Assembly (NCBI RefSeq): GCF_019966595.1
Contig: NZ_JAINFJ010000004.1
Location: 124,001-188,000 of the forward strand
Direction: 5' to 3'
DNA from: Oricola indica
GTDB taxonomy: Bacteria > Pseudomonadota > Alphaproteobacteria > Rhizobiales > Rhizobiaceae
Length of the DNA stretch: 64,000 nucleotides
Shown: positions 1-64,000 of the stretch, piece after piece
Layout of the letters: each line of letters starts with the position of its first letter
Position numbering within the stretch: position 1 is the stretch's first letter
Translations under genes and position numbers: made by a program
Notes under the pieces: generated by a model
The model's database searches: none
Seen by the model: only the letters and a program-made list of their open reading frames with translations
Told to the model about the DNA's origin: nothing

Positions 1-2
1 CG

Positions 3-536
3 ACGCGCGGCCGCGACGACCGCGACACGCGGCGCTATTCGGCCCGGCCGGGCGACCTGACCGGCGGAAAGCCGCTCGTCGTCCTTATCAATGGCGGCTC
101 GGCCAGCGCCTCCGAAATCGTGGCCGGCGCGCTGCAGGATCATCGCCGTGCCACCGTTCTGGGCTCGCGCTCCTTCGGCAAGGGCTCGGTGCAGACGATC
201 ATCCCGCTCGGCGAGAGCGGCGCGCTGCGCTTGACGACCGCGCTCTACTACACGCCGGCCGGCGTCTCGATCCAGGGCAAGGGCATCACGCCGGACATCT
301 CCGTCGACCAGACGATCCCCGAGGAACTGCTCGGTCGGGACCTGTCGCGCGGCGAGTCCGATCTGCGCGGCCATATCACAGGTGACGAGGAGGACGAGGA
401 AGGCTCGGGCTCCATCGCCTATGTCCCGCAGGATCCGGAGGAGGACGACCAGCTCGCCTTCGCCCTGTCGCTGATCCGGGGCGAAAAGACCGACCCGGCC
501 TTCCCGCCGGATCCGGCAAAGGCCCTGCCGAACTGA
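3..536 (+). CDS. ctpA: C-terminal processing protease (S41 family), 3' part
   Basis: This is the last 177 residues of a carboxyl-terminal processing (tail-specific) protease, a periplasmic or membrane-anchored serine protease that trims or degrades exported proteins. The frame is open from the first bases of the window, so the signal sequence and PDZ domain lie to the left. The nucleophile motif GGSASASE and the general-base motif SFGKGSVQ (serine-lysine dyad) are both visible, followed by the usual QGKGITPDI strand. The C-terminus is acidic (a run of E and D) and ends [12 protein letters not shown] rho-independent terminator follows. Linkage to a divergent polysaccharide deacetylase and rppH is the usual Hyphomicrobiales arrangement. 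Confident in family; the symbol is by convention. Confidence 0.93.
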
Positions 537-576
537 GGCAGGCCGTTGCCAAAGAGACAAACAGCCATGTTACAAG

Positions 577-601
577 AGGCCACCGTTTCCGGTGGCCTTT
601 T
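577..601 (+). terminator. Rho-independent terminator after ctpA
   Basis: A perfect 8-bp stem (AGGCCACC / GGTGGCCT) with a 6-nt loop is followed by TTTT. It lies 40 bp after the ctpA stop and 22 bp before the deacetylase start, so the two genes probably have separate transcripts. Confidence 0.75.
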
Positions 602-622
602 GATTCGCGGCGGCAATCGATA

Positions 623-1858
623 ATGAACGACCTGAACGCACCTCTCGGACAGACCGGCAGAAGAGCTGCCACGGCCAAGCGCCGGGCTGCGCGAAGCCCG
701 AAAGCGCGCCCGGGATTTCCCCTCGTCACGGCTCTCGTCATCACCGGCGTGGCAGGCCTGAACGTCTTTTCCTTCCTGCAGCGCGACACGCTGCCGGACA
801 GCGCGCCGATCGTCATTGCCGCGGCCGCTCCAGATGTCGCCGACGCACGCACCACCGGCTCGGTTGCGTCCGCCGACACGGCGTCGGCTAACGATACGGG
901 CGTCGAAGTCGTTTACGGTGAACCCCGCGAAATGCCGGCCAGCGGAGGCGATACGGCCACCGCCATCCCGGAACCGCGCCCCGATATTCCCGAAGGCCGG
1001 CTGTCCGAGGGCGGCCCGAAGGTCATCGTCATCCGCGATCCCGGCGACGCGGCTGTGGGACAGCCGGTCCAGGTCGCCCACCTTCCCGATGACGGGGCGG
1101 TCGAAGACAGTGAATGGGGCGCGCTTCCCGTCCGCACGTCCGACGGCAGGCGTCCGATGGACATCTATGCGCGGCCCTGGTCTCAGGCCGGCGGCAAGCG
1201 GATCGCGATCGTCATCGGCGGGCTTGGCCTGTCGCAGACGGGCACGCTGCACGCGCTCGAAAAGCTGCCGCCGGAAATCACGCTTGCGTTTTCCCCGCAG
1301 GGCAACAGCCTCGGACGGTGGATGCGCGAAGCGCGCAGGCAGGGCCACGAGCTTCTCGTCCAGGTGCCGATGGAGCCCTTCGGATATCCGGACACCGACC
1401 CCGGTCCGCACACGCTGACCGTCAACGCCGACAGGCAGGACAACCTCGACAATCTACGCTGGGCGCTCGGACAGATCACCAACTATACCGGCATCGTGAA
1501 TTATCTCGGCGGGCGGCTCGCCACGGCCGACGCGGCGATGACGCCCGTTCTGCGCGAAGTGGGCGAGCGGGGCCTTCTCTATTTCAATGATGGGACCGGC
1601 GGGGGCGAGAAACTCGGCATGCTCGCAGCCGCGCTCGACGTGCCCTATGTCGCGGCAAACGCGACGCTTGACGCCACACGCGATCCGGCGGCGATCAAGG
1701 CAAAACTGGCGGAACTCGAAAAGATCGCCGAAGTCACCGGCTACGCGATCGGCAGCGGATCGGCGCTCGAGGTTACCGTCGATACCGTGGCCAGCTGGGC
1801 CAATGCGGCGAAGAAGCGCGGCTTCGAGATCGTCGGCGTTTCCGCTCTGGCGCGATAG
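623..1858 (+). CDS. Divergent polysaccharide deacetylase family protein
   Basis: A 411-residue envelope protein with a basic N-terminus, one membrane anchor at about residues 34-52 ([20 protein letters not shown]) and a low-complexity Pro/Ala/Asp periplasmic linker to about residue 185. The C-terminal domain (about 190-411) begins with [14 protein letters not shown] and contains [11 protein letters not shown], the VQVPMEP strand and NYLGGRL. This is the divergent polysaccharide deacetylase (DUF610/YibQ-like) fold, related to NodB-type carbohydrate esterases, but the classic metal-binding Asp is not evident. The substrate is unknown; a cell-wall glycan role is inference. It lies downstream of ctpA, and rppH begins 8 bp after its stop, so the two are probably co-transcribed. 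Confidence 0.88.
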
Positions 1859-1866
1859 GCAAAGAG

Positions 1867-2397
1867 ATGACCAGGAAAAAGATTAAAGCGGAAGACCTGC
1901 CCTACCGCCCATGCGTCGGCATCATGGTCTTGAATGCCGACGGGCTCGTCTGGGCCGGCAAGCGCGCCAAGGAAGGCAACACCGAATATTCCGGCCACGC
2001 AAAGCTCTGGCAGATGCCCCAGGGCGGGATCGACAAGAACGAGGATCCCCAATCAGCAGCATGGCGCGAACTCTACGAGGAAACCGGAATCCGGTCGGCC
2101 GAACTGATCGAGGAAGCCCCGGAATGGATCAATTACGATCTGCCCGAAGACATGATCGGAATCGGACTGAAGGGCAAATTTCGCGGCCAGACGCAGAAAT
2201 GGTTCGCTTTCCGCTTCACCGGCGACGAAAGCGAAATCCAGATCGACCCGCCGCCGGACGGTCATGAGCGCGAATTCGAGGCATGGGACTGGCTGCCGAT
2301 GGCCGACCTGCCCGAGCTGATCGTGCCGTTCAAGCGCGGTGTCTACGATGAGGTCGTGCGCGCCTTCGGCCATCTGGCGGGAAAGAAGGCGTCATGA
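1867..2397 (+). CDS. rppH: RNA pyrophosphohydrolase (Nudix)
   Basis: This 176-residue Nudix hydrolase removes pyrophosphate from the 5' triphosphate of mRNAs (or cleaves dinucleoside polyphosphates, as the IalA name in Bartonella reflects). The Nudix box runs from [14 protein letters not shown] into RELYEETGI, with the conserved REXXEE. N-terminal [14 protein letters not shown] and the WQMPQGGID segment are typical of the family, and the length matches. The start 8 bp after the deacetylase stop is preceded by AAAGAG. Its stop overlaps the next gene by 4 bases (ATGA), which suggests translational coupling with the racemase. Confidence 0.95.
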
Positions 2398-3110
2398 TGC
2401 TGATCGGCCTGCTCGGCGGGATGAGCTGGGAATCGACGGCGATCTACTACCGGGAGATGAACCTCGCCGCGAATCGCGCGCTCGGCGGGCTGCATTCGGC
2501 GCGGATCCTGATGCACTCGGTCGACTTCGAGCACATCCAGCGCCTACAGCACGAGGGGAAATGGGGGGAATCTGCCCGCATTCTCGTCGAAGCGGCGCGC
2601 TCGCTGAAGGCGGGCGGCGCGTCTTTCCTCGTCATCGCCACCAACACCATGCACAAGCTCGCCGACGAGATCGAGGAAGGCTCGGGCCTGCCGGTGTTGC
2701 ATATCGCCGATCCGACGGGGGAGGCCGTGGTCAATGCGGGCCACAAGAAGGTCGGCTTGCTGGCGACCCGTTTCACCATGGAAGAGCGCTTCTATCGCTA
2801 CCGGCTGGAAAACCGCTTCCATCTGGACGTCGTGATCCCCGACGACGATGAACGCGCGGACATCCATCGCATAATCTACGAGGAACTGTGCCACGGTACG
2901 GTGAACGAAGCATCCGCCGCGCGCTTTCGGCAGGTCATCGACCATATGAAGTGGGCGGGATGCGAAGCCGTCATTCTCGGCTGCACCGAGATCACCATGC
3001 TCGTGTCGGCCGCAAATACCGCGCTGCCGGTCTTCGACACGACAGCGTTGCATGCCCGCTCCGCGGTATCGCTGGCGCTGCAGGGCGAACTGATCGGATT
3101 GAAGGACTGA
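2394..3110 (+). CDS. Aspartate/glutamate racemase family protein
   Basis: A 238-residue cofactor-independent amino acid racemase of the Asp/Glu/hydantoin racemase superfamily. It has the N-terminal signature [19 protein letters not shown]. The first catalytic position is Thr-83 in VIATNTMHK, where classical aspartate racemases have Cys, and the second is Cys-197 in ILGCTEI. The same Thr83/Cys197 pair, with the same numbering, is known for the E. coli L-Asp/Glu-specific racemase YgeA, so the protein is more likely YgeA-like than a symmetric two-cysteine racemase. The start codon overlaps the rppH stop (ATGA). The physiological substrate cannot be told from sequence. Confidence 0.88.
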
Positions 3111-3154
3111 CGACCTGAAAGCGGACAACGCAAAGCCGAAGGAGCGGACGCGCG

Positions 3155-3655
3155 ATGATACTGCAGAAGACGAAGTTCCGAACCGGCGCGCCGGAAGACC
3201 GGATCGCCATCCTCGCGCTCCAGCGCCGCGCTTTCGGCCGGGAAGCCGAGGCCGAACTTGTGGACCAGCTTATCGAAGGGCCTGTCGAGACAATATCTAT
3301 GGTGGCCGAACTCGATGGAATGATCGTCGGCCATGTCCTGCTGAGCCGTCTGAGCGGCCCCGACATGGCGCTTGCCCTTGCGCCGCTCTGCGTCGACCCG
3401 CAATGGCGGGATTTCCTGATCGGGACCGAACTGACCAATCGCGCCATCGACAGGGCGCGACAGGACGGCTGGCACGCCGTCTTCGTTCTCGGCGATCCGG
3501 TCTATTACGGACGCTTCGGCTTCAAGTCGGAACTCGCGACGCATGTGGACGCGCCATTCTCAGGCCCGGCCTTCCAGGCGCTGGAACTGGTCCCTGACGC
3601 GGTCGCGAAATATCGCGGCGCTGTCCGATACCCGCAAGAGTTCGAGGCCGTCTGA
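3155..3655 (+). CDS. GNAT family N-acetyltransferase
   Basis: A 166-residue acetyltransferase of the GCN5-related superfamily that resembles the YhbS group. It has an N-terminal MILQKTKFRTGAPEDR segment, a central beta strand VGHVLLSR, LAPLCVDPQWRDFLIGTELTN in place of the usual acetyl-CoA loop, and the late motif GDPVYYGRFGFKSE typical of YhbS-like proteins. The pyrophosphate-binding loop (normally Q/RxxGxG/A) reads QWRDFLIG and is poorly conserved, so catalytic competence is uncertain. It follows the racemase by 44 bp on the same strand. The substrate is unknown. Confidence 0.82.
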   Translation: MILQKTKFRTGAPEDRIAILALQRRAFGREAEAELVDQLIEGPVETISMVAELDGMIVGHVLLSRLSGPDMALALAPLCVDPQWRDFLIGTELTNRAIDRARQDGWHAVFVLGDPVYYGRFGFKSELATHVDAPFSGPAFQALELVPDAVAKYRGAVRYPQEFEAV

Positions 3656-3657
3656 AA

Positions 3658-3684
3658 TGAAAACGGCCCGCGATTGGCGGGCCG
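3658..3684 (-). terminator. Terminator of the atp operon
   Basis: Read on the minus strand, an 8-bp stem (CGGCCCGC / GCGGGCCG) with a 5-nt loop is followed by TTTTCATTT. It lies 32 bp beyond the atpC stop, just after the convergent acetyltransferase stop codon. No T-run exists on the plus strand side. Confidence 0.65.
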
Positions 3685-3715
3685 GTGTCAGTATTCTGAA
3701 ATCAGCAACCGGATA

Positions 3716-4123
3716 TCAGGCCGGCAGGATCGCGCCTTGCAGCGTGGTCAGCTGATCGAGATACATCATCGCCTTGGAGCGGCTGTCGTCGTCCTTGGCA
3801 TCCTCGACATCTTCACGGGCATTGGAAATGCGCTGTTCGATATCAGCGGGGTCGATGTCGTTTACGTTGACGGCGGATTCGGCGAGCAGCGTGCAGGCTT
3901 CCGGCATGATATCGACAAAGCCGCCGAACACGCAGTAACGCTCCGTCTGGCCGGCCGCGGTTTTCACCTCGATGACGCCCGGCTGAAGCGTGGCCATCAC
4001 CGGCGCGTGCTTCGCGAGAACCGTGAAATAGCCTTCCTGGCCGGGAACGACGACTTCCTCGACGTCCTCGGACACCATAAGCCGCTCGGGCGAGACCAGT
4101 TCAAATTTGAAAGCTTCGGCCAT
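3716..4123 (-). CDS. atpC: F1Fo ATP synthase epsilon subunit
   Basis: A 135-residue epsilon subunit of the central stalk of F1 that couples rotation and can inhibit ATP hydrolysis. It starts MAEAFKFELVSPERLM and contains the beta-sandwich signature PGQEGYFTVLAKHAPV. The C-terminal helical part is short and acidic (around NAREDVEDAKDDDS), as in other alphaproteobacteria. It is the last gene of atpH-A-G-D-x-C on the minus strand. It is separated from atpD by a small membrane-protein gene (4132-4326), 8 bp upstream of its start. Confidence 0.97.
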   Translation of the reverse strand: MAEAFKFELVSPERLMVSEDVEEVVVPGQEGYFTVLAKHAPVMATLQPGVIEVKTAAGQTERYCVFGGFVDIMPEACTLLAESAVNVNDIDPADIEQRISNAREDVEDAKDDDSRSKAMMYLDQLTTLQGAILPA

Positions 4124-4131
4124 GGGTCAGT

Positions 4132-4326
4132 TCACTCGGACTGTGTTTGCGATACGGTCATGATCAGGCCGAGAACCGCGCCGATCGCGGTTCCCGTGAG
4201 TATGTTGAACGCGACGCCGTTGCGAAACGTCATGCCGAAAAACTGTTCGAGCGACTCCGGCCCGATCATGTAACCGACCAAGGCACCTGCCAGGGCGGTT
4301 TCGGCTATGGGGACCCAACGGCTCAT
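4132..4326 (-). CDS. Small two-helix membrane protein inside the atp operon
   Basis: A 64-residue protein of unknown function. Two hydrophobic segments are visible, about residues 8-21 (glycine-rich, ETALAGALVGYMIG) and 37-58 (VAFNILTGTAIGAVLGLIMT), with small-residue GxxxG-like spacing that favours helix packing. The gene starts 9 bp after the atpD stop and ends 8 bp before atpC, so it almost certainly shares their transcript. The usual order is atpD directly followed by atpC. I do not recognise it as any known F1Fo subunit; it is not subunit c, because the conserved membrane carboxylate pattern is absent. A role in ATP synthase assembly or regulation is inference from position only. An overlapping frame at 4127-4318 is less plausible. 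Confidence 0.7.
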   Translation of the reverse strand: MSRWVPIAETALAGALVGYMIGPESLEQFFGMTFRNGVAFNILTGTAIGAVLGLIMTVSQTQSE

Positions 4327-4335
4327 GGCGTCCTA

Positions 4336-6695
<2,360 letters not shown>

Positions 6696-6730
6696 GCCGG
6701 ATCGTTCCGTTTGCTAGTTTCGGTCCGCCC

Positions 6731-8260
6731 TTACGCGAAGGTCTTCGCGTATGCGTCGATCTGAGCCTTCAGCTTTTCCTCGATCTCGTCGGAGAGCTTC
6801 TGCTCGGTGCGGATCGCTTCAAGCACATCCCTGCCTTCCGAACGCATATGCGCAAGCAGGCCCTGCTCGAACTTGCCGACATCGGAAACCGCGAGGGTGT
6901 CGAGATATCCCTTCACGCCCGCATAGATCACCGCGACCTGCTCTTCCGTCTTCAGCGGCGAGAACTGCGGCTGCTTCAGAAGTTCGGTCAGGCGCGCGCC
7001 GCGGTTGAGCAGGCGCTGCGTGGCGGCGTCGAGGTCGGAGCCGAACTGCGCGAAGGCCGCCATCTCGCGGTACTGCGCGAGCTCGCCCTTGATGGAGCCG
7101 GCAACCTGCTTCATCGCCTTGATCTGCGCGGCGGAGCCGACGCGAGACACCGACAGGCCGACGTTAACGGCCGGGCGGATGCCCTGGAAGAAGAGGTCGG
7201 TCTCGAGGAAGATCTGACCGTCGGTGATCGAGATCACGTTGGTCGGAATGAACGCCGAGACGTCATTGCCCTGGGTTTCGATGATCGGCAGAGCCGTCAG
7301 CGAGCCGGCGCCATGATCCTCGTTCAGCTTCGCGGCGCGTTCCAGCAGGCGCGAGTGCAGGTAGAACACGTCGCCCGGATATGCTTCGCGGCCCGGCGGA
7401 CGGCGCAGCAGCAGGGACATCTGACGGTAGGCCACGGCCTGCTTCGACAGATCGTCATAGCCGATCAGGGCGTGCATGCCGTTGTCGCGGAAATATTCGC
7501 CGATGGTGCAGCCGGCGAACGGCGCGAGATACTGCATCGGAGCCGGATCGGATGCCGTCGCGGCGATGACGACGGAATATTCCATCGCGCCGCGCTCTTC
7601 GAGCACCTTCACGAACTGGGCGACGGTGGAGCGCTTCTGGCCGACGGCGACGTAGACGCAGAAAAGCTTCTCTTTTTCCGGGCCGTTGTCGTGGATCGGC
7701 TTCTGGTTGAGGAAGGTATCGAGGATGATCGCGGTCTTGCCGGTCTGGCGGTCGCCGATGACGAGCTCGCGCTGGCCACGACCGACCGGGATCAGGGCGT
7801 CGATGGCTTTCAGGCCAGTCGACATCGGCTCGTGCACCGACTTGCGCGGCATGATGCCGGGCGCCTTGACGTCGACGCGCTTGCGCTCTTTCGACTTGAT
7901 CGGACCCTTGCCGTCGATCGGGTTGCCGAGTGCATCGACGACGCGGCCGAGCAGTTCCTTGCCAACCGGCACGTCAACGATGGCGCCGGTCCGCTTGACC
8001 GTGTCGCCTTCCTTGATGTCACGGTCGGAACCGAAGATCACGACGCCGACATTGTCGGCTTCGAGGTTCAGGGCCATGCCGCGAATGCCGCCGGGGAATT
8101 CGACCATCTCACCGGCCTGGACATTGTCGAGACCGTAGACGCGGGCGATGCCGTCACCGACGGACAGCACGGACCCGACTTCGGAAACTTCAGCTTCCTG
8201 TCCGAAATTCTTGATCTGGTCCTTAAGGATTGCGGAAATTTCCGCGGCGCGAATATCCAT
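6731..8260 (-). CDS. atpA: F1Fo ATP synthase alpha subunit
   Basis: A 509-residue non-catalytic alpha subunit of F1. The Walker A motif [10 protein letters not shown], the GERRS-equivalent segment [11 protein letters not shown] and the signature [17 protein letters not shown] are visible. Its start codon overlaps the atpH stop by one base (TGATG), a typical coupling in this operon. Confidence 0.98.
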
Positions 8261-8817
8261 CAGCCGACCTCTTTAAGCGCGAGCTTCATTGAAGACAATT
8301 TGGTGCGAAGCGACGTGTCGATCTGGCGCGAGCCGATCTTGACGATCAGTCCACCCAGAAGCGAAGGATCGACGGTCAGGTCGATCTCCACGTCTTTGCC
8401 GGCGACGTCCTTCAACGTCGCCTTCAGATCCTTTTCCTGCGCGGCGGTCAGCTTGAAGGCGCTGGTGACCTGCGCAGTAACGATACCCTTGTGATCGTCG
8501 ACGATCGCCCGGAACGCCTTGATCATGCCCGGCAGGGCGAAGAGGCGACGGTTCGACGCGACGACTTTCAGGAAGTTTCCAAAAACCCCGTCAAGGCCGG
8601 CCTTGTCGGCGATCGCGGTGATCGCCCGGAGCTGCTCGCCGGTCGAAAAGACCGGGCTGCCGATCAGGCGCCGCAGGTCTTCGCTTTCCGCGAACAGGGA
8701 TTCAAGAGCGCCCAGCTGCTCCTCGACCTTGCCCAGCGAACCAGAGTCCAAAGCGATATCGAAAAGGGATTGAGCGTATCGTGAGGCAACACCGGAAGTG
8801 AGAGATGATTTGGCCAC
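8260..8817 (-). CDS. atpH: F1Fo ATP synthase delta subunit
   Basis: A 185-residue delta subunit (OSCP homologue) that links F1 to the peripheral stalk. N-terminal [15 protein letters not shown] and C-terminal [21 protein letters not shown] are the family signatures. The start is a GTG at 8817, with GAGAAG about 11 bases upstream. It is the first gene of the operon. Fo genes are absent here, as expected for alphaproteobacteria, where they sit in a separate operon. Confidence 0.97.
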
Positions 8818-8972
8818 TGGCGATCGCTTCTCTGTCTAACCTCGATGCGCACGCAAAACGGAGCCGATGGGCTGTGCGCAACGCATTGATCTTGTTGATA
8901 TTTCAGAATCGCAACATGGTACGGCAGTCGCACCCCGCCTGCGAATTGCGAGCCGTCTAGCACATGCTTTTA

Positions 8973-9002
8973 GCGGGTGCAACACGACGGCACCCGCCTT
9001 TT
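8973..9002 (+). other. Unassigned stem-loop with T-run upstream of atpH
   Basis: A perfect 8-bp inverted repeat (GCGGGTGC / GCACCCGC, 9-nt loop) is followed by TTTT on the plus strand, but no plus-strand gene ends here. On the minus strand it sits in the 223-bp gap between the membrane protein gene (ends 9041) and atpH. It may protect that gene's 3' end or act in the atp leader. Function is unassigned. Confidence 0.4.
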
Positions 9003-9040
9003 GTCGCAGGAACCGCCGATTTTGGCGCGCAAGGAAGCGC

Positions 9041-9433
9041 CTAGCGCACGATTCCGAAGGCGTAAAGAAGCGGCGCGACGGCCAGCGCCGCCTCGATGGA
9101 AATGGAAATCCAGTTGAACGACGAGTTGCCCCGATCGAACACGATCGAGACCAGCCGTCCGAGCGCGGTGAAGGCCCAGCCCGCGCCCAGCACCATCCAA
9201 ACGAAGGGCTGATTGAACGCGATCGCGACAAGCGACGTGCCGAGATAAAAGCCCGCTATCGTCGCCCGGCTCTCGGATACCGCCTCCGGAATCCCTTCCT
9301 CCGTCCTCAGCCGCATGATGCGGAAGGAAAGACGCGGCGCGAAGAAGCACAGCAGTCCGAAAAACAGCGTGACGAGGGCCGAGGCCCAGGCCAGCCACTC
9401 GCCAGGCGATTGAGGGGGGATGATGGAGATCAT
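9041..9433 (-). CDS. Four-helix membrane protein, DUF4345-like
   Basis: A 130-residue integral membrane protein if translation starts at the ATG at 9433 (MISIIPPQS); a longer frame to 9469 adds twelve residues without a convincing ribosome binding site. Four hydrophobic segments are visible: WLAWASALVTLFFGLLCFF, TIAGFYLGTSLVAIAF, FVWMVLGAGWAFTALGRLVSI and ISIEAALAVAPLLYAFG. The pattern, with RATIAGFYLG and an aromatic-glycine central helix, resembles the DUF4345 family. Function is unknown. It precedes the atp operon on the same strand, with about 220 bp between. Confidence 0.7.
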   Translation of the reverse strand: MISIIPPQSPGEWLAWASALVTLFFGLLCFFAPRLSFRIMRLRTEEGIPEAVSESRATIAGFYLGTSLVAIAFNQPFVWMVLGAGWAFTALGRLVSIVFDRGNSSFNWISISIEAALAVAPLLYAFGIVR

Positions 9434-9504
9434 GACGCGATATCGGCTTTCCGGTTTCTGCCTGCGCAATATGTATCGGGGATACGCGGGGTAAAGGCCA
9501 CCCG

Positions 9505-10341
9505 TCAGAGATAGGACAGGATTTCTTCGGGAACAGATCGCGCATCAATGTCCGATTCGCGCACGAGCTGGTCGAAATGCTGTGTCAGGGCGCGCACCTG
9601 GCGGGTCTCGCGGAACACCATGTAGAACTGCCCGACATAGACGACGGCGAGCAAGGGGCCAAAGACCGTGACAGGCGCCGAGAAAACGCGCTTGCTGTCG
9701 TAGAGATAAACCCTCAGCGACGGGTAGAGCCGAGCGCAGGTCTCCGCCATGGCCTCGATCTGCCGCCGCGCCACATCGCGCGACAGGCCCTTCCAGTAGC
9801 CCTCGCAGCGCGCCAGCGATTCCACCATGTCGCGCGCGACACAGATCTCGTAGTCGCAGCCCGGCGCGCGCAGCCACTCTACCGTGTCGCGCAAAGACTG
9901 CATCGCCTGTTCCGGCGTCTTGGCGATAAAGGCGGCGTACTCCCAGCCCAGCACCTCCTCCGTCTTCAGCATATCGGGCAGCGTCGCCGATACGTGACGG
10001 ATCTTGTGTCCGGCGGCTTCCCGGTGCCAGGCGATGATCTGGTCGTCCGCCGGCGTCCGATTGGCGTCGGCGATGCGAAAGCTGGCCGACAACAGGTCGG
10101 CGGCGGTTTCGCTGCGCTCGGTCAGGCCGAGCAGCCAGTCGGCGCTGACGCCGAGCGCCGAAGCGAACTCCGCGGCAAGATGCGCGTTCGGAAGGCGCGG
10201 ATCGTCACCATTCAGCAGCTGCGCGACGGTTGACCGATCGACTCCACATTCCCGCGCCAGCCCGCTGCGCGATAATCCGCTCGCCGCCATGCGTTCGCTA
10301 ACGCGTTTCCGAAAAAGGTCTGCCCGTTCTTCCTTACGCAT
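9505..10341 (-). CDS. XRE-family transcriptional regulator with C-terminal sensor-like region
   Basis: A 278-residue regulator. The N-terminal helix-turn-helix (about residues 11-72) reads KRVSERMAASGLSRSGLARE, then CGVDRSTVAQLLNGDDPRLP and the typical LGVSADWLLGL end of a Cro/C1 domain. The remaining 200 residues (AADLLSASFRIAD onward) contain a MEAMAETCARLYPSLRVYLYDS stretch that resembles transcriptional regulators with a helix-turn-helix plus a cupin-free alpha/beta effector domain common in rhizobia; the ligand is unknown. It is divergent from the DUF2061 gene, and a palindrome TGATTATTATCA lies between them. Confidence 0.85.
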   Translation of the reverse strand: MRKEERADLFRKRVSERMAASGLSRSGLARECGVDRSTVAQLLNGDDPRLPNAHLAAEFASALGVSADWLLGLTERSETAADLLSASFRIADANRTPADDQIIAWHREAAGHKIRHVSATLPDMLKTEEVLGWEYAAFIAKTPEQAMQSLRDTVEWLRAPGCDYEICVARDMVESLARCEGYWKGLSRDVARRQIEAMAETCARLYPSLRVYLYDSKRVFSAPVTVFGPLLAVVYVGQFYMVFRETRQVRALTQHFDQLVRESDIDARSVPEEILSYL

Positions 10342-10363
10342 GCCAGATAATTACCGCTCATGG

Positions 10364-10375
10364 TGATTATTATCA
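10364..10375. promoter_or_regulatory. Candidate operator between the XRE and DUF2061 genes
   Basis: TGATTATTATCA is a dyad in a locally AT-rich patch 23 bp upstream of the XRE regulator start. It is a plausible autoregulatory site for that regulator. Only position and symmetry support it. Confidence 0.3.
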
Positions 10376-10469
10376 ACATTCAAGAAAAAAGTTTCGAAAA
10401 TACCAAATTGCCGTCACTACCCCGGACGCCTAGGTCGCTGTTGCAACCCCGAACCGAAAGCAACAGCAA

Positions 10470-10679
10470 ATGGACTCGAAAATCCGGACCATCGCCAAGG
10501 CAATCACCTGGCAAATCCTCGGCCTCATCTCGATGTGCGCACTCGGATTCTGGCAGACCGGCTCGGTCGGCGGAGCGCTCACGCTCGCCTTTTCCGCCAG
10601 CCTGATGAGCATCGGAGTCTATTTCCTGCACGAACGCGCCTGGGGCCGCATCCGGTGGGGACGCGACGCGCGGGCGTGA
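10470..10679 (+). CDS. DUF2061 small membrane protein
   Basis: A 69-residue protein with two hydrophobic segments (ITWQILGLISMCALGFW and GGALTLAFSASLMSIGVYFL) and the characteristic end YFLHERAWGRIRWGRD. This tryptophan/arginine tail after the second helix is the DUF2061 signature. Function is unknown; family members are small inner-membrane proteins often found near assorted metabolic genes. It is divergent from the XRE regulator. Confidence 0.85.
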   Translation: MDSKIRTIAKAITWQILGLISMCALGFWQTGSVGGALTLAFSASLMSIGVYFLHERAWGRIRWGRDARA

Positions 10680-10781
10680 AGGCAAGGCGACCCGACGCGC
10701 CATCCATAACGACATCATCGCTCCGCTTTTACCGTAAGCGCCGCCGCCACCGAGTGCTCGGTCCGGCTGCTCGTTACATTA

Positions 10782-10848
10782 CTTAGCCAATCATCGAAGT
10801 TTTCCTTGCGCGCTCGTCCGCCGGATGATAGTTAGTGATATGGCTAAG
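10782..10848. promoter_or_regulatory. Candidate ArsR operator region
   Basis: A 7-bp inverted repeat, CTTAGCC at 10782-10788 and GGCTAAG at 10842-10848, brackets the start of the ArsR-type gene. A tighter dyad TTAG-N8-CTAA lies at its right end. ArsR repressors of this operon type usually bind their own promoter. The left half site lies upstream of the coding region and the right half overlaps the first codons. Confidence 0.35.
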
Positions 10849-11181
10849 CATGATATCGATCTTTCGCCGCTCTTCCACGCACTTGCCGACCCGACCCGTC
10901 GGGCGATGCTCACCCGGCTCGCCGAAGCGCCCGCACGGGTAACGGAACTGGCAGAGCCGACGGGCCTGAAGTTGCCGACCGTGATGCGGCACCTCTCGGT
11001 GCTCGAGGAGGCGGGTCTGATCGCCACGTCCAAGGACGGCCGGGTGCGCACCTGCGCCATCGTGCCCGAGGCATTTCAACCCGTCCGCAGCTGGCTCGAC
11101 GAACAGCGGGCCATCTGGGAGGCGCGGCTCGACCGCCTCGATGCCTATGTGATGACTCTGATGAAGGAACGCGAAACGTGA
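10825..11181 (+). CDS. ArsR-family winged-helix repressor
   Basis: A 118-residue metalloregulator-like protein; translation may instead start at the ATG at 10840 (MAKHDIDLS, 113 residues), and neither start has a clear Shine-Dalgarno. The winged helix reads LFHALADPTRRAMLTRLAEA, then VTELAEPTGLKLPTVMRHLS and VLEEAGLIATSKDGR. No cysteine metal site of the CXC type is visible, so it belongs to the SdpR-like non-metal ArsR group that is typically paired with SRPBCC proteins. It overlaps the next gene by 4 bases (GTGA) and heads a three-gene operon that it probably autoregulates. Confidence 0.9.
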   Translation: MIVSDMAKHDIDLSPLFHALADPTRRAMLTRLAEAPARVTELAEPTGLKLPTVMRHLSVLEEAGLIATSKDGRVRTCAIVPEAFQPVRSWLDEQRAIWEARLDRLDAYVMTLMKERET

Positions 11182-11651
11182 AACCGGACTTCGACCCAAA
11201 TACCGACCTGAGCTTTACCCGCACCCTGGCGGCGCCACGGCGGCTGATCTGGGAATGCTGGACGAAGCCGGAGCATATTCCCCACTTCTTCGTCCCTCTC
11301 CCGCACAAGGTGACTGCGGTTGACATCGATCTGCGGGTCGGCGGGAAGTTCGACACGACATTCGATGTCGAAGGCCAAGTGATGGAGAACCGGGGCGTCT
11401 ATCTGGAAATCGTGGACGGCGAGAAGCTCGTTTTCACCGATGCCTACACGGAGGGCTGGAAGCCCGCGCCCGATCCTTTCATGACCGCGATCCTGCTGCT
11501 GGCGGATGCGCCGAACGGCGGCACGACCTACACGGCGATCGCCCGGCATCGCAATCCCGACAGCTGCAAGACGCATGAGGACATGGGCTTTTACGACGGC
11601 TGGGGCACCGTTGCGACACAGCTCGAAGCCTACGCGAAGGAATTGATGTGA
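11178..11651 (+). CDS. SRPBCC (AHSA1-type) domain protein
   Basis: A 157-residue single-domain START/Bet v1-like protein. Features are LSFTRTLAAPRRLIWECWTKP at the N-terminus, a VGGKFDTTFD strand, EKLVFTDAYTEGW and the C-terminal helix with DGWGTVATQLEAYAKEL. It starts at a GTG overlapping the ArsR stop codon and itself overlaps the following GTG start. AHSA1-like SRPBCC proteins bind hydrophobic ligands or act on partner proteins; the specific ligand is unknown. ArsR-SRPBCC operons are widespread in soil bacteria. Confidence 0.9.
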   Translation: MKPDFDPNTDLSFTRTLAAPRRLIWECWTKPEHIPHFFVPLPHKVTAVDIDLRVGGKFDTTFDVEGQVMENRGVYLEIVDGEKLVFTDAYTEGWKPAPDPFMTAILLLADAPNGGTTYTAIARHRNPDSCKTHEDMGFYDGWGTVATQLEAYAKELM

Positions 11652-12523
11652 CGACCCGCGACTTTGCCACCCTGACATTCGAGCGCGACATCGCCGCACC
11701 ACCGACCGCTGTGTGGGAAGCATGGACGGCCCCTGCCGCGAGGGCGATCTGGGCACCGCCGTCGCCGACGGTCACCGTGGAATTCCTTGAAGCCGATACC
11801 AGAGTAGGCGGCCGGGAGATATCGCTCTGCAAGGTCGCGGGACAGCCCGATTTCCGCTGCGAAATCGGCTGGCTCGCATTGGAACCGATGGCTTTCAGCG
11901 TGAATTACGAGGTGATCTCGTGCGAAGGAGCGAAGCAGTCGGCCGCGCTGGTGACGGCCGATTTCGCCGGCGACGGCGACCGCACCCGGCTCGTCGTAAC
12001 GGTCCAGCTTTCCTCGCTGGCCGGGGATATGGAAGCCGGCTACCGCGAGGGCTTCAGAGCCGGGCTGGACAATCTTGCCGGCGTGGCCGAGCGAACCATG
12101 GTGCTGCAGCGGGTCATTCAAGCGCCCCGGTCCGTGGTCTGGGGCGCATGGATGAACCCCGAAACGCTGCCGCAATGGTGGGGACCGGACGGCTTTTCCT
12201 GCCGAACGCAGCGGATCGATCTGCGCGAGGGCGGCGAATGGGTATTCGACATGATCGGCCCCGACGGCACGGTATTTCCGAACCACCACCTCTATAATGA
12301 GGTCCGGCCCGAGGAACGGTTCGGCTACGCCCTGCTGTGGGGCGAAAACGGACCGAAACATGCCGATGCCTGGGCCTCGTTCGAGGATCAGGACGGGGCG
12401 ACGAAAGTCACGCTTGGCATGGTGTTCAGCTCCACGGCCGAATTCCAGCAGGCCAAGGGCTTCGGCGCCGTGGAACTGGGTTACCAGACGCTCGGCAAGC
12501 TGGAGCGCTTCGCGACATCCTGA
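11648..12523 (+). CDS. Tandem SRPBCC protein (two AHSA1-type domains)
   Basis: A 291-residue protein with two SRPBCC domains in one chain. Domain 1 is about residues 5-148 (LTFERDIAAPPTAVWEAWTA). Domain 2 is about 155-291 (MVLQRVIQAPRSVVWGAWMN), followed by the hallmark LPQWWGPDGFSC and YNEVRPEERF. The second domain has the full WWGP motif while the first has the degenerate IWAPPSP, so the first domain may have lost or altered ligand binding. It starts with a GTG overlapping the previous stop, giving a tightly coupled ArsR-SRPBCC-SRPBCC2 operon. Function is unknown. Confidence 0.9.
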   Translation: MTTRDFATLTFERDIAAPPTAVWEAWTAPAARAIWAPPSPTVTVEFLEADTRVGGREISLCKVAGQPDFRCEIGWLALEPMAFSVNYEVISCEGAKQSAALVTADFAGDGDRTRLVVTVQLSSLAGDMEAGYREGFRAGLDNLAGVAERTMVLQRVIQAPRSVVWGAWMNPETLPQWWGPDGFSCRTQRIDLREGGEWVFDMIGPDGTVFPNHHLYNEVRPEERFGYALLWGENGPKHADAWASFEDQDGATKVTLGMVFSSTAEFQQAKGFGAVELGYQTLGKLERFATS

Positions 12524-12532
12524 AAAGCACAC

Positions 12533-14719
12533 TCAAAGGAATGACTGCGGATCGATATCCACGCTGACGCGCACCGAGCCGCGCGGACGCGGAGCGCTGG
12601 CGATCAAGGCCCGCAGGAAAGCCTGCATGTTTGCGCGTTCGGGTCCGTGCACCAAGATGCGGAAACGATGCCTGCCCCGGATCAGCGCCAGCGGCGCTTC
12701 GGCCGGCCCGAGCACCATGATTTCGCCGGACGGCGCGGCGGCGCGCAGGGCCCGGCCATGATTTTCCGCCTCGGCGCGGCTGTTGGCCGAGATGATGATC
12801 GAGGCAAGCCGGCCGAACGGCGGCAGTTGACCGCGCTCCCGTTCGGCGATCTGGTTGGCGTAGAAGGCGTCGGCATCGCCCGACACGATGGCGCGCATCG
12901 CCGGATGCTCGGGCTGGAAGGTCTGGATCAGACCGAGGCTCTTCTTGCCGGTTCGCCCCGCGCGGCCGGTCACCTGGCTCAACAGTTGGAACGTCCGCTC
13001 GGCGGCACGCGGATCGCCATTCGCCAAGCCAAGGTCCGCATCGACCACGCCGACCAGCGTCATGTTCGGAAAATTGTGTCCCTTGGCGACCAATTGCGTG
13101 CCGATCACGATATCGACCTCGCCCTTCTCGATCGCCTCGAGCTCGAGCCGCAGCCGCTTCACGCCGCCCAGCATGTCCGACGAGAGGACGATGGCGCGCG
13201 CATCCGGAAAGGCTTCGACGACTTCCTCGGCGATGCGCTCGATACCCGGCCCGCAGGCGACGAGATGGTCGAGCGTGCCGCATTCCGGACACGCCTCGGG
13301 AACCGGCTCGTGATGGCCGCAATGATGGCACAGAAGCTGGCCGCGGAACCGGTGCTCGACGAGCCAGCTCGAACAGTCGGGACATTCGAAGCGATGCCCG
13401 CAAACCCGGCAAAGCGTCAGCGGCGCATAGCCGCGGCGGTTCAGGAACAGGATCGCCTGCTCGCCGCGCTCCACCGCCGCGCCGACCGCCTTCACGAGTG
13501 GCGGCGACAGGAACTTGCCGCGCGCCGGCGGCGTGCGGCGCATGTCGATGGTGGCGAGTTCCGGCAGAGCGGCCTCGGCGAATCGCCGTGACAGCTTCAC
13601 GTGGCGATACCGCCCTGTCTCGGCATTGTACCGGGTTTCCACCGACGGCGTGGCGCTCGACAGGATGACGGGGAAACCACCGATATGGCCGCGCACCACG
13701 GCCATGTCGCGCGCATGATAGACGACGCGTTCCTCCTGCTTGTAGGCGGGATCGTGTTCCTCGTCGACGACGATCAGTCCGAGATCGGAGAACGGCAGGA
13801 ACAATGCCGAGCGCGCACCGGCGACGACACGGACACGCCCGTCCGCCACCTGCCGCCACACCCTTTCTCGCGTCTTCGGCGCAAGATCGGAATGCCATTC
13901 GGCCGGCGGCGCGCCGAACCGGTCGTGGAAGCGCTCCAGGAAGGAATGCGTCAACGAGATTTCCGGCAGGAGAACGAGAACCTGCCTGCCCTTCTCCAGC
14001 GCAGCCGCGATTGCCTCGAAATAGACCTCCGTCTTGCCGGAGCCGGTCACGCCGTCAAGCAGCGACGCCGAGAAACCGCCTTCGCGGACGGGGGCGGCGA
14101 TCGTTTCAGCCGCCGCCTGCTGATCACCGGATAGCTGCGCCGCGCCGAATGTCGGGTCCGGCCGCGCTACGACCGGCACCGGCGGCAAATCGATCTCCTC
14201 GAAGGAGCCCGCCTTGAGAAGCCCGTCGACGACGGACAGCGACACGCCGGCCGCATGCGCCAGCCCGGATCGCGTCCAGCCGAAACCGTCCGATGCGGTT
14301 TCCATCACCCGCTCTCGCGCCGTCGTCATGCGCTCGGGCAATATATTCGTGCGTCGCAGTCCCGGCGTCAGCGGCTCGGGATCAAAAGCGGCGGGAACCC
14401 GCAGCACCATGCGCGCCACCATGCCGGGCGCGGCCAACGTGTACCGCGCGAGCCAGTCCACGAACCGGCGCGTCTCCTCGCTCAGCGGCGGGCAATCGAA
14501 GACATGTTCGACCGCGCGCAGTTTCTTCGCATCGACGTCGTCCTTGTGGTCCGCGTCCCAGACGACACCCGGCACCAGCCGCGGACCAAGAGGCACCGCG
14601 ACGATCGAACCCGGCTCGACGTGCATCCCCTGCGGAACCGCATAGGTATAGGGTCGCTCCGACGGGGTCGGGACGAGTACGGGAACGGTATCGGGAGCGA
14701 GCAGCGAATCTTGCTTCAT
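12533..14719 (-). CDS. priA: Primosomal protein N' (replication restart helicase)
   Basis: A 728-residue DEXH helicase that reloads the replisome at stalled forks. The N-terminal DNA-binding domain (VLVPTPSERPYTYAVPQG) is followed by Walker A GVTGSGKTEVYFE, Walker B VVDEEHD and the zinc-finger cysteines in LCRVCGHRFECPDC, then LCHHCGH and CPECG. Helicase motif VI reads TGRAGR. The length agrees with the family. It is convergent with the SRPBCC operon (9 bp between stops) and divergent from the aldolase gene. Confidence 0.97.
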   Translation of the reverse strand: MKQDSLLAPDTVPVLVPTPSERPYTYAVPQGMHVEPGSIVAVPLGPRLVPGVVWDADHKDDVDAKKLRAVEHVFDCPPLSEETRRFVDWLARYTLAAPGMVARMVLRVPAAFDPEPLTPGLRRTNILPERMTTARERVMETASDGFGWTRSGLAHAAGVSLSVVDGLLKAGSFEEIDLPPVPVVARPDPTFGAAQLSGDQQAAAETIAAPVREGGFSASLLDGVTGSGKTEVYFEAIAAALEKGRQVLVLLPEISLTHSFLERFHDRFGAPPAEWHSDLAPKTRERVWRQVADGRVRVVAGARSALFLPFSDLGLIVVDEEHDPAYKQEERVVYHARDMAVVRGHIGGFPVILSSATPSVETRYNAETGRYRHVKLSRRFAEAALPELATIDMRRTPPARGKFLSPPLVKAVGAAVERGEQAILFLNRRGYAPLTLCRVCGHRFECPDCSSWLVEHRFRGQLLCHHCGHHEPVPEACPECGTLDHLVACGPGIERIAEEVVEAFPDARAIVLSSDMLGGVKRLRLELEAIEKGEVDIVIGTQLVAKGHNFPNMTLVGVVDADLGLANGDPRAAERTFQLLSQVTGRAGRTGKKSLGLIQTFQPEHPAMRAIVSGDADAFYANQIAERERGQLPPFGRLASIIISANSRAEAENHGRALRAAAPSGEIMVLGPAEAPLALIRGRHRFRILVHGPERANMQAFLRALIASAPRPRGSVRVSVDIDPQSFL

Positions 14720-14804
14720 TTGCCCGTGACCTTGCCCACTCTTTGGTCTAAACGGAAGCCCGATCGCAAAACCCTCAAGACGGGATCATAAAAGGGCGCA
14801 ATCC

Positions 14805-15458
14805 ATGAAATTTTTTGTCGACACCGCCGATGTGAAGGAAATCCGCGAGCTGAACGAGATCGGACTGCTCGACGGCGTGACCACCAATCCGTCCCTGATC
14901 ATGAAATCGGGACGCAGCATCAAGGAGGTCACGAAAGAAATCTGCGATATCGTCGAAGGACCGGTCTCTGCCGAGGTCACGGCGCTCGATTTCGAAGGCA
15001 TGATGAAGGAAGCCGACATCCTGTCGAAGATCGCCGACAATATCTGCATCAAGGTTCCGTTGACCTTCGACGGCCTTAAGGCCTGCAAGGCGATCACGGG
15101 CGACGGCCGCAAGGTCAATGTGACGCTGTGCTTCTCGGCCAACCAGGCGCTTCTCGCCGCCAAGGCCGGCGCGACCTTCATTTCGCCCTTCATCGGGCGT
15201 CTCGACGACCTCGCCATCGACGGCATGGAACTGATCGCCGATATCCGCACGATCTACAACAATTACGGGTTCCAGACCGAGATCCTCGCAGCGTCGATCC
15301 GCACCGTGAACCATGTCAGGGAAGCGGCCCTGATCGGCGCGGATGTGGCGACGGTTCCGCCCGCGACGCTGAAGGCGCTGGTCAAGCACACCCTGACGGA
15401 CAAGGGCATCGAAGCCTTCATGGCCGACTGGGCCAAGACCGGCCAGTCCATCGCCTGA
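14805..15458 (+). CDS. fsa: Fructose-6-phosphate aldolase / transaldolase-like protein
   Basis: A 217-residue small transaldolase-family (TalC/FSA) enzyme. [18 protein letters not shown] and [11 protein letters not shown] are the family starts; the Schiff-base lysine is Lys-83 in [21 protein letters not shown] and GADVATVPP close the barrel. It is much shorter than classical transaldolase (about 317). It could act as a transaldolase in the pentose phosphate pathway or as fructose-6-phosphate aldolase; sequence alone does not decide. The ribosome binding site AAGGGCGCAATCC precedes the ATG. In rhizobia it normally lies next to priA, as here. Confidence 0.92.
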
Positions 15459-15462
15459 CCCG

Positions 15463-15486
15463 CGGAGGCTTCGGCCTCCGCCTTTC
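15463..15486 (+). terminator. Terminator between fsa and the TerB-like gene
   Basis: A perfect 8-bp stem (GCGGAGGC / GCCTCCGC) with a UUCG tetraloop follows fsa by 4 bp, ahead of CTTT. The U-tract is short, so termination may be partial. The convergent gene ends at 15488. Confidence 0.6.
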
Positions 15487-15487
15487 C

Positions 15488-16009
15488 TCAGACCTCGAGA
15501 CGCGCGACCAGCGTTCGCAACAGCTGCTCGCGATGCGCCGACGTGCCCGTCGCCGGGTCGATGACCGTCTCAGCGATCGCCAGAAGCTGTCCGCGTTCGG
15601 CGGGCGTCAGCGTTTGCCTGAGATAGGGCGCTACGTGACGCAATGCGGTGCTGGCTTCGGCGCATTGGCCGGCCGCCCACTTGCCATAGATCACCGCCTC
15701 TTCGACCAGGGCGGGACTGCCGGCGACCGGCAACAGCGCCTCGCGCAATCGATGCTCGGCCTTGTCGTCAAACACGCCCTGGTCCTGCGCCATCGCGATA
15801 ATCACGGTCGCCGCGCCCACAACGGGATCGTCAATGGCCGCGAAAGGGCTTTCCGCGGCGCGATTGCGGAATCTGCGTCTCTTCGCCGCGCCATGGGCGC
15901 GACCCGCCGCGTCGGCGATATTGCGAACAGCAACCCCCGCCGCCCTGAGGCGATACCACCAGAAAAGGCCTGCGCCGAGCAGACCGAGAAGTGTAATGAC
16001 GACGTGCAT
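15488..16009 (-). CDS. TerB-like / hypothetical membrane-anchored protein
   Basis: A 173-residue protein starting at the ATG at 16009, which has a good AGGAAAA ribosome binding site; the frame extends further but without support. An N-terminal single membrane segment (HVVITLLGLLGAGLFWWYRLRAAG) is followed by a cytoplasmic alpha-helical domain with DDPVVGAATVIIAMAQDQG and LTPAERGQLLAIAETV, a pattern like the TerB/DjlA N-terminal fold. No catalytic residues can be identified. Function is unknown. It is convergent with fsa. Confidence 0.65.
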   Translation of the reverse strand: MHVVITLLGLLGAGLFWWYRLRAAGVAVRNIADAAGRAHGAAKRRRFRNRAAESPFAAIDDPVVGAATVIIAMAQDQGVFDDKAEHRLREALLPVAGSPALVEEAVIYGKWAAGQCAEASTALRHVAPYLRQTLTPAERGQLLAIAETVIDPATGTSAHREQLLRTLVARLEV

Positions 16010-16147
16010 CCGGTTTTCCTCCGGCTGAGAACGGGATTTGCGCCCAGCCTTGCGTGGAAAACGGGAACGGGTCTGTGCGCGAGCGCACATGCGGACCCGG
16101 CGGCTATCGGTCTGAAATGATGGAAGCGCCCGCCGAGACGGACGGTA

Positions 16148-17053
16148 TCAGCCGGCGAATTCCGCGTCGGCGTCGTCGCGCAGAACGAACTCGCAATGGT
16201 TTTGCATGCGAACGGTCAGGTCCTGAACGTCGCCTTCCAGCATGTCGGGTTCGATCGGCTTGCCGATCGTCATGCGGAAGTTCTGGCCCTTCTTGTTGAG
16301 CAGCTCGTGGAACACCGTCATGTCCCGCAATTCGGGCGTGCGATGCGACAGCAGGTAGAAGAGCTTCGAATTGCGCGAACTCATATGCATCGGGATCACC
16401 GGCACATTGTAGCGCTTGGCCATGTGCACGCCGGTCGCCTGCCACGGGCGCTCATGCAGCCCGCCCTTCGCCCAATAGGCGATGCGGCCCGAGGGAAACA
16501 GGATGATCGCCCGGCCGTCCGAGAAGGCCCGGCTGGTGCGCACGAGCGTCTCGCGGCTTTTCGCATGCGATTTCTCGGTGGTCCGCCATTCGACCGGGAT
16601 GATGATTTCCGACAGACGCTGGTTGACCCGGATCGCGTCGCGATTGGCGAAGAAGACGAGATCGGGACGCGTGTCCTTGATCATGTCGTAAACGGCGACG
16701 CCGTCGGCAATGCCTGTCGGATGGTTCGAGACAAGGATGAACGCGCCTTCGGAGGGAAGGTTTTCCTTGCCCTCGACGGTGACATCGAGCTCCAGCATTC
16801 GGCTGACATATTCGAAACACTCGATGCCGCTGAGCTCCGCAACCTCGTCGGCCATGCGAACGGCCTGATCGTAATAGAGGACCTTGTAGAGCGCCGGCCG
16901 GATCAGCGGCCACATCGGATGCTTGATTAGCGTCTGGCCACGCTCCTCGATCAGCTGATCGACGACGTGGCGGTCTTTCAGCGCGCGGGAATCCGCCCGA
17001 CCCGTCACGATGTCGGAGAAAGTCGAAGATGCGCTCTGGAATTCCATGGCCAT
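16148..17053 (-). CDS. Lysophospholipid acyltransferase (PlsC-like)
   Basis: A 301-residue 1-acylglycerol-phosphate-type acyltransferase if started at the ATG at 17053 (MAMEFQSASS); a longer frame to 17170 is less likely because it would begin in promoter-like AT-rich DNA. The acyl-acceptor motif is SNHPTGIADG, in which the Asp is five residues after the His, as in the NHPxGxxDG subgroup, rather than the classic HX4D. LFPSGRIAYW matches the later FPEG/FPSG substrate motif. It is probably an inner-membrane peripheral enzyme of lipid synthesis; the exact acceptor lipid is unknown. It stands alone. Confidence 0.82.
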   Translation of the reverse strand: MAMEFQSASSTFSDIVTGRADSRALKDRHVVDQLIEERGQTLIKHPMWPLIRPALYKVLYYDQAVRMADEVAELSGIECFEYVSRMLELDVTVEGKENLPSEGAFILVSNHPTGIADGVAVYDMIKDTRPDLVFFANRDAIRVNQRLSEIIIPVEWRTTEKSHAKSRETLVRTSRAFSDGRAIILFPSGRIAYWAKGGLHERPWQATGVHMAKRYNVPVIPMHMSSRNSKLFYLLSHRTPELRDMTVFHELLNKKGQNFRMTIGKPIEPDMLEGDVQDLTVRMQNHCEFVLRDDADAEFAG

Positions 17054-17200
17054 GTGTCCGGTGGGCGTCGTCGCCGTCCTCTCACCGATTTGTATATCGA
17101 TAGTATGACACATCCGCCAATACAGTGAAGCGTCACGCTGCGACATATTATGCCACAGCGTGAATTTCAAAGAAATAATAGTGCGTTAACGACGGTAACG

Positions 17201-17848
17201 TCAGCTGCCGACTTTTTCGACCCCGCGAAAGGCCTGCGCGCCCCACAGCTCTCTCACTCGCGCATCACGGCCACATCCCTTGCGGTAACCCTTGTAGGCC
17301 TTGGCGCGGGTGACGATTCCGAATCGGCTCAGCACCCTCTCCTGGCTGAGATAATAGTCCTGATGGTAATCCTCGGCCTTCCAGAAGGTCGCTGGCCCCT
17401 CGACCGGCGTCACGACCGGCTTCCCAAGCGTCTCCTGCGCGTCGGCGATCGCTTCGCGGGCCGCTTCCGCCTCCTCGCTGGTGCCCGCATGGATCGCGGT
17501 CGTGTAGCTGTGGCCGCGGTCGCAGAACTGCCCGCCGGCATCGGTCGGGTCGATGGTGCGAAGGAAATTCGTCACCAGCGTGCGATAATCCGTTCTGGTG
17601 TCGTCGTAATCGACCTTGACGACCTCGCGATGTTTGCCGTGATCGCGGTAGGTCGGATTGTCCATCTCGCCGCCCGCATAGCCCGACGTCGTCGCGACGA
17701 CACCCTCCATGTGATCGAAATCGCTTTCAACGCACCAGAAGCAGCCTCCGGCGACAACCAGGGATTTGGTTTCGGCGGAAGCAGGCATGGCGGTCAGGGC
17801 CGTTGCAGCCAGCGACAGCGCAGCAATCGTCTTTTTGAGCAAGGTCAT
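17201..17848 (-). CDS. msrA: Peptide-methionine (S)-S-oxide reductase, exported
   Basis: A 215-residue MsrA that reduces the S-epimer of methionine sulfoxide in proteins. It has a Sec signal peptide (MTLLKKTIAALSLAATALTA, then MPASAE), so it acts in the periplasm rather than the cytosol. The catalytic motif is GGCFWCVE, with YAGG and HGKHREVVKVDYD in the expected places. A C-terminal GCGRDARV provides a candidate recycling cysteine. It is divergent from an OsmC-like gene, forming a small oxidative-stress group. Confidence 0.93.
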   Translation of the reverse strand: MTLLKKTIAALSLAATALTAMPASAETKSLVVAGGCFWCVESDFDHMEGVVATTSGYAGGEMDNPTYRDHGKHREVVKVDYDDTRTDYRTLVTNFLRTIDPTDAGGQFCDRGHSYTTAIHAGTSEEAEAAREAIADAQETLGKPVVTPVEGPATFWKAEDYHQDYYLSQERVLSRFGIVTRAKAYKGYRKGCGRDARVRELWGAQAFRGVEKVGS

Positions 17849-18021
17849 CGGATGTCCTCCGTTCGTGTTCCTGCATCCTCACATGGAACACCCATTTCAC
17901 AATGCCGACCCCGCGCCCAATCAGATTTGAACACGCTTGCGTGAGCAATATTTTTGATCGCGACTTGAACCGAAGGCCGGGTACAGCAGTTAGACTCCCG
18001 AATTCACAAAAGGAGACCAAC

Positions 18022-18447
18022 ATGAAACGCCATGCTTCAGCCGTCTGGGAAGGCAATCTTCAGGAGGGCAAAGGTCGCCTGACGACGCAGAGCGGCGCGC
18101 TCAACGACAAGCGCTACGACTTCCGCACCCGTTTCGAGGACGAGGACGGCACAGCCGGCACCAATCCGGAAGAACTGATCGCCGCGGCACATGCCGGCTG
18201 CTTCGCCATGCAGCTTTCGCATTTCCTTGCGGAAAACGGTACGCCGGCAGACAAGCTCGAGGCGAAGGCAACCGTGGAAGTGGTGCCCGGCGAGGGTATC
18301 AAGGGCAGCGCGCTGGTGCTCGAAGCCTCCGTCCCGGGGATAGAGGACGAGACCTTCCAGGAACTTGCGACCAAGGCCAAGGAAGGCTGCCCCGTTTCCG
18401 GTGCGCTGGCGGCGATCACCATCACGCTGGACGCGAAGCTGGTCTGA
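18022..18447 (+). CDS. OsmC family peroxiredoxin-like protein
   Basis: A 141-residue OsmC/Ohr-type thiol peroxidase. The start is the ATG after a strong AGGAGA site; the frame is open further upstream but unsupported. The two reactive cysteines are in AAHAGCFAM and KEGCPVSGAL, the order expected of OsmC proteins. N-terminal AVWEGNLQEGKG fits OsmC better than Ohr. It would reduce organic hydroperoxides. It is divergent from exported msrA and convergent with an AhpD-like gene. Confidence 0.92.
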   Translation: MKRHASAVWEGNLQEGKGRLTTQSGALNDKRYDFRTRFEDEDGTAGTNPEELIAAAHAGCFAMQLSHFLAENGTPADKLEAKATVEVVPGEGIKGSALVLEASVPGIEDETFQELATKAKEGCPVSGALAAITITLDAKLV

Positions 18448-18450
18448 GCG

Positions 18451-18795
18451 TTACTCACCCATGGCGTCGAAGGCGGACAACGCCTCGGCGCCATAAATCA
18501 TCGACGGGCCACCGCCCATATAGAGCGCCACGGCGATCGTCTCGATCACCTCTTCGCGGGACGCGCCGTGTTTTTTCGCGGCCTTGGCGTGGAACGCGAG
18601 ACAGCCGTCGCAACGCGCCGTGATGCCGATGGCGAGCGCGATGAGCTCCTTGGTTTTCGAATCGAGTGCGCCCGGCTTGATCGCCGCCTGCGCCAGAGCG
18701 CTGAAGCCCTTCGCGGGCTCCGGCATCGCCTTGCGCAGTTCCGCCATGCGCTGGTTGGTCTGATCGGTGAATGCAACCCAGTCTGTCTCGGCCAT
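18451..18795 (-). CDS. Carboxymuconolactone decarboxylase family protein (AhpD-like)
   Basis: A 114-residue protein of the CMD/AhpD fold. The key motif CDGCLAFHAKAAKKHGAS supplies the CXXC and downstream His of AhpD-like peroxidase-associated disulfide reductases. ALYMGGGPSMIYGAEAL is the conserved closing helix. True CMD enzymes lack the CXXC, so a redox role is preferred. It is convergent with the OsmC gene 3 bp away, consistent with shared peroxide stress roles. Confidence 0.9.
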   Translation of the reverse strand: MAETDWVAFTDQTNQRMAELRKAMPEPAKGFSALAQAAIKPGALDSKTKELIALAIGITARCDGCLAFHAKAAKKHGASREEVIETIAVALYMGGGPSMIYGAEALSAFDAMGE

Positions 18796-18977
18796 ATGCC
18801 ATTCCTTTCATTTTTCCGGACGTCCTATCGCGGAAAAGGCGATGACGAGTTGATGCGGGTCAAGGAGATGAGTCGCACCATCCTCGTCCCCTGTCGCTAG
18901 CCAGAGCTGTTCGGGAGCGGCGACTCCAGAGTAGTGCCAAAGCCGGTCAGCCGGCGCATCGACCAATTCTGAAATCC

Positions 18978-19634
18978 TCAGACCAGTCGACGGCCAGGCG
19001 CGTAGGGCGGGACGGCGGCGAGGATGTCAGCAGCAGCGGCGCGGGCGCGCGCTTCCTGCAACCCGGACGGCGCCGCATGACCGCCCAGCAGGGAAACGAG
19101 CATGTCGGATCCGACGAGCCGGTCGAGGAAGGCGGTGGCGAGGCGGCTTCGCTTCTCCGCGCCAAGGCTCCGCGTCTCCTCCCGAAATGCGAGGAAGGCG
19201 GCCACCGCATCGCGATGCGTGCCGATCAGGGCGTGCCATGTCCTGTCCGCGAGATCGGGAAAGCGGTCCGCCTCGACTGTGACGGCGCGAAGAAGAGCGA
19301 CAGTCTCCCTGTCGCCCAGCAGCGCCTGGAACCGCATGGCGCGGGCCTGCAGCGCCTCGCCGAGCGGCTGCGTCAACCCGGCGCCCGGGTCGATCCACCC
19401 CGCCTCGACGGCTCGATCGCAGGCCTGCACAACGACCGCGCGGAACAAATCGTCCTTGTCGTCGGCGTGACGATAGAGCGTCATGATCGACACTTTTGCA
19501 TCCGCCGCGACGGCCTCCATCGTGGTCCCGTCGAAGCCATGCGCCATGAATTGCCGATGCGCAGCGTCAAGAATCGCGGCGCGCTTTCGCGCCATCAGCT
19601 TCGCCTTCGGGTGACCCTCAAGCCACTGTTTCAT
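18978..19634 (-). CDS. TetR-family transcriptional regulator
   Basis: A 218-residue repressor-type regulator. The N-terminal helix-turn-helix spans about residues 16-62: KRAAILDAAHRQFMAHGFDG, then TTMEAVAADAKVSIMTLYRH, and DKDDLFRAVV. The C-terminal ligand domain is divergent and gives no ligand clue. A long interrupted inverted repeat lies just upstream (19657-19710), probably its own operator. No obvious divergent target gene is close: the next plus-strand gene is 455 bp away. Confidence 0.9.
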   Translation of the reverse strand: MKQWLEGHPKAKLMARKRAAILDAAHRQFMAHGFDGTTMEAVAADAKVSIMTLYRHADDKDDLFRAVVVQACDRAVEAGWIDPGAGLTQPLGEALQARAMRFQALLGDRETVALLRAVTVEADRFPDLADRTWHALIGTHRDAVAAFLAFREETRSLGAEKRSRLATAFLDRLVGSDMLVSLLGGHAAPSGLQEARARAAAADILAAVPPYAPGRRLV

Positions 19635-19656
19635 ATGGGTTTTCGCTTACCGTTAT

Positions 19657-19710
19657 ATGAGAACCTATCGAATCATCTTGGCCATACGAGACGATAGGCT
19701 TCATTCTCAT
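19657..19710. promoter_or_regulatory. Candidate TetR operator (long interrupted dyad)
   Basis: ATGAGAACCTATCG at 19657-19670 is mirrored on the other side of a 21-bp spacer by CGATAGG (19692-19698) and, after 5 extra bases, TTCTCAT (19704-19710). Both 7-bp half arms are perfect. The site begins 23 bp upstream of the TetR start, where its promoter should be. Confidence 0.45.
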
Positions 19711-19746
19711 AAGCGGTGCGAGAAGCGATCTGCAACCACCGCGTTG

Positions 19747-19938
19747 CGAGAGGCAGCCCTCTCGAATCGAAAAGCGGGGGAAAACGGCCGCGGCCGCGGC
19801 CGCGAAAACCCGGTGTCGAAAAATTTCGGGCGCCGCGATGAAAAAAGAGCGGTCGAAGAATCGTTCGATTGGTCAGCGCGAGAAAACGCGCCGAGCCGCA
19901 AAATGGCTCGGCGGGAAAACCCGTCACGATAAAATCGT
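19747..19938. repeat. Cluster of consecutive hairpins with A-rich loops
   Basis: Perfect stems by eye are: 19747-19764 (7 bp, loop CAGC), 19785-19802 (three tandem CGGCCG), 19817-19828 (5 bp), 19853-19868 (5 bp), 19876-19891 (GCGCG, loop AGAAAA), 19889-19913 (9 bp CGCCGAGCC / GGCTCGGCG, loop GCAAAAT), 19912-19923 (CGGG-AAAA-CCCG) and 19926-19938 (ACGAT-AAA-ATCGT). Neighbouring stems abut or share a few bases, so not all can form at once. No U-run follows any of them, so they are not ordinary terminators. Confidence 0.55.
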
Positions 19939-20089
19939 CACATCACGAAATCGCCGTCGCGCAAAATCCGTTTCCGTGCTCGCGTAAAAACCGGGGAGAT
20001 CGCTCGCCGCATTTCCGCCCGGTTGAGTGCCGAAACCCCCTCCGGAGAGAATTGCCCTCGATCATCGAAAAAATGGAAAAGGTCCGCAG

Positions 20090-20746
20090 ATGAAACGTCT
20101 CGTCAAAATCGTCGCTGTCGTGGTGCTGGCAATCGTCGTCGCCGGGCTTGCCTATGGCGGCAAGGGCTATCTCGACGCGCTGGCCGACGCCGACCAGTTG
20201 CGCGTACGCGCCGACGCGCTGATCGCCGACGGGCGCGGCGGCAACGATCTGGGCGAGGGCCGGCTCGACGATCTTCTCAAGGTGCAGGACCCGGCCTTCC
20301 GCGACCATGGCGGCATCGACATGAGCACGCCCGGCGCCGGGGTCACCACCGTTACACAGTCGCTTGCCAAGCGGCTCGCGTTTGAGAATTTCCGTCCCGG
20401 CATCGGCAAAATCCGCCAGACCGGCTACGCACTCGGCCTCGAGGCGCGGCTTTCGAAGGGCGAAATCATGGCGCTCTGGCTCGATACGCTGGAGATGGGC
20501 CGCGGACCGGATGGCTGGATGACCGGGTTTTTCGACGCATCGCAGACGATTTTCGGCGCGCCGCCGGCCGAGATCGGCCGCACGGAATTTCTCAAGCTCG
20601 TTGCCGTGATGATCGCGCCGGGAAAATACGACTTGCAGGGCACGGACGCCGAATTGGTGGAAAGGACGGCACGGATCGCACGCCTGACGAAAGGCGAATG
20701 CGCGCCGCTCGACAACGGCGATGTCTGGCTCGAAGGCTGCCGGTAG
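20090..20746 (+). CDS. GT51-like transglycosylase domain protein, probably altered active site
   Basis: A 218-residue protein with an N-terminal signal anchor (residues about 4-22, rich in Val/Ala) and a short GT51 (peptidoglycan glycosyltransferase) domain. Motif 1 reads VQDPAFRDHGGID (Gln-66 where the catalytic Glu of EDxxFxxHxG is expected); motif 2 reads GVTTVTQSLAK; motif 3 region reads RQTGYALGLEARLSKGEI (Gln-110 where the second conserved Glu aligns by eye). FFDASQTIFGAPPAEI matches the following conserved stretch. It lacks a transpeptidase domain. By this reading both catalytic glutamates are Gln, so it may be a non-catalytic relative. The start at 20090 is preferred over 20027. Confidence 0.75.
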   Translation: MKRLVKIVAVVVLAIVVAGLAYGGKGYLDALADADQLRVRADALIADGRGGNDLGEGRLDDLLKVQDPAFRDHGGIDMSTPGAGVTTVTQSLAKRLAFENFRPGIGKIRQTGYALGLEARLSKGEIMALWLDTLEMGRGPDGWMTGFFDASQTIFGAPPAEIGRTEFLKLVAVMIAPGKYDLQGTDAELVERTARIARLTKGECAPLDNGDVWLEGCR

Positions 20747-20772
20747 AACCGGCCGGGATCACACAGGCCGGC

Positions 20773-21414
20773 TCACGCGCCGGCAGCATCGAGGCGCGCT
20801 TTCAGTGCGGCGACTTCCTCTTCGAGGGTCTGCACGCGTTGCTCCAGTTCCGTCATCCGGGACGGCGCCGCTTCCCGCGCAGGACTCGCAGGCGAGATAT
20901 CGGCAATGTCGACGTCGCCGGACAGAAGATGCGCGAAGCGGATCTCCCGCTGACCGGGCGCACGGCCGATCTCCTTCACCAACGCCGGACGGCGGCCGAT
21001 GAGCATGTCCAGCTCCTCCCGGACACCATCGGCGGAACCAAAACCCGTCATGCGTTCGCTGCGGGTCAGCAGTTCGTTGACCGTCTGCGGCCCGCGCAGC
21101 AGCAACAGCGCCAGCAGCACCGATTGCGGAATCGTCAGAACGAACACGGCGCTCGCCGCCTGCTCGAACCGTTCCGTGCGCGAACCGGAGGCCCGCCGGA
21201 CAAGCTTTTGCTGTTCAAGCGACTGAAGCGCCCGCTGGATGTCGGCAGGCTCGAGCGCCATGACCGGCTCGCGCGACGATTTCTGGTTGGCCGCCGCCTG
21301 CAAGGCATTGAAGGTCAGCGGATAGACATCAGGCGTCAGCCGCTGCTTTTCGATCAAACAGCCAAGGACGCGCGCTTCGACGGGATTCAAATGGGGAAGA
21401 GGTTCCTGGCTCAT
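20773..21414 (-). CDS. yceH: YceH family protein (DUF480)
   Basis: A 213-residue protein of the conserved YceH/DUF480 family. It has LNPVEARVLGCLIEKQRLTP, the YPLTFNALQAAANQKSSREP signature and a winged-helix-like repeat (RALQSLEQQKLVRR), then a C-terminal coiled coil (LEQRVQTLEEEVAALKARLD). The ATG at 21414 (MSQEPLP) is preferred over an in-frame ATG at 21441 because family members start close to the LNPxEARVLG block. Function in the cell is not established. Confidence 0.9.
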   Translation of the reverse strand: MSQEPLPHLNPVEARVLGCLIEKQRLTPDVYPLTFNALQAAANQKSSREPVMALEPADIQRALQSLEQQKLVRRASGSRTERFEQAASAVFVLTIPQSVLLALLLLRGPQTVNELLTRSERMTGFGSADGVREELDMLIGRRPALVKEIGRAPGQREIRFAHLLSGDVDIADISPASPAREAAPSRMTELEQRVQTLEEEVAALKARLDAAGA

Positions 21415-21514
21415 CCAATGATGATTAGCCGATTTATGCACTCTGCGGCTAGGCGATTCACGCCGTTATTCCCAGGCAGGCAAAGCACAATATTCAAAGC
21501 CCGATCGCCTCGCC

Positions 21515-22294
21515 CTACACCCGTCGCTCGACCATCATCTTCTTGATTTCCGCGATGGCTTTCGCCGGGTTCAGACCCTTGGGGCAGGCCTGGGTGCAGT
21601 TCATGATAGTGTGGCAGCGATAGAGCCGGAACGGATCTTCCAGATTGTCGAGCCGCTCGCCGGTTGCCTCGTCCCGGCTGTCGATCAGCCAGCGATAGGC
21701 CTGCAGCAGCGCGGCCGGGCCGAGATAACGGTCGCCGTTCCACCAATAGGACGGGCAGGATGTCGAGCAGCAGGCGCAAAGAATGCACTCATAGAGGCCG
21801 TCGAGCTTAGCGCGGTCCTCGTGGGACTGGCGCCATTCCTTTTCCGGCGCCGGCGTCTTCGTTTCGAGCCAGGGCTCGATGGAAGCGTGCTGGGCGTAGA
21901 AATTCGTCAGGTCGGGCACGAGATCCTTGACCACCGGCATGTGCGGCAGCGGATAGACCTTCACGACGCCGTCGACTTCCTCGACGCCCTTGGTGCAGGC
22001 CAGCGTGTTGGTGCCGTCGATATTCATCGCGCAGGAACCGCAAATGCCCTCGCGGCAGGAACGGCGCAGCGTCAGCGTCGGGTCGATCTTGTTCTTGATG
22101 TAGAGGAGACCGTCGAGAACCATCGGGCCGCAATCGTCCATGTCGACATAATAGGTGTCGATGGACGGGTTCTTCCCGTCATCCGGGCTCCAGCGATAGA
22201 TCTTGTATTCCCGCAGATTGGTCGCGCCTTCCGGCTTCGGCCAGGTCTTGCCCTGCGTGATCTTGGAGTTCTTGGGGAGTGCGAGTTCAACCAT
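21515..22294 (-). CDS. sdhB: Succinate dehydrogenase iron-sulfur subunit
   Basis: A 259-residue iron-sulfur subunit of complex II carrying electrons from FAD to quinone. The [2Fe-2S] cysteines are in [22 protein letters not shown]; the [4Fe-4S] and [3Fe-4S] ligands are in [16 protein letters not shown] and [11 protein letters not shown]. It is the last gene of sdhC-D-A-x-B, separated from sdhA by a DUF3052 gene whose stop is 16 bp upstream. Confidence 0.98.
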
Positions 22295-22310
22295 TTCTAT
22301 CGGCTCCGCA

Positions 22311-22748
22311 TCAGTGCGTTCTCAATTCCTTGCGGACGACCAGCTTCAGACCGCTCCAGACATCGGAAACGGCGCAAACCTTGACGTCGACAAGGCCGGA
22401 CGGCAGCAGCGCATCGCGCACGCCATCCTCTGTAATATCGGTCGCGACCTTCGAGGCCTTCTTCGGCCAGGAAACCCACACCATGCCATCCGGCATGATG
22501 CGGTCGCGCAAGGTCTCGGCGTTTTCTGCCAGATCGGACTTCTCGACCGTAAAGGCATGCACGAAATCGTAGTGTCCTTCGCCCGGAAGCGCGTCCCAGC
22601 CGATCTTTTCGACAGAGGCGAATTCGCGCGCCCCGGCCAGTTCGGCAACCTCGCCCGGCAGCTCGACGAACAGCGCGGCATGGCCGTCCTTCATGCCGAG
22701 CTTGTCCGGCAGGGGCTTTCCAGAATATCCGGCCGCCGCGAGTGCCAT
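22311..22748 (-). CDS. DUF3052 domain protein within the sdh operon
   Basis: A 145-residue soluble protein of the DUF3052 family, recognised by [37 protein letters not shown], and [19 protein letters not shown]. Function is unknown; the family fold has been compared with methyltransferase-like proteins, but no cofactor motif is visible here. The ATG at 22748 lies 2 bp after the sdhA stop, and sdhB begins 16 bp after this gene ends, so it is inside the complex II transcript. The frame extends upstream into sdhA but that part is a shadow. Confidence 0.85.
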
Positions 22749-22750
22749 CG

Positions 22751-24586
22751 TCAGTACACCCGCGCCTTCGGTTCGATCTTCTTCGGGTCGATGCCGTCTG
22801 CGAGCAGCTCCGTATGAACGGGACGATAGTCGAGCGTGACTTTGCCGGCTTCGTTGACCCAAGCCAGCGTGTGCTTGCGCCAGTTTTCGTCGTCACGCCC
22901 GGCGAACTTGCCTTCCGCGTAGTCCTCGCGGGCGTGGCTGCCGCGGCTCTCCTTGCGGGCCTCGGCGCCGTAAACGGTGGTGATGGCGCAGGCCATCAGG
23001 TTCTCCAGCTCCAGCGTCTCGACGAGGTCGGAGTTCCAGATCATCGAGCGGTCGGTGACCTTGAGATCGGAGAGTTCGCCCCAGATTTCCGAGATGCGCT
23101 TGCACCCGGTTTCGAGCGATTCCTGCGTGCGGAAGACGGCGGCGTCCTCCTGCATGGCGCGCTGCATCTTCTCGCGCAGCACGGCCGTCGGCGTGCCGCC
23201 GTCGGCATGGCGCAGCTTGTCGAAGCGGGCCATGATCTTGTCGCAGGCCGCCTCGTTGACCTCGGGGATCGACGCCTCGCGGTCGATCACCTCGCCGGCG
23301 CGGATCGCCGCGGCGCGGCCGAAGACGACGAGGTCGATCAGCGAGTTCGAGCCAAGCCGGTTGGCGCCATGAACCGACGCGCAGCCCGCCTCGCCGACGG
23401 CCATCAGGCCCGGCGCGACCGCGTCCGGACCGCCATTGGCCGGATTGAGCACCTCACCCCAGAAATTCGTCGGGATGCCGCCCATATTGTAGTGGACGGT
23501 CGGCAAAACCGGGATCGGCTCCTTGGTCACGTCGACGCCGGCGAAAATCTTGGCGGATTCCGAAATGCCCGGCAAGCGCTCATGCAGCACGGCGGGATCG
23601 AGGTGGTCGAGATGCAGGAAGATGTGGTCCTTGTCCTTGCCAACGCCACGGCCTTCGCGGATTTCCATCGTCATGCAGCGCGAGACGACGTCGCGGGATG
23701 CGAGATCCTTGGCCGACGGGGCATAGCGCTCCATGAAGCGCTCGCCCTCGGAATTGACGAGATAGCCGCCCTCGCCGCGCGCGCCCTCGGTAATCAGGCA
23801 GCCGGCGCCGTAGATGCCGGTCGGGTGGAACTGCACGAACTCCATGTCCTGCAGCGGCAGGCCCGCCCGTGCGATCATGCCGTTGCCGTCGCCCGTGCAG
23901 GTATGCGCGGAGGTCGCCGAGAAATAGGCGCGCCCATAGCCGCCGGTCGCAAGCACGACCATCTTGGCGGAGAAGCGGTGGATGGTGCCGTCATCGAGGT
24001 TCCAGGCAACGACGCCGGTGCAGACACCGTCGTCGGACATGATCAGATCGAGCGCGAAATACTCGACGAAGAACTGCGCCTTGTTCTTGACCGACTGGCC
24101 GTAGAGCGTGTGCAGGATGGCGTGACCGGTCCGGTCCGCGGCGGCGCAGGTGCGCTGCACGGGCGGGCCGTCGCCGTAATTCTGCATGTGGCCGCCAAAC
24201 GGGCGCTGATAGATCTTGCCGTCCTCGGTGCGGCTGAACGGCACGCCGTAATGTTCAAGCTCGTAGACCGCCTTCGGCGCTTCCATGGCGAGATACTGCA
24301 TGGCGTCGACGTCGCCGAGCCAGTCGGAGCCCTTGACGGTGTCGTACATGTGCCACTGCCAGCAGTCCGGCGTCATGTTTGTCAGCGAGGCGGCGATGCC
24401 GCCCTGCGCCGCAACCGTGTGAGAACGCGTGGGAAACACCTTGGTGATGCAGGCCGTTCTAAGCCCCTGTTCGGCCATGCCGAGCGTGGCGCGCAGACCC
24501 GCGCCACCCGCGCCGACCACGACCACATCGAATTTGTGGTCTTCGGTGCGATAGGCCGAGCCGTTCTTGGAAGCGTCAGTATTCAT
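22751..24586 (-). CDS. sdhA: Succinate dehydrogenase flavoprotein subunit
   Basis: A 611-residue flavoprotein that oxidises succinate to fumarate. The dinucleotide-binding fold [16 protein letters not shown], the covalent-FAD histidine in [12 protein letters not shown], and the catalytic-site stretch [21 protein letters not shown] are visible. The C-terminus ends [12 protein letters not shown] as in other alphaproteobacteria. It starts 43 bp downstream of sdhD. Confidence 0.98.
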
Positions 24587-24629
24587 CCGTATCGTTCCCT
24601 GGAGCCGCTATCCGGGTTCGCCGGGGCAA

Positions 24630-25010
24630 TCAGCCCGCGAAACCCAGTTTCAGGATGGCGAAGACGCAGAGTGCGCCGATCGCGAAAGTGAAGAAGACAT
24701 TGAGGAGAAGTGCCGCGAATTTCGCGCCTTCGCCGTGCACGTAATCCTCGATGACGACCTGCATGCCGAGCTTGGCATGGTAGAGGCCGCTGACGACGAC
24801 GAGCAGCAGGATGACCGCGACGAGCGGGTGACCGAGCGTCGCGCGGACCTCCTCGTAGGATCCGCCGACGCAGGATGCGACGATCCACACGAAGGCGATC
24901 ATCAGCGGCACATTGGCGACCGCGGTAACGCGCTGGCGCCAAAAATGGCTGGTGCCGTCCTTTGCCGAACCGAGACCGGCGGCACGCTTGTAGGGTGTCA
25001 GGATGGACAT
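24630..25010 (-). CDS. sdhD: Succinate dehydrogenase membrane anchor subunit
   Basis: A 126-residue membrane subunit of complex II with three transmembrane helices ([60 protein letters not shown]). [16 protein letters not shown] contains the conserved His/Asp near the quinone and heme sites. It follows sdhC by 13 bp. Confidence 0.95.
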
Positions 25011-25023
25011 GGCGTTTCTCCCC

Positions 25024-25425
25024 TCAGCCCGCGATCGCGGCGATGATCCAGATGACGAAGGTCAGCGCCACGGATGCGGTGATCGTCGCATAGGCAAGCT
25101 TCGTCGAGGTGCTTTTCCCGAACAGGTATCCGAGATCCCAAGCGAAGTGGCGCAGCCCGCCCAGCATGTGGTGTATCAGCGCCCATGTGTAGCCGAACAG
25201 GATCAGCACGCCGAGCCACGAGCCGAAGAAACCGTTGACGAGCGCGAAATAATCGGGACCCGACGCCGCGGCGATCAGCCACCACGCGACAAGGATGGTG
25301 CCGACATAGAGCGCCATGCCGGTGATGCGATGGGCGATCGACATCATCATTGTCGGAATCGGCTTGTAGATTTGAAGATGCGGCGAAAGCGGACGCTCGC
25401 TCTTGGCAGGACTGGAAGCGCTCAC
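25024..25425 (-). CDS. sdhC: Succinate dehydrogenase cytochrome b556 subunit
   Basis: A 133-residue cytochrome b subunit with the signature [20 protein letters not shown] and RITG near the start and [13 protein letters not shown] supplying a heme ligand His. Three hydrophobic helices follow. It starts at a GTG with GAGGAG nine bases upstream. It is the first gene of the operon, with a good sigma70 promoter about 55-80 bp upstream. Confidence 0.95.
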
Positions 25426-25456
25426 GACTGGCTGCTCCTCATATGTGACTCGGGCC

Positions 25457-25476
25457 GGTGCACGTTGGAGTGCACC
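25457..25476. promoter_or_regulatory. Palindrome over the expected sdh transcription start
   Basis: GGTGCAC-N6-GTGCACC is a perfect 7-bp inverted repeat. It lies 3 bp downstream of the -10 element, so it covers the expected +1. It could be a repressor operator or a 5' leader hairpin. Confidence 0.45.
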
Positions 25477-25478
25477 CG

Positions 25479-25507
25479 TTAATAGGGCGGCAATCGCGCC
25501 GCGTCAA
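25479..25507 (-). promoter_or_regulatory. Sigma70-type promoter of the sdh operon
   Basis: On the minus strand TTGACG (25507-25502) and TATTAA (25484-25479) are separated by exactly 17 bp. The pair points into sdhC, whose GTG start is 54 bp downstream of the -10 element. Confidence 0.6.
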
Positions 25508-25656
25508 AGGAACGCGGCATCATAGGTTTCATCCCTTAGTGGGATTGTGCTGCATTGCAACAGCATCGCCGCATTTCAATCGATTGGATTTGGAGCGCGG
25601 GCGGAAAGGTCTCCGAGGGCTGCATTCAAGGCGCTGTTTCGTAACGCGAAAAGCCA

Positions 25657-25974
25657 TCACCGGGTGCATACCATAGGCTTTTGGCCGGAAACGAACCAGG
25701 TCGCGCTGCGCCCTTCCAGGATCAGCGCATGGATACCTTCCGCGTAGCGGACTTTCTGGCCCGCCGGGCTCGCCGGCATGGTAGCCGAATAGCCGCGGCT
25801 GTCAGAAGCCGTCACGGTCGCGCCGGCGCGCTCGAGGGTCAGCGTCACGTTGTCCGAACAGCGATAGCGTGCATCGCCGCCTTGCGAGGACGGAAATCCG
25901 TCGAAACCGATGGACTGACATCCGGCTAGGACAATCGGAAGGATGAGAGGAAGGAAGGAACGGGAAAGCGTCAT
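25657..25974 (-). CDS. MliC-like lipoprotein (lysozyme-inhibitor fold)
   Basis: A 105-residue lipoprotein. The signal peptide ends in the lipobox VLAGC (Cys-19). The mature part has YRCSDNVTLTLERAGATVTA, a YSATMPASPAGQKVRYAEG turn and a C-terminal CTR; the two Cys likely form a disulfide. This follows the layout of the MliC/PliC inhibitors of C-type lysozyme. It stands alone downstream of the DGC gene, with the sdh promoter on its other side. The inhibitory role is an inference from the fold. Confidence 0.75.
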   Translation of the reverse strand: MTLSRSFLPLILPIVLAGCQSIGFDGFPSSQGGDARYRCSDNVTLTLERAGATVTASDSRGYSATMPASPAGQKVRYAEGIHALILEGRSATWFVSGQKPMVCTR

Positions 25975-26013
25975 GTCGCCGTCATAGTCCCGGCATTTGT
26001 GACGGGCAAGCCG

Positions 26014-27198
26014 TTATGCGGCGGCGATCTTGCCCTTCATAATTCGCGTGTTCTGTTCATGGACGGTCACTCGGTTGCGCCCGTTCCGCTTGGCCCGGTA
26101 GAGGGCCTTGTCGGCCATATGGACGGCTTCCGGGAACGGCGCGCCGGCAGGCCAGCAGGCGATACCGAAACTCGCCGTCACGGTCGCGCCGTCGACACAA
26201 TCCTGATTCAGCGCCTCAAGCGCGCACCGGGCGGATTCGGCATAAAGACGGGCCAGAGCGGGGTCCGCTGCCGCGAACACGACCATGAACTCCTCTCCGC
26301 CCCAGCGCACGACGAGATCGTCCTCGCGGGCGGAACAATCGAGAATCCGGGCGAAATTCGTTATCACCCTGTCGCCAGCCTCGTGTCCGTAACGGTCGTT
26401 GATCGATTTGAAGCGATCGATATCGGCCATGATCACCATGCGGTCCTGACCGGCGGCGAAGCCGGTGACGCGCGACTCCAGCCCGCGCCTGTTCAGGACC
26501 CCCGTCATCGGATCTGTCTCGCTGGTTTCGGTCAGCCCGGCGACGATTTCCATTCCGAACATGACGAACAGGTTCACGGCAATTGCCAGCGCCGCGAAGG
26601 AGACCGAGAGCTGAAATGTCAGCGCGGCCGCCGACTGCGGATAATTGGCCTGAGTGAGCGTTCCGCCCTCGAACCAGATCACAACAAGCGTGCGCACCAG
26701 CAACTGAAGACCGTTCAAAAACACCAGGGCCTGCAGGACGCGGTCGACCTTTCGGCGCATCTCCCGCCTCAAGGCGATGGCGGGATAGGCGAACAGCACG
26801 AACCCGCCGGCGTTCATCAGCAATGTTCGCGCCGCGATCATGTCATGGCCGAACCGGAACCAGGTCAGAAGGGCGAGCATGCAGACGGAAACGCCGACCA
26901 GCGCACGCACGGGTACGCGTCCGCGATAAAAGACGAACATGGCCGCGCTGAAGGTCGCGGCTGTGGCCGCATAGACCGGGTTGATGACAAATATCGCAAC
27001 GTCCGGCGACAGCAGCGGCCGTATGAAATCGCCCAGCAAGCCGATAGCCCCGAGGAGGTAGGAAAAGGCGAAGACCTTCAATGCGCGGACCTCGCGCGCA
27101 AAATGCCACAAAACGGCGAACCCGCAGGAAAACACCAGGAAGATCATCGGGCTGATCAACTGAAAGTAGGACTGTTCCTGCACGACCCCTGACCTCAC
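26014..27198 (-). CDS. Membrane diguanylate cyclase (GGDEF)
   Basis: A 394-residue inner-membrane protein with seven or more hydrophobic segments (about residues 10-220) and a C-terminal GGDEF domain (about 225-394) that would make cyclic di-GMP from GTP. The catalytic motif is RWGGEEF at residues 298-304, and an inhibitory I-site RxxD (Arg-291 to Asp-294) lies five residues before it, so product inhibition is likely. The N-terminus matches the sister gene at 28316 (EQSYFQL), and translation may start at a GTG at 27183. The pair flank a carrier gene. Confidence 0.9.
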   Translation of the reverse strand: MRSGVVQEQSYFQLISPMIFLVFSCGFAVLWHFAREVRALKVFAFSYLLGAIGLLGDFIRPLLSPDVAIFVINPVYAATAATFSAAMFVFYRGRVPVRALVGVSVCMLALLTWFRFGHDMIAARTLLMNAGGFVLFAYPAIALRREMRRKVDRVLQALVFLNGLQLLVRTLVVIWFEGGTLTQANYPQSAAALTFQLSVSFAALAIAVNLFVMFGMEIVAGLTETSETDPMTGVLNRRGLESRVTGFAAGQDRMVIMADIDRFKSINDRYGHEAGDRVITNFARILDCSAREDDLVVRWGGEEFMVVFAAADPALARLYAESARCALEALNQDCVDGATVTASFGIACWPAGAPFPEAVHMADKALYRAKRNGRNRVTVHEQNTRIMKGKIAAA

Positions 27199-27350
27199 TA
27201 CGCCACGGGCGGCGCAGCCCGGGCGCGGACAGCCTATGCCGTCAAATTTGATAGGGAGTTAATAAGGGGCTGCGACCAAAGCGCCCCGCAGCCTGCCCGC
27301 ATGGCACCAAGCCACTTCCGATTCGCCCGGTTCCGCTCTAAAGCGGTATC

Positions 27351-28298
27351 ATGCTCACCATTCTCGCCACCGTCGCGCCGGTTTTCCTCCTCATTGCCTT
27401 TGGGTGGATTTCGGTCAGAACGGGGTATCTGCCGGGCGGCATTGCCGAATCGCTGAACGCCTTCGCCGTAAAACTTGCCGTTCCCGTGCTTCTCTTCCGC
27501 GCGCTCGAACGGCTTGACCTTGCCGCCGCCTTCTCGCCGCCTCTGCTGATCAGCTATTATGCCGGCGCGTTTACCTGTTTCACGCTCGGCATCATCCTGG
27601 CGCGCAAATTCTTCAATCGCCGCCCTGGCGAGGCCGTCGCCGTCGGCTTTGCCGCCACTTTCTCCAACTCCGTCCTGCTCGGCATCGCTATCGTCGAGCG
27701 CTCGCATGGCCAAGCGTCCCTGACGGCCGCCTTGGGCATAGTCGCCCTGCATGCGCCATCGATCTACGCCGTCGGCATGGTGACGATGGAACTGATGCGC
27801 CGCAACGGGCGAACGCTGGTCGAGACCTTCTCTGTCGCTGGACGCTCCATCATCGCCAATCCGCTCATGATCGGGATCCTGCTGGGTATCATTGTCAACG
27901 TGACCGGACACTGGGTTCCGGCCCCGGTCATGGCGGCCGTGGACATGATGGCGGTGGCTGCCATTCCCGTCGCCCTTGTCGGGGTCGGCACGGCGATGAC
28001 GCGCTACCAGATGAAGGCGAACCTGCCTGAAGCCGGCATGGTCGCCGCGCTATCGCTCCTCTTGCATCCGGCGATCGCATTCGTGCTGTCGCACTTTGTC
28101 TTCGACCTCCCGCCAGACACCGTGCGCGCCGCCGTGACGGTCGCCGCAATGCCGCCCGGCCTGAACATCTACCTCTTCGCGGTGATGTACGACCGCGCGG
28201 TCAACCTCGCCGCCTCCGCCTTCCTGCTGGCGACGACGCTCTCCGTGATCACCGTGACGTTCTGGATTTACGTCCTCAACCACGTCGTTCTGGGATGA
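27351..28298 (+). CDS. AEC family transporter (auxin efflux carrier type)
   Basis: A 315-residue permease with about ten transmembrane helices. It begins MLTILATVAPVFLLIAFGWI and contains the family motif region PLMIGILLGIIVNVTG and PVALVGVGTAMTRYQMK. AEC proteins export or import organic acids, auxin or malonate in different organisms; the substrate here is unknown. It lies between the two diguanylate cyclase genes on the opposite strand. Confidence 0.9.
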   Translation: MLTILATVAPVFLLIAFGWISVRTGYLPGGIAESLNAFAVKLAVPVLLFRALERLDLAAAFSPPLLISYYAGAFTCFTLGIILARKFFNRRPGEAVAVGFAATFSNSVLLGIAIVERSHGQASLTAALGIVALHAPSIYAVGMVTMELMRRNGRTLVETFSVAGRSIIANPLMIGILLGIIVNVTGHWVPAPVMAAVDMMAVAAIPVALVGVGTAMTRYQMKANLPEAGMVAALSLLLHPAIAFVLSHFVFDLPPDTVRAAVTVAAMPPGLNIYLFAVMYDRAVNLAASAFLLATTLSVITVTFWIYVLNHVVLG

Positions 28299-28315
28299 TG
28301 GCAGGTGACCTGCGG

Positions 28316-29494
28316 TCAGGCGACGGCGGATGCCTGTCCTGCCGGGTCCAGGCCGTCGACACAGACGCGGTTTCGGCCCTCGCGCTTGGCGCGGTAAAGC
28401 GCCACGTCCGCACGGCGCCCGATGACCCGGACATCGCGGTTGTTCTCGCAGGCGGCCACACCGAAACTCGCCGTGACCGTACGGCCGCCGAGACAGTCAT
28501 GCGCGAACGCTTCCCATCGGGTCCGCACGCCCTCGGCGAATAGCCGCGCCGCCGCGGCGTCGGCATGGGAAAGGATAACCAGAAACTCCTCGCCGCCCCA
28601 GCGGACGACGAAATCGCCTTCGCGCGCGGCATCGCACAGGAGACGCGCAAACGCGCTGATGACCAGATCGCCAGCCTCGTGACCATAGCGGTCGTTGACG
28701 GCCTTGAACCAGTCGATATCAGCCATGACGACAGCCCGGGAAGAACCGCCCGCCTGTCCGTCGCGGACAAATGAATCGATGCGCGCCTCGAAACCCCGCC
28801 GGTTGAGCGTGCCGGTCAGCGGATCGGTTTCGCTGCTTTCGGTCAGCCTCCGCAGAATTTCGGTGCCGTACATTGTGAACAAAGCGCCGGCGACGGCCAG
28901 TGAGACGACGGCGAGCAGCATCTGCAGCGTCACCGACGCCAGAGACCCCGCATAATCGGTATCCGCCATTGTCGCGCCGACGAACCAGAAGATCACACCC
29001 GTGCGAAGAAGAAGCAAAACGACGCTGGCCACGATCACCGTTTGCAGGATTCGGTGGATCCCATCCCGCATCTCGTGGCGCAGTGCATGGATCGCGTGGA
29101 GATAGATCAAGGCGAGGCCGGTATTGATGGCCCATGCGCTGGGGACGACATTGGAGAGGCCGTATCGCAGCGCCGCATAACAAACCATCACTGCCGCTGC
29201 GGATATCGTCAGTGTTTTCCACGGTACCCGGTTCCGGTAACGCGCATGGAGGCCCGCGCAGAAGAAGACGGTTGTCGCAAGGTATAGCGTGCTGAGAACC
29301 GCAGAGGCGACACCCGGATAAAACGCGGACTGCAGAAAATCCACGATCATCGCGCAGGAAGCGGCGAAATAGGAAACCGCGAAGAAGCGCAACGAACTGA
29401 TATCGCGCGCAGTTCGCCACAGCAGGAGAAACCCGCCCGAAAAGGTGAGCGAGATCAAAGGTGTCAGGAGCTGAAAGTAAGACTGCTCGAACAT
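28316..29494 (-). CDS. Membrane diguanylate cyclase (GGDEF), paralogue
   Basis: A 392-residue paralogue of the protein at 26014-27198. The start at 29494 (MFEQSYFQLLTPLI) matches the sister protein's EQSYFQLISPMI; an upstream in-frame ATG at 29539 is not supported. It has a multi-helix membrane region, then GGDEF with RWGGEEFLVI and an intact I-site (REGD, five residues ahead). Both active and inhibitory sites are conserved. The two genes probably arose by tandem duplication with the carrier between them. The sensed signal is unknown. Confidence 0.9.
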   Translation of the reverse strand: MFEQSYFQLLTPLISLTFSGGFLLLWRTARDISSLRFFAVSYFAASCAMIVDFLQSAFYPGVASAVLSTLYLATTVFFCAGLHARYRNRVPWKTLTISAAAVMVCYAALRYGLSNVVPSAWAINTGLALIYLHAIHALRHEMRDGIHRILQTVIVASVVLLLLRTGVIFWFVGATMADTDYAGSLASVTLQMLLAVVSLAVAGALFTMYGTEILRRLTESSETDPLTGTLNRRGFEARIDSFVRDGQAGGSSRAVVMADIDWFKAVNDRYGHEAGDLVISAFARLLCDAAREGDFVVRWGGEEFLVILSHADAAAARLFAEGVRTRWEAFAHDCLGGRTVTASFGVAACENNRDVRVIGRRADVALYRAKREGRNRVCVDGLDPAGQASAVA

Positions 29495-29602
29495 CCGTCT
29501 ATCCGGTTGGCTGCACGCGGCGGCCATCGTGTCGGGCAAAATGACTAGCAGGCCCCGCTTGCCATCCCGTTAATCGTGGGCTGCGCGGCGTTCGAATTGA
29601 AT

Positions 29603-29625
29603 ACGGCGCCCGCAGGCGCCGTTTT
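29603..29625. terminator. Hairpin terminator left of the hydrolase/TetR pair
   Basis: ACGGCGCC-CGCA-GGCGCCGT followed by TTT. It lies just past the hydrolase stop codon (29627, minus strand). The U-run is stronger on the plus strand, so it may work in both directions. The same sequence recurs at 31338. Confidence 0.55.
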
Positions 29626-29626
29626 G

Positions 29627-30592
29627 CTATTTGCGGTCGGTCCGGCCAAGCGATCCCGCCTTGTCGGCGAGTGCCCTGCAGACTTCCGGCCACGCCGTGT
29701 CCTCGGGATAAAGCGCGCTACGCAGCCAGGCCCAGACCATGCGGCGGGTCAGCTCCAGCCGGTCGGGATCCTCGTCGTCGGTCTCCCTGGCGTCATGGCC
29801 TGCGACGCCGCCGAGCCCGTGCTTGCCGCCGGCAAGGCTGAGAAGATCCTTCGCGCCGGGGCCGTATGTGAAGGGGTCGAGATGCCATTCGGCGCCGCGG
29901 GTCGTCAGGTGCGGATTGTCGTCGGCGTCGCCGGCGACCACGAGCGTCGGCGTCGTCATGGTGGAGAAGTCCGGATTGAGGACATGATAGTTCTCGCGCG
30001 CGAAGTCGCTGAGGCTGTCGCCGCCATTCCCGGGTGCGGCCAGAAGCACCCCGGCCTTGTAACGGTCGTCGCGCATAACGACGGCCGGGCCGCCATTCTC
30101 GACATCGATCAGCCCGGCACCGAGGATCATGCCGACGGTCTGACCGCCCATGGAATGCCCGACGGCGGCAATGCGCTCATGGTCGACCCGACCGGCGACC
30201 GCCGGGACCTGCGCCTCGATCTCGTCGAGGCGGTCCACAATCAGCGACATATCCTCGACACGAGAGCGCCAGAACAACGGCGCGCCCGGCGCATCGGCGC
30301 CAAGCGCATAGATTTTGGCATTCAGGTGGGTCGGCTGGATCACGACGAAACCGCGCGCCGCCCAGTATTGGGCGACCGGCCCATATCCGTCCAGCGACGG
30401 GATATAGAGCGACGGGCCGTGGCCGTGCGACAGGACAATGACCGGCAATCGGTCTCCGGTCACCGGCGCGGACACCCGCAGTTCCAGGTCGATCCCGCGG
30501 CCGGGCGCGGCCAGCGTGACGGGCGCGATGGAGACAACAGGGACGGCGTCCGCGACCGGGATGTTCGCGGCCTTGTCGATGAGCTCGTTCAT
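29627..30592 (-). CDS. Alpha/beta hydrolase
   Basis: A 321-residue serine hydrolase starting at the ATG at 30592, which has AAGGAAAT upstream; the frame extends 111 bases further but that would cover the operator palindromes. The nucleophile elbow is AAVGHSMGGQT, the oxyanion region is VLSHGHGPSLYIPS and a likely acid/base pair is around VVAGDADDNPH and GGKHGLGG. The class is the PAF-acetylhydrolase/chlorophyllase-like group. It lacks a signal peptide. It is divergent from a TetR regulator that probably represses it. The substrate is unknown. Confidence 0.88.
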   Translation of the reverse strand: MNELIDKAANIPVADAVPVVSIAPVTLAAPGRGIDLELRVSAPVTGDRLPVIVLSHGHGPSLYIPSLDGYGPVAQYWAARGFVVIQPTHLNAKIYALGADAPGAPLFWRSRVEDMSLIVDRLDEIEAQVPAVAGRVDHERIAAVGHSMGGQTVGMILGAGLIDVENGGPAVVMRDDRYKAGVLLAAPGNGGDSLSDFARENYHVLNPDFSTMTTPTLVVAGDADDNPHLTTRGAEWHLDPFTYGPGAKDLLSLAGGKHGLGGVAGHDARETDDEDPDRLELTRRMVWAWLRSALYPEDTAWPEVCRALADKAGSLGRTDRK

Positions 30593-30656
30593 GACGATTT
30601 CCTTCGCGGTTCGTTCGGTGTGGCCATGGCCGCCGGGCCGTGTTATCTGGCAGAAA

Positions 30657-30719
30657 CGGAACCATGTTCCGCACCATATACGGAACAATGTTCCGTTTAT
30701 CAAGTGGAATCATGTTCCG
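30657..30719. promoter_or_regulatory. Three evenly spaced palindromic operators of the TetR regulator
   Basis: GGAACCATGTTCC (30658-30670), GGAACAATGTTCC (30682-30694) and GGAATCATGTTCC (30706-30718) share the form GGAAy-NNN-rTTCC and lie 24 bp apart centre to centre. They sit between the divergent hydrolase (start 30592) and TetR (start 30737) genes, where their promoters must lie. Repressor binding is inferred from symmetry and position. Confidence 0.75.
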
Positions 30720-30736
30720 CTTTTAAGAGGCATGCC

Positions 30737-31330
30737 GTGAGCGAAGGCGAAAACAGACAGAACGAAGCGCTGGAGCGGCGCGTTCGCGCCGATGCGCGGC
30801 GAAATCTCGACGGCCTATTGAAGGCGGCGATGGAGGTGTTCGCGACGTCGGGCGTGGATGCGCCGGTGCGTGAAATCGCCGGCAAGGCCGGCGTCGGTGT
30901 CGGCACGCTCTACCGCCATTTCCCGCAGCGCTCGGACCTGATCGTGGCGGTGTTCAGGCGCGAGATCGACGCTTGCGCGGACGACGCGCCAGTGCTGGCG
31001 GCGCAATATCCGCCCGGCGAGGCGCTGTCGCGCTGGATGCAGCGTTTCGTGGACTTCGTTTCGGCCAAGCGCGGCCTGTCGGCGGCGCTGCATTCCGGCG
31101 ACCCGGCCTACGAACCGCTACCGGCCTATTTCGACCAACGGCTCCGGCCTGCGCTGGAAAATCTGTTGCAGGCGGCGGAAAAGCCCGGCGAAATCCGCCC
31201 CGGCATGGACGCGATCGAATTGCTGCACGCCGTCTCGCGGCTGGCCAGCGCGGGAGGCGATGACGCGAGGCGCATGGTCGCCCTGCTGGTGGACGGGCTG
31301 CGTTATCGCGCTGGCGATACGCAGGGCTGA
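30737..31330 (+). CDS. TetR-family transcriptional regulator
   Basis: A 197-residue regulator starting at a GTG preceded by AAGAGG; the open frame continues far upstream but crosses the promoter region, so the longer version is an artefact. The helix-turn-helix is in LDGLLKAAMEVFATSGVDAP, then VREIAGKAGVGVGTLYRHFP. The C-terminal domain has RFVDFVSAKRGLSAALHSGD, as in TetR_C_33-like regulators of hydrolase or efflux genes. It probably controls the divergent hydrolase and itself through the three upstream palindromes. Confidence 0.92.
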   Translation: MSEGENRQNEALERRVRADARRNLDGLLKAAMEVFATSGVDAPVREIAGKAGVGVGTLYRHFPQRSDLIVAVFRREIDACADDAPVLAAQYPPGEALSRWMQRFVDFVSAKRGLSAALHSGDPAYEPLPAYFDQRLRPALENLLQAAEKPGEIRPGMDAIELLHAVSRLASAGGDDARRMVALLVDGLRYRAGDTQG

Positions 31331-31337
31331 AAAGAAA

Positions 31338-31360
31338 ACGGCGCCCGCAGGCGCCGTTTA
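31338..31360. terminator. Bidirectional terminator between TetR and leuC
   Basis: ACGGCGCC-CGCA-GGCGCCGT with A-rich DNA on the left and TTT on the right. It can end the TetR transcript (plus) and the convergent leuC transcript (minus, which has TTTTCTTTT). The stem-loop is identical to the one at 29603. Confidence 0.7.
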
Positions 31361-31379
31361 AAACCCGAATTTCCCTCGG

Positions 31380-32786
31380 TCAGAGCGTGCGCACGTCGAC
31401 GAAATGTCCGGCGATCGCCGCCGCCGCCGCCATGGCCGGCGAGACGAGATGGGTGCGGCCCTTGAAGCCTTGGCGGCCCTCGAAATTGCGGTTCGAGGTC
31501 GAGGCGCAGCGCTCGCCCGGTGCCAATCGGTCGTCATTCATTGCGAGGCACATGGAACAGCCCGGCTCGCGCCACTCGAAACCGGCGGCAAGGAAGATCT
31601 TGTCGAGACCCTCGGCTTCCGCCTGTTCCTTCACCAGGCCGGAGCCCGGCACGATCATCGCGTTGACCGTGGAGGCGACCGTCTTGCCCTCGACAACCTT
31701 CGCCACTTCGCGCAGATCCTCGATGCGGCCGTTTGTGCAAGAACCGATGAAGACGCGGTCGATGGAAATGTCGGTCATCTTCGTGCCCGGCACGAGACCC
31801 ATATATTCGAGCGCGCGCTTCTTGGAGGCGCGCTTGTTGGCATCCTCGATATCGTCGGGGTTCGGCACCGCGCCCTCGATGGACACGACGTCCTCCGGCG
31901 AGGACCCCCAGGAAACGATCGGCGGCAGATCGGCCGCGTCGAGCTTGACCACCTTGTCGAAATGCGCGCCCTCGTCGGTGTTCAGTGACTTCCAGTATTC
32001 GAGCGCCATGTCCCAGGCTTCGCCCTTCGGCGCGCGCGGCTTGTCCTTGATATAGGCGAATGTCTTTTCGTCGGGCGCGATCAACCCGGCGCGCGCACCG
32101 CCCTCGATGGTCATGTTGCAGACCGTCATGCGGCCTTCCATCGACAGGGCGCGGATGGCTTCACCGGCGAATTCGATGACATGCCCGGTGCCCCCGGCCG
32201 TGCCGATCTCGCCGATGATGGCGAGGATGATGTCCTTGGCCGTGACACCTTCGGGAATCTCGCCGTCCACCTGGACCAGCATGTTCTTCGCCTTCTTCTG
32301 GATCAGCGTCTGGGTGGCGAGCACATGCTCCACTTCCGACGTGCCGATGCCATGCGCCAGCGCGCCGAAAGCGCCATGCGTCGAGGTGTGGCTGTCGCCG
32401 CAGACGATCGTCATGCCCGGCAGGGTAAAGCCCTGTTCCGGTCCGACGATATGCACGATGCCCTGGCGCTTGTCCTTTTCGGAGTAATATTCGACGCCGA
32501 AATCGGCGGCGTTCTTTGCCAGCGCCTCGACCTGGATGCGGCTTTCCTCGTTCTTGATGCCTTCAACCCGGTCCGGCGTGGTTGGCACGTTGTGATCGAC
32601 GACGGCCAGCGTCTTCGTCGGCGCGTGTACCTGGCGATGCGCCATGCGCAGACCCTCGAAGGCCTGCGGGCTGGTGACTTCGTGGACGAGGTGACGGTCG
32701 ATATAGAGAAGCGACGTGCCGTTCTCGTCGGTATCGACGACGTGGTCGTCCCAGATCTTGTCGTAGAGAGTGCGCGGTGCGGTCAT
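31380..32786 (-). CDS. leuC: 3-isopropylmalate dehydratase large subunit
   Basis: A 468-residue aconitase-family enzyme that isomerises 2- to 3-isopropylmalate in leucine synthesis, with a [4Fe-4S] cluster. N-terminal [17 protein letters not shown] matches rhizobial LeuC and has GGAAAA eight bases upstream, so the ATG at 32786 is preferred over 32798. [19 protein letters not shown] and [14 protein letters not shown] plus CSMCLAMN are the substrate and cluster motifs. LeuD is not in the window. Confidence 0.97.
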
Positions 32787-33041
32787 GGTATTTTCCATTC
32801 AGGGCTATGAAATTCGTAAGGAAACCGGCCTCGGCCGGGAGCGGCGGACGCTTAGCCGAGCCGCGAAAGCTGCGTCAGCGCAACACGCGCGAAAAAGCGC
32901 GACGGCAGGCGCTTGCGGTCCTGCAGCGTAAAGCTCTTGAAGCCCGGATGTCCGAACAGCTGTTCCATGGCGGCGCTCATACCAAGTTTCGTCATGGACG
33001 GCAATCTGGGATCCCTCACGGTCGATGCAAGGGACGCGCCC

Positions 33042-33566
33042 TCAAGCCCCGTCCCCCGAACCGCTGTGCTCTTTCCGCCGGCGGCGACTCTTTTCCTTCA
33101 AATCGAACCAGAACTCGAAGCGGCGGATCAGCGTCAGCGTAAGAATACCGAGGAAAGTCGCGAGCGCCGCAATGGAGAACAGGCCAAGGCCGGCCGCGAG
33201 TCCGATCGCCGCAGCCAGCCACATGCCGGCGCCCGTCGTCACGCCGTGAACCTCGCCCTTGAAGAAAACGATGAAACCTGCGGCCAGGAAGGCGACGCCG
33301 CCGGTGATCGCCTCGACCAGCCGGAGCGGGTCGGTGCGAAGCGCGTCGGAAGAGAATTCCGGCTGGTTGACGAGTTCGATGGCGATCAGCGCGAAAGTCG
33401 CCGAGGCGACGCTGACGAGGATATGCGTACGCAATCCCGCTGGTCGTTCCCGCCACTCGCGCTCGAGGCCGAGCACCGCGCCGAGCAGCAACGCCGCCAC
33501 GAGGCGAAGCGCGATGACGGAGAACGGCAACACGGTTGCGAAATGAGCGGTCAGGGTCTCCTGCAT
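33042..33566 (-). CDS. MgtC/SapB family protein
   Basis: A 174-residue inner-membrane protein of the MgtC/SapB family with four to five hydrophobic helices. The conserved stretch GAVLGLEREWRERPAGLRTHILVSV is the family signature; the basic tail (KEKSRRRRKEH) is cytoplasmic. MgtC proteins are linked to growth at low magnesium and to F1Fo ATPase modulation in some pathogens, but the short SapB-only form seen here is common in environmental bacteria with no known role. A degraded relative lies at about 37397-37530. Confidence 0.9.
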   Translation of the reverse strand: MQETLTAHFATVLPFSVIALRLVAALLLGAVLGLEREWRERPAGLRTHILVSVASATFALIAIELVNQPEFSSDALRTDPLRLVEAITGGVAFLAAGFIVFFKGEVHGVTTGAGMWLAAAIGLAAGLGLFSIAALATFLGILTLTLIRRFEFWFDLKEKSRRRRKEHSGSGDGA

Positions 33567-33607
33567 GGCTGAAGCATAACACGCGAGGCGACGAGGCGTT
33601 GCATGGC

Positions 33608-34423
33608 TCAGTTCCGCTCCTGCGCGCGCCGCATCCGCTTTTCCAGCCGCCTCAGCAGGAGAGACAGGCCGATGGTGAGGATCAGATAGATATAGGCGAC
33701 GATGGAATAGGTCTCGAAGAACCGGAAAGAGCCCGCCGCATAGACCTTGCCCATCTGCGTGATATCGGCGACGCCAAGCACCGAGACCAGCGACGAATCC
33801 TTGACCATGGCGACGAAATCATTGCCAAGCGGCGGCAGGATCGTGCGGATCGCCTGCGGAAAGACGATCAGCCGGAAACGTTGCCAGCGATTGAGCCCAA
33901 GCGCTTCCGCCGCCTCGACCTGGCCATCGTCGACGGCGAGGATGCCGGCGCGAAACACCTCGGCGATGAAAGCCGAATAGCCGATCATCAGCGCCAGGAT
34001 CGCCCGCCAGAGAAGCGAGATATCGCGCACCAGAACCGGATCCATGATCCCCGCCGCCTGCAGCGGCTGGGTGACGAGATTGATCAGCCAGACCAGGGCC
34101 GGCGCGCCGACAAAGGCGATGTAGAACAGCAGCACCAGAATTGGGATGCCGCGGATCACCTCGACATAGAAGCGCGCTACCTGCCGCAAAATCAGCGAGC
34201 CGGACAGGCCCATCAGCGCCAGACCGAGACCGAGAAGCGTGGCGAGCGCGAAGCCGACCAGCGTGACGAAAATGGTAATGCGCACGCCGCGCGCCACGGT
34301 GGAAAAGACCTGCGCGTAGAGATCGCTGGAGGCGATCACCAATGCCAGCGTCGCGCCGATGGCGCAGATCGCCAGCAGCCACCACGGAAAGTCCTTCTCG
34401 CCGGAATTCTCGCGACGCACCAC
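33608..34423 (-). CDS. Amino-acid ABC transporter permease
   Basis: A 271-residue permease of the polar amino acid (HisM/GlnP) family, with about five to six transmembrane helices. The EAA loop reads EAAEALGLNRWQRFRLIVFP, followed by QAIRTILPPLGNDFVAMVKD. Its partner substrate-binding protein is 45 bp upstream. No ATP-binding subunit is encoded next to it. The substrate is likely a polar amino acid; which one is unknown. Confidence 0.9.
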   Translation of the reverse strand: MVRRENSGEKDFPWWLLAICAIGATLALVIASSDLYAQVFSTVARGVRITIFVTLVGFALATLLGLGLALMGLSGSLILRQVARFYVEVIRGIPILVLLFYIAFVGAPALVWLINLVTQPLQAAGIMDPVLVRDISLLWRAILALMIGYSAFIAEVFRAGILAVDDGQVEAAEALGLNRWQRFRLIVFPQAIRTILPPLGNDFVAMVKDSSLVSVLGVADITQMGKVYAAGSFRFFETYSIVAYIYLILTIGLSLLLRRLEKRMRRAQERN

Positions 34424-34467
34424 GCTGTTACCGCCGCCCCGCCCCTGCCCGTAACTTCACGGCGCGG

Positions 34468-35265
34468 CTACTGGCCGAGCTTGTAGTCGAGGAACCACTT
34501 CTTGTTCAGCGCATCGAACGTGCCGTCCGCCTTCAGTGCGGCGATCGCCGCATTGATCGGCGCGACGAGGTCGGAGCCCTTCGGGAAAATGAAGCCAAAA
34601 TCCTCGGTTCCGAGCGGCTCGCCGATCATCTTGAGAGCACCACCGGAGGATTCGACATAGCCCTGGCCCGCTGTGCCGTCTGTCAGGACAAGATCGACAT
34701 CGCCGGTGCGTAGCGCCTGCACCGAGGCGCCGAAGGTTTCGAACAGCTTGATGCGCGCATTGCCCTCGTCGCCGTCGAGCACGTCATAAACCGCGACATA
34801 GAAAGGCGTGGTGCCGGCCTGCGCGCCGACCAGCCCGTCTTCAAACGCGTTGAACGACGCCGCGTCGGTGAAACGCTCCTCGTCGGCACGCACCAGCATG
34901 TGCATTTCGGACCGCATATAGGGATCGGAGAAATCGACCTTCTCACCGCGTTCCTCGGTGATGGTGATGCCGGTCATGCCCATGTCGTACTGTCCGTCCG
35001 AAACCGCCTGGATCATCGCGTCCCAGGACGTGTTCTGGTATTCGGCCGTGAAATTCAGACGCTTCGCGATTTCGGCGACCGCGTCATATTCCCAGCCGAT
35101 CGCATCGCCGGTCTTCGGGTCGACGAATTGCAGCGGCGGATAGGCGTTCTCCGTAACAATGACAACGGTGCGCCCGCCCAGATCGGGAAGGTCCTGCGCC
35201 GATGCGGCGACCGGCAAAAGGGTGAGGACGGCGCCAAGGCCGAGGAGAAGACGACGGGAAATCAT
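34468..35265 (-). CDS. ABC transporter substrate-binding protein (family 3)
   Basis: A 265-residue periplasmic binding protein for amino acids. It starts at the ATG at 35265 with GGAG eight bases upstream. The Sec signal is [20 protein letters not shown], ending ASA before QDLPDL. The mature domain has [21 protein letters not shown] and [14 protein letters not shown], the classical SBP_bac_3 pattern, plus [21 protein letters not shown]. It is co-transcribed with the permease gene. Confidence 0.92.
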
Positions 35266-35350
35266 GGATGGCTCCATTTGTGGCTAAGCTGGAACCGCAG
35301 AGACTATCCACTGGAGAGCAGGACGCAAGCCGGCGCCGCGTAAACCGCGT

Positions 35351-37312
35351 TCAGTTGGCCGGCGGCGGCAAGAAAGCAGCGAGCTCGGACGGCTCCATCT
35401 CTTTCAATCGCCCAAGCGCCTGCTTGTAGGTCGATCCGACGACCTGATCGTATTTTTTCCAGTCGAGCATCGAGACGCCGCGCACATTCGGCTGGAACAG
35501 CATGTCGACCTCGTCGCGCATCGCCTTCTGTCGCGCCATCGCCGTCACGATGGACGCGGTCAGCAGCGTGTCGGGCAGGCTCGGCAGGCGATAGCGGCGT
35601 TTCCTGCGCGGCAGGAGCGCATCCATCAGGATGGCGCGCGGCGAAGGCACGTCCTCCAGATTGTAGCGTTTCTCGACATTGGGCAACAGATCGACGCCGA
35701 TGATCTTGCCGGCGCCCAGCTTCCCGCGCATCACATCGACCGGAAAATTGTTGAAGCTGCCGCCGTCGAACAATACCTCGCCCTCTTTCAGAACGGGCGG
35801 AAAGAGACCCGGTATCGAGAAACTCGCCACCAGATTGCGGGCGAAGTCGCCATGCATCAACACCTGCTCGCGGTGTTTCGTGAAATTCGAGGCGACGACG
35901 AAAAAGGTCTTCCACGTATCCTCGAGATCGAGCTCCTGTCCGCCGGTGCGCTCGGCAACGAGCATATCGGTGATCTGGCGCGCGCGCTGTCCCTTGATCA
36001 GCGAAACAAGCGGCGCATAACTGTAGTCGCCGGTCAGGTTGCCGAAGCGCGAGGTGACGAACACCCGCCGGGCCATGTCGATGAAATCATCGCCCTCGAC
36101 CTCCATGGACAGAAACGCGCCCATGATGGCGCCCGCCGACGTACCGCCGACATAGTCGAACTCGACGCCCATCTCGGTCAGGGCGCATGCGACGCCGATA
36201 TGGGCGAAACCGCGCGCGCCGCCCCCGGCGAAAACGATCCCGATCGCATTGCCGGTCAGGATGCGTCCGAGCCGACGCATGTCCCGGTCGAGCGTCGGGC
36301 GAATGTGGAAATGGCGGTCGACCTTGCGGGCTGCCAGCCAGCGCGACGTGCCGCGCGGCGCGACCGCGCCCGCGGGATGCAAGAGGACGAGGGCCACGCG
36401 CCCCTGAACCGAATGGTCGCCCTCCAGCATCTGCTTTTCGAAGCGGCCGGGCGCGGGATCGTCATCCGCATTGGCGACAAGCAGGATCTCGTCCGCGTGG
36501 TGGATCGCGGTCGTGGACCAGACGGAATCCTGCGGATCGCCGATGAGGAAGATCGCGTCGTGCTCGCCTTCCATGGCGCCGATCTCGGTGGAGATCTCAC
36601 CGCGCGGACGCAGGATATCGGGTCGCGACAGGTGCCCGAAACGCTCGTGCACCGTATCGGAATCGAGGATGGCGATCCTCTCGCGCCATGGTTTCTGCGC
36701 ATCGGCCAGCCGCCGGACGAAACTCTGGATATCGATATTTTCGCCGACGGGCAGGATCGTGACGATGACCGGCGGCGCAGGCGCGCGGGTCTTCTGCTGC
36801 TGGCGGCGAAACCGCGAGATCACGTGGCGGGTTATCACCAGCGCAAGTTCGGGTTGGCGGCCGATCGCCTGCTCGACCACCTTGCGCGAAACCCTGGCGA
36901 CGAGCGAATTGCGGATCGCCGCGACTTCCGCACTGCGCGCCTCGTCGGTGAACATCGCGAGTTCGCCGACAGGCTCGCCCCGGCCAATATCGCCGAGAAC
37001 CCGCCGGCTGCCATCCGCCTCGATCAGGATTGCTCTCAACCGGCCCGAAAGGACGAAGAACACGTCATCGTCGCGGGCGCCTTGCTCGATCAGGACGTCA
37101 CCGGAATAGAGTTCGAGGAAGGTCGAATTTTCTTCCATGAAACGGATAAAGTCGTCGTCATCGACGGCGAAATAGTCGCGCAGGCACGCATGCAGTTGCG
37201 AGAGGTGGCCATCCACGGCACCGCTCTCGCGTCCGGATCTTTCTTCATCGTCCTGTGCGTCGGCGTCGTGAGATGCCTCGCCGGACGCGCGCTCCTCCGT
37301 GCGGTCCATCAA
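35351..37312 (-). CDS. Cyclic-nucleotide-binding patatin-like phospholipase
   Basis: A 653-residue protein with an N-terminal cNMP-binding domain (about residues 45-165, GDVLIEQGARDDDVFFVLSG) and a C-terminal patatin lipase domain (about 335-560). The lipase motifs are the oxyanion loop GGGARGFAHIG, the nucleophile GTSAGAIMG (Ser-Asp dyad) and FDGGSFNNFPVD. This is the layout of neuropathy-target-esterase (NTE)-like proteins. An acidic tract leads the N-terminus. Regulation by cAMP or another nucleotide is inferred from the domain. It stands alone, with AGAGGATAG upstream of the start. Confidence 0.93.
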   Translation of the reverse strand: MMDRTEERASGEASHDADAQDDEERSGRESGAVDGHLSQLHACLRDYFAVDDDDFIRFMEENSTFLELYSGDVLIEQGARDDDVFFVLSGRLRAILIEADGSRRVLGDIGRGEPVGELAMFTDEARSAEVAAIRNSLVARVSRKVVEQAIGRQPELALVITRHVISRFRRQQQKTRAPAPPVIVTILPVGENIDIQSFVRRLADAQKPWRERIAILDSDTVHERFGHLSRPDILRPRGEISTEIGAMEGEHDAIFLIGDPQDSVWSTTAIHHADEILLVANADDDPAPGRFEKQMLEGDHSVQGRVALVLLHPAGAVAPRGTSRWLAARKVDRHFHIRPTLDRDMRRLGRILTGNAIGIVFAGGGARGFAHIGVACALTEMGVEFDYVGGTSAGAIMGAFLSMEVEGDDFIDMARRVFVTSRFGNLTGDYSYAPLVSLIKGQRARQITDMLVAERTGGQELDLEDTWKTFFVVASNFTKHREQVLMHGDFARNLVASFSIPGLFPPVLKEGEVLFDGGSFNNFPVDVMRGKLGAGKIIGVDLLPNVEKRYNLEDVPSPRAILMDALLPRRKRRYRLPSLPDTLLTASIVTAMARQKAMRDEVDMLFQPNVRGVSMLDWKKYDQVVGSTYKQALGRLKEMEPSELAAFLPPPAN

Positions 37313-37396
37313 CTATCCTCTTGTTACAGCTGATAGTTGCAGTTCATTTTCATTTTGACAATAAAAGGACGAAACGAAATTTCACGCACCCGTCTA

Positions 37397-37530
37397 TGAT
37401 CGTCTCGACGCGGCGAAACGGGTCGCTGAACGGCGTATCGGTGTCGAATATCGGCCGCCGGACGATCTCTATGGCGATCAGGGCGAATGCCGCTGAAACA
37501 AAGCAGCGGTCCGGTGCCGCCCTCGCGACG
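37397..37530 (-). pseudogene. Decayed MgtC/SapB gene fragment
   Basis: Reading the minus strand gives about 36 residues, SAAFALIAIEIVRRPIFDT then DTPFSDPFRRVETIIDG, which match SATFALIAIELVNQPEFSSD then ALRTDPLRLVEAITGG in the intact MgtC gene at 33042-33566. Similarity fades on both sides; downstream the frame ends at a TGA after some 15 unrelated codons, and no start is visible upstream. The remnant sits in the 289-bp gap between the patatin gene and rplS, upstream of the rplS terminator. Confidence 0.7.
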
Positions 37531-37544
37531 CGGCCTTGATCGCA

Positions 37545-37574
37545 AACAAAAAAGGCGGGCCAAAGCCCGCCTTT
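37545..37574 (-). terminator. Terminator of rplS
   Basis: On the minus strand a 10-bp perfect stem (AAAGGCGGGC / GCCCGCCTTT) with a 4-nt loop is followed by a run of T with one G. It lies 28 bp after the rplS stop codon. Confidence 0.85.
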
Positions 37575-37601
37575 GAAGGACCTGCCGGAGCAGGGAATAT
37601 C

Positions 37602-38156
37602 TTATGCGTTGTTGTCTTCTGCCGGTGCTTCGGCTGCCGCGGCTTCCGCCTCGGCTGCCTTTGCCGCTTCCGCTGCTTCCTGGGCTGCCTTCTCGGCGGC
37701 AAGCGCCTCGGCTGCGGCGACCTTCTCGGCCTCAATGCGCGCCTTCTCGTCGAGCATCTTCTGGCGTTCGGCGTCGTTCAGCTTGCGGGAACGGGCATTC
37801 GTGTTCTCGGAGATACGGGCCTTTTTGCCGGTCAGGCCGCGCATGTAATAGAGCTTGGCGCGACGCACCTTGCCTCGGCGAACGATTTCGACGGCCTCGA
37901 CCATCGGCGAAAACATCGGGAACACACGTTCCACGCCTTCGCCGTAGGAGATCTTGCGAACGGTGAAGTTCTCGTTGAAGCCGGCACCGCTGCGGGCGAT
38001 GCAGACGCCTTCATAGGCCTGCAGACGGGTGCGCTTGCCTTCCGTCACACGGACCTGCACGCGAACCGTGTCACCCGGGGAAAAATCCGGGAAGGTGCGC
38101 TTGTCGAGAATTTTCTGGGCCTGTTCGGCCTCGAGCTGGCGGATGATGTCCGTCAT
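37602..38156 (-). CDS. rplS: 50S ribosomal protein L19
   Basis: A 184-residue L19. The core ([56 protein letters not shown]) is normal to about residue 118; an Ala/Glu/Lys-rich tail of about 60 residues follows, as in other rhizobia. The ATG at 38156 with GAGGAA upstream is preferred over an in-frame ATG at 38201. It normally follows trmD, but here a plus-strand TSUP gene separates them, so rplS must have its own promoter. Confidence 0.96.
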
Positions 38157-38448
38157 GATTTCATTCCTCTTGTTCTTTTGAACCGCCAGAGCGCTCGACA
38201 AGGGCAGAAAGTGCGTTGACCGTCATGCCTGGCCCGAAGACCGGAGCGTATTCACGAGATCGTATTTGCTGTTGAGTTAGGGCAATCCGCCCGAATTCCG
38301 CGCGTCCATACAGGAGAAAGGGACATTTGTCACGCCTTTTCACCGTAAATCGGGCGACCGGCGAGGCGGACAACATGACACCCATTGCACGCCGGCCATG
38401 GCGTCGGCTAGGCAAAGACGGGCATTCGGCCCGACCGGGTGGAGCGCC

Positions 38449-39192
38449 ATGACATTGTTCAGTATTTTGATGCTGTTTGCGGCGGGATTTCTCGCCAGCG
38501 CGGTCAATGCGATCGCCGGCGGCGGCACCTTCCTCACCTTTGGGGCGATGACGCTGATCGGCATACCGCCGATCGTCGCTAATGCGACCTCTTCGGTGAC
38601 GCAATTTCCGGGCTATGTGACGTCTGCGCTGGCCTATTACACCGAGATCCGCAAGGATCTGCGCGAAGCGCTGAAGCTCGGCGCGATCTCGGTGGTCGGC
38701 GGCCTCGCGGGCGCGCTGACGCTGCTCGCGCTCTCCAATCCAACCTTCCAGCAGATCGTGCCATGGCTGCTGATCGGCGCGACCGCGCTGTTCGCCGCAG
38801 GGCCATGGCTGCGGCCGAGATCGCTCAGCCCCGACCATCCGATGGGGGCCATCGGCCTGTTCGCGCAATTCGTCACCTCCATCTATGGCGGCTTCTTCGG
38901 CGCCGGCCTGGGCATCATGACGCTGGCCGTCCTCGGCATCGCGAAGGGCGGCGACTACCACCGGCTCAACGCGATGAAGAACTTCATCGCCGTGCTGATC
39001 GCGGCGGTGGCGATCGTCGTCTTCGTCGGCGGCGGCGTGATCGCCTGGCTTCCGGCGGCGATCATGATCCCGGCAGGCGCGCTCGGCGGCTACGCCGGCG
39101 TCTGGATGGCCAAGCGCGTGCCGCAATGGGTTGTCCGCGCGCTCGTGATCGCGGTTGGCCTGTTGCTGAGCTGGTATTACTTCACGAAGTGA
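38449..39192 (+). CDS. TSUP (TauE/SafE) family permease
   Basis: A 247-residue membrane permease of the sulfite exporter TauE/SafE family with about eight helices. The repeated motif SAVNAIAGGGTFLTFGAMTLIG is at residues 13-35, and the second repeat is in SIYGGFFGAGLGIMTLAVLG. The family exports or imports sulfite, sulfoacetate or other anions; substrate unknown. It starts at the ATG at 38449 with GGAG nearby. It is inserted in the opposite direction between rplS and trmD. Confidence 0.9.
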   Translation: MTLFSILMLFAAGFLASAVNAIAGGGTFLTFGAMTLIGIPPIVANATSSVTQFPGYVTSALAYYTEIRKDLREALKLGAISVVGGLAGALTLLALSNPTFQQIVPWLLIGATALFAAGPWLRPRSLSPDHPMGAIGLFAQFVTSIYGGFFGAGLGIMTLAVLGIAKGGDYHRLNAMKNFIAVLIAAVAIVVFVGGGVIAWLPAAIMIPAGALGGYAGVWMAKRVPQWVVRALVIAVGLLLSWYYFTK

Positions 39193-39208
39193 CGAGGCGC
39201 GCGGCGCG

Positions 39209-39892
39209 TTACTTGCCCAGCAGATCCGGCCTTCTTTCAGCCGTCAGCTTCTCCGCTTCCTCGCGCCGCCACGCATCGATCTTCGCGTGATTGCCGGAGG
39301 TCAGCACTTCCGGAATGACGCGCCCCTCCCATTCCGGCGGCCGCGTGTAATGCGGATGTTCCAGCAGATTGCCCTCGAAGCTCTCGGTCTCGCCGGAAGC
39401 GGCATTGCCCATGACGCCCGGCAGGAGGCGGATGACCGCGTCGAGCAGCACCTGCGCCGCGACCTCGCCGCCCGACAAGACATAATCGCCGACCGAAACC
39501 TCCTCGAGATCGCGTGCATCGATCACGCGCTGATCGACCCCTTCGAAACGGCCGCAGACGATCACCGCGCCCGGACCTGCCGCGAGATCGCGCACACGGG
39601 CCTGCGTCAGCGGCTTGCCGCGCGGGCTCATCAGAAACCGCGGACGCGGATCGTCATCGCCGGCATTGACATCGAGTGCCGCCGCGACAATGTCGGCGCG
39701 CATCACCATGCCAGCACCGCCGCCGGCCGGCGTATCATCGACACTGCGATGTTTGTCGGTGGCGTAATCGCGGATCTGCACGGTTTCGAGCGACCAGTCG
39801 CCGCGCCCCAGCGCCTTGCCGGCCAACGCCTGGCCGAGCGTCCCCGGGAACATTTCAGGATAGAGCGTCAGAACCGTGGCACGGAAGCTCAT
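39209..39892 (-). CDS. trmD: tRNA (guanine-37-N1)-methyltransferase
   Basis: A 227-residue SPOUT methyltransferase that makes m1G37 in tRNA. The trefoil-knot features are [26 protein letters not shown], and [16 protein letters not shown] with YVLSGGE. The end is ERRPDLLGK as is typical. Its ATG overlaps the rimM stop by 4 bases. Its usual downstream partner rplS is about 1 kb away on the same strand, with a plus-strand gene between. Confidence 0.98.
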
Positions 39893-40446
39893 GCCTCCTC
39901 GCCTTCCTCGCCGCGCACCTCTATCTCGTCAGGCCGCACCAGCACCAGCGTGCCGGCATCGAAATCGATCTCCGGCACCGTCGCGCGCGAGAATTCCATG
40001 AGGAAGGTCCGCTTGCGCGCCAGACCGCCGCCCGGCGTGACGGGTGCGATCTCCAGAAGATCGCCGGCCCCGAAATTGTGAACGGCGATCACTTCCCCCG
40101 TCCTGTTGCCGTCTTCAAGCACCGACAGGCCCACGAGGTCCGCGATGAAAAATTCATCATCCTCGAGGTCCTCGTCCGGCAACCGGGTCCGATCCACGAA
40201 CAGTTCAACGCCGTTCAGCGCTTCCGCCGCACTGCGGTCGCGCACCTGTTCGAAACGCACGACGACGACCGTCTTTTGCGGCCGGATATCGACCACGTCG
40301 AAGGCGCGGCCCTGCATGTCGTAGAGCGTGCCGTAATCCGCGAGCGCCAGCGGGTCGCCCGTATAGGGTCTCACGCGCAATTCCCCGCGCACACCATGCG
40401 GCGCGCCGATCACACCCATCAGGACCGGATTGTCGGGTTTTGCCAT
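39889..40446 (-). CDS. rimM: 16S rRNA processing protein RimM
   Basis: A 185-residue RimM, needed for 30S maturation. The N-terminal RimM domain has [20 protein letters not shown], and a PRC-barrel follows ([20 protein letters not shown]). Its stop codon overlaps trmD (ATGA). rpsP, its usual upstream neighbour, is absent here and lies 18 kb away at 58016. Confidence 0.97.
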
Positions 40447-40545
40447 GTCTTGCTCCGTTTCGGTGCGCGCCGATTACAGGCTTTTGCGGGTTTCGCCAAG
40501 CATTCGGGAAATCACCCGGTAACCATTGCAAGGCAATATGTCCGC

Positions 40546-41502
40546 ATGTCCGATGACAGCGCCCTTCTCGTCAATGCGAAACCCGATCTCGCCGCCGCGC
40601 GGCGCGCCTGGCTCGAACAGCTGAAAGGCGAACGCCGTCTCGCGTCGAAAACGCTGGAGGCCTATGAGCGCGACACGCGCCAGTTCCTGCAATTCCTGAC
40701 CGGCCATCTCGGCGGCCCGCCCGGCCTTGCCGATATCGCGGAACTGAAAACCCTCGACTACCGCGCCTTCCTCACCAGGCGCCGCGCGGGCGGTGCGGGC
40801 GCTCGAACGCTGGGACGCGGCCTCGCCGGCATTCGCTCCTTCATGCGCTATCTCGAACGGCAAGGGCTGGCCAATGCCGCGGCGGCCACGGGCCTGCGCG
40901 CCCCACGACAGCCAAAATCGCTTCCCAAGCCCCTGACCGCCGCAGATGCGCGCAAGGCGGTCGATGCATCCGAGCAGCTGCACGCCGAGCCCTGGATCGC
41001 GGCGCGAAACGCGGCTGTCCTGACGCTGCTCTATGGCTGCGGGCTGCGCATCGGCGAAGCGCTCGATCTAACCGGAGAAGCCTTGCGCGACCGGCGCGAA
41101 AAGGCGATCGCGATCACCGGCAAAGGCTCGAAAACCCGCATGGTGCCACTCCTGCCCGTAGTCTTCGATGCGGTCGATCTCTACCGCCGGCTTTGCCCCT
41201 GGGATCTCGAACTCGACCAGCCGCTGTTTCGCGGCGCGCGCGGCGGAGCATTGCAGCCCGGTGTCCTTCAGCGCGACATGCGGGCGCTTCGCGGCGCCCT
41301 CGGCCTGCCCGAGACGGCAACGCCGCACGCGCTGCGCCATTCCTTCGCAACCCACCTGCTGGGCAGCGGCGGCGACCTGCGGACAATCCAGGAATTGCTG
41401 GGCCACGCCAGCCTCTCGACCACACAGGTCTACACTGGAGTCGATACCGCCCGGTTGCTCGACGTCTATCGCAACGCGCATCCGCGCGCGCGTGGCGGAT
41501 AA
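40546..41502 (+). CDS. xerC: Tyrosine recombinase XerC
   Basis: A 318-residue recombinase that resolves chromosome dimers at dif with XerD. The catalytic residues are Arg-168 (GCGLRIGE), Lys in GKGSKTRMVP, His-261 and Arg-264 (HALRHSFATH), His-287 (LGHASLS) and Tyr-296 (TTQVYTGVD). The ATG at 40546 is divergent from rimM. Long in-frame sequence upstream is antisense to rimM and trmD and is not coding. The XerC-TraB/GumN-...-lpdA order is normal in rhizobia. Confidence 0.95.
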   Translation: MSDDSALLVNAKPDLAAARRAWLEQLKGERRLASKTLEAYERDTRQFLQFLTGHLGGPPGLADIAELKTLDYRAFLTRRRAGGAGARTLGRGLAGIRSFMRYLERQGLANAAAATGLRAPRQPKSLPKPLTAADARKAVDASEQLHAEPWIAARNAAVLTLLYGCGLRIGEALDLTGEALRDRREKAIAITGKGSKTRMVPLLPVVFDAVDLYRRLCPWDLELDQPLFRGARGGALQPGVLQRDMRALRGALGLPETATPHALRHSFATHLLGSGGDLRTIQELLGHASLSTTQVYTGVDTARLLDVYRNAHPRARGG

Positions 41503-41560
41503 AGACGGATTTTACGCCGATATTAACGGAATCATTGCCCTTGGCTGCCAGATTGCCCGT

Positions 41561-42640
41561 ATGAACGCCATGACAGACCGTTTCGACCGGATGACCGGTC
41601 CGCTTCTCGCCGCGCTCGGCGCCGTCAACGCGCTCTTCGCGTTGATTTTCCTCGCCGTGCTGCTTGTCGCCATGCATGCAATGCCGGCAGCGGCCGACGA
41701 CTGCCGAGGCGAGAATATCCTTGCCGCGATGCGCGACGACGACCCGGAGGCCTACAAGCGCCTGCGCGCGGAGGCGGAGGCAACGCGCAACGGCGACACG
41801 CTCCTTTTCCGCATCGACAAGCCGGGCGTCGAGCCCTCCTGGCTCTTCGGCACCATGCACCTGACCGACGAGCGGGTGATCGACCTGCCGGAGAACGCCC
41901 GCAAGGCTTTCGAGACCTCGGCCACGGTGGCGATCGAATCGACGGAAATCCTCGATCCGGCCAAGGCGCAGCTTGCTCTTTTCTCCAAGCCCGAGCTTAC
42001 AATGTTCACCGGGAGCGACGATCTCTCGGACTATCTGACCGACGAACAGCGCGAGATCCTCAAGACGGGACTTGCCGCGCGCGGCGTCCAGCTCGCGCTT
42101 GTCGAGCGTATGAAGCCCTGGCTGATCACCGGCATGATCGCTCTGCCGCCCTGCGAACTCGACCGCAAGAAGGCGGGCCAGTCCTTTCTCGACCTGAAAC
42201 TGGCGCAGGACGCCGACAAGGCGGGCAAGGACCTCGCGGGGCTGGAAACGATCATGGAACAGTTCGAGGCGATGGCCTCGCTGCCGATGGAATTCCATGT
42301 CGCCGGTCTCGTCGAGACCATCGCGCTCGGCGACCGCATCGACGACATTATCGAGACCATGATTCAACTCTACGTCGCGGGCGATACCGGCGCGATCTGG
42401 CCGATGCTGCGCGCTGTCAGCCCCGAGATGAATACCGACGCCGAACTCGCCGACAGCTATGCCGAGTTCGAAGAAACCATGGTTCATGTCCGAAACGAGA
42501 CCATGGTCGAGCGCTCCCTGCCGCTGCTCGACAAGGGAAGCGCCTTCATCGCCGTCGGCGCCCTGCACCTGCCGGGCGACAAAGGCCTCGCGGCACTGTT
42601 CGAGAAAGCGGGCTACAAGGTCACGCCGGTCTACGAATAA
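41561..42640 (+). CDS. TraB/GumN family protein
   Basis: A 359-residue protein with an N-terminal hydrophobic segment (LLAALGAVNALFALIFLAVLL) that may be a signal anchor, and a TraB/GumN (Tiki-like) domain: SWLFGTMHLTDERV, ETSATVAIESTEILDP, and the closing AFIAVGALHLPGDKGLAALF. The family includes metalloprotease-like folds with a GxH motif (here GTMH and GALH). Function in this bacterium is unknown. Start alternatives at 41561 and 41570 cannot be told apart. Confidence 0.85.
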   Translation: MNAMTDRFDRMTGPLLAALGAVNALFALIFLAVLLVAMHAMPAAADDCRGENILAAMRDDDPEAYKRLRAEAEATRNGDTLLFRIDKPGVEPSWLFGTMHLTDERVIDLPENARKAFETSATVAIESTEILDPAKAQLALFSKPELTMFTGSDDLSDYLTDEQREILKTGLAARGVQLALVERMKPWLITGMIALPPCELDRKKAGQSFLDLKLAQDADKAGKDLAGLETIMEQFEAMASLPMEFHVAGLVETIALGDRIDDIIETMIQLYVAGDTGAIWPMLRAVSPEMNTDAELADSYAEFEETMVHVRNETMVERSLPLLDKGSAFIAVGALHLPGDKGLAALFEKAGYKVTPVYE

Positions 42641-42742
42641 ACCGCTCCCGGTCTTGTGATCGGCGTGAAACTTGGCGATTTGCCCTTTCTGCGCTAGCCT
42701 TTCCCTGCCCGGACTTGTCCGGGTCAGCAATAGGAGCAGCGC

Positions 42743-42940
42743 ATGACACCGAAAGCACTGGCCCTCGGCCTTGCAGCGGCGCTCTTCGTATCCGGCAGCG
42801 CAATCGCCTGCCCGATGCATGACGTGGTTGCAGAAAACCAGACGCCCGTCGACTATTCCAAACTCGAAAAGATGGAAGTGGCGAAGGTGCCTGTTGACGC
42901 ATGGCTCATCAAGTATCTCGACGCCTGGGAACAGGCCTGA
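42743..42940 (+). CDS. Small secreted protein of unknown function
   Basis: A 65-residue protein with a classic signal peptide (MTPKALALGLAAALFVSGSA, then IACPMHD) and a short mature chain of about 45 residues ending KVPVDAWLIKYLDAWEQA. The single mature Cys is close to the cleavage site but does not form a clear lipobox. It has a strong AGGAGC ribosome binding site and its own terminator, so the gene is likely real although it has no recognisable homologue. Function is unknown. Confidence 0.75.
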   Translation: MTPKALALGLAAALFVSGSAIACPMHDVVAENQTPVDYSKLEKMEVAKVPVDAWLIKYLDAWEQA

Positions 42941-42967
42941 GAAAAGACTGATCTCCAATCGACTGAG

Positions 42968-42996
42968 ACCGGCGTCCGAGTGGCGCCGGTTTTTTT
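42968..42996 (+). terminator. Terminator of the small secreted-protein gene
   Basis: A 7-bp stem (ACCGGCG / CGCCGGT) with a 9-nt loop is followed by seven T. It is one of the strongest terminators in the window. Confidence 0.85.
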
Positions 42997-43065
42997 GTCA
43001 GCCGCGTCGATGGAACGGTTTGCGCATGTCGTCGTTGTCATCCCAATCGCACAAAGGAGACGATT

Positions 43066-43263
43066 ATGACGACTCAGGACCGTGAAACTCGTATCGTTTA
43101 CACGAATGGCGGCGCCGGCTGGCTCATCGCCGCCCTGCTGCTCGTGGTTATCGGCATGGGTGGATTTTACCTCTACCAGTCCGGCGCGTTGACAGGCTCG
43201 AACGATGTCAGCGTTACGATCGACGTTCCCGAGGAGGTCGTTCCGGCCCCGCCAGCGGAATAA
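43066..43263 (+). CDS. Small single-pass membrane protein of unknown function
   Basis: A 65-residue protein with an N-terminal soluble part (MTTQDRETRIVYTNGGAG), one transmembrane helix (WLIAALLLVVIGMGGFYLY) and a Pro/Glu-rich tail (VPEEVVPAPPAE). It has a strong ribosome binding site (AAAGGAG) and a strong terminator right after it, so it forms its own transcription unit between two larger genes. No family is recognised. Confidence 0.75.
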   Translation: MTTQDRETRIVYTNGGAGWLIAALLLVVIGMGGFYLYQSGALTGSNDVSVTIDVPEEVVPAPPAE

Positions 43264-43278
43264 CCGCCTCGATACGAA

Positions 43279-43305
43279 AACGGGCCCGCGAGGGCCCGTT
43301 TTTTT
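43279..43305. terminator. Bidirectional terminator between the small protein and lpdA
   Basis: An 8-bp stem ACGGGCCC / GGGCCCGT with loop GCGA, followed by TTTTTTT on plus and AAAA on the left. It ends the small membrane protein transcript, and in the minus direction it can end the lpdA-containing operon, 21 bp after the lpdA stop. Confidence 0.85.
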
Positions 43306-43325
43306 GTGCGGCATTTCAACCGCGA

Positions 43326-44738
43326 TCACATGTGGATCGGCTTGCCAAAGGCAGTCGCCAGCGCGGCCTCCCGTACGGTCTCCGACATGGTCGGATGCGC
43401 GTGGCATGTCCGCGCCAGATCCTCAGACGACCCGCCGAACTCCATCAGCACCGCCGCCTCGTGGATCATTTCGCCCACGCCATGGCCGACCATGTGCACG
43501 CCGAGCACGCGGTCGGTTTTCTTGTCGGCGAGAATCTTGACGAACCCGTCGGTCGCCAGCATCGCCCGCGCACGCCCGTTCGCCGCGAAGGGGAATTTGC
43601 CGGACGTGTACTCGATCCCGGCTTTCTTCAGTTCTTCCTCGGTCTTGCCGACGGACGCGACCTCCGGCTCGGTATAGACCACGCTCGGAATGACGTCGTA
43701 ATTCACGTGCCCGTGCTGTCCGGCGATGATCTCGGCGACGGCCATGCCCTCGTCCTCGGCCTTGTGCGCCAGCATCGGCCCCTCGACCACGTCGCCGAGT
43801 GCATAGATGCCGGTGACCGAAGTCTGCCAGTGATCATTGATCTGGACGCGGCCGCGTTCGTCGAGCACGACGCCGGCTTTTTCCAGTCCGAGACCGTCGG
43901 TGAAGGGTTTGCGGCCGGTGGAGACCAGCACGATGTCGGCCGAAACGGTTTCCGCGTCTCCGCCCTTGACCGGCTCGAACGTCACATCCGCGCCCTTGCC
44001 GGATTTCTCGACGCCGGTCACCTTCGCGCCGAGGTTGAACTTGATGCCCTGCTTCTCCAGCATCCGCTGGAACTGCTTCGACACCTCGCCATCCATGCCG
44101 CCGAGGATCTTGTCGAGATACTCGATGACCGTAACCTCCGCGCCGAGGCGTTTCCACACCGAGCCGAGCTCCAGGCCGATGACGCCGCCGCCGACCACGA
44201 TCATGTGACCGGGAACCTTGGAAAGGTCCAGCGCACCGGTTGACGAGACGATCGTTTTCTCGTCGAACTCGACCTCAACACCCGGGATGCCGGCGACGTC
44301 GGAGCCGGTGGCGATGACGATGTTCTTCGCCTCGATCTCCTGCTCCTTGCCGTCTTCGCCGGTCACCGAGACCTTGCCCTCACCGAGGATTTTGCCGGTT
44401 CCCGTGATCCAGTCGATCTTGTTCTTCTTCATCAGGAAGGCGACGCCATCGACATTCGATTTCACGGTCGCGTCCTTGTGCGCCATCATCGCCTTGAGAT
44501 CGAGCTTGGGCTTGTTCACCTTCACGCCCATCTTCGGAAGCGTGTGCTCGGCTTCCTGAAAAGCCTCGGACGCCTGCAGAAGCGCCTTCGAGGGAATGCA
44601 GCCGATATTCAGGCAGGTGCCACCAAGCGTTTCGCGTTTTTCCACGATCGCGGTCTTGAGGCCGAGTTGCGCGCATTTGACAGCGCACACATACCCGCCC
44701 GGTCCCGATCCGATTACGACGACGTCATAGCTGCTCAT
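43326..44738 (-). CDS. lpdA: Dihydrolipoyl dehydrogenase (E3 component)
   Basis: A 470-residue FAD-dependent dihydrolipoamide dehydrogenase of the 2-oxoglutarate dehydrogenase complex. The FAD site [19 protein letters not shown], the redox disulfide [15 protein letters not shown], the NAD site and the C-terminal His/Glu region (CHAHPTMSE) are all visible. It is the last gene of the mdh-suc-odh operon, and its ATG overlaps the stop of a 59-residue membrane ORF. Confidence 0.98.
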
Positions 44739-44914
44739 GAGATTTCCTGACTTTCATGAATGGTTTCGCTTTGAGGTTCGGCCGCTCCGCGCGGCATGCG
44801 GTTTCGCGTTCCATCGACGGATGCAAGGGATATGACGAGGACTATCATACCTTCAACCAGCAACGATATGCCAATGCCGAAAATGGTCGAAATGCCGATC
44901 AGATCGTGCTGCAA
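44735..44914 (-). CDS. Predicted 59-aa membrane protein upstream of lpdA (TTG start)
   Basis: This small minus-strand frame gives (M)[19 protein letters not shown] then [16 protein letters not shown], i.e. one or two hydrophobic helices, then a short basic and polar tail ending [10 protein letters not shown]. It must start at TTG (44914), with GGCGGA a few bases upstream, because no ATG or GTG is available after the preceding in-frame stop. Its stop codon overlaps the lpdA ATG (ATGA), which argues for coupling. Function is unknown, and coding status needs confirmation. Confidence 0.5.
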
Positions 44915-44979
44915 CTCGATATCCGCCGTCGACCGGCCGCACCACGCTCATCCTGATCGCGACGCTCGCCATGGTCGCC

Positions 44980-45735
44980 CTAGCGCCCGCCCGTCACGTC
45001 GAGCGTGGCGCCCGTCGAATAGGAGGCGTCCTCCGACAGGAGGTACACGATCGCCTGCGCGACTTCGTCCGCGGTTCCCCCGCGCTGCATGGGGACCTGT
45101 TCCCGCATCTGCGCCACGCGTTCCGGCTCGCCGCCCGAGGCATGGATTTCAGTGTCGATGATGCCGGGCCTCACCGCGTTGACGCGAATACCCTCGGTCG
45201 CGACCTCCCGCGCCAGGCCGATCGTCAGCGTGTCGATCGCGCCCTTCGACGCCGCATAATCGACATACTGGTTGGCCGCGCCGATCCTGGCCGCCGCCGA
45301 GGTCAGGTTGACGATGGCGCCGCCATCGCCGCCATGTCGCGTCGACATGCGCCTTACCGCCTCCCGCGCACAAAGAAAAACACCGGTGACATTGATCGCG
45401 AACATCCGCGAAATTCGTTCGGCGCTCATCTCGTCGACCCGCGCGGACTCATCGACGATCCCGGCATTGTTGACAAGGCCATCGAGCCGGCCCCAACGGG
45501 TATCGACGGCATCGAACATGGCCAGGATATCCGCCTCGCGGACCATATCGGCCTGGATCGCAAAAGCCTCGCCGCCCTCCGCGACGATTTGCGATACCAC
45601 GGAAGCGGCGGCCGCCTCGTCGCGGGCATAGTTGACCGCGACCCGCCAACCGCGTCGTGCGGCCAGCAGAGCCGTCGCCGCGCCGATACCGCGCGAACCG
45701 CCGGTGACGATCAGAACCTTGGAATCTGCGCTCAT
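44980..45735 (-). CDS. SDR family oxidoreductase
   Basis: A 251-residue short-chain dehydrogenase. The cofactor site is VTGGSRGIGAATAL, NNAG occurs in LVNNAGIVDE, and the catalytic Ser-Tyr-Lys triad is in NLTSAAARIG and YVDYAASKGAI (YxxxK). The start at 45735 overlaps the previous gene's stop (ATGA), which decides it against the ATG at 45744. It lies inside the TCA operon between a secreted protein and lpdA. NADP(H) preference is likely from RDEA after the second strand. The substrate is unknown; FabG-like. Confidence 0.93.
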   Translation of the reverse strand: MSADSKVLIVTGGSRGIGAATALLAARRGWRVAVNYARDEAAAASVVSQIVAEGGEAFAIQADMVREADILAMFDAVDTRWGRLDGLVNNAGIVDESARVDEMSAERISRMFAINVTGVFLCAREAVRRMSTRHGGDGGAIVNLTSAAARIGAANQYVDYAASKGAIDTLTIGLAREVATEGIRVNAVRPGIIDTEIHASGGEPERVAQMREQVPMQRGGTADEVAQAIVYLLSEDASYSTGATLDVTGGR

Positions 45736-46226
45736 TCCTGACATCCGCTGAGTTCGAGGATTTCCGCCGGCTTGTGGATGGGGCCTTCACCATCGAAGGC
45801 AGGGTTCATCCAGAGCATGGCGGTGAGGTTTGGCAAAAGGATCTGGTGAGCCGCGTCCTCGCCCGCCACCGGCAGTTCGATGAGCTTCCCGGCCTCGTCG
45901 GTGCCGTAGACCACGCTGCGGTAGAGGAGACAGGCGTCGAGTTCCTCGCCCGTCACGTCGCCCTCGGGGCAATTGTGCGGCGTAACGATCTCCGGCTGGC
46001 GCAACCCGTGCGTCGCCTCGACATAGCCGGTCATCACCGGCCCGTCGCGAAAGATCAGGCGCACCTCATGCGCCATCATCACCGCGTCGCCGCGGCCGAC
46101 GAATTCGAGCGCGGTGTTGCCGTCGGCGCTTTCATAGACCGCAAGCTCCTGCGGACAGGCCGCGACGGCGGGATTCGCGAAGAACGTGCCCGCCGCCAGG
46201 ATCGCACCGATTGCCTGCATCCGCAT
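45732..46226 (-). CDS. Secreted protein of unknown function in the TCA operon
   Basis: A 164-residue exported protein. The signal peptide (MRMQAIGAILAAGTFFANPA, cleaved after VAA) is followed by a mature domain with four cysteines (CPQEL, HNCPEGD, DACLLYR, SGCQE) that could form two disulfides. No family is recognised. It starts 25 bp after odhB and overlaps the SDR by 4 bases, so it is within the operon. Confidence 0.8.
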   Translation of the reverse strand: MRMQAIGAILAAGTFFANPAVAACPQELAVYESADGNTALEFVGRGDAVMMAHEVRLIFRDGPVMTGYVEATHGLRQPEIVTPHNCPEGDVTGEELDACLLYRSVVYGTDEAGKLIELPVAGEDAAHQILLPNLTAMLWMNPAFDGEGPIHKPAEILELSGCQE

Positions 46227-46251
46227 GCCGGCCGCCTTTCGCTGCTCCGGA

Positions 46252-47505
46252 TCAGAGATCGAGGACGAGACGCTCCGGATCCTCGAGGCTTTCCTTCACG
46301 CGCACCAGGAAGGTCACGGCTTCCTTGCCGTCGACGATCCGGTGGTCGTAGGAGAGCGCCAGATACATCATCGGACGGATCACGACCTGTCCGCCGATCG
46401 CCATCGGGCGCTCCTGGATCTTGTGCATGCCCAGAATGCCCGACTGCGGCGCATTGAGGATCGGCGACGACATCAGCGAGCCGTAGACGCCGCCATTCGA
46501 GATCGTGAAGGTACCGCCCTGCATGTCGGCCATGCCGAGCTTGCCGTCACGCGCCGCCTTGCCGAGACGGCCGATTTCCTTCTCGACCTCGGCAATGGAC
46601 ATCTGGTCCGCATCCCGCACCACCGGAACGACGAGACCCTTGTCGGTGCCCACCGCGACGCCGATGTGGCAGAAGTGCTTGTAGATCACATCGGTGCCGT
46701 CGATCTCGGCATTGACCGCCGGAACTTCCTGCAGCGCGTGCGTCACGGCCTTGGTGAAGAAGCCCATGAAGCCAAGCTTCACGCCATGCTTCTTCTCGAA
46801 CAGGTCCTTGTATTTCTTGCGCATCTCCATGACCGCCGTCATGTCCACCTCGTTATAGGTGGTCAGCATCGCCGCCGAATTCTGCGCATCCTTGAGCCGG
46901 CGCGCGATGGTCTGGCGCAGCTTGGTCATGCGCACGCGTTCCTCGCGGTCGGCATCCGCCGAGGGTGATTCCGGGCGGGCGGCCTTCGGCGTCTCGGCGG
47001 GGCTCGACGGGGCACCCGAGGCCAAGGCCTCGATGACATCGCCCTTCAGCACCTGACCGCGCTTGCCGGAACCGGAAACCTGCTCGGCCGATACGCCCTT
47101 TTCGGCCATCATCTTGGCGGCCGACGGCGCCGGAGGCATGTCGCCACGCGCCGCGTCCATGCCGGCCGTATCGACATCGGAACCGGACGGAGCCGGTTCG
47201 GGCTCTTTCTTGGCCGGCGCTTCTTCCTTCTTCCCGCCAGAGTCGGATGCGGCGGCTCCTGCGCCTGATCCTTCCTCCAGCATGCCGAGCAGTGCGTTCA
47301 CCTCGACCGTGTCGCCCTCCTTGGCGATGATCTCGCCAAGCGTGCCCGCGGCCGGCGCCGGCACTTCCAGCGTCACCTTGTCGGTTTCGAGTTCCAGCAG
47401 CGTCTCGCCGTCGCTGACGGCCTCGCCCTGCTTCTTGAACCATTGGCCGATCGTCGCCTCGGTGACGGATTCGCCAAGCGTCGGTACGCGAATTTCTTTT
47501 GCCAT
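46252..47505 (-). CDS. odhB: Dihydrolipoyllysine-residue succinyltransferase (E2)
   Basis: A 417-residue E2 of the 2-oxoglutarate dehydrogenase complex (SucB). The N-terminal lipoyl domain has the lipoylated Lys in [19 protein letters not shown], a Pro/Ala/Glu linker follows, the peripheral-subunit-binding domain reads [20 protein letters not shown], and the catalytic domain ends [13 protein letters not shown]. It begins 36 bp after sucA and is followed by a secreted-protein gene. Confidence 0.97.
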
Positions 47506-47541
47506 CGTTTCGTCTTTCCAGATCCGTGTTTCGGTGCGGCT

Positions 47542-50532
47542 TTAGTCGCCGAGCGCGTCTTCCAGGAAGGCCGCGAGCTGTTCCTTGTGTTTCGACATCA
47601 GGCCCGTCGCCGTCGACGCCGAGGCGGCGCGGCCGGTGTAACGGACGCGCTGGTGCTTGGCGTTGATATGGGCGAGGACCCATTCCAGATAGGGATCGAT
47701 GAAGGCCCATGCCCCCATGTTCTTCGGTTCCTCCTGACACCACACCATGTCGGCGTTCTTGAAACGCGACAATTCGGTGATCAGCGCCTTTGCCGGGAAC
47801 GGATAGAGCTGTTCCAGACGCAGCAGGTAAATGTCGTTGATGCCCCGCGCCTCGCGCTCCTCGTAGAGATCGTAATAGACCTTGCCGGTGCACATCACGA
47901 CGCGACGGATCTTGGAATCCGTCACCAGCTTGATCGGGCCGTCCTTGCGGTATTCCGCATCGTCCCACAGCAGGCGGTGGAACGCGCTCTCGCCCGACAT
48001 CTCGTTGAGCGTCGAGACCGCGCGCTTGTGGCGCAAGAGCGACTTCGGCGTCATCAGGATGAGCGGCTTGCGGAAATCGCGTTTCAACTGACGGCGCAGG
48101 ATGTGGAAATAGTTGGCCGGCGTCGTGCAGTTCGCCACCTGCATGTTGTCTTCCGCGCACATCTGCAGGAAGCGCTCGAGACGCGCGGAGGAATGCTCCG
48201 GTCCCTGCCCTTCATAGCCGTGCGGCAGCAGGCAGACGAGGCCCGACATGCGGAGCCATTTGCGCTCGCCGCTCGAGATGAACTGGTCGAAGACGACCTG
48301 CGCCCCGTTGGCGAAGTCGCCGAACTGGGCTTCCCAAAGCGTCAAGCCGTTCGGCTCGGCCAGCGAGTAGCCGTATTCAAAGCCGAGCACGGCCTCTTCC
48401 GAAAGCATCGAGTTGATGACCTCGAAGCGGCCCTGGCCGGCCGAGATGGCGTTGAGCGGCACATAGCGGCTTTCATTCTCCTGATCGTACAGGACCGAAT
48501 GGCGCTGCGAGAAAGTGCCGCGCTCGCAGTCTTGGCCGGACAGCCGAACACCGTAGCCTTCCTGGACAAGAGCCCCGAAGGCCAGCGCCTCGGCGGTCGC
48601 CCAGTCGATGCCCTCGCCGGTCTCGATCATCTTGGCGCGGTTGTCGATGAAGCGCTTGACGGTGCGATGGACGTTGAAGCCGTCCGGCACCACCGTCAGC
48701 TTCTTGCCGATCTCCTTGAGCGCCTTCATCGGCATTGCGGTCTTGCCGCGCCTGCGTTCGTCCTCGTTGTCGGCTTTCGACAGACCCGACCATTTTCCGT
48801 CGAGCCAGTCCGCCTTGTTGGGCTTGAAGGTTTCGCCAGCCTCGAACTCGACCTCGAGATGCTCGCGCCAGTCCGCTTTCATCTTGTCGTATTCGTCGAC
48901 CGTGATCAGGCCCTCCGAGATCAGCTGGTCGGCATAGATCTGCGCCGTCGTCTTGTGCTGGCGGATCTTCTTGTACATCAGCGGCTGGGTGAATGCCGGC
49001 TCGTCGCCTTCGTTGTGACCGAAGCGGCGGTAGCAGAACATGTCGATGACGACCGGCTTGTGGAACAGCATCCGGAACTCGGTCGCCACCTTCGCGGCAT
49101 AGACCACCGCTTCCGGATCGTCGCCATTCACGTGGAAAATCGGCGCCTCGATCATCTTCGCCACGTCGGACGGATAGGGCGAGGACCGCGAGAAGCGCGG
49201 ATTGGTGGTGAAACCGATCTGGTTGTTGATGATGAAATGCAGCGTGCCAGCCACGCGGTGTCCGCGCAGCGCCGACAGGCCGAGGCATTCCGGCACAACG
49301 CCCTGGCCCGCGAAGGCGGCGTCGCCGTGGATCAGCAGCGGCAGCACCTTGGAGCGCTGCTCGAGGCCGACGATTTCGTCGCGCTGCGAACCGCCGGCAA
49401 GCTGATCCTGCTTGGCGCGCGCCTTGCCCATGACCACGGGATCGACGATTTCGAGGTGCGACGGGTTCGCGGTCAACGACAGGTGAACCTTGTTGCCGTC
49501 GAACTCGCGGTCCGAAGACGCACCAAGGTGGTATTTCACGTCGCCGGAACCTTCGACCTCGTCGGGTGTGAAGGATCCGCCCTTGAACTCGTTGAAGATA
49601 GCGCGATGCGGCTTCGCCATGACCTGGCTCAGCACATTGAGGCGGCCGCGGTGGGCCATGCCGAAGACGATGTCCTTCATGCCCATCGCGCCGCCGCGCT
49701 TGATGATCTGCTCGAGCGCCGGGATCAGCGACTCGCCGCCGTCAAGGCCGAACCGCTTGGTGCCCTTGTACTTGACGTCGATGAACTGCTCGAAACCTTC
49801 CGCCTCGACCAGCTTCTGCAGGATCGCCTTCTTGCCGTTAGGCGTGAAGGTCACGCCCTTGTCCGGCCCCTCGATACGCTGCTGGATCCACGACTTCTCC
49901 TCCGGATTGGAGATGTGCATGAATTCCACGCCGATCGTCGAACAATAGGTGCGCTTCAGGATGCCCAGCATTTCCGGGATCGTGGCGAATTCCAGCCCGA
50001 GCACATTGTCGATGAAGATCTTCCGGTCGTAGTCCTCCGGGGTGAAGCCATAGGCCTCCGGCGACAATTCGTTGTAGTCCTCGAGCGGCTTCGCAATGCC
50101 CAGCGGGTCGAGTTCGGCGTGCAGGTGACCGCGCATGCGGTAAGCGCGGATCATCATGATCGCGCGCACCGAATCGCGCTGCGCCTTGACGATGTCCTCG
50201 TCCGAAATCGAAAGCGCCTTCCCGGCCGCCTTCTCCTTGAGCTTGGTGCCCATATGGGCTTCGACTTCCGCCCAGTTGCCGTCGAGCGCGGAGGTCAGGT
50301 CGCCATTCGGGGTCAGCGGCCAGTTGTCGCGCTCCCACGACGCGCCCTGTGCGTTCTTGCGCACATCCTCTGGCTTGTCGTGCAGATCGCCGAAGAACGC
50401 CTGCCATTCCGACGGCAGCGACGCCGGGTTGTCCTGGTACTGCGCGTAGAGCTCCTCGATGTAGTGGGCGTTGCCGCCATAGAGGAAGGAGGTCTGCGCG
50501 AAAAGATCGTTGAGTTCGTCGGTGCGTGCCAT
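47542..50532 (-). CDS. sucA: 2-oxoglutarate dehydrogenase E1 component
   Basis: A 996-residue thiamine-diphosphate-dependent E1 that decarboxylates 2-oxoglutarate. N-terminal SFLYGGNAHYIEELYAQYQD is typical; MAHRGRLNVLSQVMAKPHRA and GDAAFAGQGVVPE carry the cofactor and active-site residues; CQEEPKNMGAW is near the C-terminus. The ATG at 50532, with AAGGTGA upstream, is preferred over a GTG at 50541. It is the largest gene in the window; the long open frame on the opposite strand is a shadow. Confidence 0.98.
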   Translation of the reverse strand: MARTDELNDLFAQTSFLYGGNAHYIEELYAQYQDNPASLPSEWQAFFGDLHDKPEDVRKNAQGASWERDNWPLTPNGDLTSALDGNWAEVEAHMGTKLKEKAAGKALSISDEDIVKAQRDSVRAIMMIRAYRMRGHLHAELDPLGIAKPLEDYNELSPEAYGFTPEDYDRKIFIDNVLGLEFATIPEMLGILKRTYCSTIGVEFMHISNPEEKSWIQQRIEGPDKGVTFTPNGKKAILQKLVEAEGFEQFIDVKYKGTKRFGLDGGESLIPALEQIIKRGGAMGMKDIVFGMAHRGRLNVLSQVMAKPHRAIFNEFKGGSFTPDEVEGSGDVKYHLGASSDREFDGNKVHLSLTANPSHLEIVDPVVMGKARAKQDQLAGGSQRDEIVGLEQRSKVLPLLIHGDAAFAGQGVVPECLGLSALRGHRVAGTLHFIINNQIGFTTNPRFSRSSPYPSDVAKMIEAPIFHVNGDDPEAVVYAAKVATEFRMLFHKPVVIDMFCYRRFGHNEGDEPAFTQPLMYKKIRQHKTTAQIYADQLISEGLITVDEYDKMKADWREHLEVEFEAGETFKPNKADWLDGKWSGLSKADNEDERRRGKTAMPMKALKEIGKKLTVVPDGFNVHRTVKRFIDNRAKMIETGEGIDWATAEALAFGALVQEGYGVRLSGQDCERGTFSQRHSVLYDQENESRYVPLNAISAGQGRFEVINSMLSEEAVLGFEYGYSLAEPNGLTLWEAQFGDFANGAQVVFDQFISSGERKWLRMSGLVCLLPHGYEGQGPEHSSARLERFLQMCAEDNMQVANCTTPANYFHILRRQLKRDFRKPLILMTPKSLLRHKRAVSTLNEMSGESAFHRLLWDDAEYRKDGPIKLVTDSKIRRVVMCTGKVYYDLYEEREARGINDIYLLRLEQLYPFPAKALITELSRFKNADMVWCQEEPKNMGAWAFIDPYLEWVLAHINAKHQRVRYTGRAASASTATGLMSKHKEQLAAFLEDALGD

Positions 50533-50632
50533 TTGCTTCACCTTGTGCGGGCCCTGCGGCCCTCCTGGGTTCGATACGCCTGCGGCGCTTTTGCGTTTCC
50601 TTGGCGGTCTATCGCCGCCTGCCCCGTCATGG

Positions 50633-50654
50633 CCGGGGCGGCGAACCGCCCCGG
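50633..50654. other. Strong hairpin between sucD and sucA
   Basis: CCGGGGCGG-CGAA-CCGCCCCGG is a perfect 9-bp stem with a tetraloop, 9 bp downstream of the sucD stop in the 130-bp sucD-sucA gap. There is no T-run, so it is more likely an mRNA stabiliser or processing stop than a terminator. Confidence 0.5.
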
Positions 50655-50662
50655 TTCAGTCG

Positions 50663-51583
50663 TCAGCCCTTGAGCACTTCGACAAGCGTCTTGCCGAGCT
50701 GCGCCGGAGACGGCGAGACGCGGATGCCCGCATCCTCCATCGCCGCGATCTTGTCTTCCGCGCCGCCCTTGCCGCCGGAGATCACCGCGCCGGCATGACC
50801 CATGGTGCGTCCGGGAGGCGCCGTGCGGCCGGCGATGAAGCCGACCATCGGCTTCGAGCGGCCCTTCTTGGCCTCGTCCTTCAAGAACTGCGCGGCATCC
50901 TCTTCCGCCGAGCCGCCGATTTCGCCGATCATGATGATCGACTCGGTCGCGTCGTCGGCGAGGAACATTTCCAGCATGTCGATGAATTCGGTGCCCTTGA
51001 CCGGGTCGCCGCCGATGCCCACGGCCGTCGTCTGGCCCAGTCCTTCATTCGTGGTCTGGAATACCGCCTCATAGGTGAGCGTGCCGGAGCGCGACAGGAC
51101 GCCGACGGAGCCTTTCTTGAAGATCGAACCCGGCATGATGCCGATCTTGCACTCTTCCGGCGTCAGGACGCCCGGGCAGTTCGGTCCGATAAGGCGCGAC
51201 TTCGACTTGTCGAGCTTCGCCTTGACGTTGACCATGTCCATCACCGGGATGCCCTCGGTGATGCAGATGATGAGCGGAACCTCGGCCTCGATCGCCTCGA
51301 TGATCGCCGCGCCCGCGCCTGCCGGCGGCACGTAGATCACCGACGCATTGGCGCCGGTCGCTTCCTTGGCCTCGCCGACGGTGGCGAAGATCGGCAGTTC
51401 CGCACCGGCCTTCTCGCCCGCGCCCTCGCCGGCCGTCCAGGTCTCTCCGCCCTTCTTCGGGTGGATGCCGGCGACCATCTGCGTGCCGTGATAGGCCAGC
51501 GCCTGCTCGGTGTGGAAGGTGCCGGTCTTGCCGGTCAGCCCCTGCACGAGAACCTTGGTGTCTTTGTTGATCAGAATGGACAT
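50663..51583 (-). CDS. sucD: Succinyl-CoA synthetase alpha subunit
   Basis: A 306-residue alpha subunit that makes ATP or GTP from succinyl-CoA. [20 protein letters not shown] starts the CoA-binding domain; the phosphohistidine is in [16 protein letters not shown]. It is 15 bp downstream of a secreted protein gene and is separated from sucA by a 130-bp gap that carries a strong hairpin. Confidence 0.98.
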
Positions 51584-51598
51584 ATGCCTTGCAGCTCC

Positions 51599-52216
51599 TT
51601 ATTCCGCGCCGTCCGGCTCGGACGTTTCGAATTTTAAAAGTACACCCGCAAATCCCGACGCATCGCGCATCGGGCTGCCCTTGGTGATGAAGAAGAGATT
51701 GGTGTCGAGGGTTCGCGGCAGCTTCGGCGACGAACCCCATGTGTAGCCCGCCATGCCCTTTTCCTCGATGGTCTCGCCGGGCGGCGTGCCGAGGAAATCG
51801 GTGACGAGTTGTGGGTCGATCGGCGCGGTTGCGCCGAAATCGTAGAGATAGCAGCCGATCAGCGTGATGATCTCGGGCGCATGCACACGGGTCACCACCA
51901 CGAAATGCGGATCGCCACCGATGAAACCGCCAAAGGCGGACCGCTCATAGGTCCAGCCCTTGTCCGCCTCTTCGAGGATCGCCTTGTCCGATTTCTGCAG
52001 CAGCTTCTGAAGGTCTGCGTCGTCGGTAGGCTCGAGTTCCTTCCAGCCCAGTGAACGGACATGGTCGCGGGTGCCCGCATAGCTTAGCCGTTGCGGCACG
52101 CAGGCCTGGCGGAACGCATTGACGAAGGTTTCACCGTCCGGCACATGCGCCTTCGCCGCGCCCGAGAACGCGAAAACGGCAAAGGGGATCGCAATGGCGC
52201 GAAACAAACCCGTCAC
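51599..52216 (-). CDS. Secreted protein of unknown function in the TCA operon
   Basis: A 205-residue protein starting at a GTG at 52216 that overlaps the previous stop (GTGA). A signal peptide ([20 protein letters not shown], then AKAHVPD) is present. The mature part contains CVPQRLSYAGTRDHVRSLGW and IITLIGCYLYDFGATAPI. The final part (KLPRTLDTNLFFITKGSPMR) looks like a soluble fold. A longer frame to 52342 is not supported. No family is recognised; the same gene-pair layout (membrane protein plus secreted protein) lies between sucC and sucD. Confidence 0.78.
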   Translation of the reverse strand: MTGLFRAIAIPFAVFAFSGAAKAHVPDGETFVNAFRQACVPQRLSYAGTRDHVRSLGWKELEPTDDADLQKLLQKSDKAILEEADKGWTYERSAFGGFIGGDPHFVVVTRVHAPEIITLIGCYLYDFGATAPIDPQLVTDFLGTPPGETIEEKGMAGYTWGSSPKLPRTLDTNLFFITKGSPMRDASGFAGVLLKFETSEPDGAE

Positions 52217-52578
52217 GACGATGCCCTCACCTGCCCGTGGTGCCGGGCGGCATGAACGCCCGAAAGCCCGATCACGAAGAGCAGCACCGCCAGCGCACCG
52301 GCAAATATCGCCGCCGGCACGATCAGGAAGGCGTCCTCGCAATCATGGGTGAGGCCCTTGGCGGCCTCGATCCGGCATGCGGCCGCGTCCGTTTTCGCGA
52401 CCCCGTAAAGCCACCACGAGGAAAGCGCGGTCAGCCCGACAAGACCCGCCACGCCCGGCAGCAGTCGGCGACGGCACCAGTTGCCGAGGGATTCCGGCTT
52501 GCCGAATGCGAACAGCACGACGAACGCCGCGGCCAGAACGGCGGCGCTTGCGACGATCATCGTGTCGAGCTGGTTCAC
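52213..52578 (-). CDS. Two- to three-helix membrane protein of unknown function in the TCA operon
   Basis: A 121-residue membrane protein with hydrophobic segments at about residues 7-26 ([20 protein letters not shown]), 40-59 ([20 protein letters not shown]) and 86-108 ([20 protein letters not shown]). Two Cys (CRIEAA and CEDAF) lie in the loop between helices two and three. It starts 45 bp after sucC, and its stop overlaps the following GTG. It is not recognised as a known family. Confidence 0.75.
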
Positions 52579-52623
52579 TTCGGGTTCTCCTGTGGTCCGG
52601 CCGCAAAGGCCGATCCGGCTCGG

Positions 52624-53820
52624 TTACGCGTCTTCGACGGCCTTGACGATCTTCTGCGCCGCGTCGTCGAGATCGTCGGCGGCGATGACGTTCAGGCCGC
52701 TCTCGTTGATGATCTCCTTGCCCTTCTCGACATTGGTGCCTTCGAGGCGGACGACCAGCGGAACCTTCAGGCCCACTTCCTTCACGGCGGCGACAACGCC
52801 CTCGGCGATCACGTCGCAGCGCATGATGCCGCCGAAGATGTTGACGAGGATGCCTTTGACGCTCGGATCGGCGGTGATGATCTTGAAGGCCGCGGTGACC
52901 TTCTCCTTCGAAGCGCCGCCGCCGACATCGAGGAAGTTCGCCGGCTCCTTGCCGTAGAGCTTGATGATGTCCATCGTCGCCATGGCGAGGCCGGCGCCAT
53001 TGACCATGCAGCCGATGTCGCCATCCAGCGCCACATAGGCGAGGTCGTATTTCGACGCCTCGATTTCCTTCTCGTCCTCTTCCGACTTGTCGCGCAGCGC
53101 CATGATGTCATCGTGGCGGAACAGCGCATTTCCGTCGAAGGAAACCTTGGCGTCGAGAACGCGCAGATGGCCGTCCTTCATGACGATCAGCGGATTGACC
53201 TCGAGCAGGCTCATGTCCTTCTCGATGAACGCCTTGTAGAGGATCGGGAACAGTTTCATCCCGTCCTTGGCTGCGTCCTTCGTCAGTTTCAGCGCCTTGT
53301 TGAGTTTCTTCGAATCGGCATCGGTGACGCCCGTCTCCGGGTCGATCGGCAGCGTCAGGATCTTCTCGGGCGTCTCTTCCGCGACCGCCTCGATATCCAT
53401 GCCGCCCTCGGTCGACACCACGAAGGCCGGACGGCCGACGGTGCGGTCGATCAGGATCGAGAGATAGAGTTCGCGGTCGATATCGGCGCCGTCCTCGATA
53501 TAGAGGCGGTTGACCTGCTTGCCGGCCGGGCCGGTCTGCTTGGTCACCAGCGTGTTGCCGAGCATTTCCCTGGCGTTCTCGACGACTTCCTCGACGGACT
53601 TCGCAAGCCGCACGCCGCCCTTGGCGTCCTCGCCCAGTTCCTTGAACTTGCCCTTGCCGCGGCCGCCGGCATGAATCTGACTCTTCACCACATAAAGCGG
53701 TCCGGGCAGCTTCTGGGCCCATTCCTCAGCCTGTTCGACGGAATAGACAGCCACGCCGCCGGCGACGGGAGCGCCATATTCATGCAGCAGCCGCTTGGCC
53801 TGGTATTCATGGATATTCAT
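52624..53820 (-). CDS. sucC: Succinyl-CoA synthetase beta subunit
   Basis: A 398-residue ADP-forming beta subunit. [20 protein letters not shown] opens the ATP-grasp domain; [20 protein letters not shown] holds the nucleotide-binding lysines; [20 protein letters not shown] and FLDVGGGA mark the core. It lies 29 bp after a secreted protein gene and pairs with sucD, from which it is separated by two uncharacterised genes. Confidence 0.98.
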
Positions 53821-53849
53821 GAGGATTTCCCTTGTTCAAAATCTTGCCG

Positions 53850-54464
53850 TTATTGGCCTTCGGGCACTGCGCCGCCCATTGAAAACATTTTCGGATCGTT
53901 ACCGCCGATCACGATCGGCGCATCCGTTCCGCATACATGGCGCGCGGCGAAGGCGGCAGCGCCACGGGCAACGCCGTTGGCCTGTTCGGTCGCCGCATCG
54001 ACCGCCGCGACAACGCAACCCGGCGCGCCCGGCTGCCCGATGCTGGAGACGACCAGAACCTGTGCGCGGTCTTCCGGACCGCCCGTTACGCCGGAATCGA
54101 GATGGAAACGGATGATCGCCGCAAACGGCACGCCGTTCTCGTCGAGCCGCCATTCGATCTTGTCGCCGATCGTGTTGAACGGGCCGAAGGTCTCGAAGAG
54201 ATCGTTCGGCGCGCCGAAATCGACATCCATGCGCGCATCGCCGTCGCTGACATAGACGGGAATGCCGTCATGGCCCGGGCATTCGAGTTCGACGCCCGCG
54301 CCTTCCTCGTGCGTTTCGAGAACCGTGCAGGCGTCGAGATCGAGATCCGTATAGACGCTTTCCGCCGCTTGCGCGGAACCGGCCCACGCACCGATCACGA
54401 GAATCCCGGCCGCCATGCTCCGCAGGGCGGCTCGGGAAAATATCGGGTCGGCGTCTTGCGGCAT
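53850..54464 (-). CDS. Secreted protein of unknown function between mdh and sucC
   Basis: A 204-residue exported protein with a signal peptide or anchor (AALRSMAAGILVIGAWAGSA, then QAAESV). The mature part has an acidic beta-rich sequence (DACTVLETHEEGAGVELECP), a metal-like GDKIEWRLDENGV loop and GAPGCVVAAVDAATEQANG. It starts 10 bp after the mdh stop and ends 29 bp before sucC, so it belongs to the operon. No family is recognised. Confidence 0.8.
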   Translation of the reverse strand: MPQDADPIFSRAALRSMAAGILVIGAWAGSAQAAESVYTDLDLDACTVLETHEEGAGVELECPGHDGIPVYVSDGDARMDVDFGAPNDLFETFGPFNTIGDKIEWRLDENGVPFAAIIRFHLDSGVTGGPEDRAQVLVVSSIGQPGAPGCVVAAVDAATEQANGVARGAAAFAARHVCGTDAPIVIGGNDPKMFSMGGAVPEGQ

Positions 54465-54474
54465 CGCGCGGACC

Positions 54475-55640
<1,166 letters not shown>

Positions 55641-56045
55641 CTATTTTGAGCGACCGGGAGCCGTGTGTTCAATCAAATCCCAACGGTTGCCGAAGGGATC
55701 GGCGAAGACGGCGACGATCCCGTAGGTCTCGTGGCGCGGTGCCTCCAGGAAGGATACACCGGCTTGTGTGAAGGCCTGATGATCACGGCCGAAATCCTCC
55801 GTCTCAAGAAAGAAAGCCACTCGGCCGCCGGTCTGATTGCCGATCGCCGACTGCTGCGCCTGGCCCTCGGCCCTTGCCAGCAGTAACGCCGCTCCGCCGC
55901 CCGCCGGCGCGACACGCACCCAGCGCTTCGTTTCCGACAATTTCGTGTCCTCGAGGAGTTCGAAACCGAGCGCGCCGCAATAGAACGCGATCGCGGTATC
56001 GTAGTCGCGCACCACGAGCGTAACCGCGGCCATACGGCCGGTCAT
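55641..56045 (-). CDS. VOC family (glyoxalase-like) protein
   Basis: A 134-residue single-chain vicinal-oxygen-chelate protein. Two repeated beta-alpha-beta-beta-beta units are seen: MAAVTLVVRDYDTAIAFYCG, GALGFELLEDTKL, and later RVAFFLETEDFGRDHQAFTQ, then EAPRHETYGIVAVFADPFGN with RWDLIEH, the usual closing motif with a metal-binding Glu. Substrate unknown; bleomycin-resistance-like and glyoxalase-like annotations are both possible. The start at 56045 overlaps the zapE stop (ATGA). Confidence 0.88.
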   Translation of the reverse strand: MTGRMAAVTLVVRDYDTAIAFYCGALGFELLEDTKLSETKRWVRVAPAGGGAALLLARAEGQAQQSAIGNQTGGRVAFFLETEDFGRDHQAFTQAGVSFLEAPRHETYGIVAVFADPFGNRWDLIEHTAPGRSK

Positions 56046-57196
56046 CCGGCCTTCCCCGCGCTCGCCACCCACTCCTCCGACCGCATCTCGATCAGGCGCG
56101 AGGCCGTGCGGTCGAATTCGAACACCTCGACGCCGGTCTTCGCCTGGTAGAGTTCCTGCGGTTCGGCTTCCGCGGACACGACGATGCGGTTGCGATTGTC
56201 GTAGAGCGTGTCGATCAGGTTGATGAAGCGCTTGGCCTCGTTGCGCCGGCCCTCGCGCAGTACCGGGACGTTTTCCACGAACACGGTGTGATAATTGCGC
56301 GCGATCGCCATATAGTCGCGCGCGCCAAGCGGCTTTTCGCACAAATCGGCGAAGGAAAACCGCGCCGCGCCCATGGCGACCGCCGGAATGACGATCTCGC
56401 GGCCCTTCACCTCGATCATTTCGCGATGCGCTTCCACACCGCCCGTCAGGCGGCCCCACACATCGTCCAGCGCCTTGTCGGCGCCATCGCCGAGCGGCGC
56501 GACATAGAGCTTGGAATTCGACAGCCGGTCGAGCCTGTAATCCCGGTCGGCATCGAGGCTCATGATCTGCGTGTGTTCCTTGAGCACATCGACGAAGGGC
56601 AGGAAAAGCGACCGGTTGAGGCCGTCGCGATACAAATCGTCGGGAGCCACATTGGAGGTGGCGACAAGGATGACGCCCTGCGCGAACAGCGCTGTGAACA
56701 GCCGCGACAGGATCATCGCGTCGGCGATATCGGTCACCGAGAACTCGTCGAAACACAGGACCCGTGCCTCACCGGCCACATCCTTCGCAACCGGCCCGAT
56801 GGGATCGTTCTCCTTGACCGTTCCTTCCTTGAGCGCGGCGCGATGCGCGGCGATCCGGTCATGAATATCGGCCATGAAATCGTTGAAATGCGCACGCCGC
56901 TTGCGCTTCGCCGGACAGGCCGCGAAGAAGAAGTCCATCAGCATCGTCTTGCCGCGCCCGACGCTGCCGTGGACATAAACCCCCTTCACGACGCCCGGCT
57001 TCGGCGCGCTCTTGGCAAAAAGCCACCCGAGCGACGAGGATTTCGAGGCAAGACGCAGCGAACCGATTTCGTCGTTGAGAGCGTCGAACTGGCTGGCGAG
57101 CGCTTCCTGCGCGGGATCAGGATCGAGTTTGCCGTCGGATGCGAGCGCATCGTAACGCGCCCGCACCGAATCTCCGGGATGTAGCTGGTCAGGCAT
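56042..57196 (-). CDS. zapE: Cell division protein ZapE (AFG1-like ATPase)
   Basis: A 384-residue P-loop ATPase of the AFG1 family, which affects Z-ring dynamics. Walker A is GSVGRGKTMLMDFFF; Walker B is VLCFDEFSVTDIADAM; LFTALFAQGVILVATSNVAP is a typical sensor region. The C-terminus is conserved. It is linked to the mdh/suc block as in most rhizobia. Confidence 0.94.
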   Translation of the reverse strand: MPDQLHPGDSVRARYDALASDGKLDPDPAQEALASQFDALNDEIGSLRLASKSSSLGWLFAKSAPKPGVVKGVYVHGSVGRGKTMLMDFFFAACPAKRKRRAHFNDFMADIHDRIAAHRAALKEGTVKENDPIGPVAKDVAGEARVLCFDEFSVTDIADAMILSRLFTALFAQGVILVATSNVAPDDLYRDGLNRSLFLPFVDVLKEHTQIMSLDADRDYRLDRLSNSKLYVAPLGDGADKALDDVWGRLTGGVEAHREMIEVKGREIVIPAVAMGAARFSFADLCEKPLGARDYMAIARNYHTVFVENVPVLREGRRNEAKRFINLIDTLYDNRNRIVVSAEAEPQELYQAKTGVEVFEFDRTASRLIEMRSEEWVASAGKAG

Positions 57197-57211
57197 CGGC
57201 GCCCGCCGCTC

Positions 57212-57778
57212 CTAGCGCGTGAGCGAGATCGCTGCGCCGCTGGTGGTCTGTCCGTTGAACGCGCCAGCGCCCGACGCGAACAGCGACGCCACCTTGTTGC
57301 CGTTGGAATCGCTGAGGACCACCTGCTGGCCCTGTACGTCCCAGGCCGCGACACTGGCCGCATCGCCAGGACAGCCGCGCGAGGCGGCGCGGAAACCGCC
57401 GGTCCACTTGGTGAGCGCCATGAACATCTGGCAGGACGAGCCGGCGGTGGTGACTTTCCAGGCTCCGACGAGCGCTTCGCGCGTCACCGGCTGGGCGGTC
57501 GCAACCTCCTGGATGCTGGAATCGGTCGCATTGGGATCACCCGGCATACCGCCATTGGCGCCCGGCGCGTTGGGGAACTGCCCCTGCGCATTGGGATCGA
57601 CACCCGGCTGCGACGGCGGCGGCAGCTGGCCGGACGTTACCGAGCCTCTGGGCGCGGGATCGAGCGGAGCCGGTTGCCCCTGGGTGGGGTAGGTCCCGAA
57701 TCGCGAGCTCGTGCACCCGCTGACGGCAATAGCCGCGGCGACCAGACACACACCCGCGGCAAACGCAGATTTCTGCAT
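57212..57778 (-). CDS. Omp19-like outer membrane lipoprotein (AprI/Inh family)
   Basis: A 188-residue lipoprotein with signal peptide and lipobox AVSGC (Cys-22), a Pro/Gly/Gln-rich tether of about 60 residues and a C-terminal beta-barrel domain that begins REALVGAWKVTTAGSSCQMF and includes a Cys pair (SSCQ and SRGCPG). This matches the Inh/AprI protease inhibitor fold of Brucella Omp19. Protease inhibition in this organism is inferred. It lies just upstream of zapE on the same strand. Confidence 0.85.
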   Translation of the reverse strand: MQKSAFAAGVCLVAAAIAVSGCTSSRFGTYPTQGQPAPLDPAPRGSVTSGQLPPPSQPGVDPNAQGQFPNAPGANGGMPGDPNATDSSIQEVATAQPVTREALVGAWKVTTAGSSCQMFMALTKWTGGFRAASRGCPGDAASVAAWDVQGQQVVLSDSNGNKVASLFASGAGAFNGQTTSGAAISLTR

Positions 57779-57963
57779 TAATCTCTCCTGTTCGCCCGCG
57801 CTTGCGCCACGGGCAGATACGCCCTTCAGTCACCCAATAAAATGGCGAAATAAGGAAAACACAACCTTAACCGACCGGACGATTTCTTTTCTGCACAAAC
57901 TGCTCCTACAACCGGGCGGTCCCAAACTGAAACAGCGCCGGCCAGCTTTCTGCGCAGAAAACG

Positions 57964-57988
57964 AAAAAGCGGGCCGCAAAGCCCGCCT
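57964..57988 (-). terminator. Terminator of the ffh-rpsP operon
   Basis: On the minus strand a GCGGGC / GCCCGC stem with a 6-nt loop is followed by TTTTTCGTTTT. It lies 28 bp beyond the rpsP stop and closes the operon before the gap to the Omp19-like gene. Confidence 0.75.
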
Positions 57989-58015
57989 TCCCGAAACGGT
58001 GTCGCCTGTCGCGAA

Positions 58016-58468
58016 TTACTCCGCGGCGGCTTCTTCCGGTGCAGCAGCCTCTTCGGCGGGCGCTTCCGCAGCGGCGGCTTTGGCTTCGGCGGCCTCGGCG
58101 GCAGCGGCTTCCGCGGCGGCCTTGGCTTCCTCTTCCTTCTGCGCCTTCATGGCGATGCGTTCCTGCGCGGCCTTGCCCGGCTTCGCCTTGTTCGGGTTGT
58201 TGCGCGCGTCGCGCTTGGCGAGCCCGGCCTCGTCGAGGAAGCGCAGGACACGGTCGGTCGGCTGCGCGCCGACTTCGAGCCAATGCTTGATGCGCTCTTC
58301 ATTCAGCGTCACGCGCTTTGCTTCGCCGTCCTTGGGCAGCATCGGGTTCCACGACCCGACCTGTTCGATGAAACGGCCGTCGCGAGGGCTACGCACATCG
58401 GCGATGACGACGTGGTAGTAGGGACGTTTCTTGGAGCCCGCGCGGGCCAGACGGATTTTCAGTGCCAT
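58016..58468 (-). CDS. rpsP: 30S ribosomal protein S16
   Basis: A 150-residue S16. The core ([60 protein letters not shown]) ends near residue 98; the rest is an Ala/Glu-rich low-complexity tail. It is the last gene of ffh-GNAT-chorismate mutase-GNAT-rpsP. In many relatives rimM, trmD and rplS follow directly; here they are 18 kb away. Confidence 0.97.
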
Positions 58469-58510
58469 TTTGTTTTCCTTCTCAGTTCAATGACAGTGTT
58501 CGTTTTGATT

Positions 58511-59038
58511 TCAGAAATGTTTCGGGCGGCAGGTGGGCCAGATATCGGCGGTGAAGTCCTGCACCGGAACTCTTTCGCGCTCGCGAGCCGCGCCCAGCCT
58601 GCGCGCCACGCCCTGCGAGGCCGCGTTGTCCGGGTCGATCACGCTGATCGCGGTCGGCCAGTCGAGCGTCTCGTAGGCGAAGCGCAGAACGGCGGCGGCC
58701 GCCTCGCTTGCATAGCCCCTGCCATGGGCGCCGCGCGACAGCGTGTAGCCGATCTCGCGCCCAGGCCAGTCCGGCGGCTCCAGCAGCGAGCAGTGGCCTA
58801 TGCAGCGATCCGTGTCCTTCTCCGCGACGCAAAAATAGCCGAAGCCGAGAATGCTCCACGTGCCCGCCATGGCGGTGAAGGATTTCCACGCCTTGTACTT
58901 GCCCTCCGGTCCGCCGACGAAACGCATCACGAGCGGATCGGCCTTGTAAGCGGCGACCGCGGCAAAGTCCTCCAGACGAAAGGCCCGCAGCTTCAGCCTT
59001 TCGGTCTCGATGACCGGTATGTCGGCGGCACGGACCAT
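58511..59038 (-). CDS. GNAT acetyltransferase (RimJ/RimL-like)
   Basis: A 175-residue acetyltransferase of the RimJ/RimL group. N-terminal ADIPVIETERLKLRAFRLED and the acetyl-CoA loop SRGAHGRGYASEAAAAVLRF are clear. C-terminal WPTAISVIDPDNAASQGVAR precedes the closing helix. It is paralogous to the acetyltransferase at 59346 and ends 42 bp before rpsP. It begins 2 bp after the chorismate mutase stop. The substrate is unknown. Confidence 0.9.
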   Translation of the reverse strand: MVRAADIPVIETERLKLRAFRLEDFAAVAAYKADPLVMRFVGGPEGKYKAWKSFTAMAGTWSILGFGYFCVAEKDTDRCIGHCSLLEPPDWPGREIGYTLSRGAHGRGYASEAAAAVLRFAYETLDWPTAISVIDPDNAASQGVARRLGAARERERVPVQDFTADIWPTCRPKHF

Positions 59039-59040
59039 TG

Positions 59041-59349
59041 TTATACGACGTCCTCGTCAGCGCCCTTCGCCGCGATCGCCTCGTGATGGCGGATCACTTC
59101 GCGAATGATGAAGGCAAGGAATTTCTCGGCGAAATCGGGATCGAGATCGGCATCCTTCGCCAACTGGCGCAGCCGCTCGATCTGCCGCTTCTCGCGGTCC
59201 GGATCGGACGGCGGCAGCTCATGCGTGGCCTTCAGATGGCCGACCGCCTGTGTGACGCGGAAACGCTCCGCGAGAATATGGATGAGCGCCGCATCGAGAT
59301 TGTCGATCGAAGCCCTGAATTGCGCCAGCTTGTCGGACACCTCGGTCAT
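59041..59349 (-). CDS. Chorismate mutase (AroQ type)
   Basis: A 102-residue chorismate mutase that makes prephenate for Phe and Tyr synthesis. It starts at the ATG at 59349, which overlaps the previous stop (ATGA); a longer frame to 59406 is not supported. The helical fold is marked by LAQFRASIDNLDAALIHILA, ERFRVTQAVGHLKATHELPP and FLAFIIREVIRHHEAI. It sits between two acetyltransferases, downstream of ffh and upstream of rpsP. Confidence 0.92.
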   Translation of the reverse strand: MTEVSDKLAQFRASIDNLDAALIHILAERFRVTQAVGHLKATHELPPSDPDREKRQIERLRQLAKDADLDPDFAEKFLAFIIREVIRHHEAIAAKGADEDVV

Positions 59350-59873
59350 GCCGCCTGCCCCAGAAATTGTGTCGGCGGAAGATGGCGGTAGATCTGCGCA
59401 TTCCATCCATGTTCGCGATAGTCGCGCTCGAACGTCGCGCCGAGGCGCGTTGCAAGGCGAATAGACGCTTCGTTGGCGGGCTCGATCAGGCTCATCGCCG
59501 TCGACCAGCCGAGATCTTCATAGACATGGCGGATCGCCCGCTTCGCGGCTTCCGCGGCCAGTCCGCGCCCGTAATGCTCGGGCAGCAGTGCCCAGGCGAT
59601 TTCCGGCTCCGGCAGATCCGGCGGAAACCACGGACCGCAAAACCCGACGAAGTCGCCCGTTTCCTTCGATTCGAGCGCCCATTCGCCGAAACCGTTGATC
59701 AGCCACTGGCCCGCATAGGTCGCCAGCCGCCGCCATGCCTGGGCTTCGTCCAGCGGGCCGCCGTAAAACCGCGACTCCTCGCCTGCGAAGAACGCAGTCA
59801 TCGGCGCGACGTCGGACTCGCGGAACCCGCGCAGGATCAGCCGATCGGTTTCGAGAACGGGAATATCGATCAT
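59346..59873 (-). CDS. GNAT acetyltransferase (RimJ/RimL-like)
   Basis: A 175-residue acetyltransferase and paralogue of the one at 58511. IDIPVLETDRLILRGFRESD is followed by the acetyl-CoA loop LLPEHYGRGLAAEAAKRAIR and SLIEPANEASIRLATRLG. Its start overlaps the ffh stop (ATGA), and its stop overlaps the chorismate mutase start, so it is tightly coupled on both sides. The substrate is unknown. Confidence 0.9.
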   Translation of the reverse strand: MIDIPVLETDRLILRGFRESDVAPMTAFFAGEESRFYGGPLDEAQAWRRLATYAGQWLINGFGEWALESKETGDFVGFCGPWFPPDLPEPEIAWALLPEHYGRGLAAEAAKRAIRHVYEDLGWSTAMSLIEPANEASIRLATRLGATFERDYREHGWNAQIYRHLPPTQFLGQAA

Positions 59874-61429
59874 TTCTTCTTCGGCAGGCCGGGCAAGCCC
59901 GCTCCGCCGCCCATTCCCGGAAGGGCCGGACCGCCGCCGAGGCCAGGCAGTTTCGGCATGCCGCCGCCACCGCCGAGACCGGCGGCCTGCGCCTGCTTCT
60001 GCAGTTCCTCGAGTTCCTTCGGGCTCATCTTCGATAGATCGGGCATGCCGCCCATCCCGCCCATGCCGCCGGGGAGGCCCATCTTTCCGGCGAGGCCGCC
60101 CATCATCTTGCCCATCATGCCGCCGCCCTTCTTGCCCTTCATGGACTTCATCATGTCGGCCATCTGACGGTGCATCTTCAGGAGCTTGTTGATGTCGGCG
60201 GCGCTGGTGCCCGAGCCGGCGGCAATGCGCTTCTTGCGGGAATGCTTCAGGAGATCCGGGTTAGACCGCTCCTTCGGCGTCATCGACGAGATGATGGCGA
60301 GCTGGCGCTTGAAGACCTTGTCGTCGAGCCCGGCCGCAGCCATCTGGTCCTTCATTTTCCCCATGCCCGGCATCATGCCCATGATGCCGCCCATGCCGCC
60401 CATCTTGGACATTTGCTGAAGCTGGTCGGCGAGGTCGTTCAGGTCGAACTTGCCCGACTGCATCTTCTTCGCCATCGCCGCGGCTTTTTCCGCGTCGATG
60501 GTCTCGGCAGCCTTTTCGACCAGCGAGACGATGTCGCCCATGCCGAGAATGCGGTCGGCGATGCGCTTGGGATGGAATTCCTCTAGCGCTTCCATCTTTT
60601 CGCCGGTACCGATCAGCTTGATCGGCTTTCCGGTGATGGCGCGCATGGAAAGCGCCGCGCCGCCGCGGCCGTCGCCGTCCATGCGGGTCAGCACGATACC
60701 GGTCAGCGCAATACGCTCGTCGAAGCTCTTGGCGAGATTGACCGCGTCCTGACCGGTCAGCGAGTCGGCGACGAGCAGTGTCTCGTGCGGATTGGAGGCC
60801 TTCGCCACATCCGCCATCTCGACCATCATCGGCTCGTCGATATGGGTCCGGCCGGCCGTGTCGAGGATGACGACGTCATGGCCGCCGAGCTTGCCCGCCT
60901 GCACCGCGCGTTTCGCGATATCGACCGGGCCCTGACCCTCGATGATTGGCAGCGTGGCGATGCCGGTCTGCTCGCCGATCTGGCGCAACTGCTCCTGCGC
61001 GGCGGGACGCCGCGTGTCGAGCGAGGCCATCAGGACTTTCTTGCCCTGTCGTTCGCTCAGCCGCTTCGCGATCTTGCCGGTCGTGGTCGTCTTGCCGGAG
61101 CCCTGTAGGCCGGCCATCATGATGACGACGGGCGCCGGCGCGTTGAGGTCGATCACCTCGCCTTCCGAGCCCAGCATCTCGACAAGCTCGTCATGGACGA
61201 TCTTGACGACCATCTGGCCGGGCTTGACGCTTTTCAGCAGGTCGGCCCCGACCGCTTTCTCGCGCACCCGGTCGGTAAAGCCGCGCACGACTTCCAGCGC
61301 CACGTCCGCCTCGATGAGCGCACGGCGCACCTCGCGCAACGCCGCGGAGACATCTTTCTCCGACAGCGCGCCGCGTCCGGTCAGGTTACTCAGGATCGAA
61401 CCGAGGCGGTCCTGAAGCGATTCAAACAT
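59870..61429 (-). CDS. ffh: Signal recognition particle GTPase (Ffh)
   Basis: A 519-residue Ffh that targets membrane proteins. N domain MFESLQDRLGSILSNLTGRG; G domain P-loop GLQGSGKTTTTGKIA, DTAGR and TRMDGDGRGG; a Met/Gly-rich M domain (GGMGGIMGMMPGMGKMKDQM); a Gly/Pro-rich C-terminal tail. The ATG at 61429 with GGAGAG upstream is preferred over an earlier in-frame ATG at 61498. It heads the ffh-GNAT-CM-GNAT-rpsP operon. Confidence 0.97.
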   Translation of the reverse strand: MFESLQDRLGSILSNLTGRGALSEKDVSAALREVRRALIEADVALEVVRGFTDRVREKAVGADLLKSVKPGQMVVKIVHDELVEMLGSEGEVIDLNAPAPVVIMMAGLQGSGKTTTTGKIAKRLSERQGKKVLMASLDTRRPAAQEQLRQIGEQTGIATLPIIEGQGPVDIAKRAVQAGKLGGHDVVILDTAGRTHIDEPMMVEMADVAKASNPHETLLVADSLTGQDAVNLAKSFDERIALTGIVLTRMDGDGRGGAALSMRAITGKPIKLIGTGEKMEALEEFHPKRIADRILGMGDIVSLVEKAAETIDAEKAAAMAKKMQSGKFDLNDLADQLQQMSKMGGMGGIMGMMPGMGKMKDQMAAAGLDDKVFKRQLAIISSMTPKERSNPDLLKHSRKKRIAAGSGTSAADINKLLKMHRQMADMMKSMKGKKGGGMMGKMMGGLAGKMGLPGGMGGMGGMPDLSKMSPKELEELQKQAQAAGLGGGGGMPKLPGLGGGPALPGMGGGAGLPGLPKKK

Positions 61430-61704
61430 GCGTCTCTCCACTTCCGGTCTTTTCCGGAAGGTAGGTGTCCGTTGCGCCGCGCAAAACCCCAAAGCCAAAA
61501 AGCACCCGGGGGCGCATCGCGCTGCCGGGTGTTGACCTCCGGGATCTCTTTATACCTTTGCGGGTCCCGGTCGGTGGCTCGGAGTTTTCACTCGTCGCTA
61601 GTCGCGCGGGCTATGGCGGAAAAGGGGGATGGAGTCAAGGTCGCGACATACTCAACACGCCGTCACAGGCTTGCAATTGCGGCCGAAGCGTCCACTTTGC
61701 TCAG

Positions 61705-62742
61705 ATGGACCAGCAATCGCCCTTAAAGCCCCTCCGCGCCTCGGACCGCGAATCCGCCAACCGCTACTACAGCGGACCGGTCACCGACCATTTCGACGGG
61801 ACGGTTTTCTTCAATCCCGGCGGGACGCCGCCGCCGGGTTTCCTCCAGGTGCTGCGCTGGCGCTTCGCGGGCGGCAAAACGTCCTGGCCGAAAACCTATG
61901 CGAGCCCGCATGACGATCATCATCCGGAAGAACGCGTCGAGGGAACCGGCCTACGCATCACCATGATCGGCCATGCGAGCATACTCCTGCAAACCGCCGG
62001 GCTGAACATGCTCTTCGATCCGGTTTTCGCCGAGCGCGCGAGCCCGGTTCAATGGTTCGGCCCGAAGCGGCGCAATCCGCCGGGCGTGCGCTTCGAGAAA
62101 CTGCCGAAAATCGACGCCGTTCTCATCAGCCACAATCACTACGACCACCTTGATCTCGCGGCGCTGCAACGCCTCGCCCGGGAACACGACCCGATTTTCG
62201 TGACACCGCTCGGCAATGACGCGATCATCGGCACCGCCGTCGATCGGGAACGGATCGTCACCGGCGACTGGGGCGACACGGCCTCTCTCTCACCGGATGT
62301 CACGGCCCATTTCGAGCCGATCCATCATTGGTCGGCGCGCGGTGGAACCGACCGGCGCATGGCGCTCTGGGCCGGCTTCGTCATCGAGACACCGGGCGGC
62401 AAGGTCTACCATGTCGGCGACACGGGCTTCCACGACGGCATCAACTATCGCGCGGCCGCCGAGAAACATGGCCCTTTTCGTCTCGCCATTCTGCCGATCG
62501 GGGCCTACGAACCGCGCTGGTTCATGACACCCCAGCATCAAAGCCCCGACGAAGCCGTGCGCGGCCACACGCTTTGTGGCGCGGCGTATACCGCCGGCCA
62601 CCACTGGGGCACATTCAACCTGACCGACGAGGGAATCGAGGACCCGCTGACCGCGCTCGACGAGGCGCTCGCGAAGCATGGAGTCGCGCCGGACGTGTTC
62701 CGCCCGCTCAAACCCGGCGAAACGTGGGACGTGCCGCTATAG
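61705..62742 (+). CDS. MBL-fold metallo-hydrolase (UlaG/NAPE-PLD-like)
   Basis: A 345-residue cytoplasmic metallo-beta-lactamase-fold protein. The metal motif HxHxDH is HNHYDHLDL; IGHASILLQ (strand and His) precedes it; the later ligands are in PIHHW and VGDTGFHDG and in AGHHWGTF. These are the patterns of the NAPE-PLD/UlaG-like group that hydrolyses phospholipids or lactones. The start at 61705 is preferred; the frame extends 240 bases further upstream into the ffh promoter region. Function unknown. Confidence 0.88.
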   Translation: MDQQSPLKPLRASDRESANRYYSGPVTDHFDGTVFFNPGGTPPPGFLQVLRWRFAGGKTSWPKTYASPHDDHHPEERVEGTGLRITMIGHASILLQTAGLNMLFDPVFAERASPVQWFGPKRRNPPGVRFEKLPKIDAVLISHNHYDHLDLAALQRLAREHDPIFVTPLGNDAIIGTAVDRERIVTGDWGDTASLSPDVTAHFEPIHHWSARGGTDRRMALWAGFVIETPGGKVYHVGDTGFHDGINYRAAAEKHGPFRLAILPIGAYEPRWFMTPQHQSPDEAVRGHTLCGAAYTAGHHWGTFNLTDEGIEDPLTALDEALAKHGVAPDVFRPLKPGETWDVPL

Positions 62743-62890
62743 GGCCGGCGCGTGCTTTATCGCGAGACGCTCCAGATCGTCGCATGACGGATTATTGCTG
62801 GTATTCGGGATCGAATTCCCCCATTTGAAAAGCAAGGGATCGTGCTCGCTACCGCGTATCCGCCGTGAAATCAGAACCGGAAGCCTACAC

Positions 62891-63925
62891 GTGTCTCAAA
62901 CCGATCACCCCGCCGCGACGAAAGACGCCCGCACCTGGGCGAAGACCATCGCCACCTACAGCCAGCCGTCAAATGCGCGCGGCAGCCTCGAATTCGCGCT
63001 TTCGCTTGTGCCGTTCGCCCTGATATGGGCAGCGATGGCCCTCCTGATCAGCCACGGCTACTGGGCCGGCCTGATTCTCGCCTTGCCGGCTGCCGGTTTC
63101 CTCCTCCGCCTGTTCATGATCCAGCACGATTGCGGCCATGGCGCCTGCTTCCGCAGCACCCAGGCCAATGACTGGGTCGGGCGGGCCGTCGGTGTGATGA
63201 CCCTGACGCCCTATTCCAACTGGAAACGCTCCCATGCGCTGCACCATGCGGGTTCGGGCTGTCTCGATCATCGCGGATTTGGCGAGATCGCCACGCTGAC
63301 CGTCGAGGAATACAAAGCCCTGTCGACGTGGAAAAAATTCAAGTATCGGCTCTACCGGCATCCGCTCGTCCTGTTCGGCATCGGCCCGGCCTATCTCTTC
63401 ATTCTCGACCATCGTCTCCCGCTAGGATCGATGCGCCGCGGCTGGCAGCCCTGGATCTCGACCATGGGCACCAATCTGGCGCTCGCCGCGCTCGTGGCCG
63501 CCCTGATCTGGCTTGTCGGCTGGAAGGTCTTCCTTGTCGTGCAGCTGCCGATCACCCTGCTCGCGGCAACCGCCGGCGTGTGGCTTTTCTTCGTGCAGCA
63601 CCAGTTCGAGGAAACGAGCTGGGAACGCATTCCCGTCTGGCAGCGCCAGCACGCGGCGCTGCACGGTTCCTCGCATTACGACCTGCCGCAGCCGCTGCGC
63701 TGGTTCACCGCCAATATCGGCGTCCACCACGTCCATCACCTGTCGGCGCGCATCCCCTTCTACCGCCTCGGCCGGGTGCTGCGCGACCATCCGGAACTGC
63801 GCAAGATCAACCGGATGACGCTCCTCGACAGCCTGAAGACGATCCCGCTGGCGCTGTGGGACGAAACGCAGAGCCGCATGATCTCGTTTCGCGAATACCG
63901 CCGGACGCAGGCGATAGCTGCCTGA
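62891..63925 (+). CDS. Fatty acid desaturase family protein
   Basis: A 344-residue integral-membrane di-iron desaturase starting at a GTG with GGAAG nine bases upstream. The histidine boxes are HDCGHGACF (residues about 79-83), HALHHAGSG (about 116-120) and HHVHHLSARIP (about 279-283); four or more transmembrane helices lie between them. The box spacing fits acyl-lipid or acyl-CoA desaturases. The specific double bond is unknown. It stands alone. Confidence 0.93.
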   Translation: MSQTDHPAATKDARTWAKTIATYSQPSNARGSLEFALSLVPFALIWAAMALLISHGYWAGLILALPAAGFLLRLFMIQHDCGHGACFRSTQANDWVGRAVGVMTLTPYSNWKRSHALHHAGSGCLDHRGFGEIATLTVEEYKALSTWKKFKYRLYRHPLVLFGIGPAYLFILDHRLPLGSMRRGWQPWISTMGTNLALAALVAALIWLVGWKVFLVVQLPITLLAATAGVWLFFVQHQFEETSWERIPVWQRQHAALHGSSHYDLPQPLRWFTANIGVHHVHHLSARIPFYRLGRVLRDHPELRKINRMTLLDSLKTIPLALWDETQSRMISFREYRRTQAIAA

Positions 63926-63926
63926 A

Positions 63927-64000
63927 TCAGGCCGTCGCGATCCAGTCGCGGGCGAATTCAAGACCTTCAACGCCCGCGAAACGCCTGACTCTATCCAGTT
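63927..64000 (-). CDS. 3' end of an unidentified gene (partial)
   Basis: On the minus strand an open frame enters from the right edge and ends at 63927 with DRVRRFAGVEGLEFARDWIATA. Only about 24 residues are in the window. The codon pattern and the close, convergent position with the desaturase suggest a real gene, but no family can be assigned. Confidence 0.4.
   Translation of the reverse strand, partial: LDRVRRFAGVEGLEFARDWIATA

Follow-up and report, generated by a model that had tools for sequence, protein, structure and literature searches.

A GT51-like protein of Oricola indica with glutamine at both catalytic glutamate places, and its family of putative pseudoenzymes

The GT51-like gene and its two catalytic positions

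The window, i.e., the whole stretch of 64,000 nucleotides of Oricola indica DNA analysed here, carries on its forward strand a gene for a short, single-domain protein related to the GT51 glycosyltransferases. Its features are listed below, with counts taken over 34 aligned family members (window protein included) and over canonical GT51 controls.

20090..20746, + strand: ORF P0001, 218 aa, putative GT51-like pseudo-glycosyltransferase (ATG start, Pfam match, dN/dS 0.178 against the Oricola nitratireducens gene, L006)
20075..20082, + strand: GGAAAAGG, Shine-Dalgarno-like, likely ribosome-binding site 7 nt 5' of the ATG (inferred from sequence)
20105..20173, + strand: hydrophobic N-terminal stretch, about residues 6-28, likely a single transmembrane anchor within predicted helix 2-46
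20282..20320, + strand: motif I, residues 65-77, VQDPAFRDHGGID; D67, H73 and G75 (34/34 each) and D77 (33/34) retained
20285..20287, + strand: Q66 at the first catalytic Glu place (PBP1b E233, SaMGT E100); family Q 18, E 14, A 1, V 1; controls E 49/49
20321..20338, + strand: shortened flap, residues 78-83, six residues separating motifs I and II in 34/34
20339..20374, + strand: motif II, residues 84-95, GVTTVTQSLAKR; Q90 (34/34) and K94 (32/34) retained; S91 (29/34) at the PBP1b Q271 place, R95 (30/34) at the N275 place
20381..20419, + strand: rewritten motif III, residues 98-110, FENFRPGIGKIRQ; family-specific F98 (33/34), F101 (31/34, Y in 2), P103 (30/34), G104 (33/34)
20417..20419, + strand: Q110 at the second catalytic Glu place (PBP1b E290, SaMGT E156); family Q 33, L 1; controls E 49/49
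20612..20614, + strand: I175 at the PBP1b K355 place; family I 32/34, K 0/34; controls K 47/49
20699..20701, + strand: C204, first of two conserved C-terminal Cys (32/34)
20738..20740, + strand: C217, second conserved Cys (32/34), possibly joined to C204 by a periplasmic disulfide

Up to E = 1, Pfam gives a single match, PF00912 (Transgly), which scores 57.3 bits (cut-off 27) and covers profile positions 64-174 only, and the same scan detected no class A PBP transpeptidase domain in the 218 aa. The protein misses the equivalog cut-off of TIGR02070 (MtgA, the monofunctional biosynthetic transglycosylase) with 31.6 against 182.65 bits, and the NCBIfam models of PBP1c, PBP1a and the monofunctional enzymes all score far under their cut-offs. 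The closest solved sequences are E. coli PBP1b (E 7.4e-07) and A. aeolicus PBP1a. A model predicted from a 37-sequence alignment (AF2) reached a pLDDT of 89.5 and a pTM of 0.86, 33 of the 37 rows being canonical GT51 domains from viral contigs that may bias it toward this fold. In it a helix at residues 2-46 leads into the lysozyme-like head and jaw of GT51; its best structural match is 3vmt_A, the S. aureus monofunctional enzyme SaMGT together with an analogue of lipid II (Z 18.3, rmsd 2.8, 194 aligned residues, 20% identity). PBP1b matches at Z 15.6, and unrelated rows lie below Z 3. An earlier model from four family sequences (pLDDT 64.3, below 50 at residues 74-115) gave the same fold family (Z about 9), and the pocket was read from the 37-row model instead. 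The membrane anchor proposed in a preliminary description of this DNA is supported by both the sequence and the predicted helix.

The same description had placed Q66 and Q110 at the two catalytic glutamates, and both assignments are borne out: Q66 by profile-profile alignment (hhalign, 99.6% probability) and MAFFT alignments, Q110 by an ungapped phmmer alignment to E290 of E. coli PBP1b, by hhalign and by MAFFT. PBP1b residue numbers, E290 among them, were reached by counting from E233. The proposed check of orthologues for Gln at both sites comes out positive at site 2, where Gln stands in 33 of the 34 members, Leu in one (L061) and Glu in none; at site 1 it does so for just 18, the others having Glu (14), Ala (1) or Val (1). 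A pattern seen across 34 members rules out a sequencing error or a lone variant. Glu occupies both sites in every one of the 49 canonical controls, which come from the host genome and from further Alphaproteobacteria; 22 of them were excised by an ED..F/Y..H pattern (which all 22 passed) and 27 by profile, and, retrieved by similarity, they are mostly alphaproteobacterial class A PBPs and not a random GT51 sample. E. coli PBP1b E233Q, the change naturally present at Q66, is described as GTase-defective in the covered part of PMC7943195, and passages of PMC4632607 and PMC7400108 name E233 as the key catalytic Glu and E290 as catalytic. Among viral-contig GT51 domains outside the controls, one (L127:1501-2049) seems to have Asp at the second place (RKLTD), so that Glu at site 2 is not universal in GT51.

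The host genome (5.09 Mb) encodes four further GT51 proteins (L001-L004), all Glu/Glu, and its polymerising capacity is thus covered. One of them, the likely MtgA (L004, C37:324622-325116, a 321-aa frame), is monofunctional like the window protein and shares its cell, but differs in having Glu at both sites and a spacer of at least 18 residues, and in branching outside the family.

Active-site losses and the family tree

According to the preliminary description the fold-defining motifs were kept, which is not simply so: TQS..KR replaces TQQ..KN in motif 2, GKxRQ replaces RKxxE in motif 3, and little remains of the segment that links motifs 1 and 2. From motif I (HxGxD) to motif II the spacer is six residues in all 34 members and 18-24 in the controls (19 in 45, 18 in two, 22 in one and 24 in one of the 49), i.e., the flap is shortened by about 13 residues across the family. 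Section 1 of PMC6053601 presents this flap as a helix-loop that divides the donor from the acceptor site and as a proposed regulator of translocation. Single positions have changed as well: the PBP1b Q271 place has S in 29/34 (canonical Q in 1), the N275 place R in 30/34 (N in none) and the R286 place G in 21/34 (R in 4, hence replaced in 30), while the K355 place has Ile in 32/34 and Lys in none (Lys in 47/49 controls). R192, the equivalent of R372, is retained in 34/34; the equivalents of K355 and R372 were numbered through the ungapped phmmer alignment, which reaches residue 183 and was extended beyond it for R372. Part of PMC8119973 credits these two residues with tuning the pKa of E233.

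These sequences point strongly to a loss of catalysis: a protein that has neither a general base nor a second Glu, and lacks a flap dividing donor from acceptor sites, would not be expected to polymerise lipid II. The pseudo-transglycosylase proposed at the outset is therefore well supported, both Glu being lost here and the second in 34/34, with the flap, R286 and K355 also gone.

A tree of the 34 members with eight canonical rows (tree 1) places the members together on one side (support 99/98), 29 of them in a main group (89/99), and a second tree of 20 members with 12 canonical and 19 viral-contig GT51 rows (tree 2) has the members on one side of a branch supported at 100/100, with a stem length of 2.26; both carry long-branch warnings (L061, L062, L004 and others) and leave many of their inner forks open. 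Those outside the main group include L055 and L060, both Glu/Gln (site 1/site 2), and L008, which is Gln/Gln; L056, which is not in the tree, is again Glu/Gln. The site-1 Gln label changes six times on the best tree (6-8 over bootstraps), of which well-supported branches alone force only one. This suggests that the loss at site 2 came first and was followed by loss at site 1, perhaps on several occasions.

The 34-row alignment (A2) omits a second record of the window gene (L009), a record from the genome of L007 (L010), a sequence with many N (L018), two broken copies (L020 and L053), near copies (L040, L052 and L059), L056, the plasmid hits H4-H10 and L087-L090. The gene in L087 is that of L006, L089 and L063 are identical DNA over the stretch compared, and L088 and L090 are Q/Q; in another genome of the window's genus the Oricola nitratireducens gene is found without a single changed letter.

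The presence of Glu at site 1 in 14/34 members could point to an enzyme with altered chemistry or substrate, for example a lysozyme-like or hydrolytic single-acid reaction in these members, or transfer onto another polyprenyl-linked sugar. Features shared by GT51 heads and phage lambda lysozyme (PMC6053601, section 1) are consistent with this, as is the site-1 Glu of L055, L060 and L056 outside the main group, although a repeated Glu/Gln switch is not firm. Members with the first Glu are nevertheless still without the second Glu (absent in 34/34), the flap and the Lys that tunes the site-1 Glu (K 0/34), and in the window protein both sites are Gln, so that we consider an altered enzyme clearly unlikely.

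The retained pocket and its possible ligand

SaMGT has a deep pocket formed by D101, H107, G109, D111, Q129, G130, G131, S132, T133, Q136 and K153, which adjoins the lipid II analogue, holds part of a second moenomycin and is linked to docking of the lipid II pyrophosphate (PMC6053601, in the sections covered). At these eleven places, in order from D101 to K153, the 34 members have D 34, H 34, G 34, D 33, A 31 (canonical residue lost), G 34, a variable residue (lost), T 32 (S to T), T 32 with S 2, Q 34 and K 31. Thus eight of the eleven places are canonical in at least 31 members, one has a conservative change (S to T, 32/34) and two are lost, as is the flap. Mean entropy is 0.396 for the pocket columns and 1.41 for columns 50-200, and none of 20000 random column sets was equally low, which, the rows being related, is a description and not a probability. 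D101N and Q136E abolish polymerisation by SaMGT (PMC6053601, section 4.1), and the matching residues here, D67 and Q90, are invariant (34/34). The pocket is not kept by every member, as the distant L061 lacks K94 and carries Leu at site 2.

Based on this combination of losses and retention, our preferred reading, to which we give a probability of about one in two, is that of a non-polymerising GT51 pseudoenzyme that may act as a docking module or adaptor for a polyprenyl-pyrophosphate ligand. Docking is favoured because most of the pyrophosphate pocket is frozen and because SaMGT E100Q still binds moenomycin in crystals (PMC6053601, in the part covered). Under this reading the protein would be a periplasmic, membrane-anchored, monofunctional GT51 shell, a member of a distinct and laterally moving family, with a cleft that would now be open and single-site for want of a flap. 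Less certainly, lipid II, a nascent chain end or undecaprenyl pyrophosphate could dock in the pocket formed by motifs I, II and III, and the protein might then sit as a binding module beside the normal GT51 enzymes of the cell, modulating them or locally holding precursor. The process so served is speculative, and the reading also allows for membrane-anchored binding of cell-wall synthases. Against it stand the missing flap, the first Glu retained by 14/34 members, the incomplete pocket of the distant L061 and a gene neighbourhood that, over the loci and neighbours covered, shows no sign of cell-wall synthesis.

The main rival holds that the GT51 fold serves as a pure scaffold for protein contacts (for example with class A PBPs, MtgA or division proteins), with no lipid ligand and a pocket kept for stability. 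Folding could be what retains the pocket residues, and the conservation of columns is inflated by the relatedness of the rows. Canonical lipid II binding may have been lost too, since the flap, with residues needed in SaMGT, is gone: the SaMGT flap mutation L119N-F120S abrogates interaction with both lipid II and moenomycin (PMC6053601, section 4.1). Absence of the flap in 34/34, together with the replacement of most residues at the R286, Q271 and N275 places (R 4, Q 1 and N 0 of 34), fits a scaffold well, as do the conserved patches that are specific to the family, i.e., F98, F101, P103 and G104 ahead of motif III, the DVWLEGC segment at the C-terminal end and the two Cys. It accounts less readily for pocket columns far more conserved than background and for the invariance of two residues that matter for activity in SaMGT, and we regard a pure scaffold as a serious, if rather less likely, explanation.

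Compared with known systems, the docking module that we favour resembles SaMGT (3VMT, 3VMQ, 6FTB) in its single GT51 domain, N-terminal membrane helix and overall fold, and in the equivalents of D101, H107, G109, D111, G130, T133, Q136, K140 and K153, retained in at least 31/34 family members; it differs at the E100 and E156 places (the latter changed in 34/34), in the replacement of most residues at the R152, Q137 and N141 places and in the 18-residue flap (by D111/G130 numbering), cut to six. With the GT domain of E. coli PBP1b, its nearest PDB sequence match, it shares the fold and motif order, but it has no transpeptidase domain and has Q66, Q110 and I175 for E233, E290 and K355. The site-1 change is identical to that of the laboratory GT-dead mutants PBP1b E233Q and SaMGT E100Q, except that here it is natural and comes with a second Glu to Gln change and loss of the flap.

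Selection, distribution and transfer

The nine closest pairs of family genes gave dN/dS of 0.088-0.194 (0.178 for the window gene against L006), values that indicate purifying selection on the family. All 31 pairs with dS < 1.5 gave a median of 0.277 and a maximum of 0.82. Broken copies do occur: L020:1300-2000 has a frameshift, L053:1501-2154 an internal stop, a Shinella record holds a C-terminal fragment, and on Tistrella mobilis pTM1 a second copy (G1076:C2:388475-388729) is shortened to residues 1-85, with an intact copy on the same contig. From the broken orthologues L020 and L053 it seems that some hosts can do without the gene. The remnants could speak for a decaying, functionless relic, but this is largely refuted by the dN/dS of the closest pairs and by unbroken frames in all 34 aligned members, and we find it barely credible.

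Counting full or broken members and the host's own genome, the family occurs in 12/151 genomes of the taxonomic family, 19/347 of the order sample, 3/385 of the class sample, 7/398 of the phylum sample and 3/6 of the genus; the samples may overlap, and the count for the taxonomic family was made by score and span, since the raw tally takes in canonical GT51. In the class search with A2, whose specificity is lowered by two distant rows (L061 and L062), 61/385 genomes matched and three were counted as members (the host, G1076 and G941), the other 58 comprising 27 canonical Glu/Glu proteins and 31 judged by score and frame length only. L062, in the phylum sample, is a weak match (79 bits), and a Leucothrix MAG of the Gammaproteobacteria has a 37% relative. 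Ten plasmid records, seven from Azospirillum, two from Agrobacterium and one from Tistrella, hold relatives at 61.9-68% identity. Viral contigs scanned once with A1 yielded no relative. Six very large IMG/VR contigs of 242-513 kb (L134, L137, L145, L146, L149, L154) hold GT51 domains with EDPGFxxHxG, GGSTITMQLAKN and RKxxE and both Glu present, which may be cell-wall polymerases of jumbo viruses or lie on mis-sorted bacterial contigs.

Over 28 genome pairs we compared identity in this protein with that in SdhA. G070 and G286, which belong to different families, share 89% in this protein vs 72% in SdhA, and each is likewise closer to Tistrella (G1076) in this protein (85% vs 70% for G070 and 86% vs 74% for G286), so that the gene has moved between orders. 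The direction is opposite in the 15 pairs among the window genome, G842, G070, G119, G085 and G419 (56-72% vs 81-93% in SdhA).

The surroundings of the gene vary between loci: among 27 loci no neighbour cluster occurs at more than four except ABC-transporter ATPases (seven loci, a large superfamily). The sdh genes lie nearby at four loci (window, L006, L072, L074), and the remaining clusters recur at two or three loci, many between close relatives; PriA and a 217-aa neighbour are common to the window and L081. At 4/27 loci (L064, L065, L067, L086) antisense frames masked the gene itself in ORF calling. A Pfam scan of 30 chosen neighbours returned housekeeping or unrelated proteins (CcmB, YidC, PriA, GAPDH, transporters, an MBL fold, a PF00905 protein with a class D beta-lactamase annotation, TerB) and left five without a match. 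Neither the 27 clustered loci nor the 30 scanned neighbours hold genes pointing to cell-wall synthesis. Upstream, a stress-sigma promoter was considered and rejected: within 200 nt the EcfG-like consensus GGAA...GTT was found at 1/35 loci only.

A patchy single gene that sits on plasmids and has moved between orders might also be a horizontally spread protection gene, either a decoy for moenomycin-type GT51 inhibitors or a shield of lipid II against antibiotics that bind it. In SaMGT the second moenomycin site overlaps with the jaw pocket that is retained here, and on plasmid p2 of A. tumefaciens F2, typed as conjugative, the relative adjoins a divergent gene annotated as class D beta-lactamase (L064:4986-5783, 5917-6609). 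That annotation was found beside L064 alone among the members looked at, and the 30 neighbours hold one such protein, one with a metallo-beta-lactamase fold and one TerB, each at one locus and with no recurring theme. The flap is moreover missing and the R286, Q271 and N275 places, which belong to the main moenomycin site, are mostly replaced, making a protection gene quite improbable.

Joining transfer to the docking reading, we put forward, as a doubtful extension, that this could be a horizontally mobile family of lipid II-binding pseudoenzymes that gave up polymerisation and the flap and retained the pyrophosphate dock, with plasmid-borne single genes resetting how the polymerases of a recipient use lipid II or shielding lipid II from outside attack. 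Such a family, if real, would be nature's parallel to the E233Q and E100Q mutants made in the laboratory. GT51 enzymes comprise the polymerases of class A PBPs and are the target of moenomycin, and such a family would separate docking from catalysis and translocation, which are joined in working enzymes.

The fold, the superfamily and the Glu to Gln form (in laboratory mutants, PMC7943195 and PMC6053601, in the parts covered) are already known, and a natural pseudoenzyme family is apparently undescribed: among the full-text literature matches listed no title points to one, most subscription journals lying outside the coverage. PMC8546619 lists the GT enzymes of Agrobacterium tumefaciens as four class A PBPs and MtgA, and the family member found on two A. 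tumefaciens plasmids is not on that list in the parts covered. In public plasmid records these proteins go by the names 'transglycosylase domain-containing protein' or 'glycosyl transferase', a warning for annotation, as these names suggest an activity that is most likely absent.

Elsewhere in the window, on the reverse strand at 26014-27198 and 28316-29539, lie two similar membrane proteins about 1.1 kb apart, likely paralogues, each with a GGEEF-like end, GGEEF being a motif of diguanylate cyclases.
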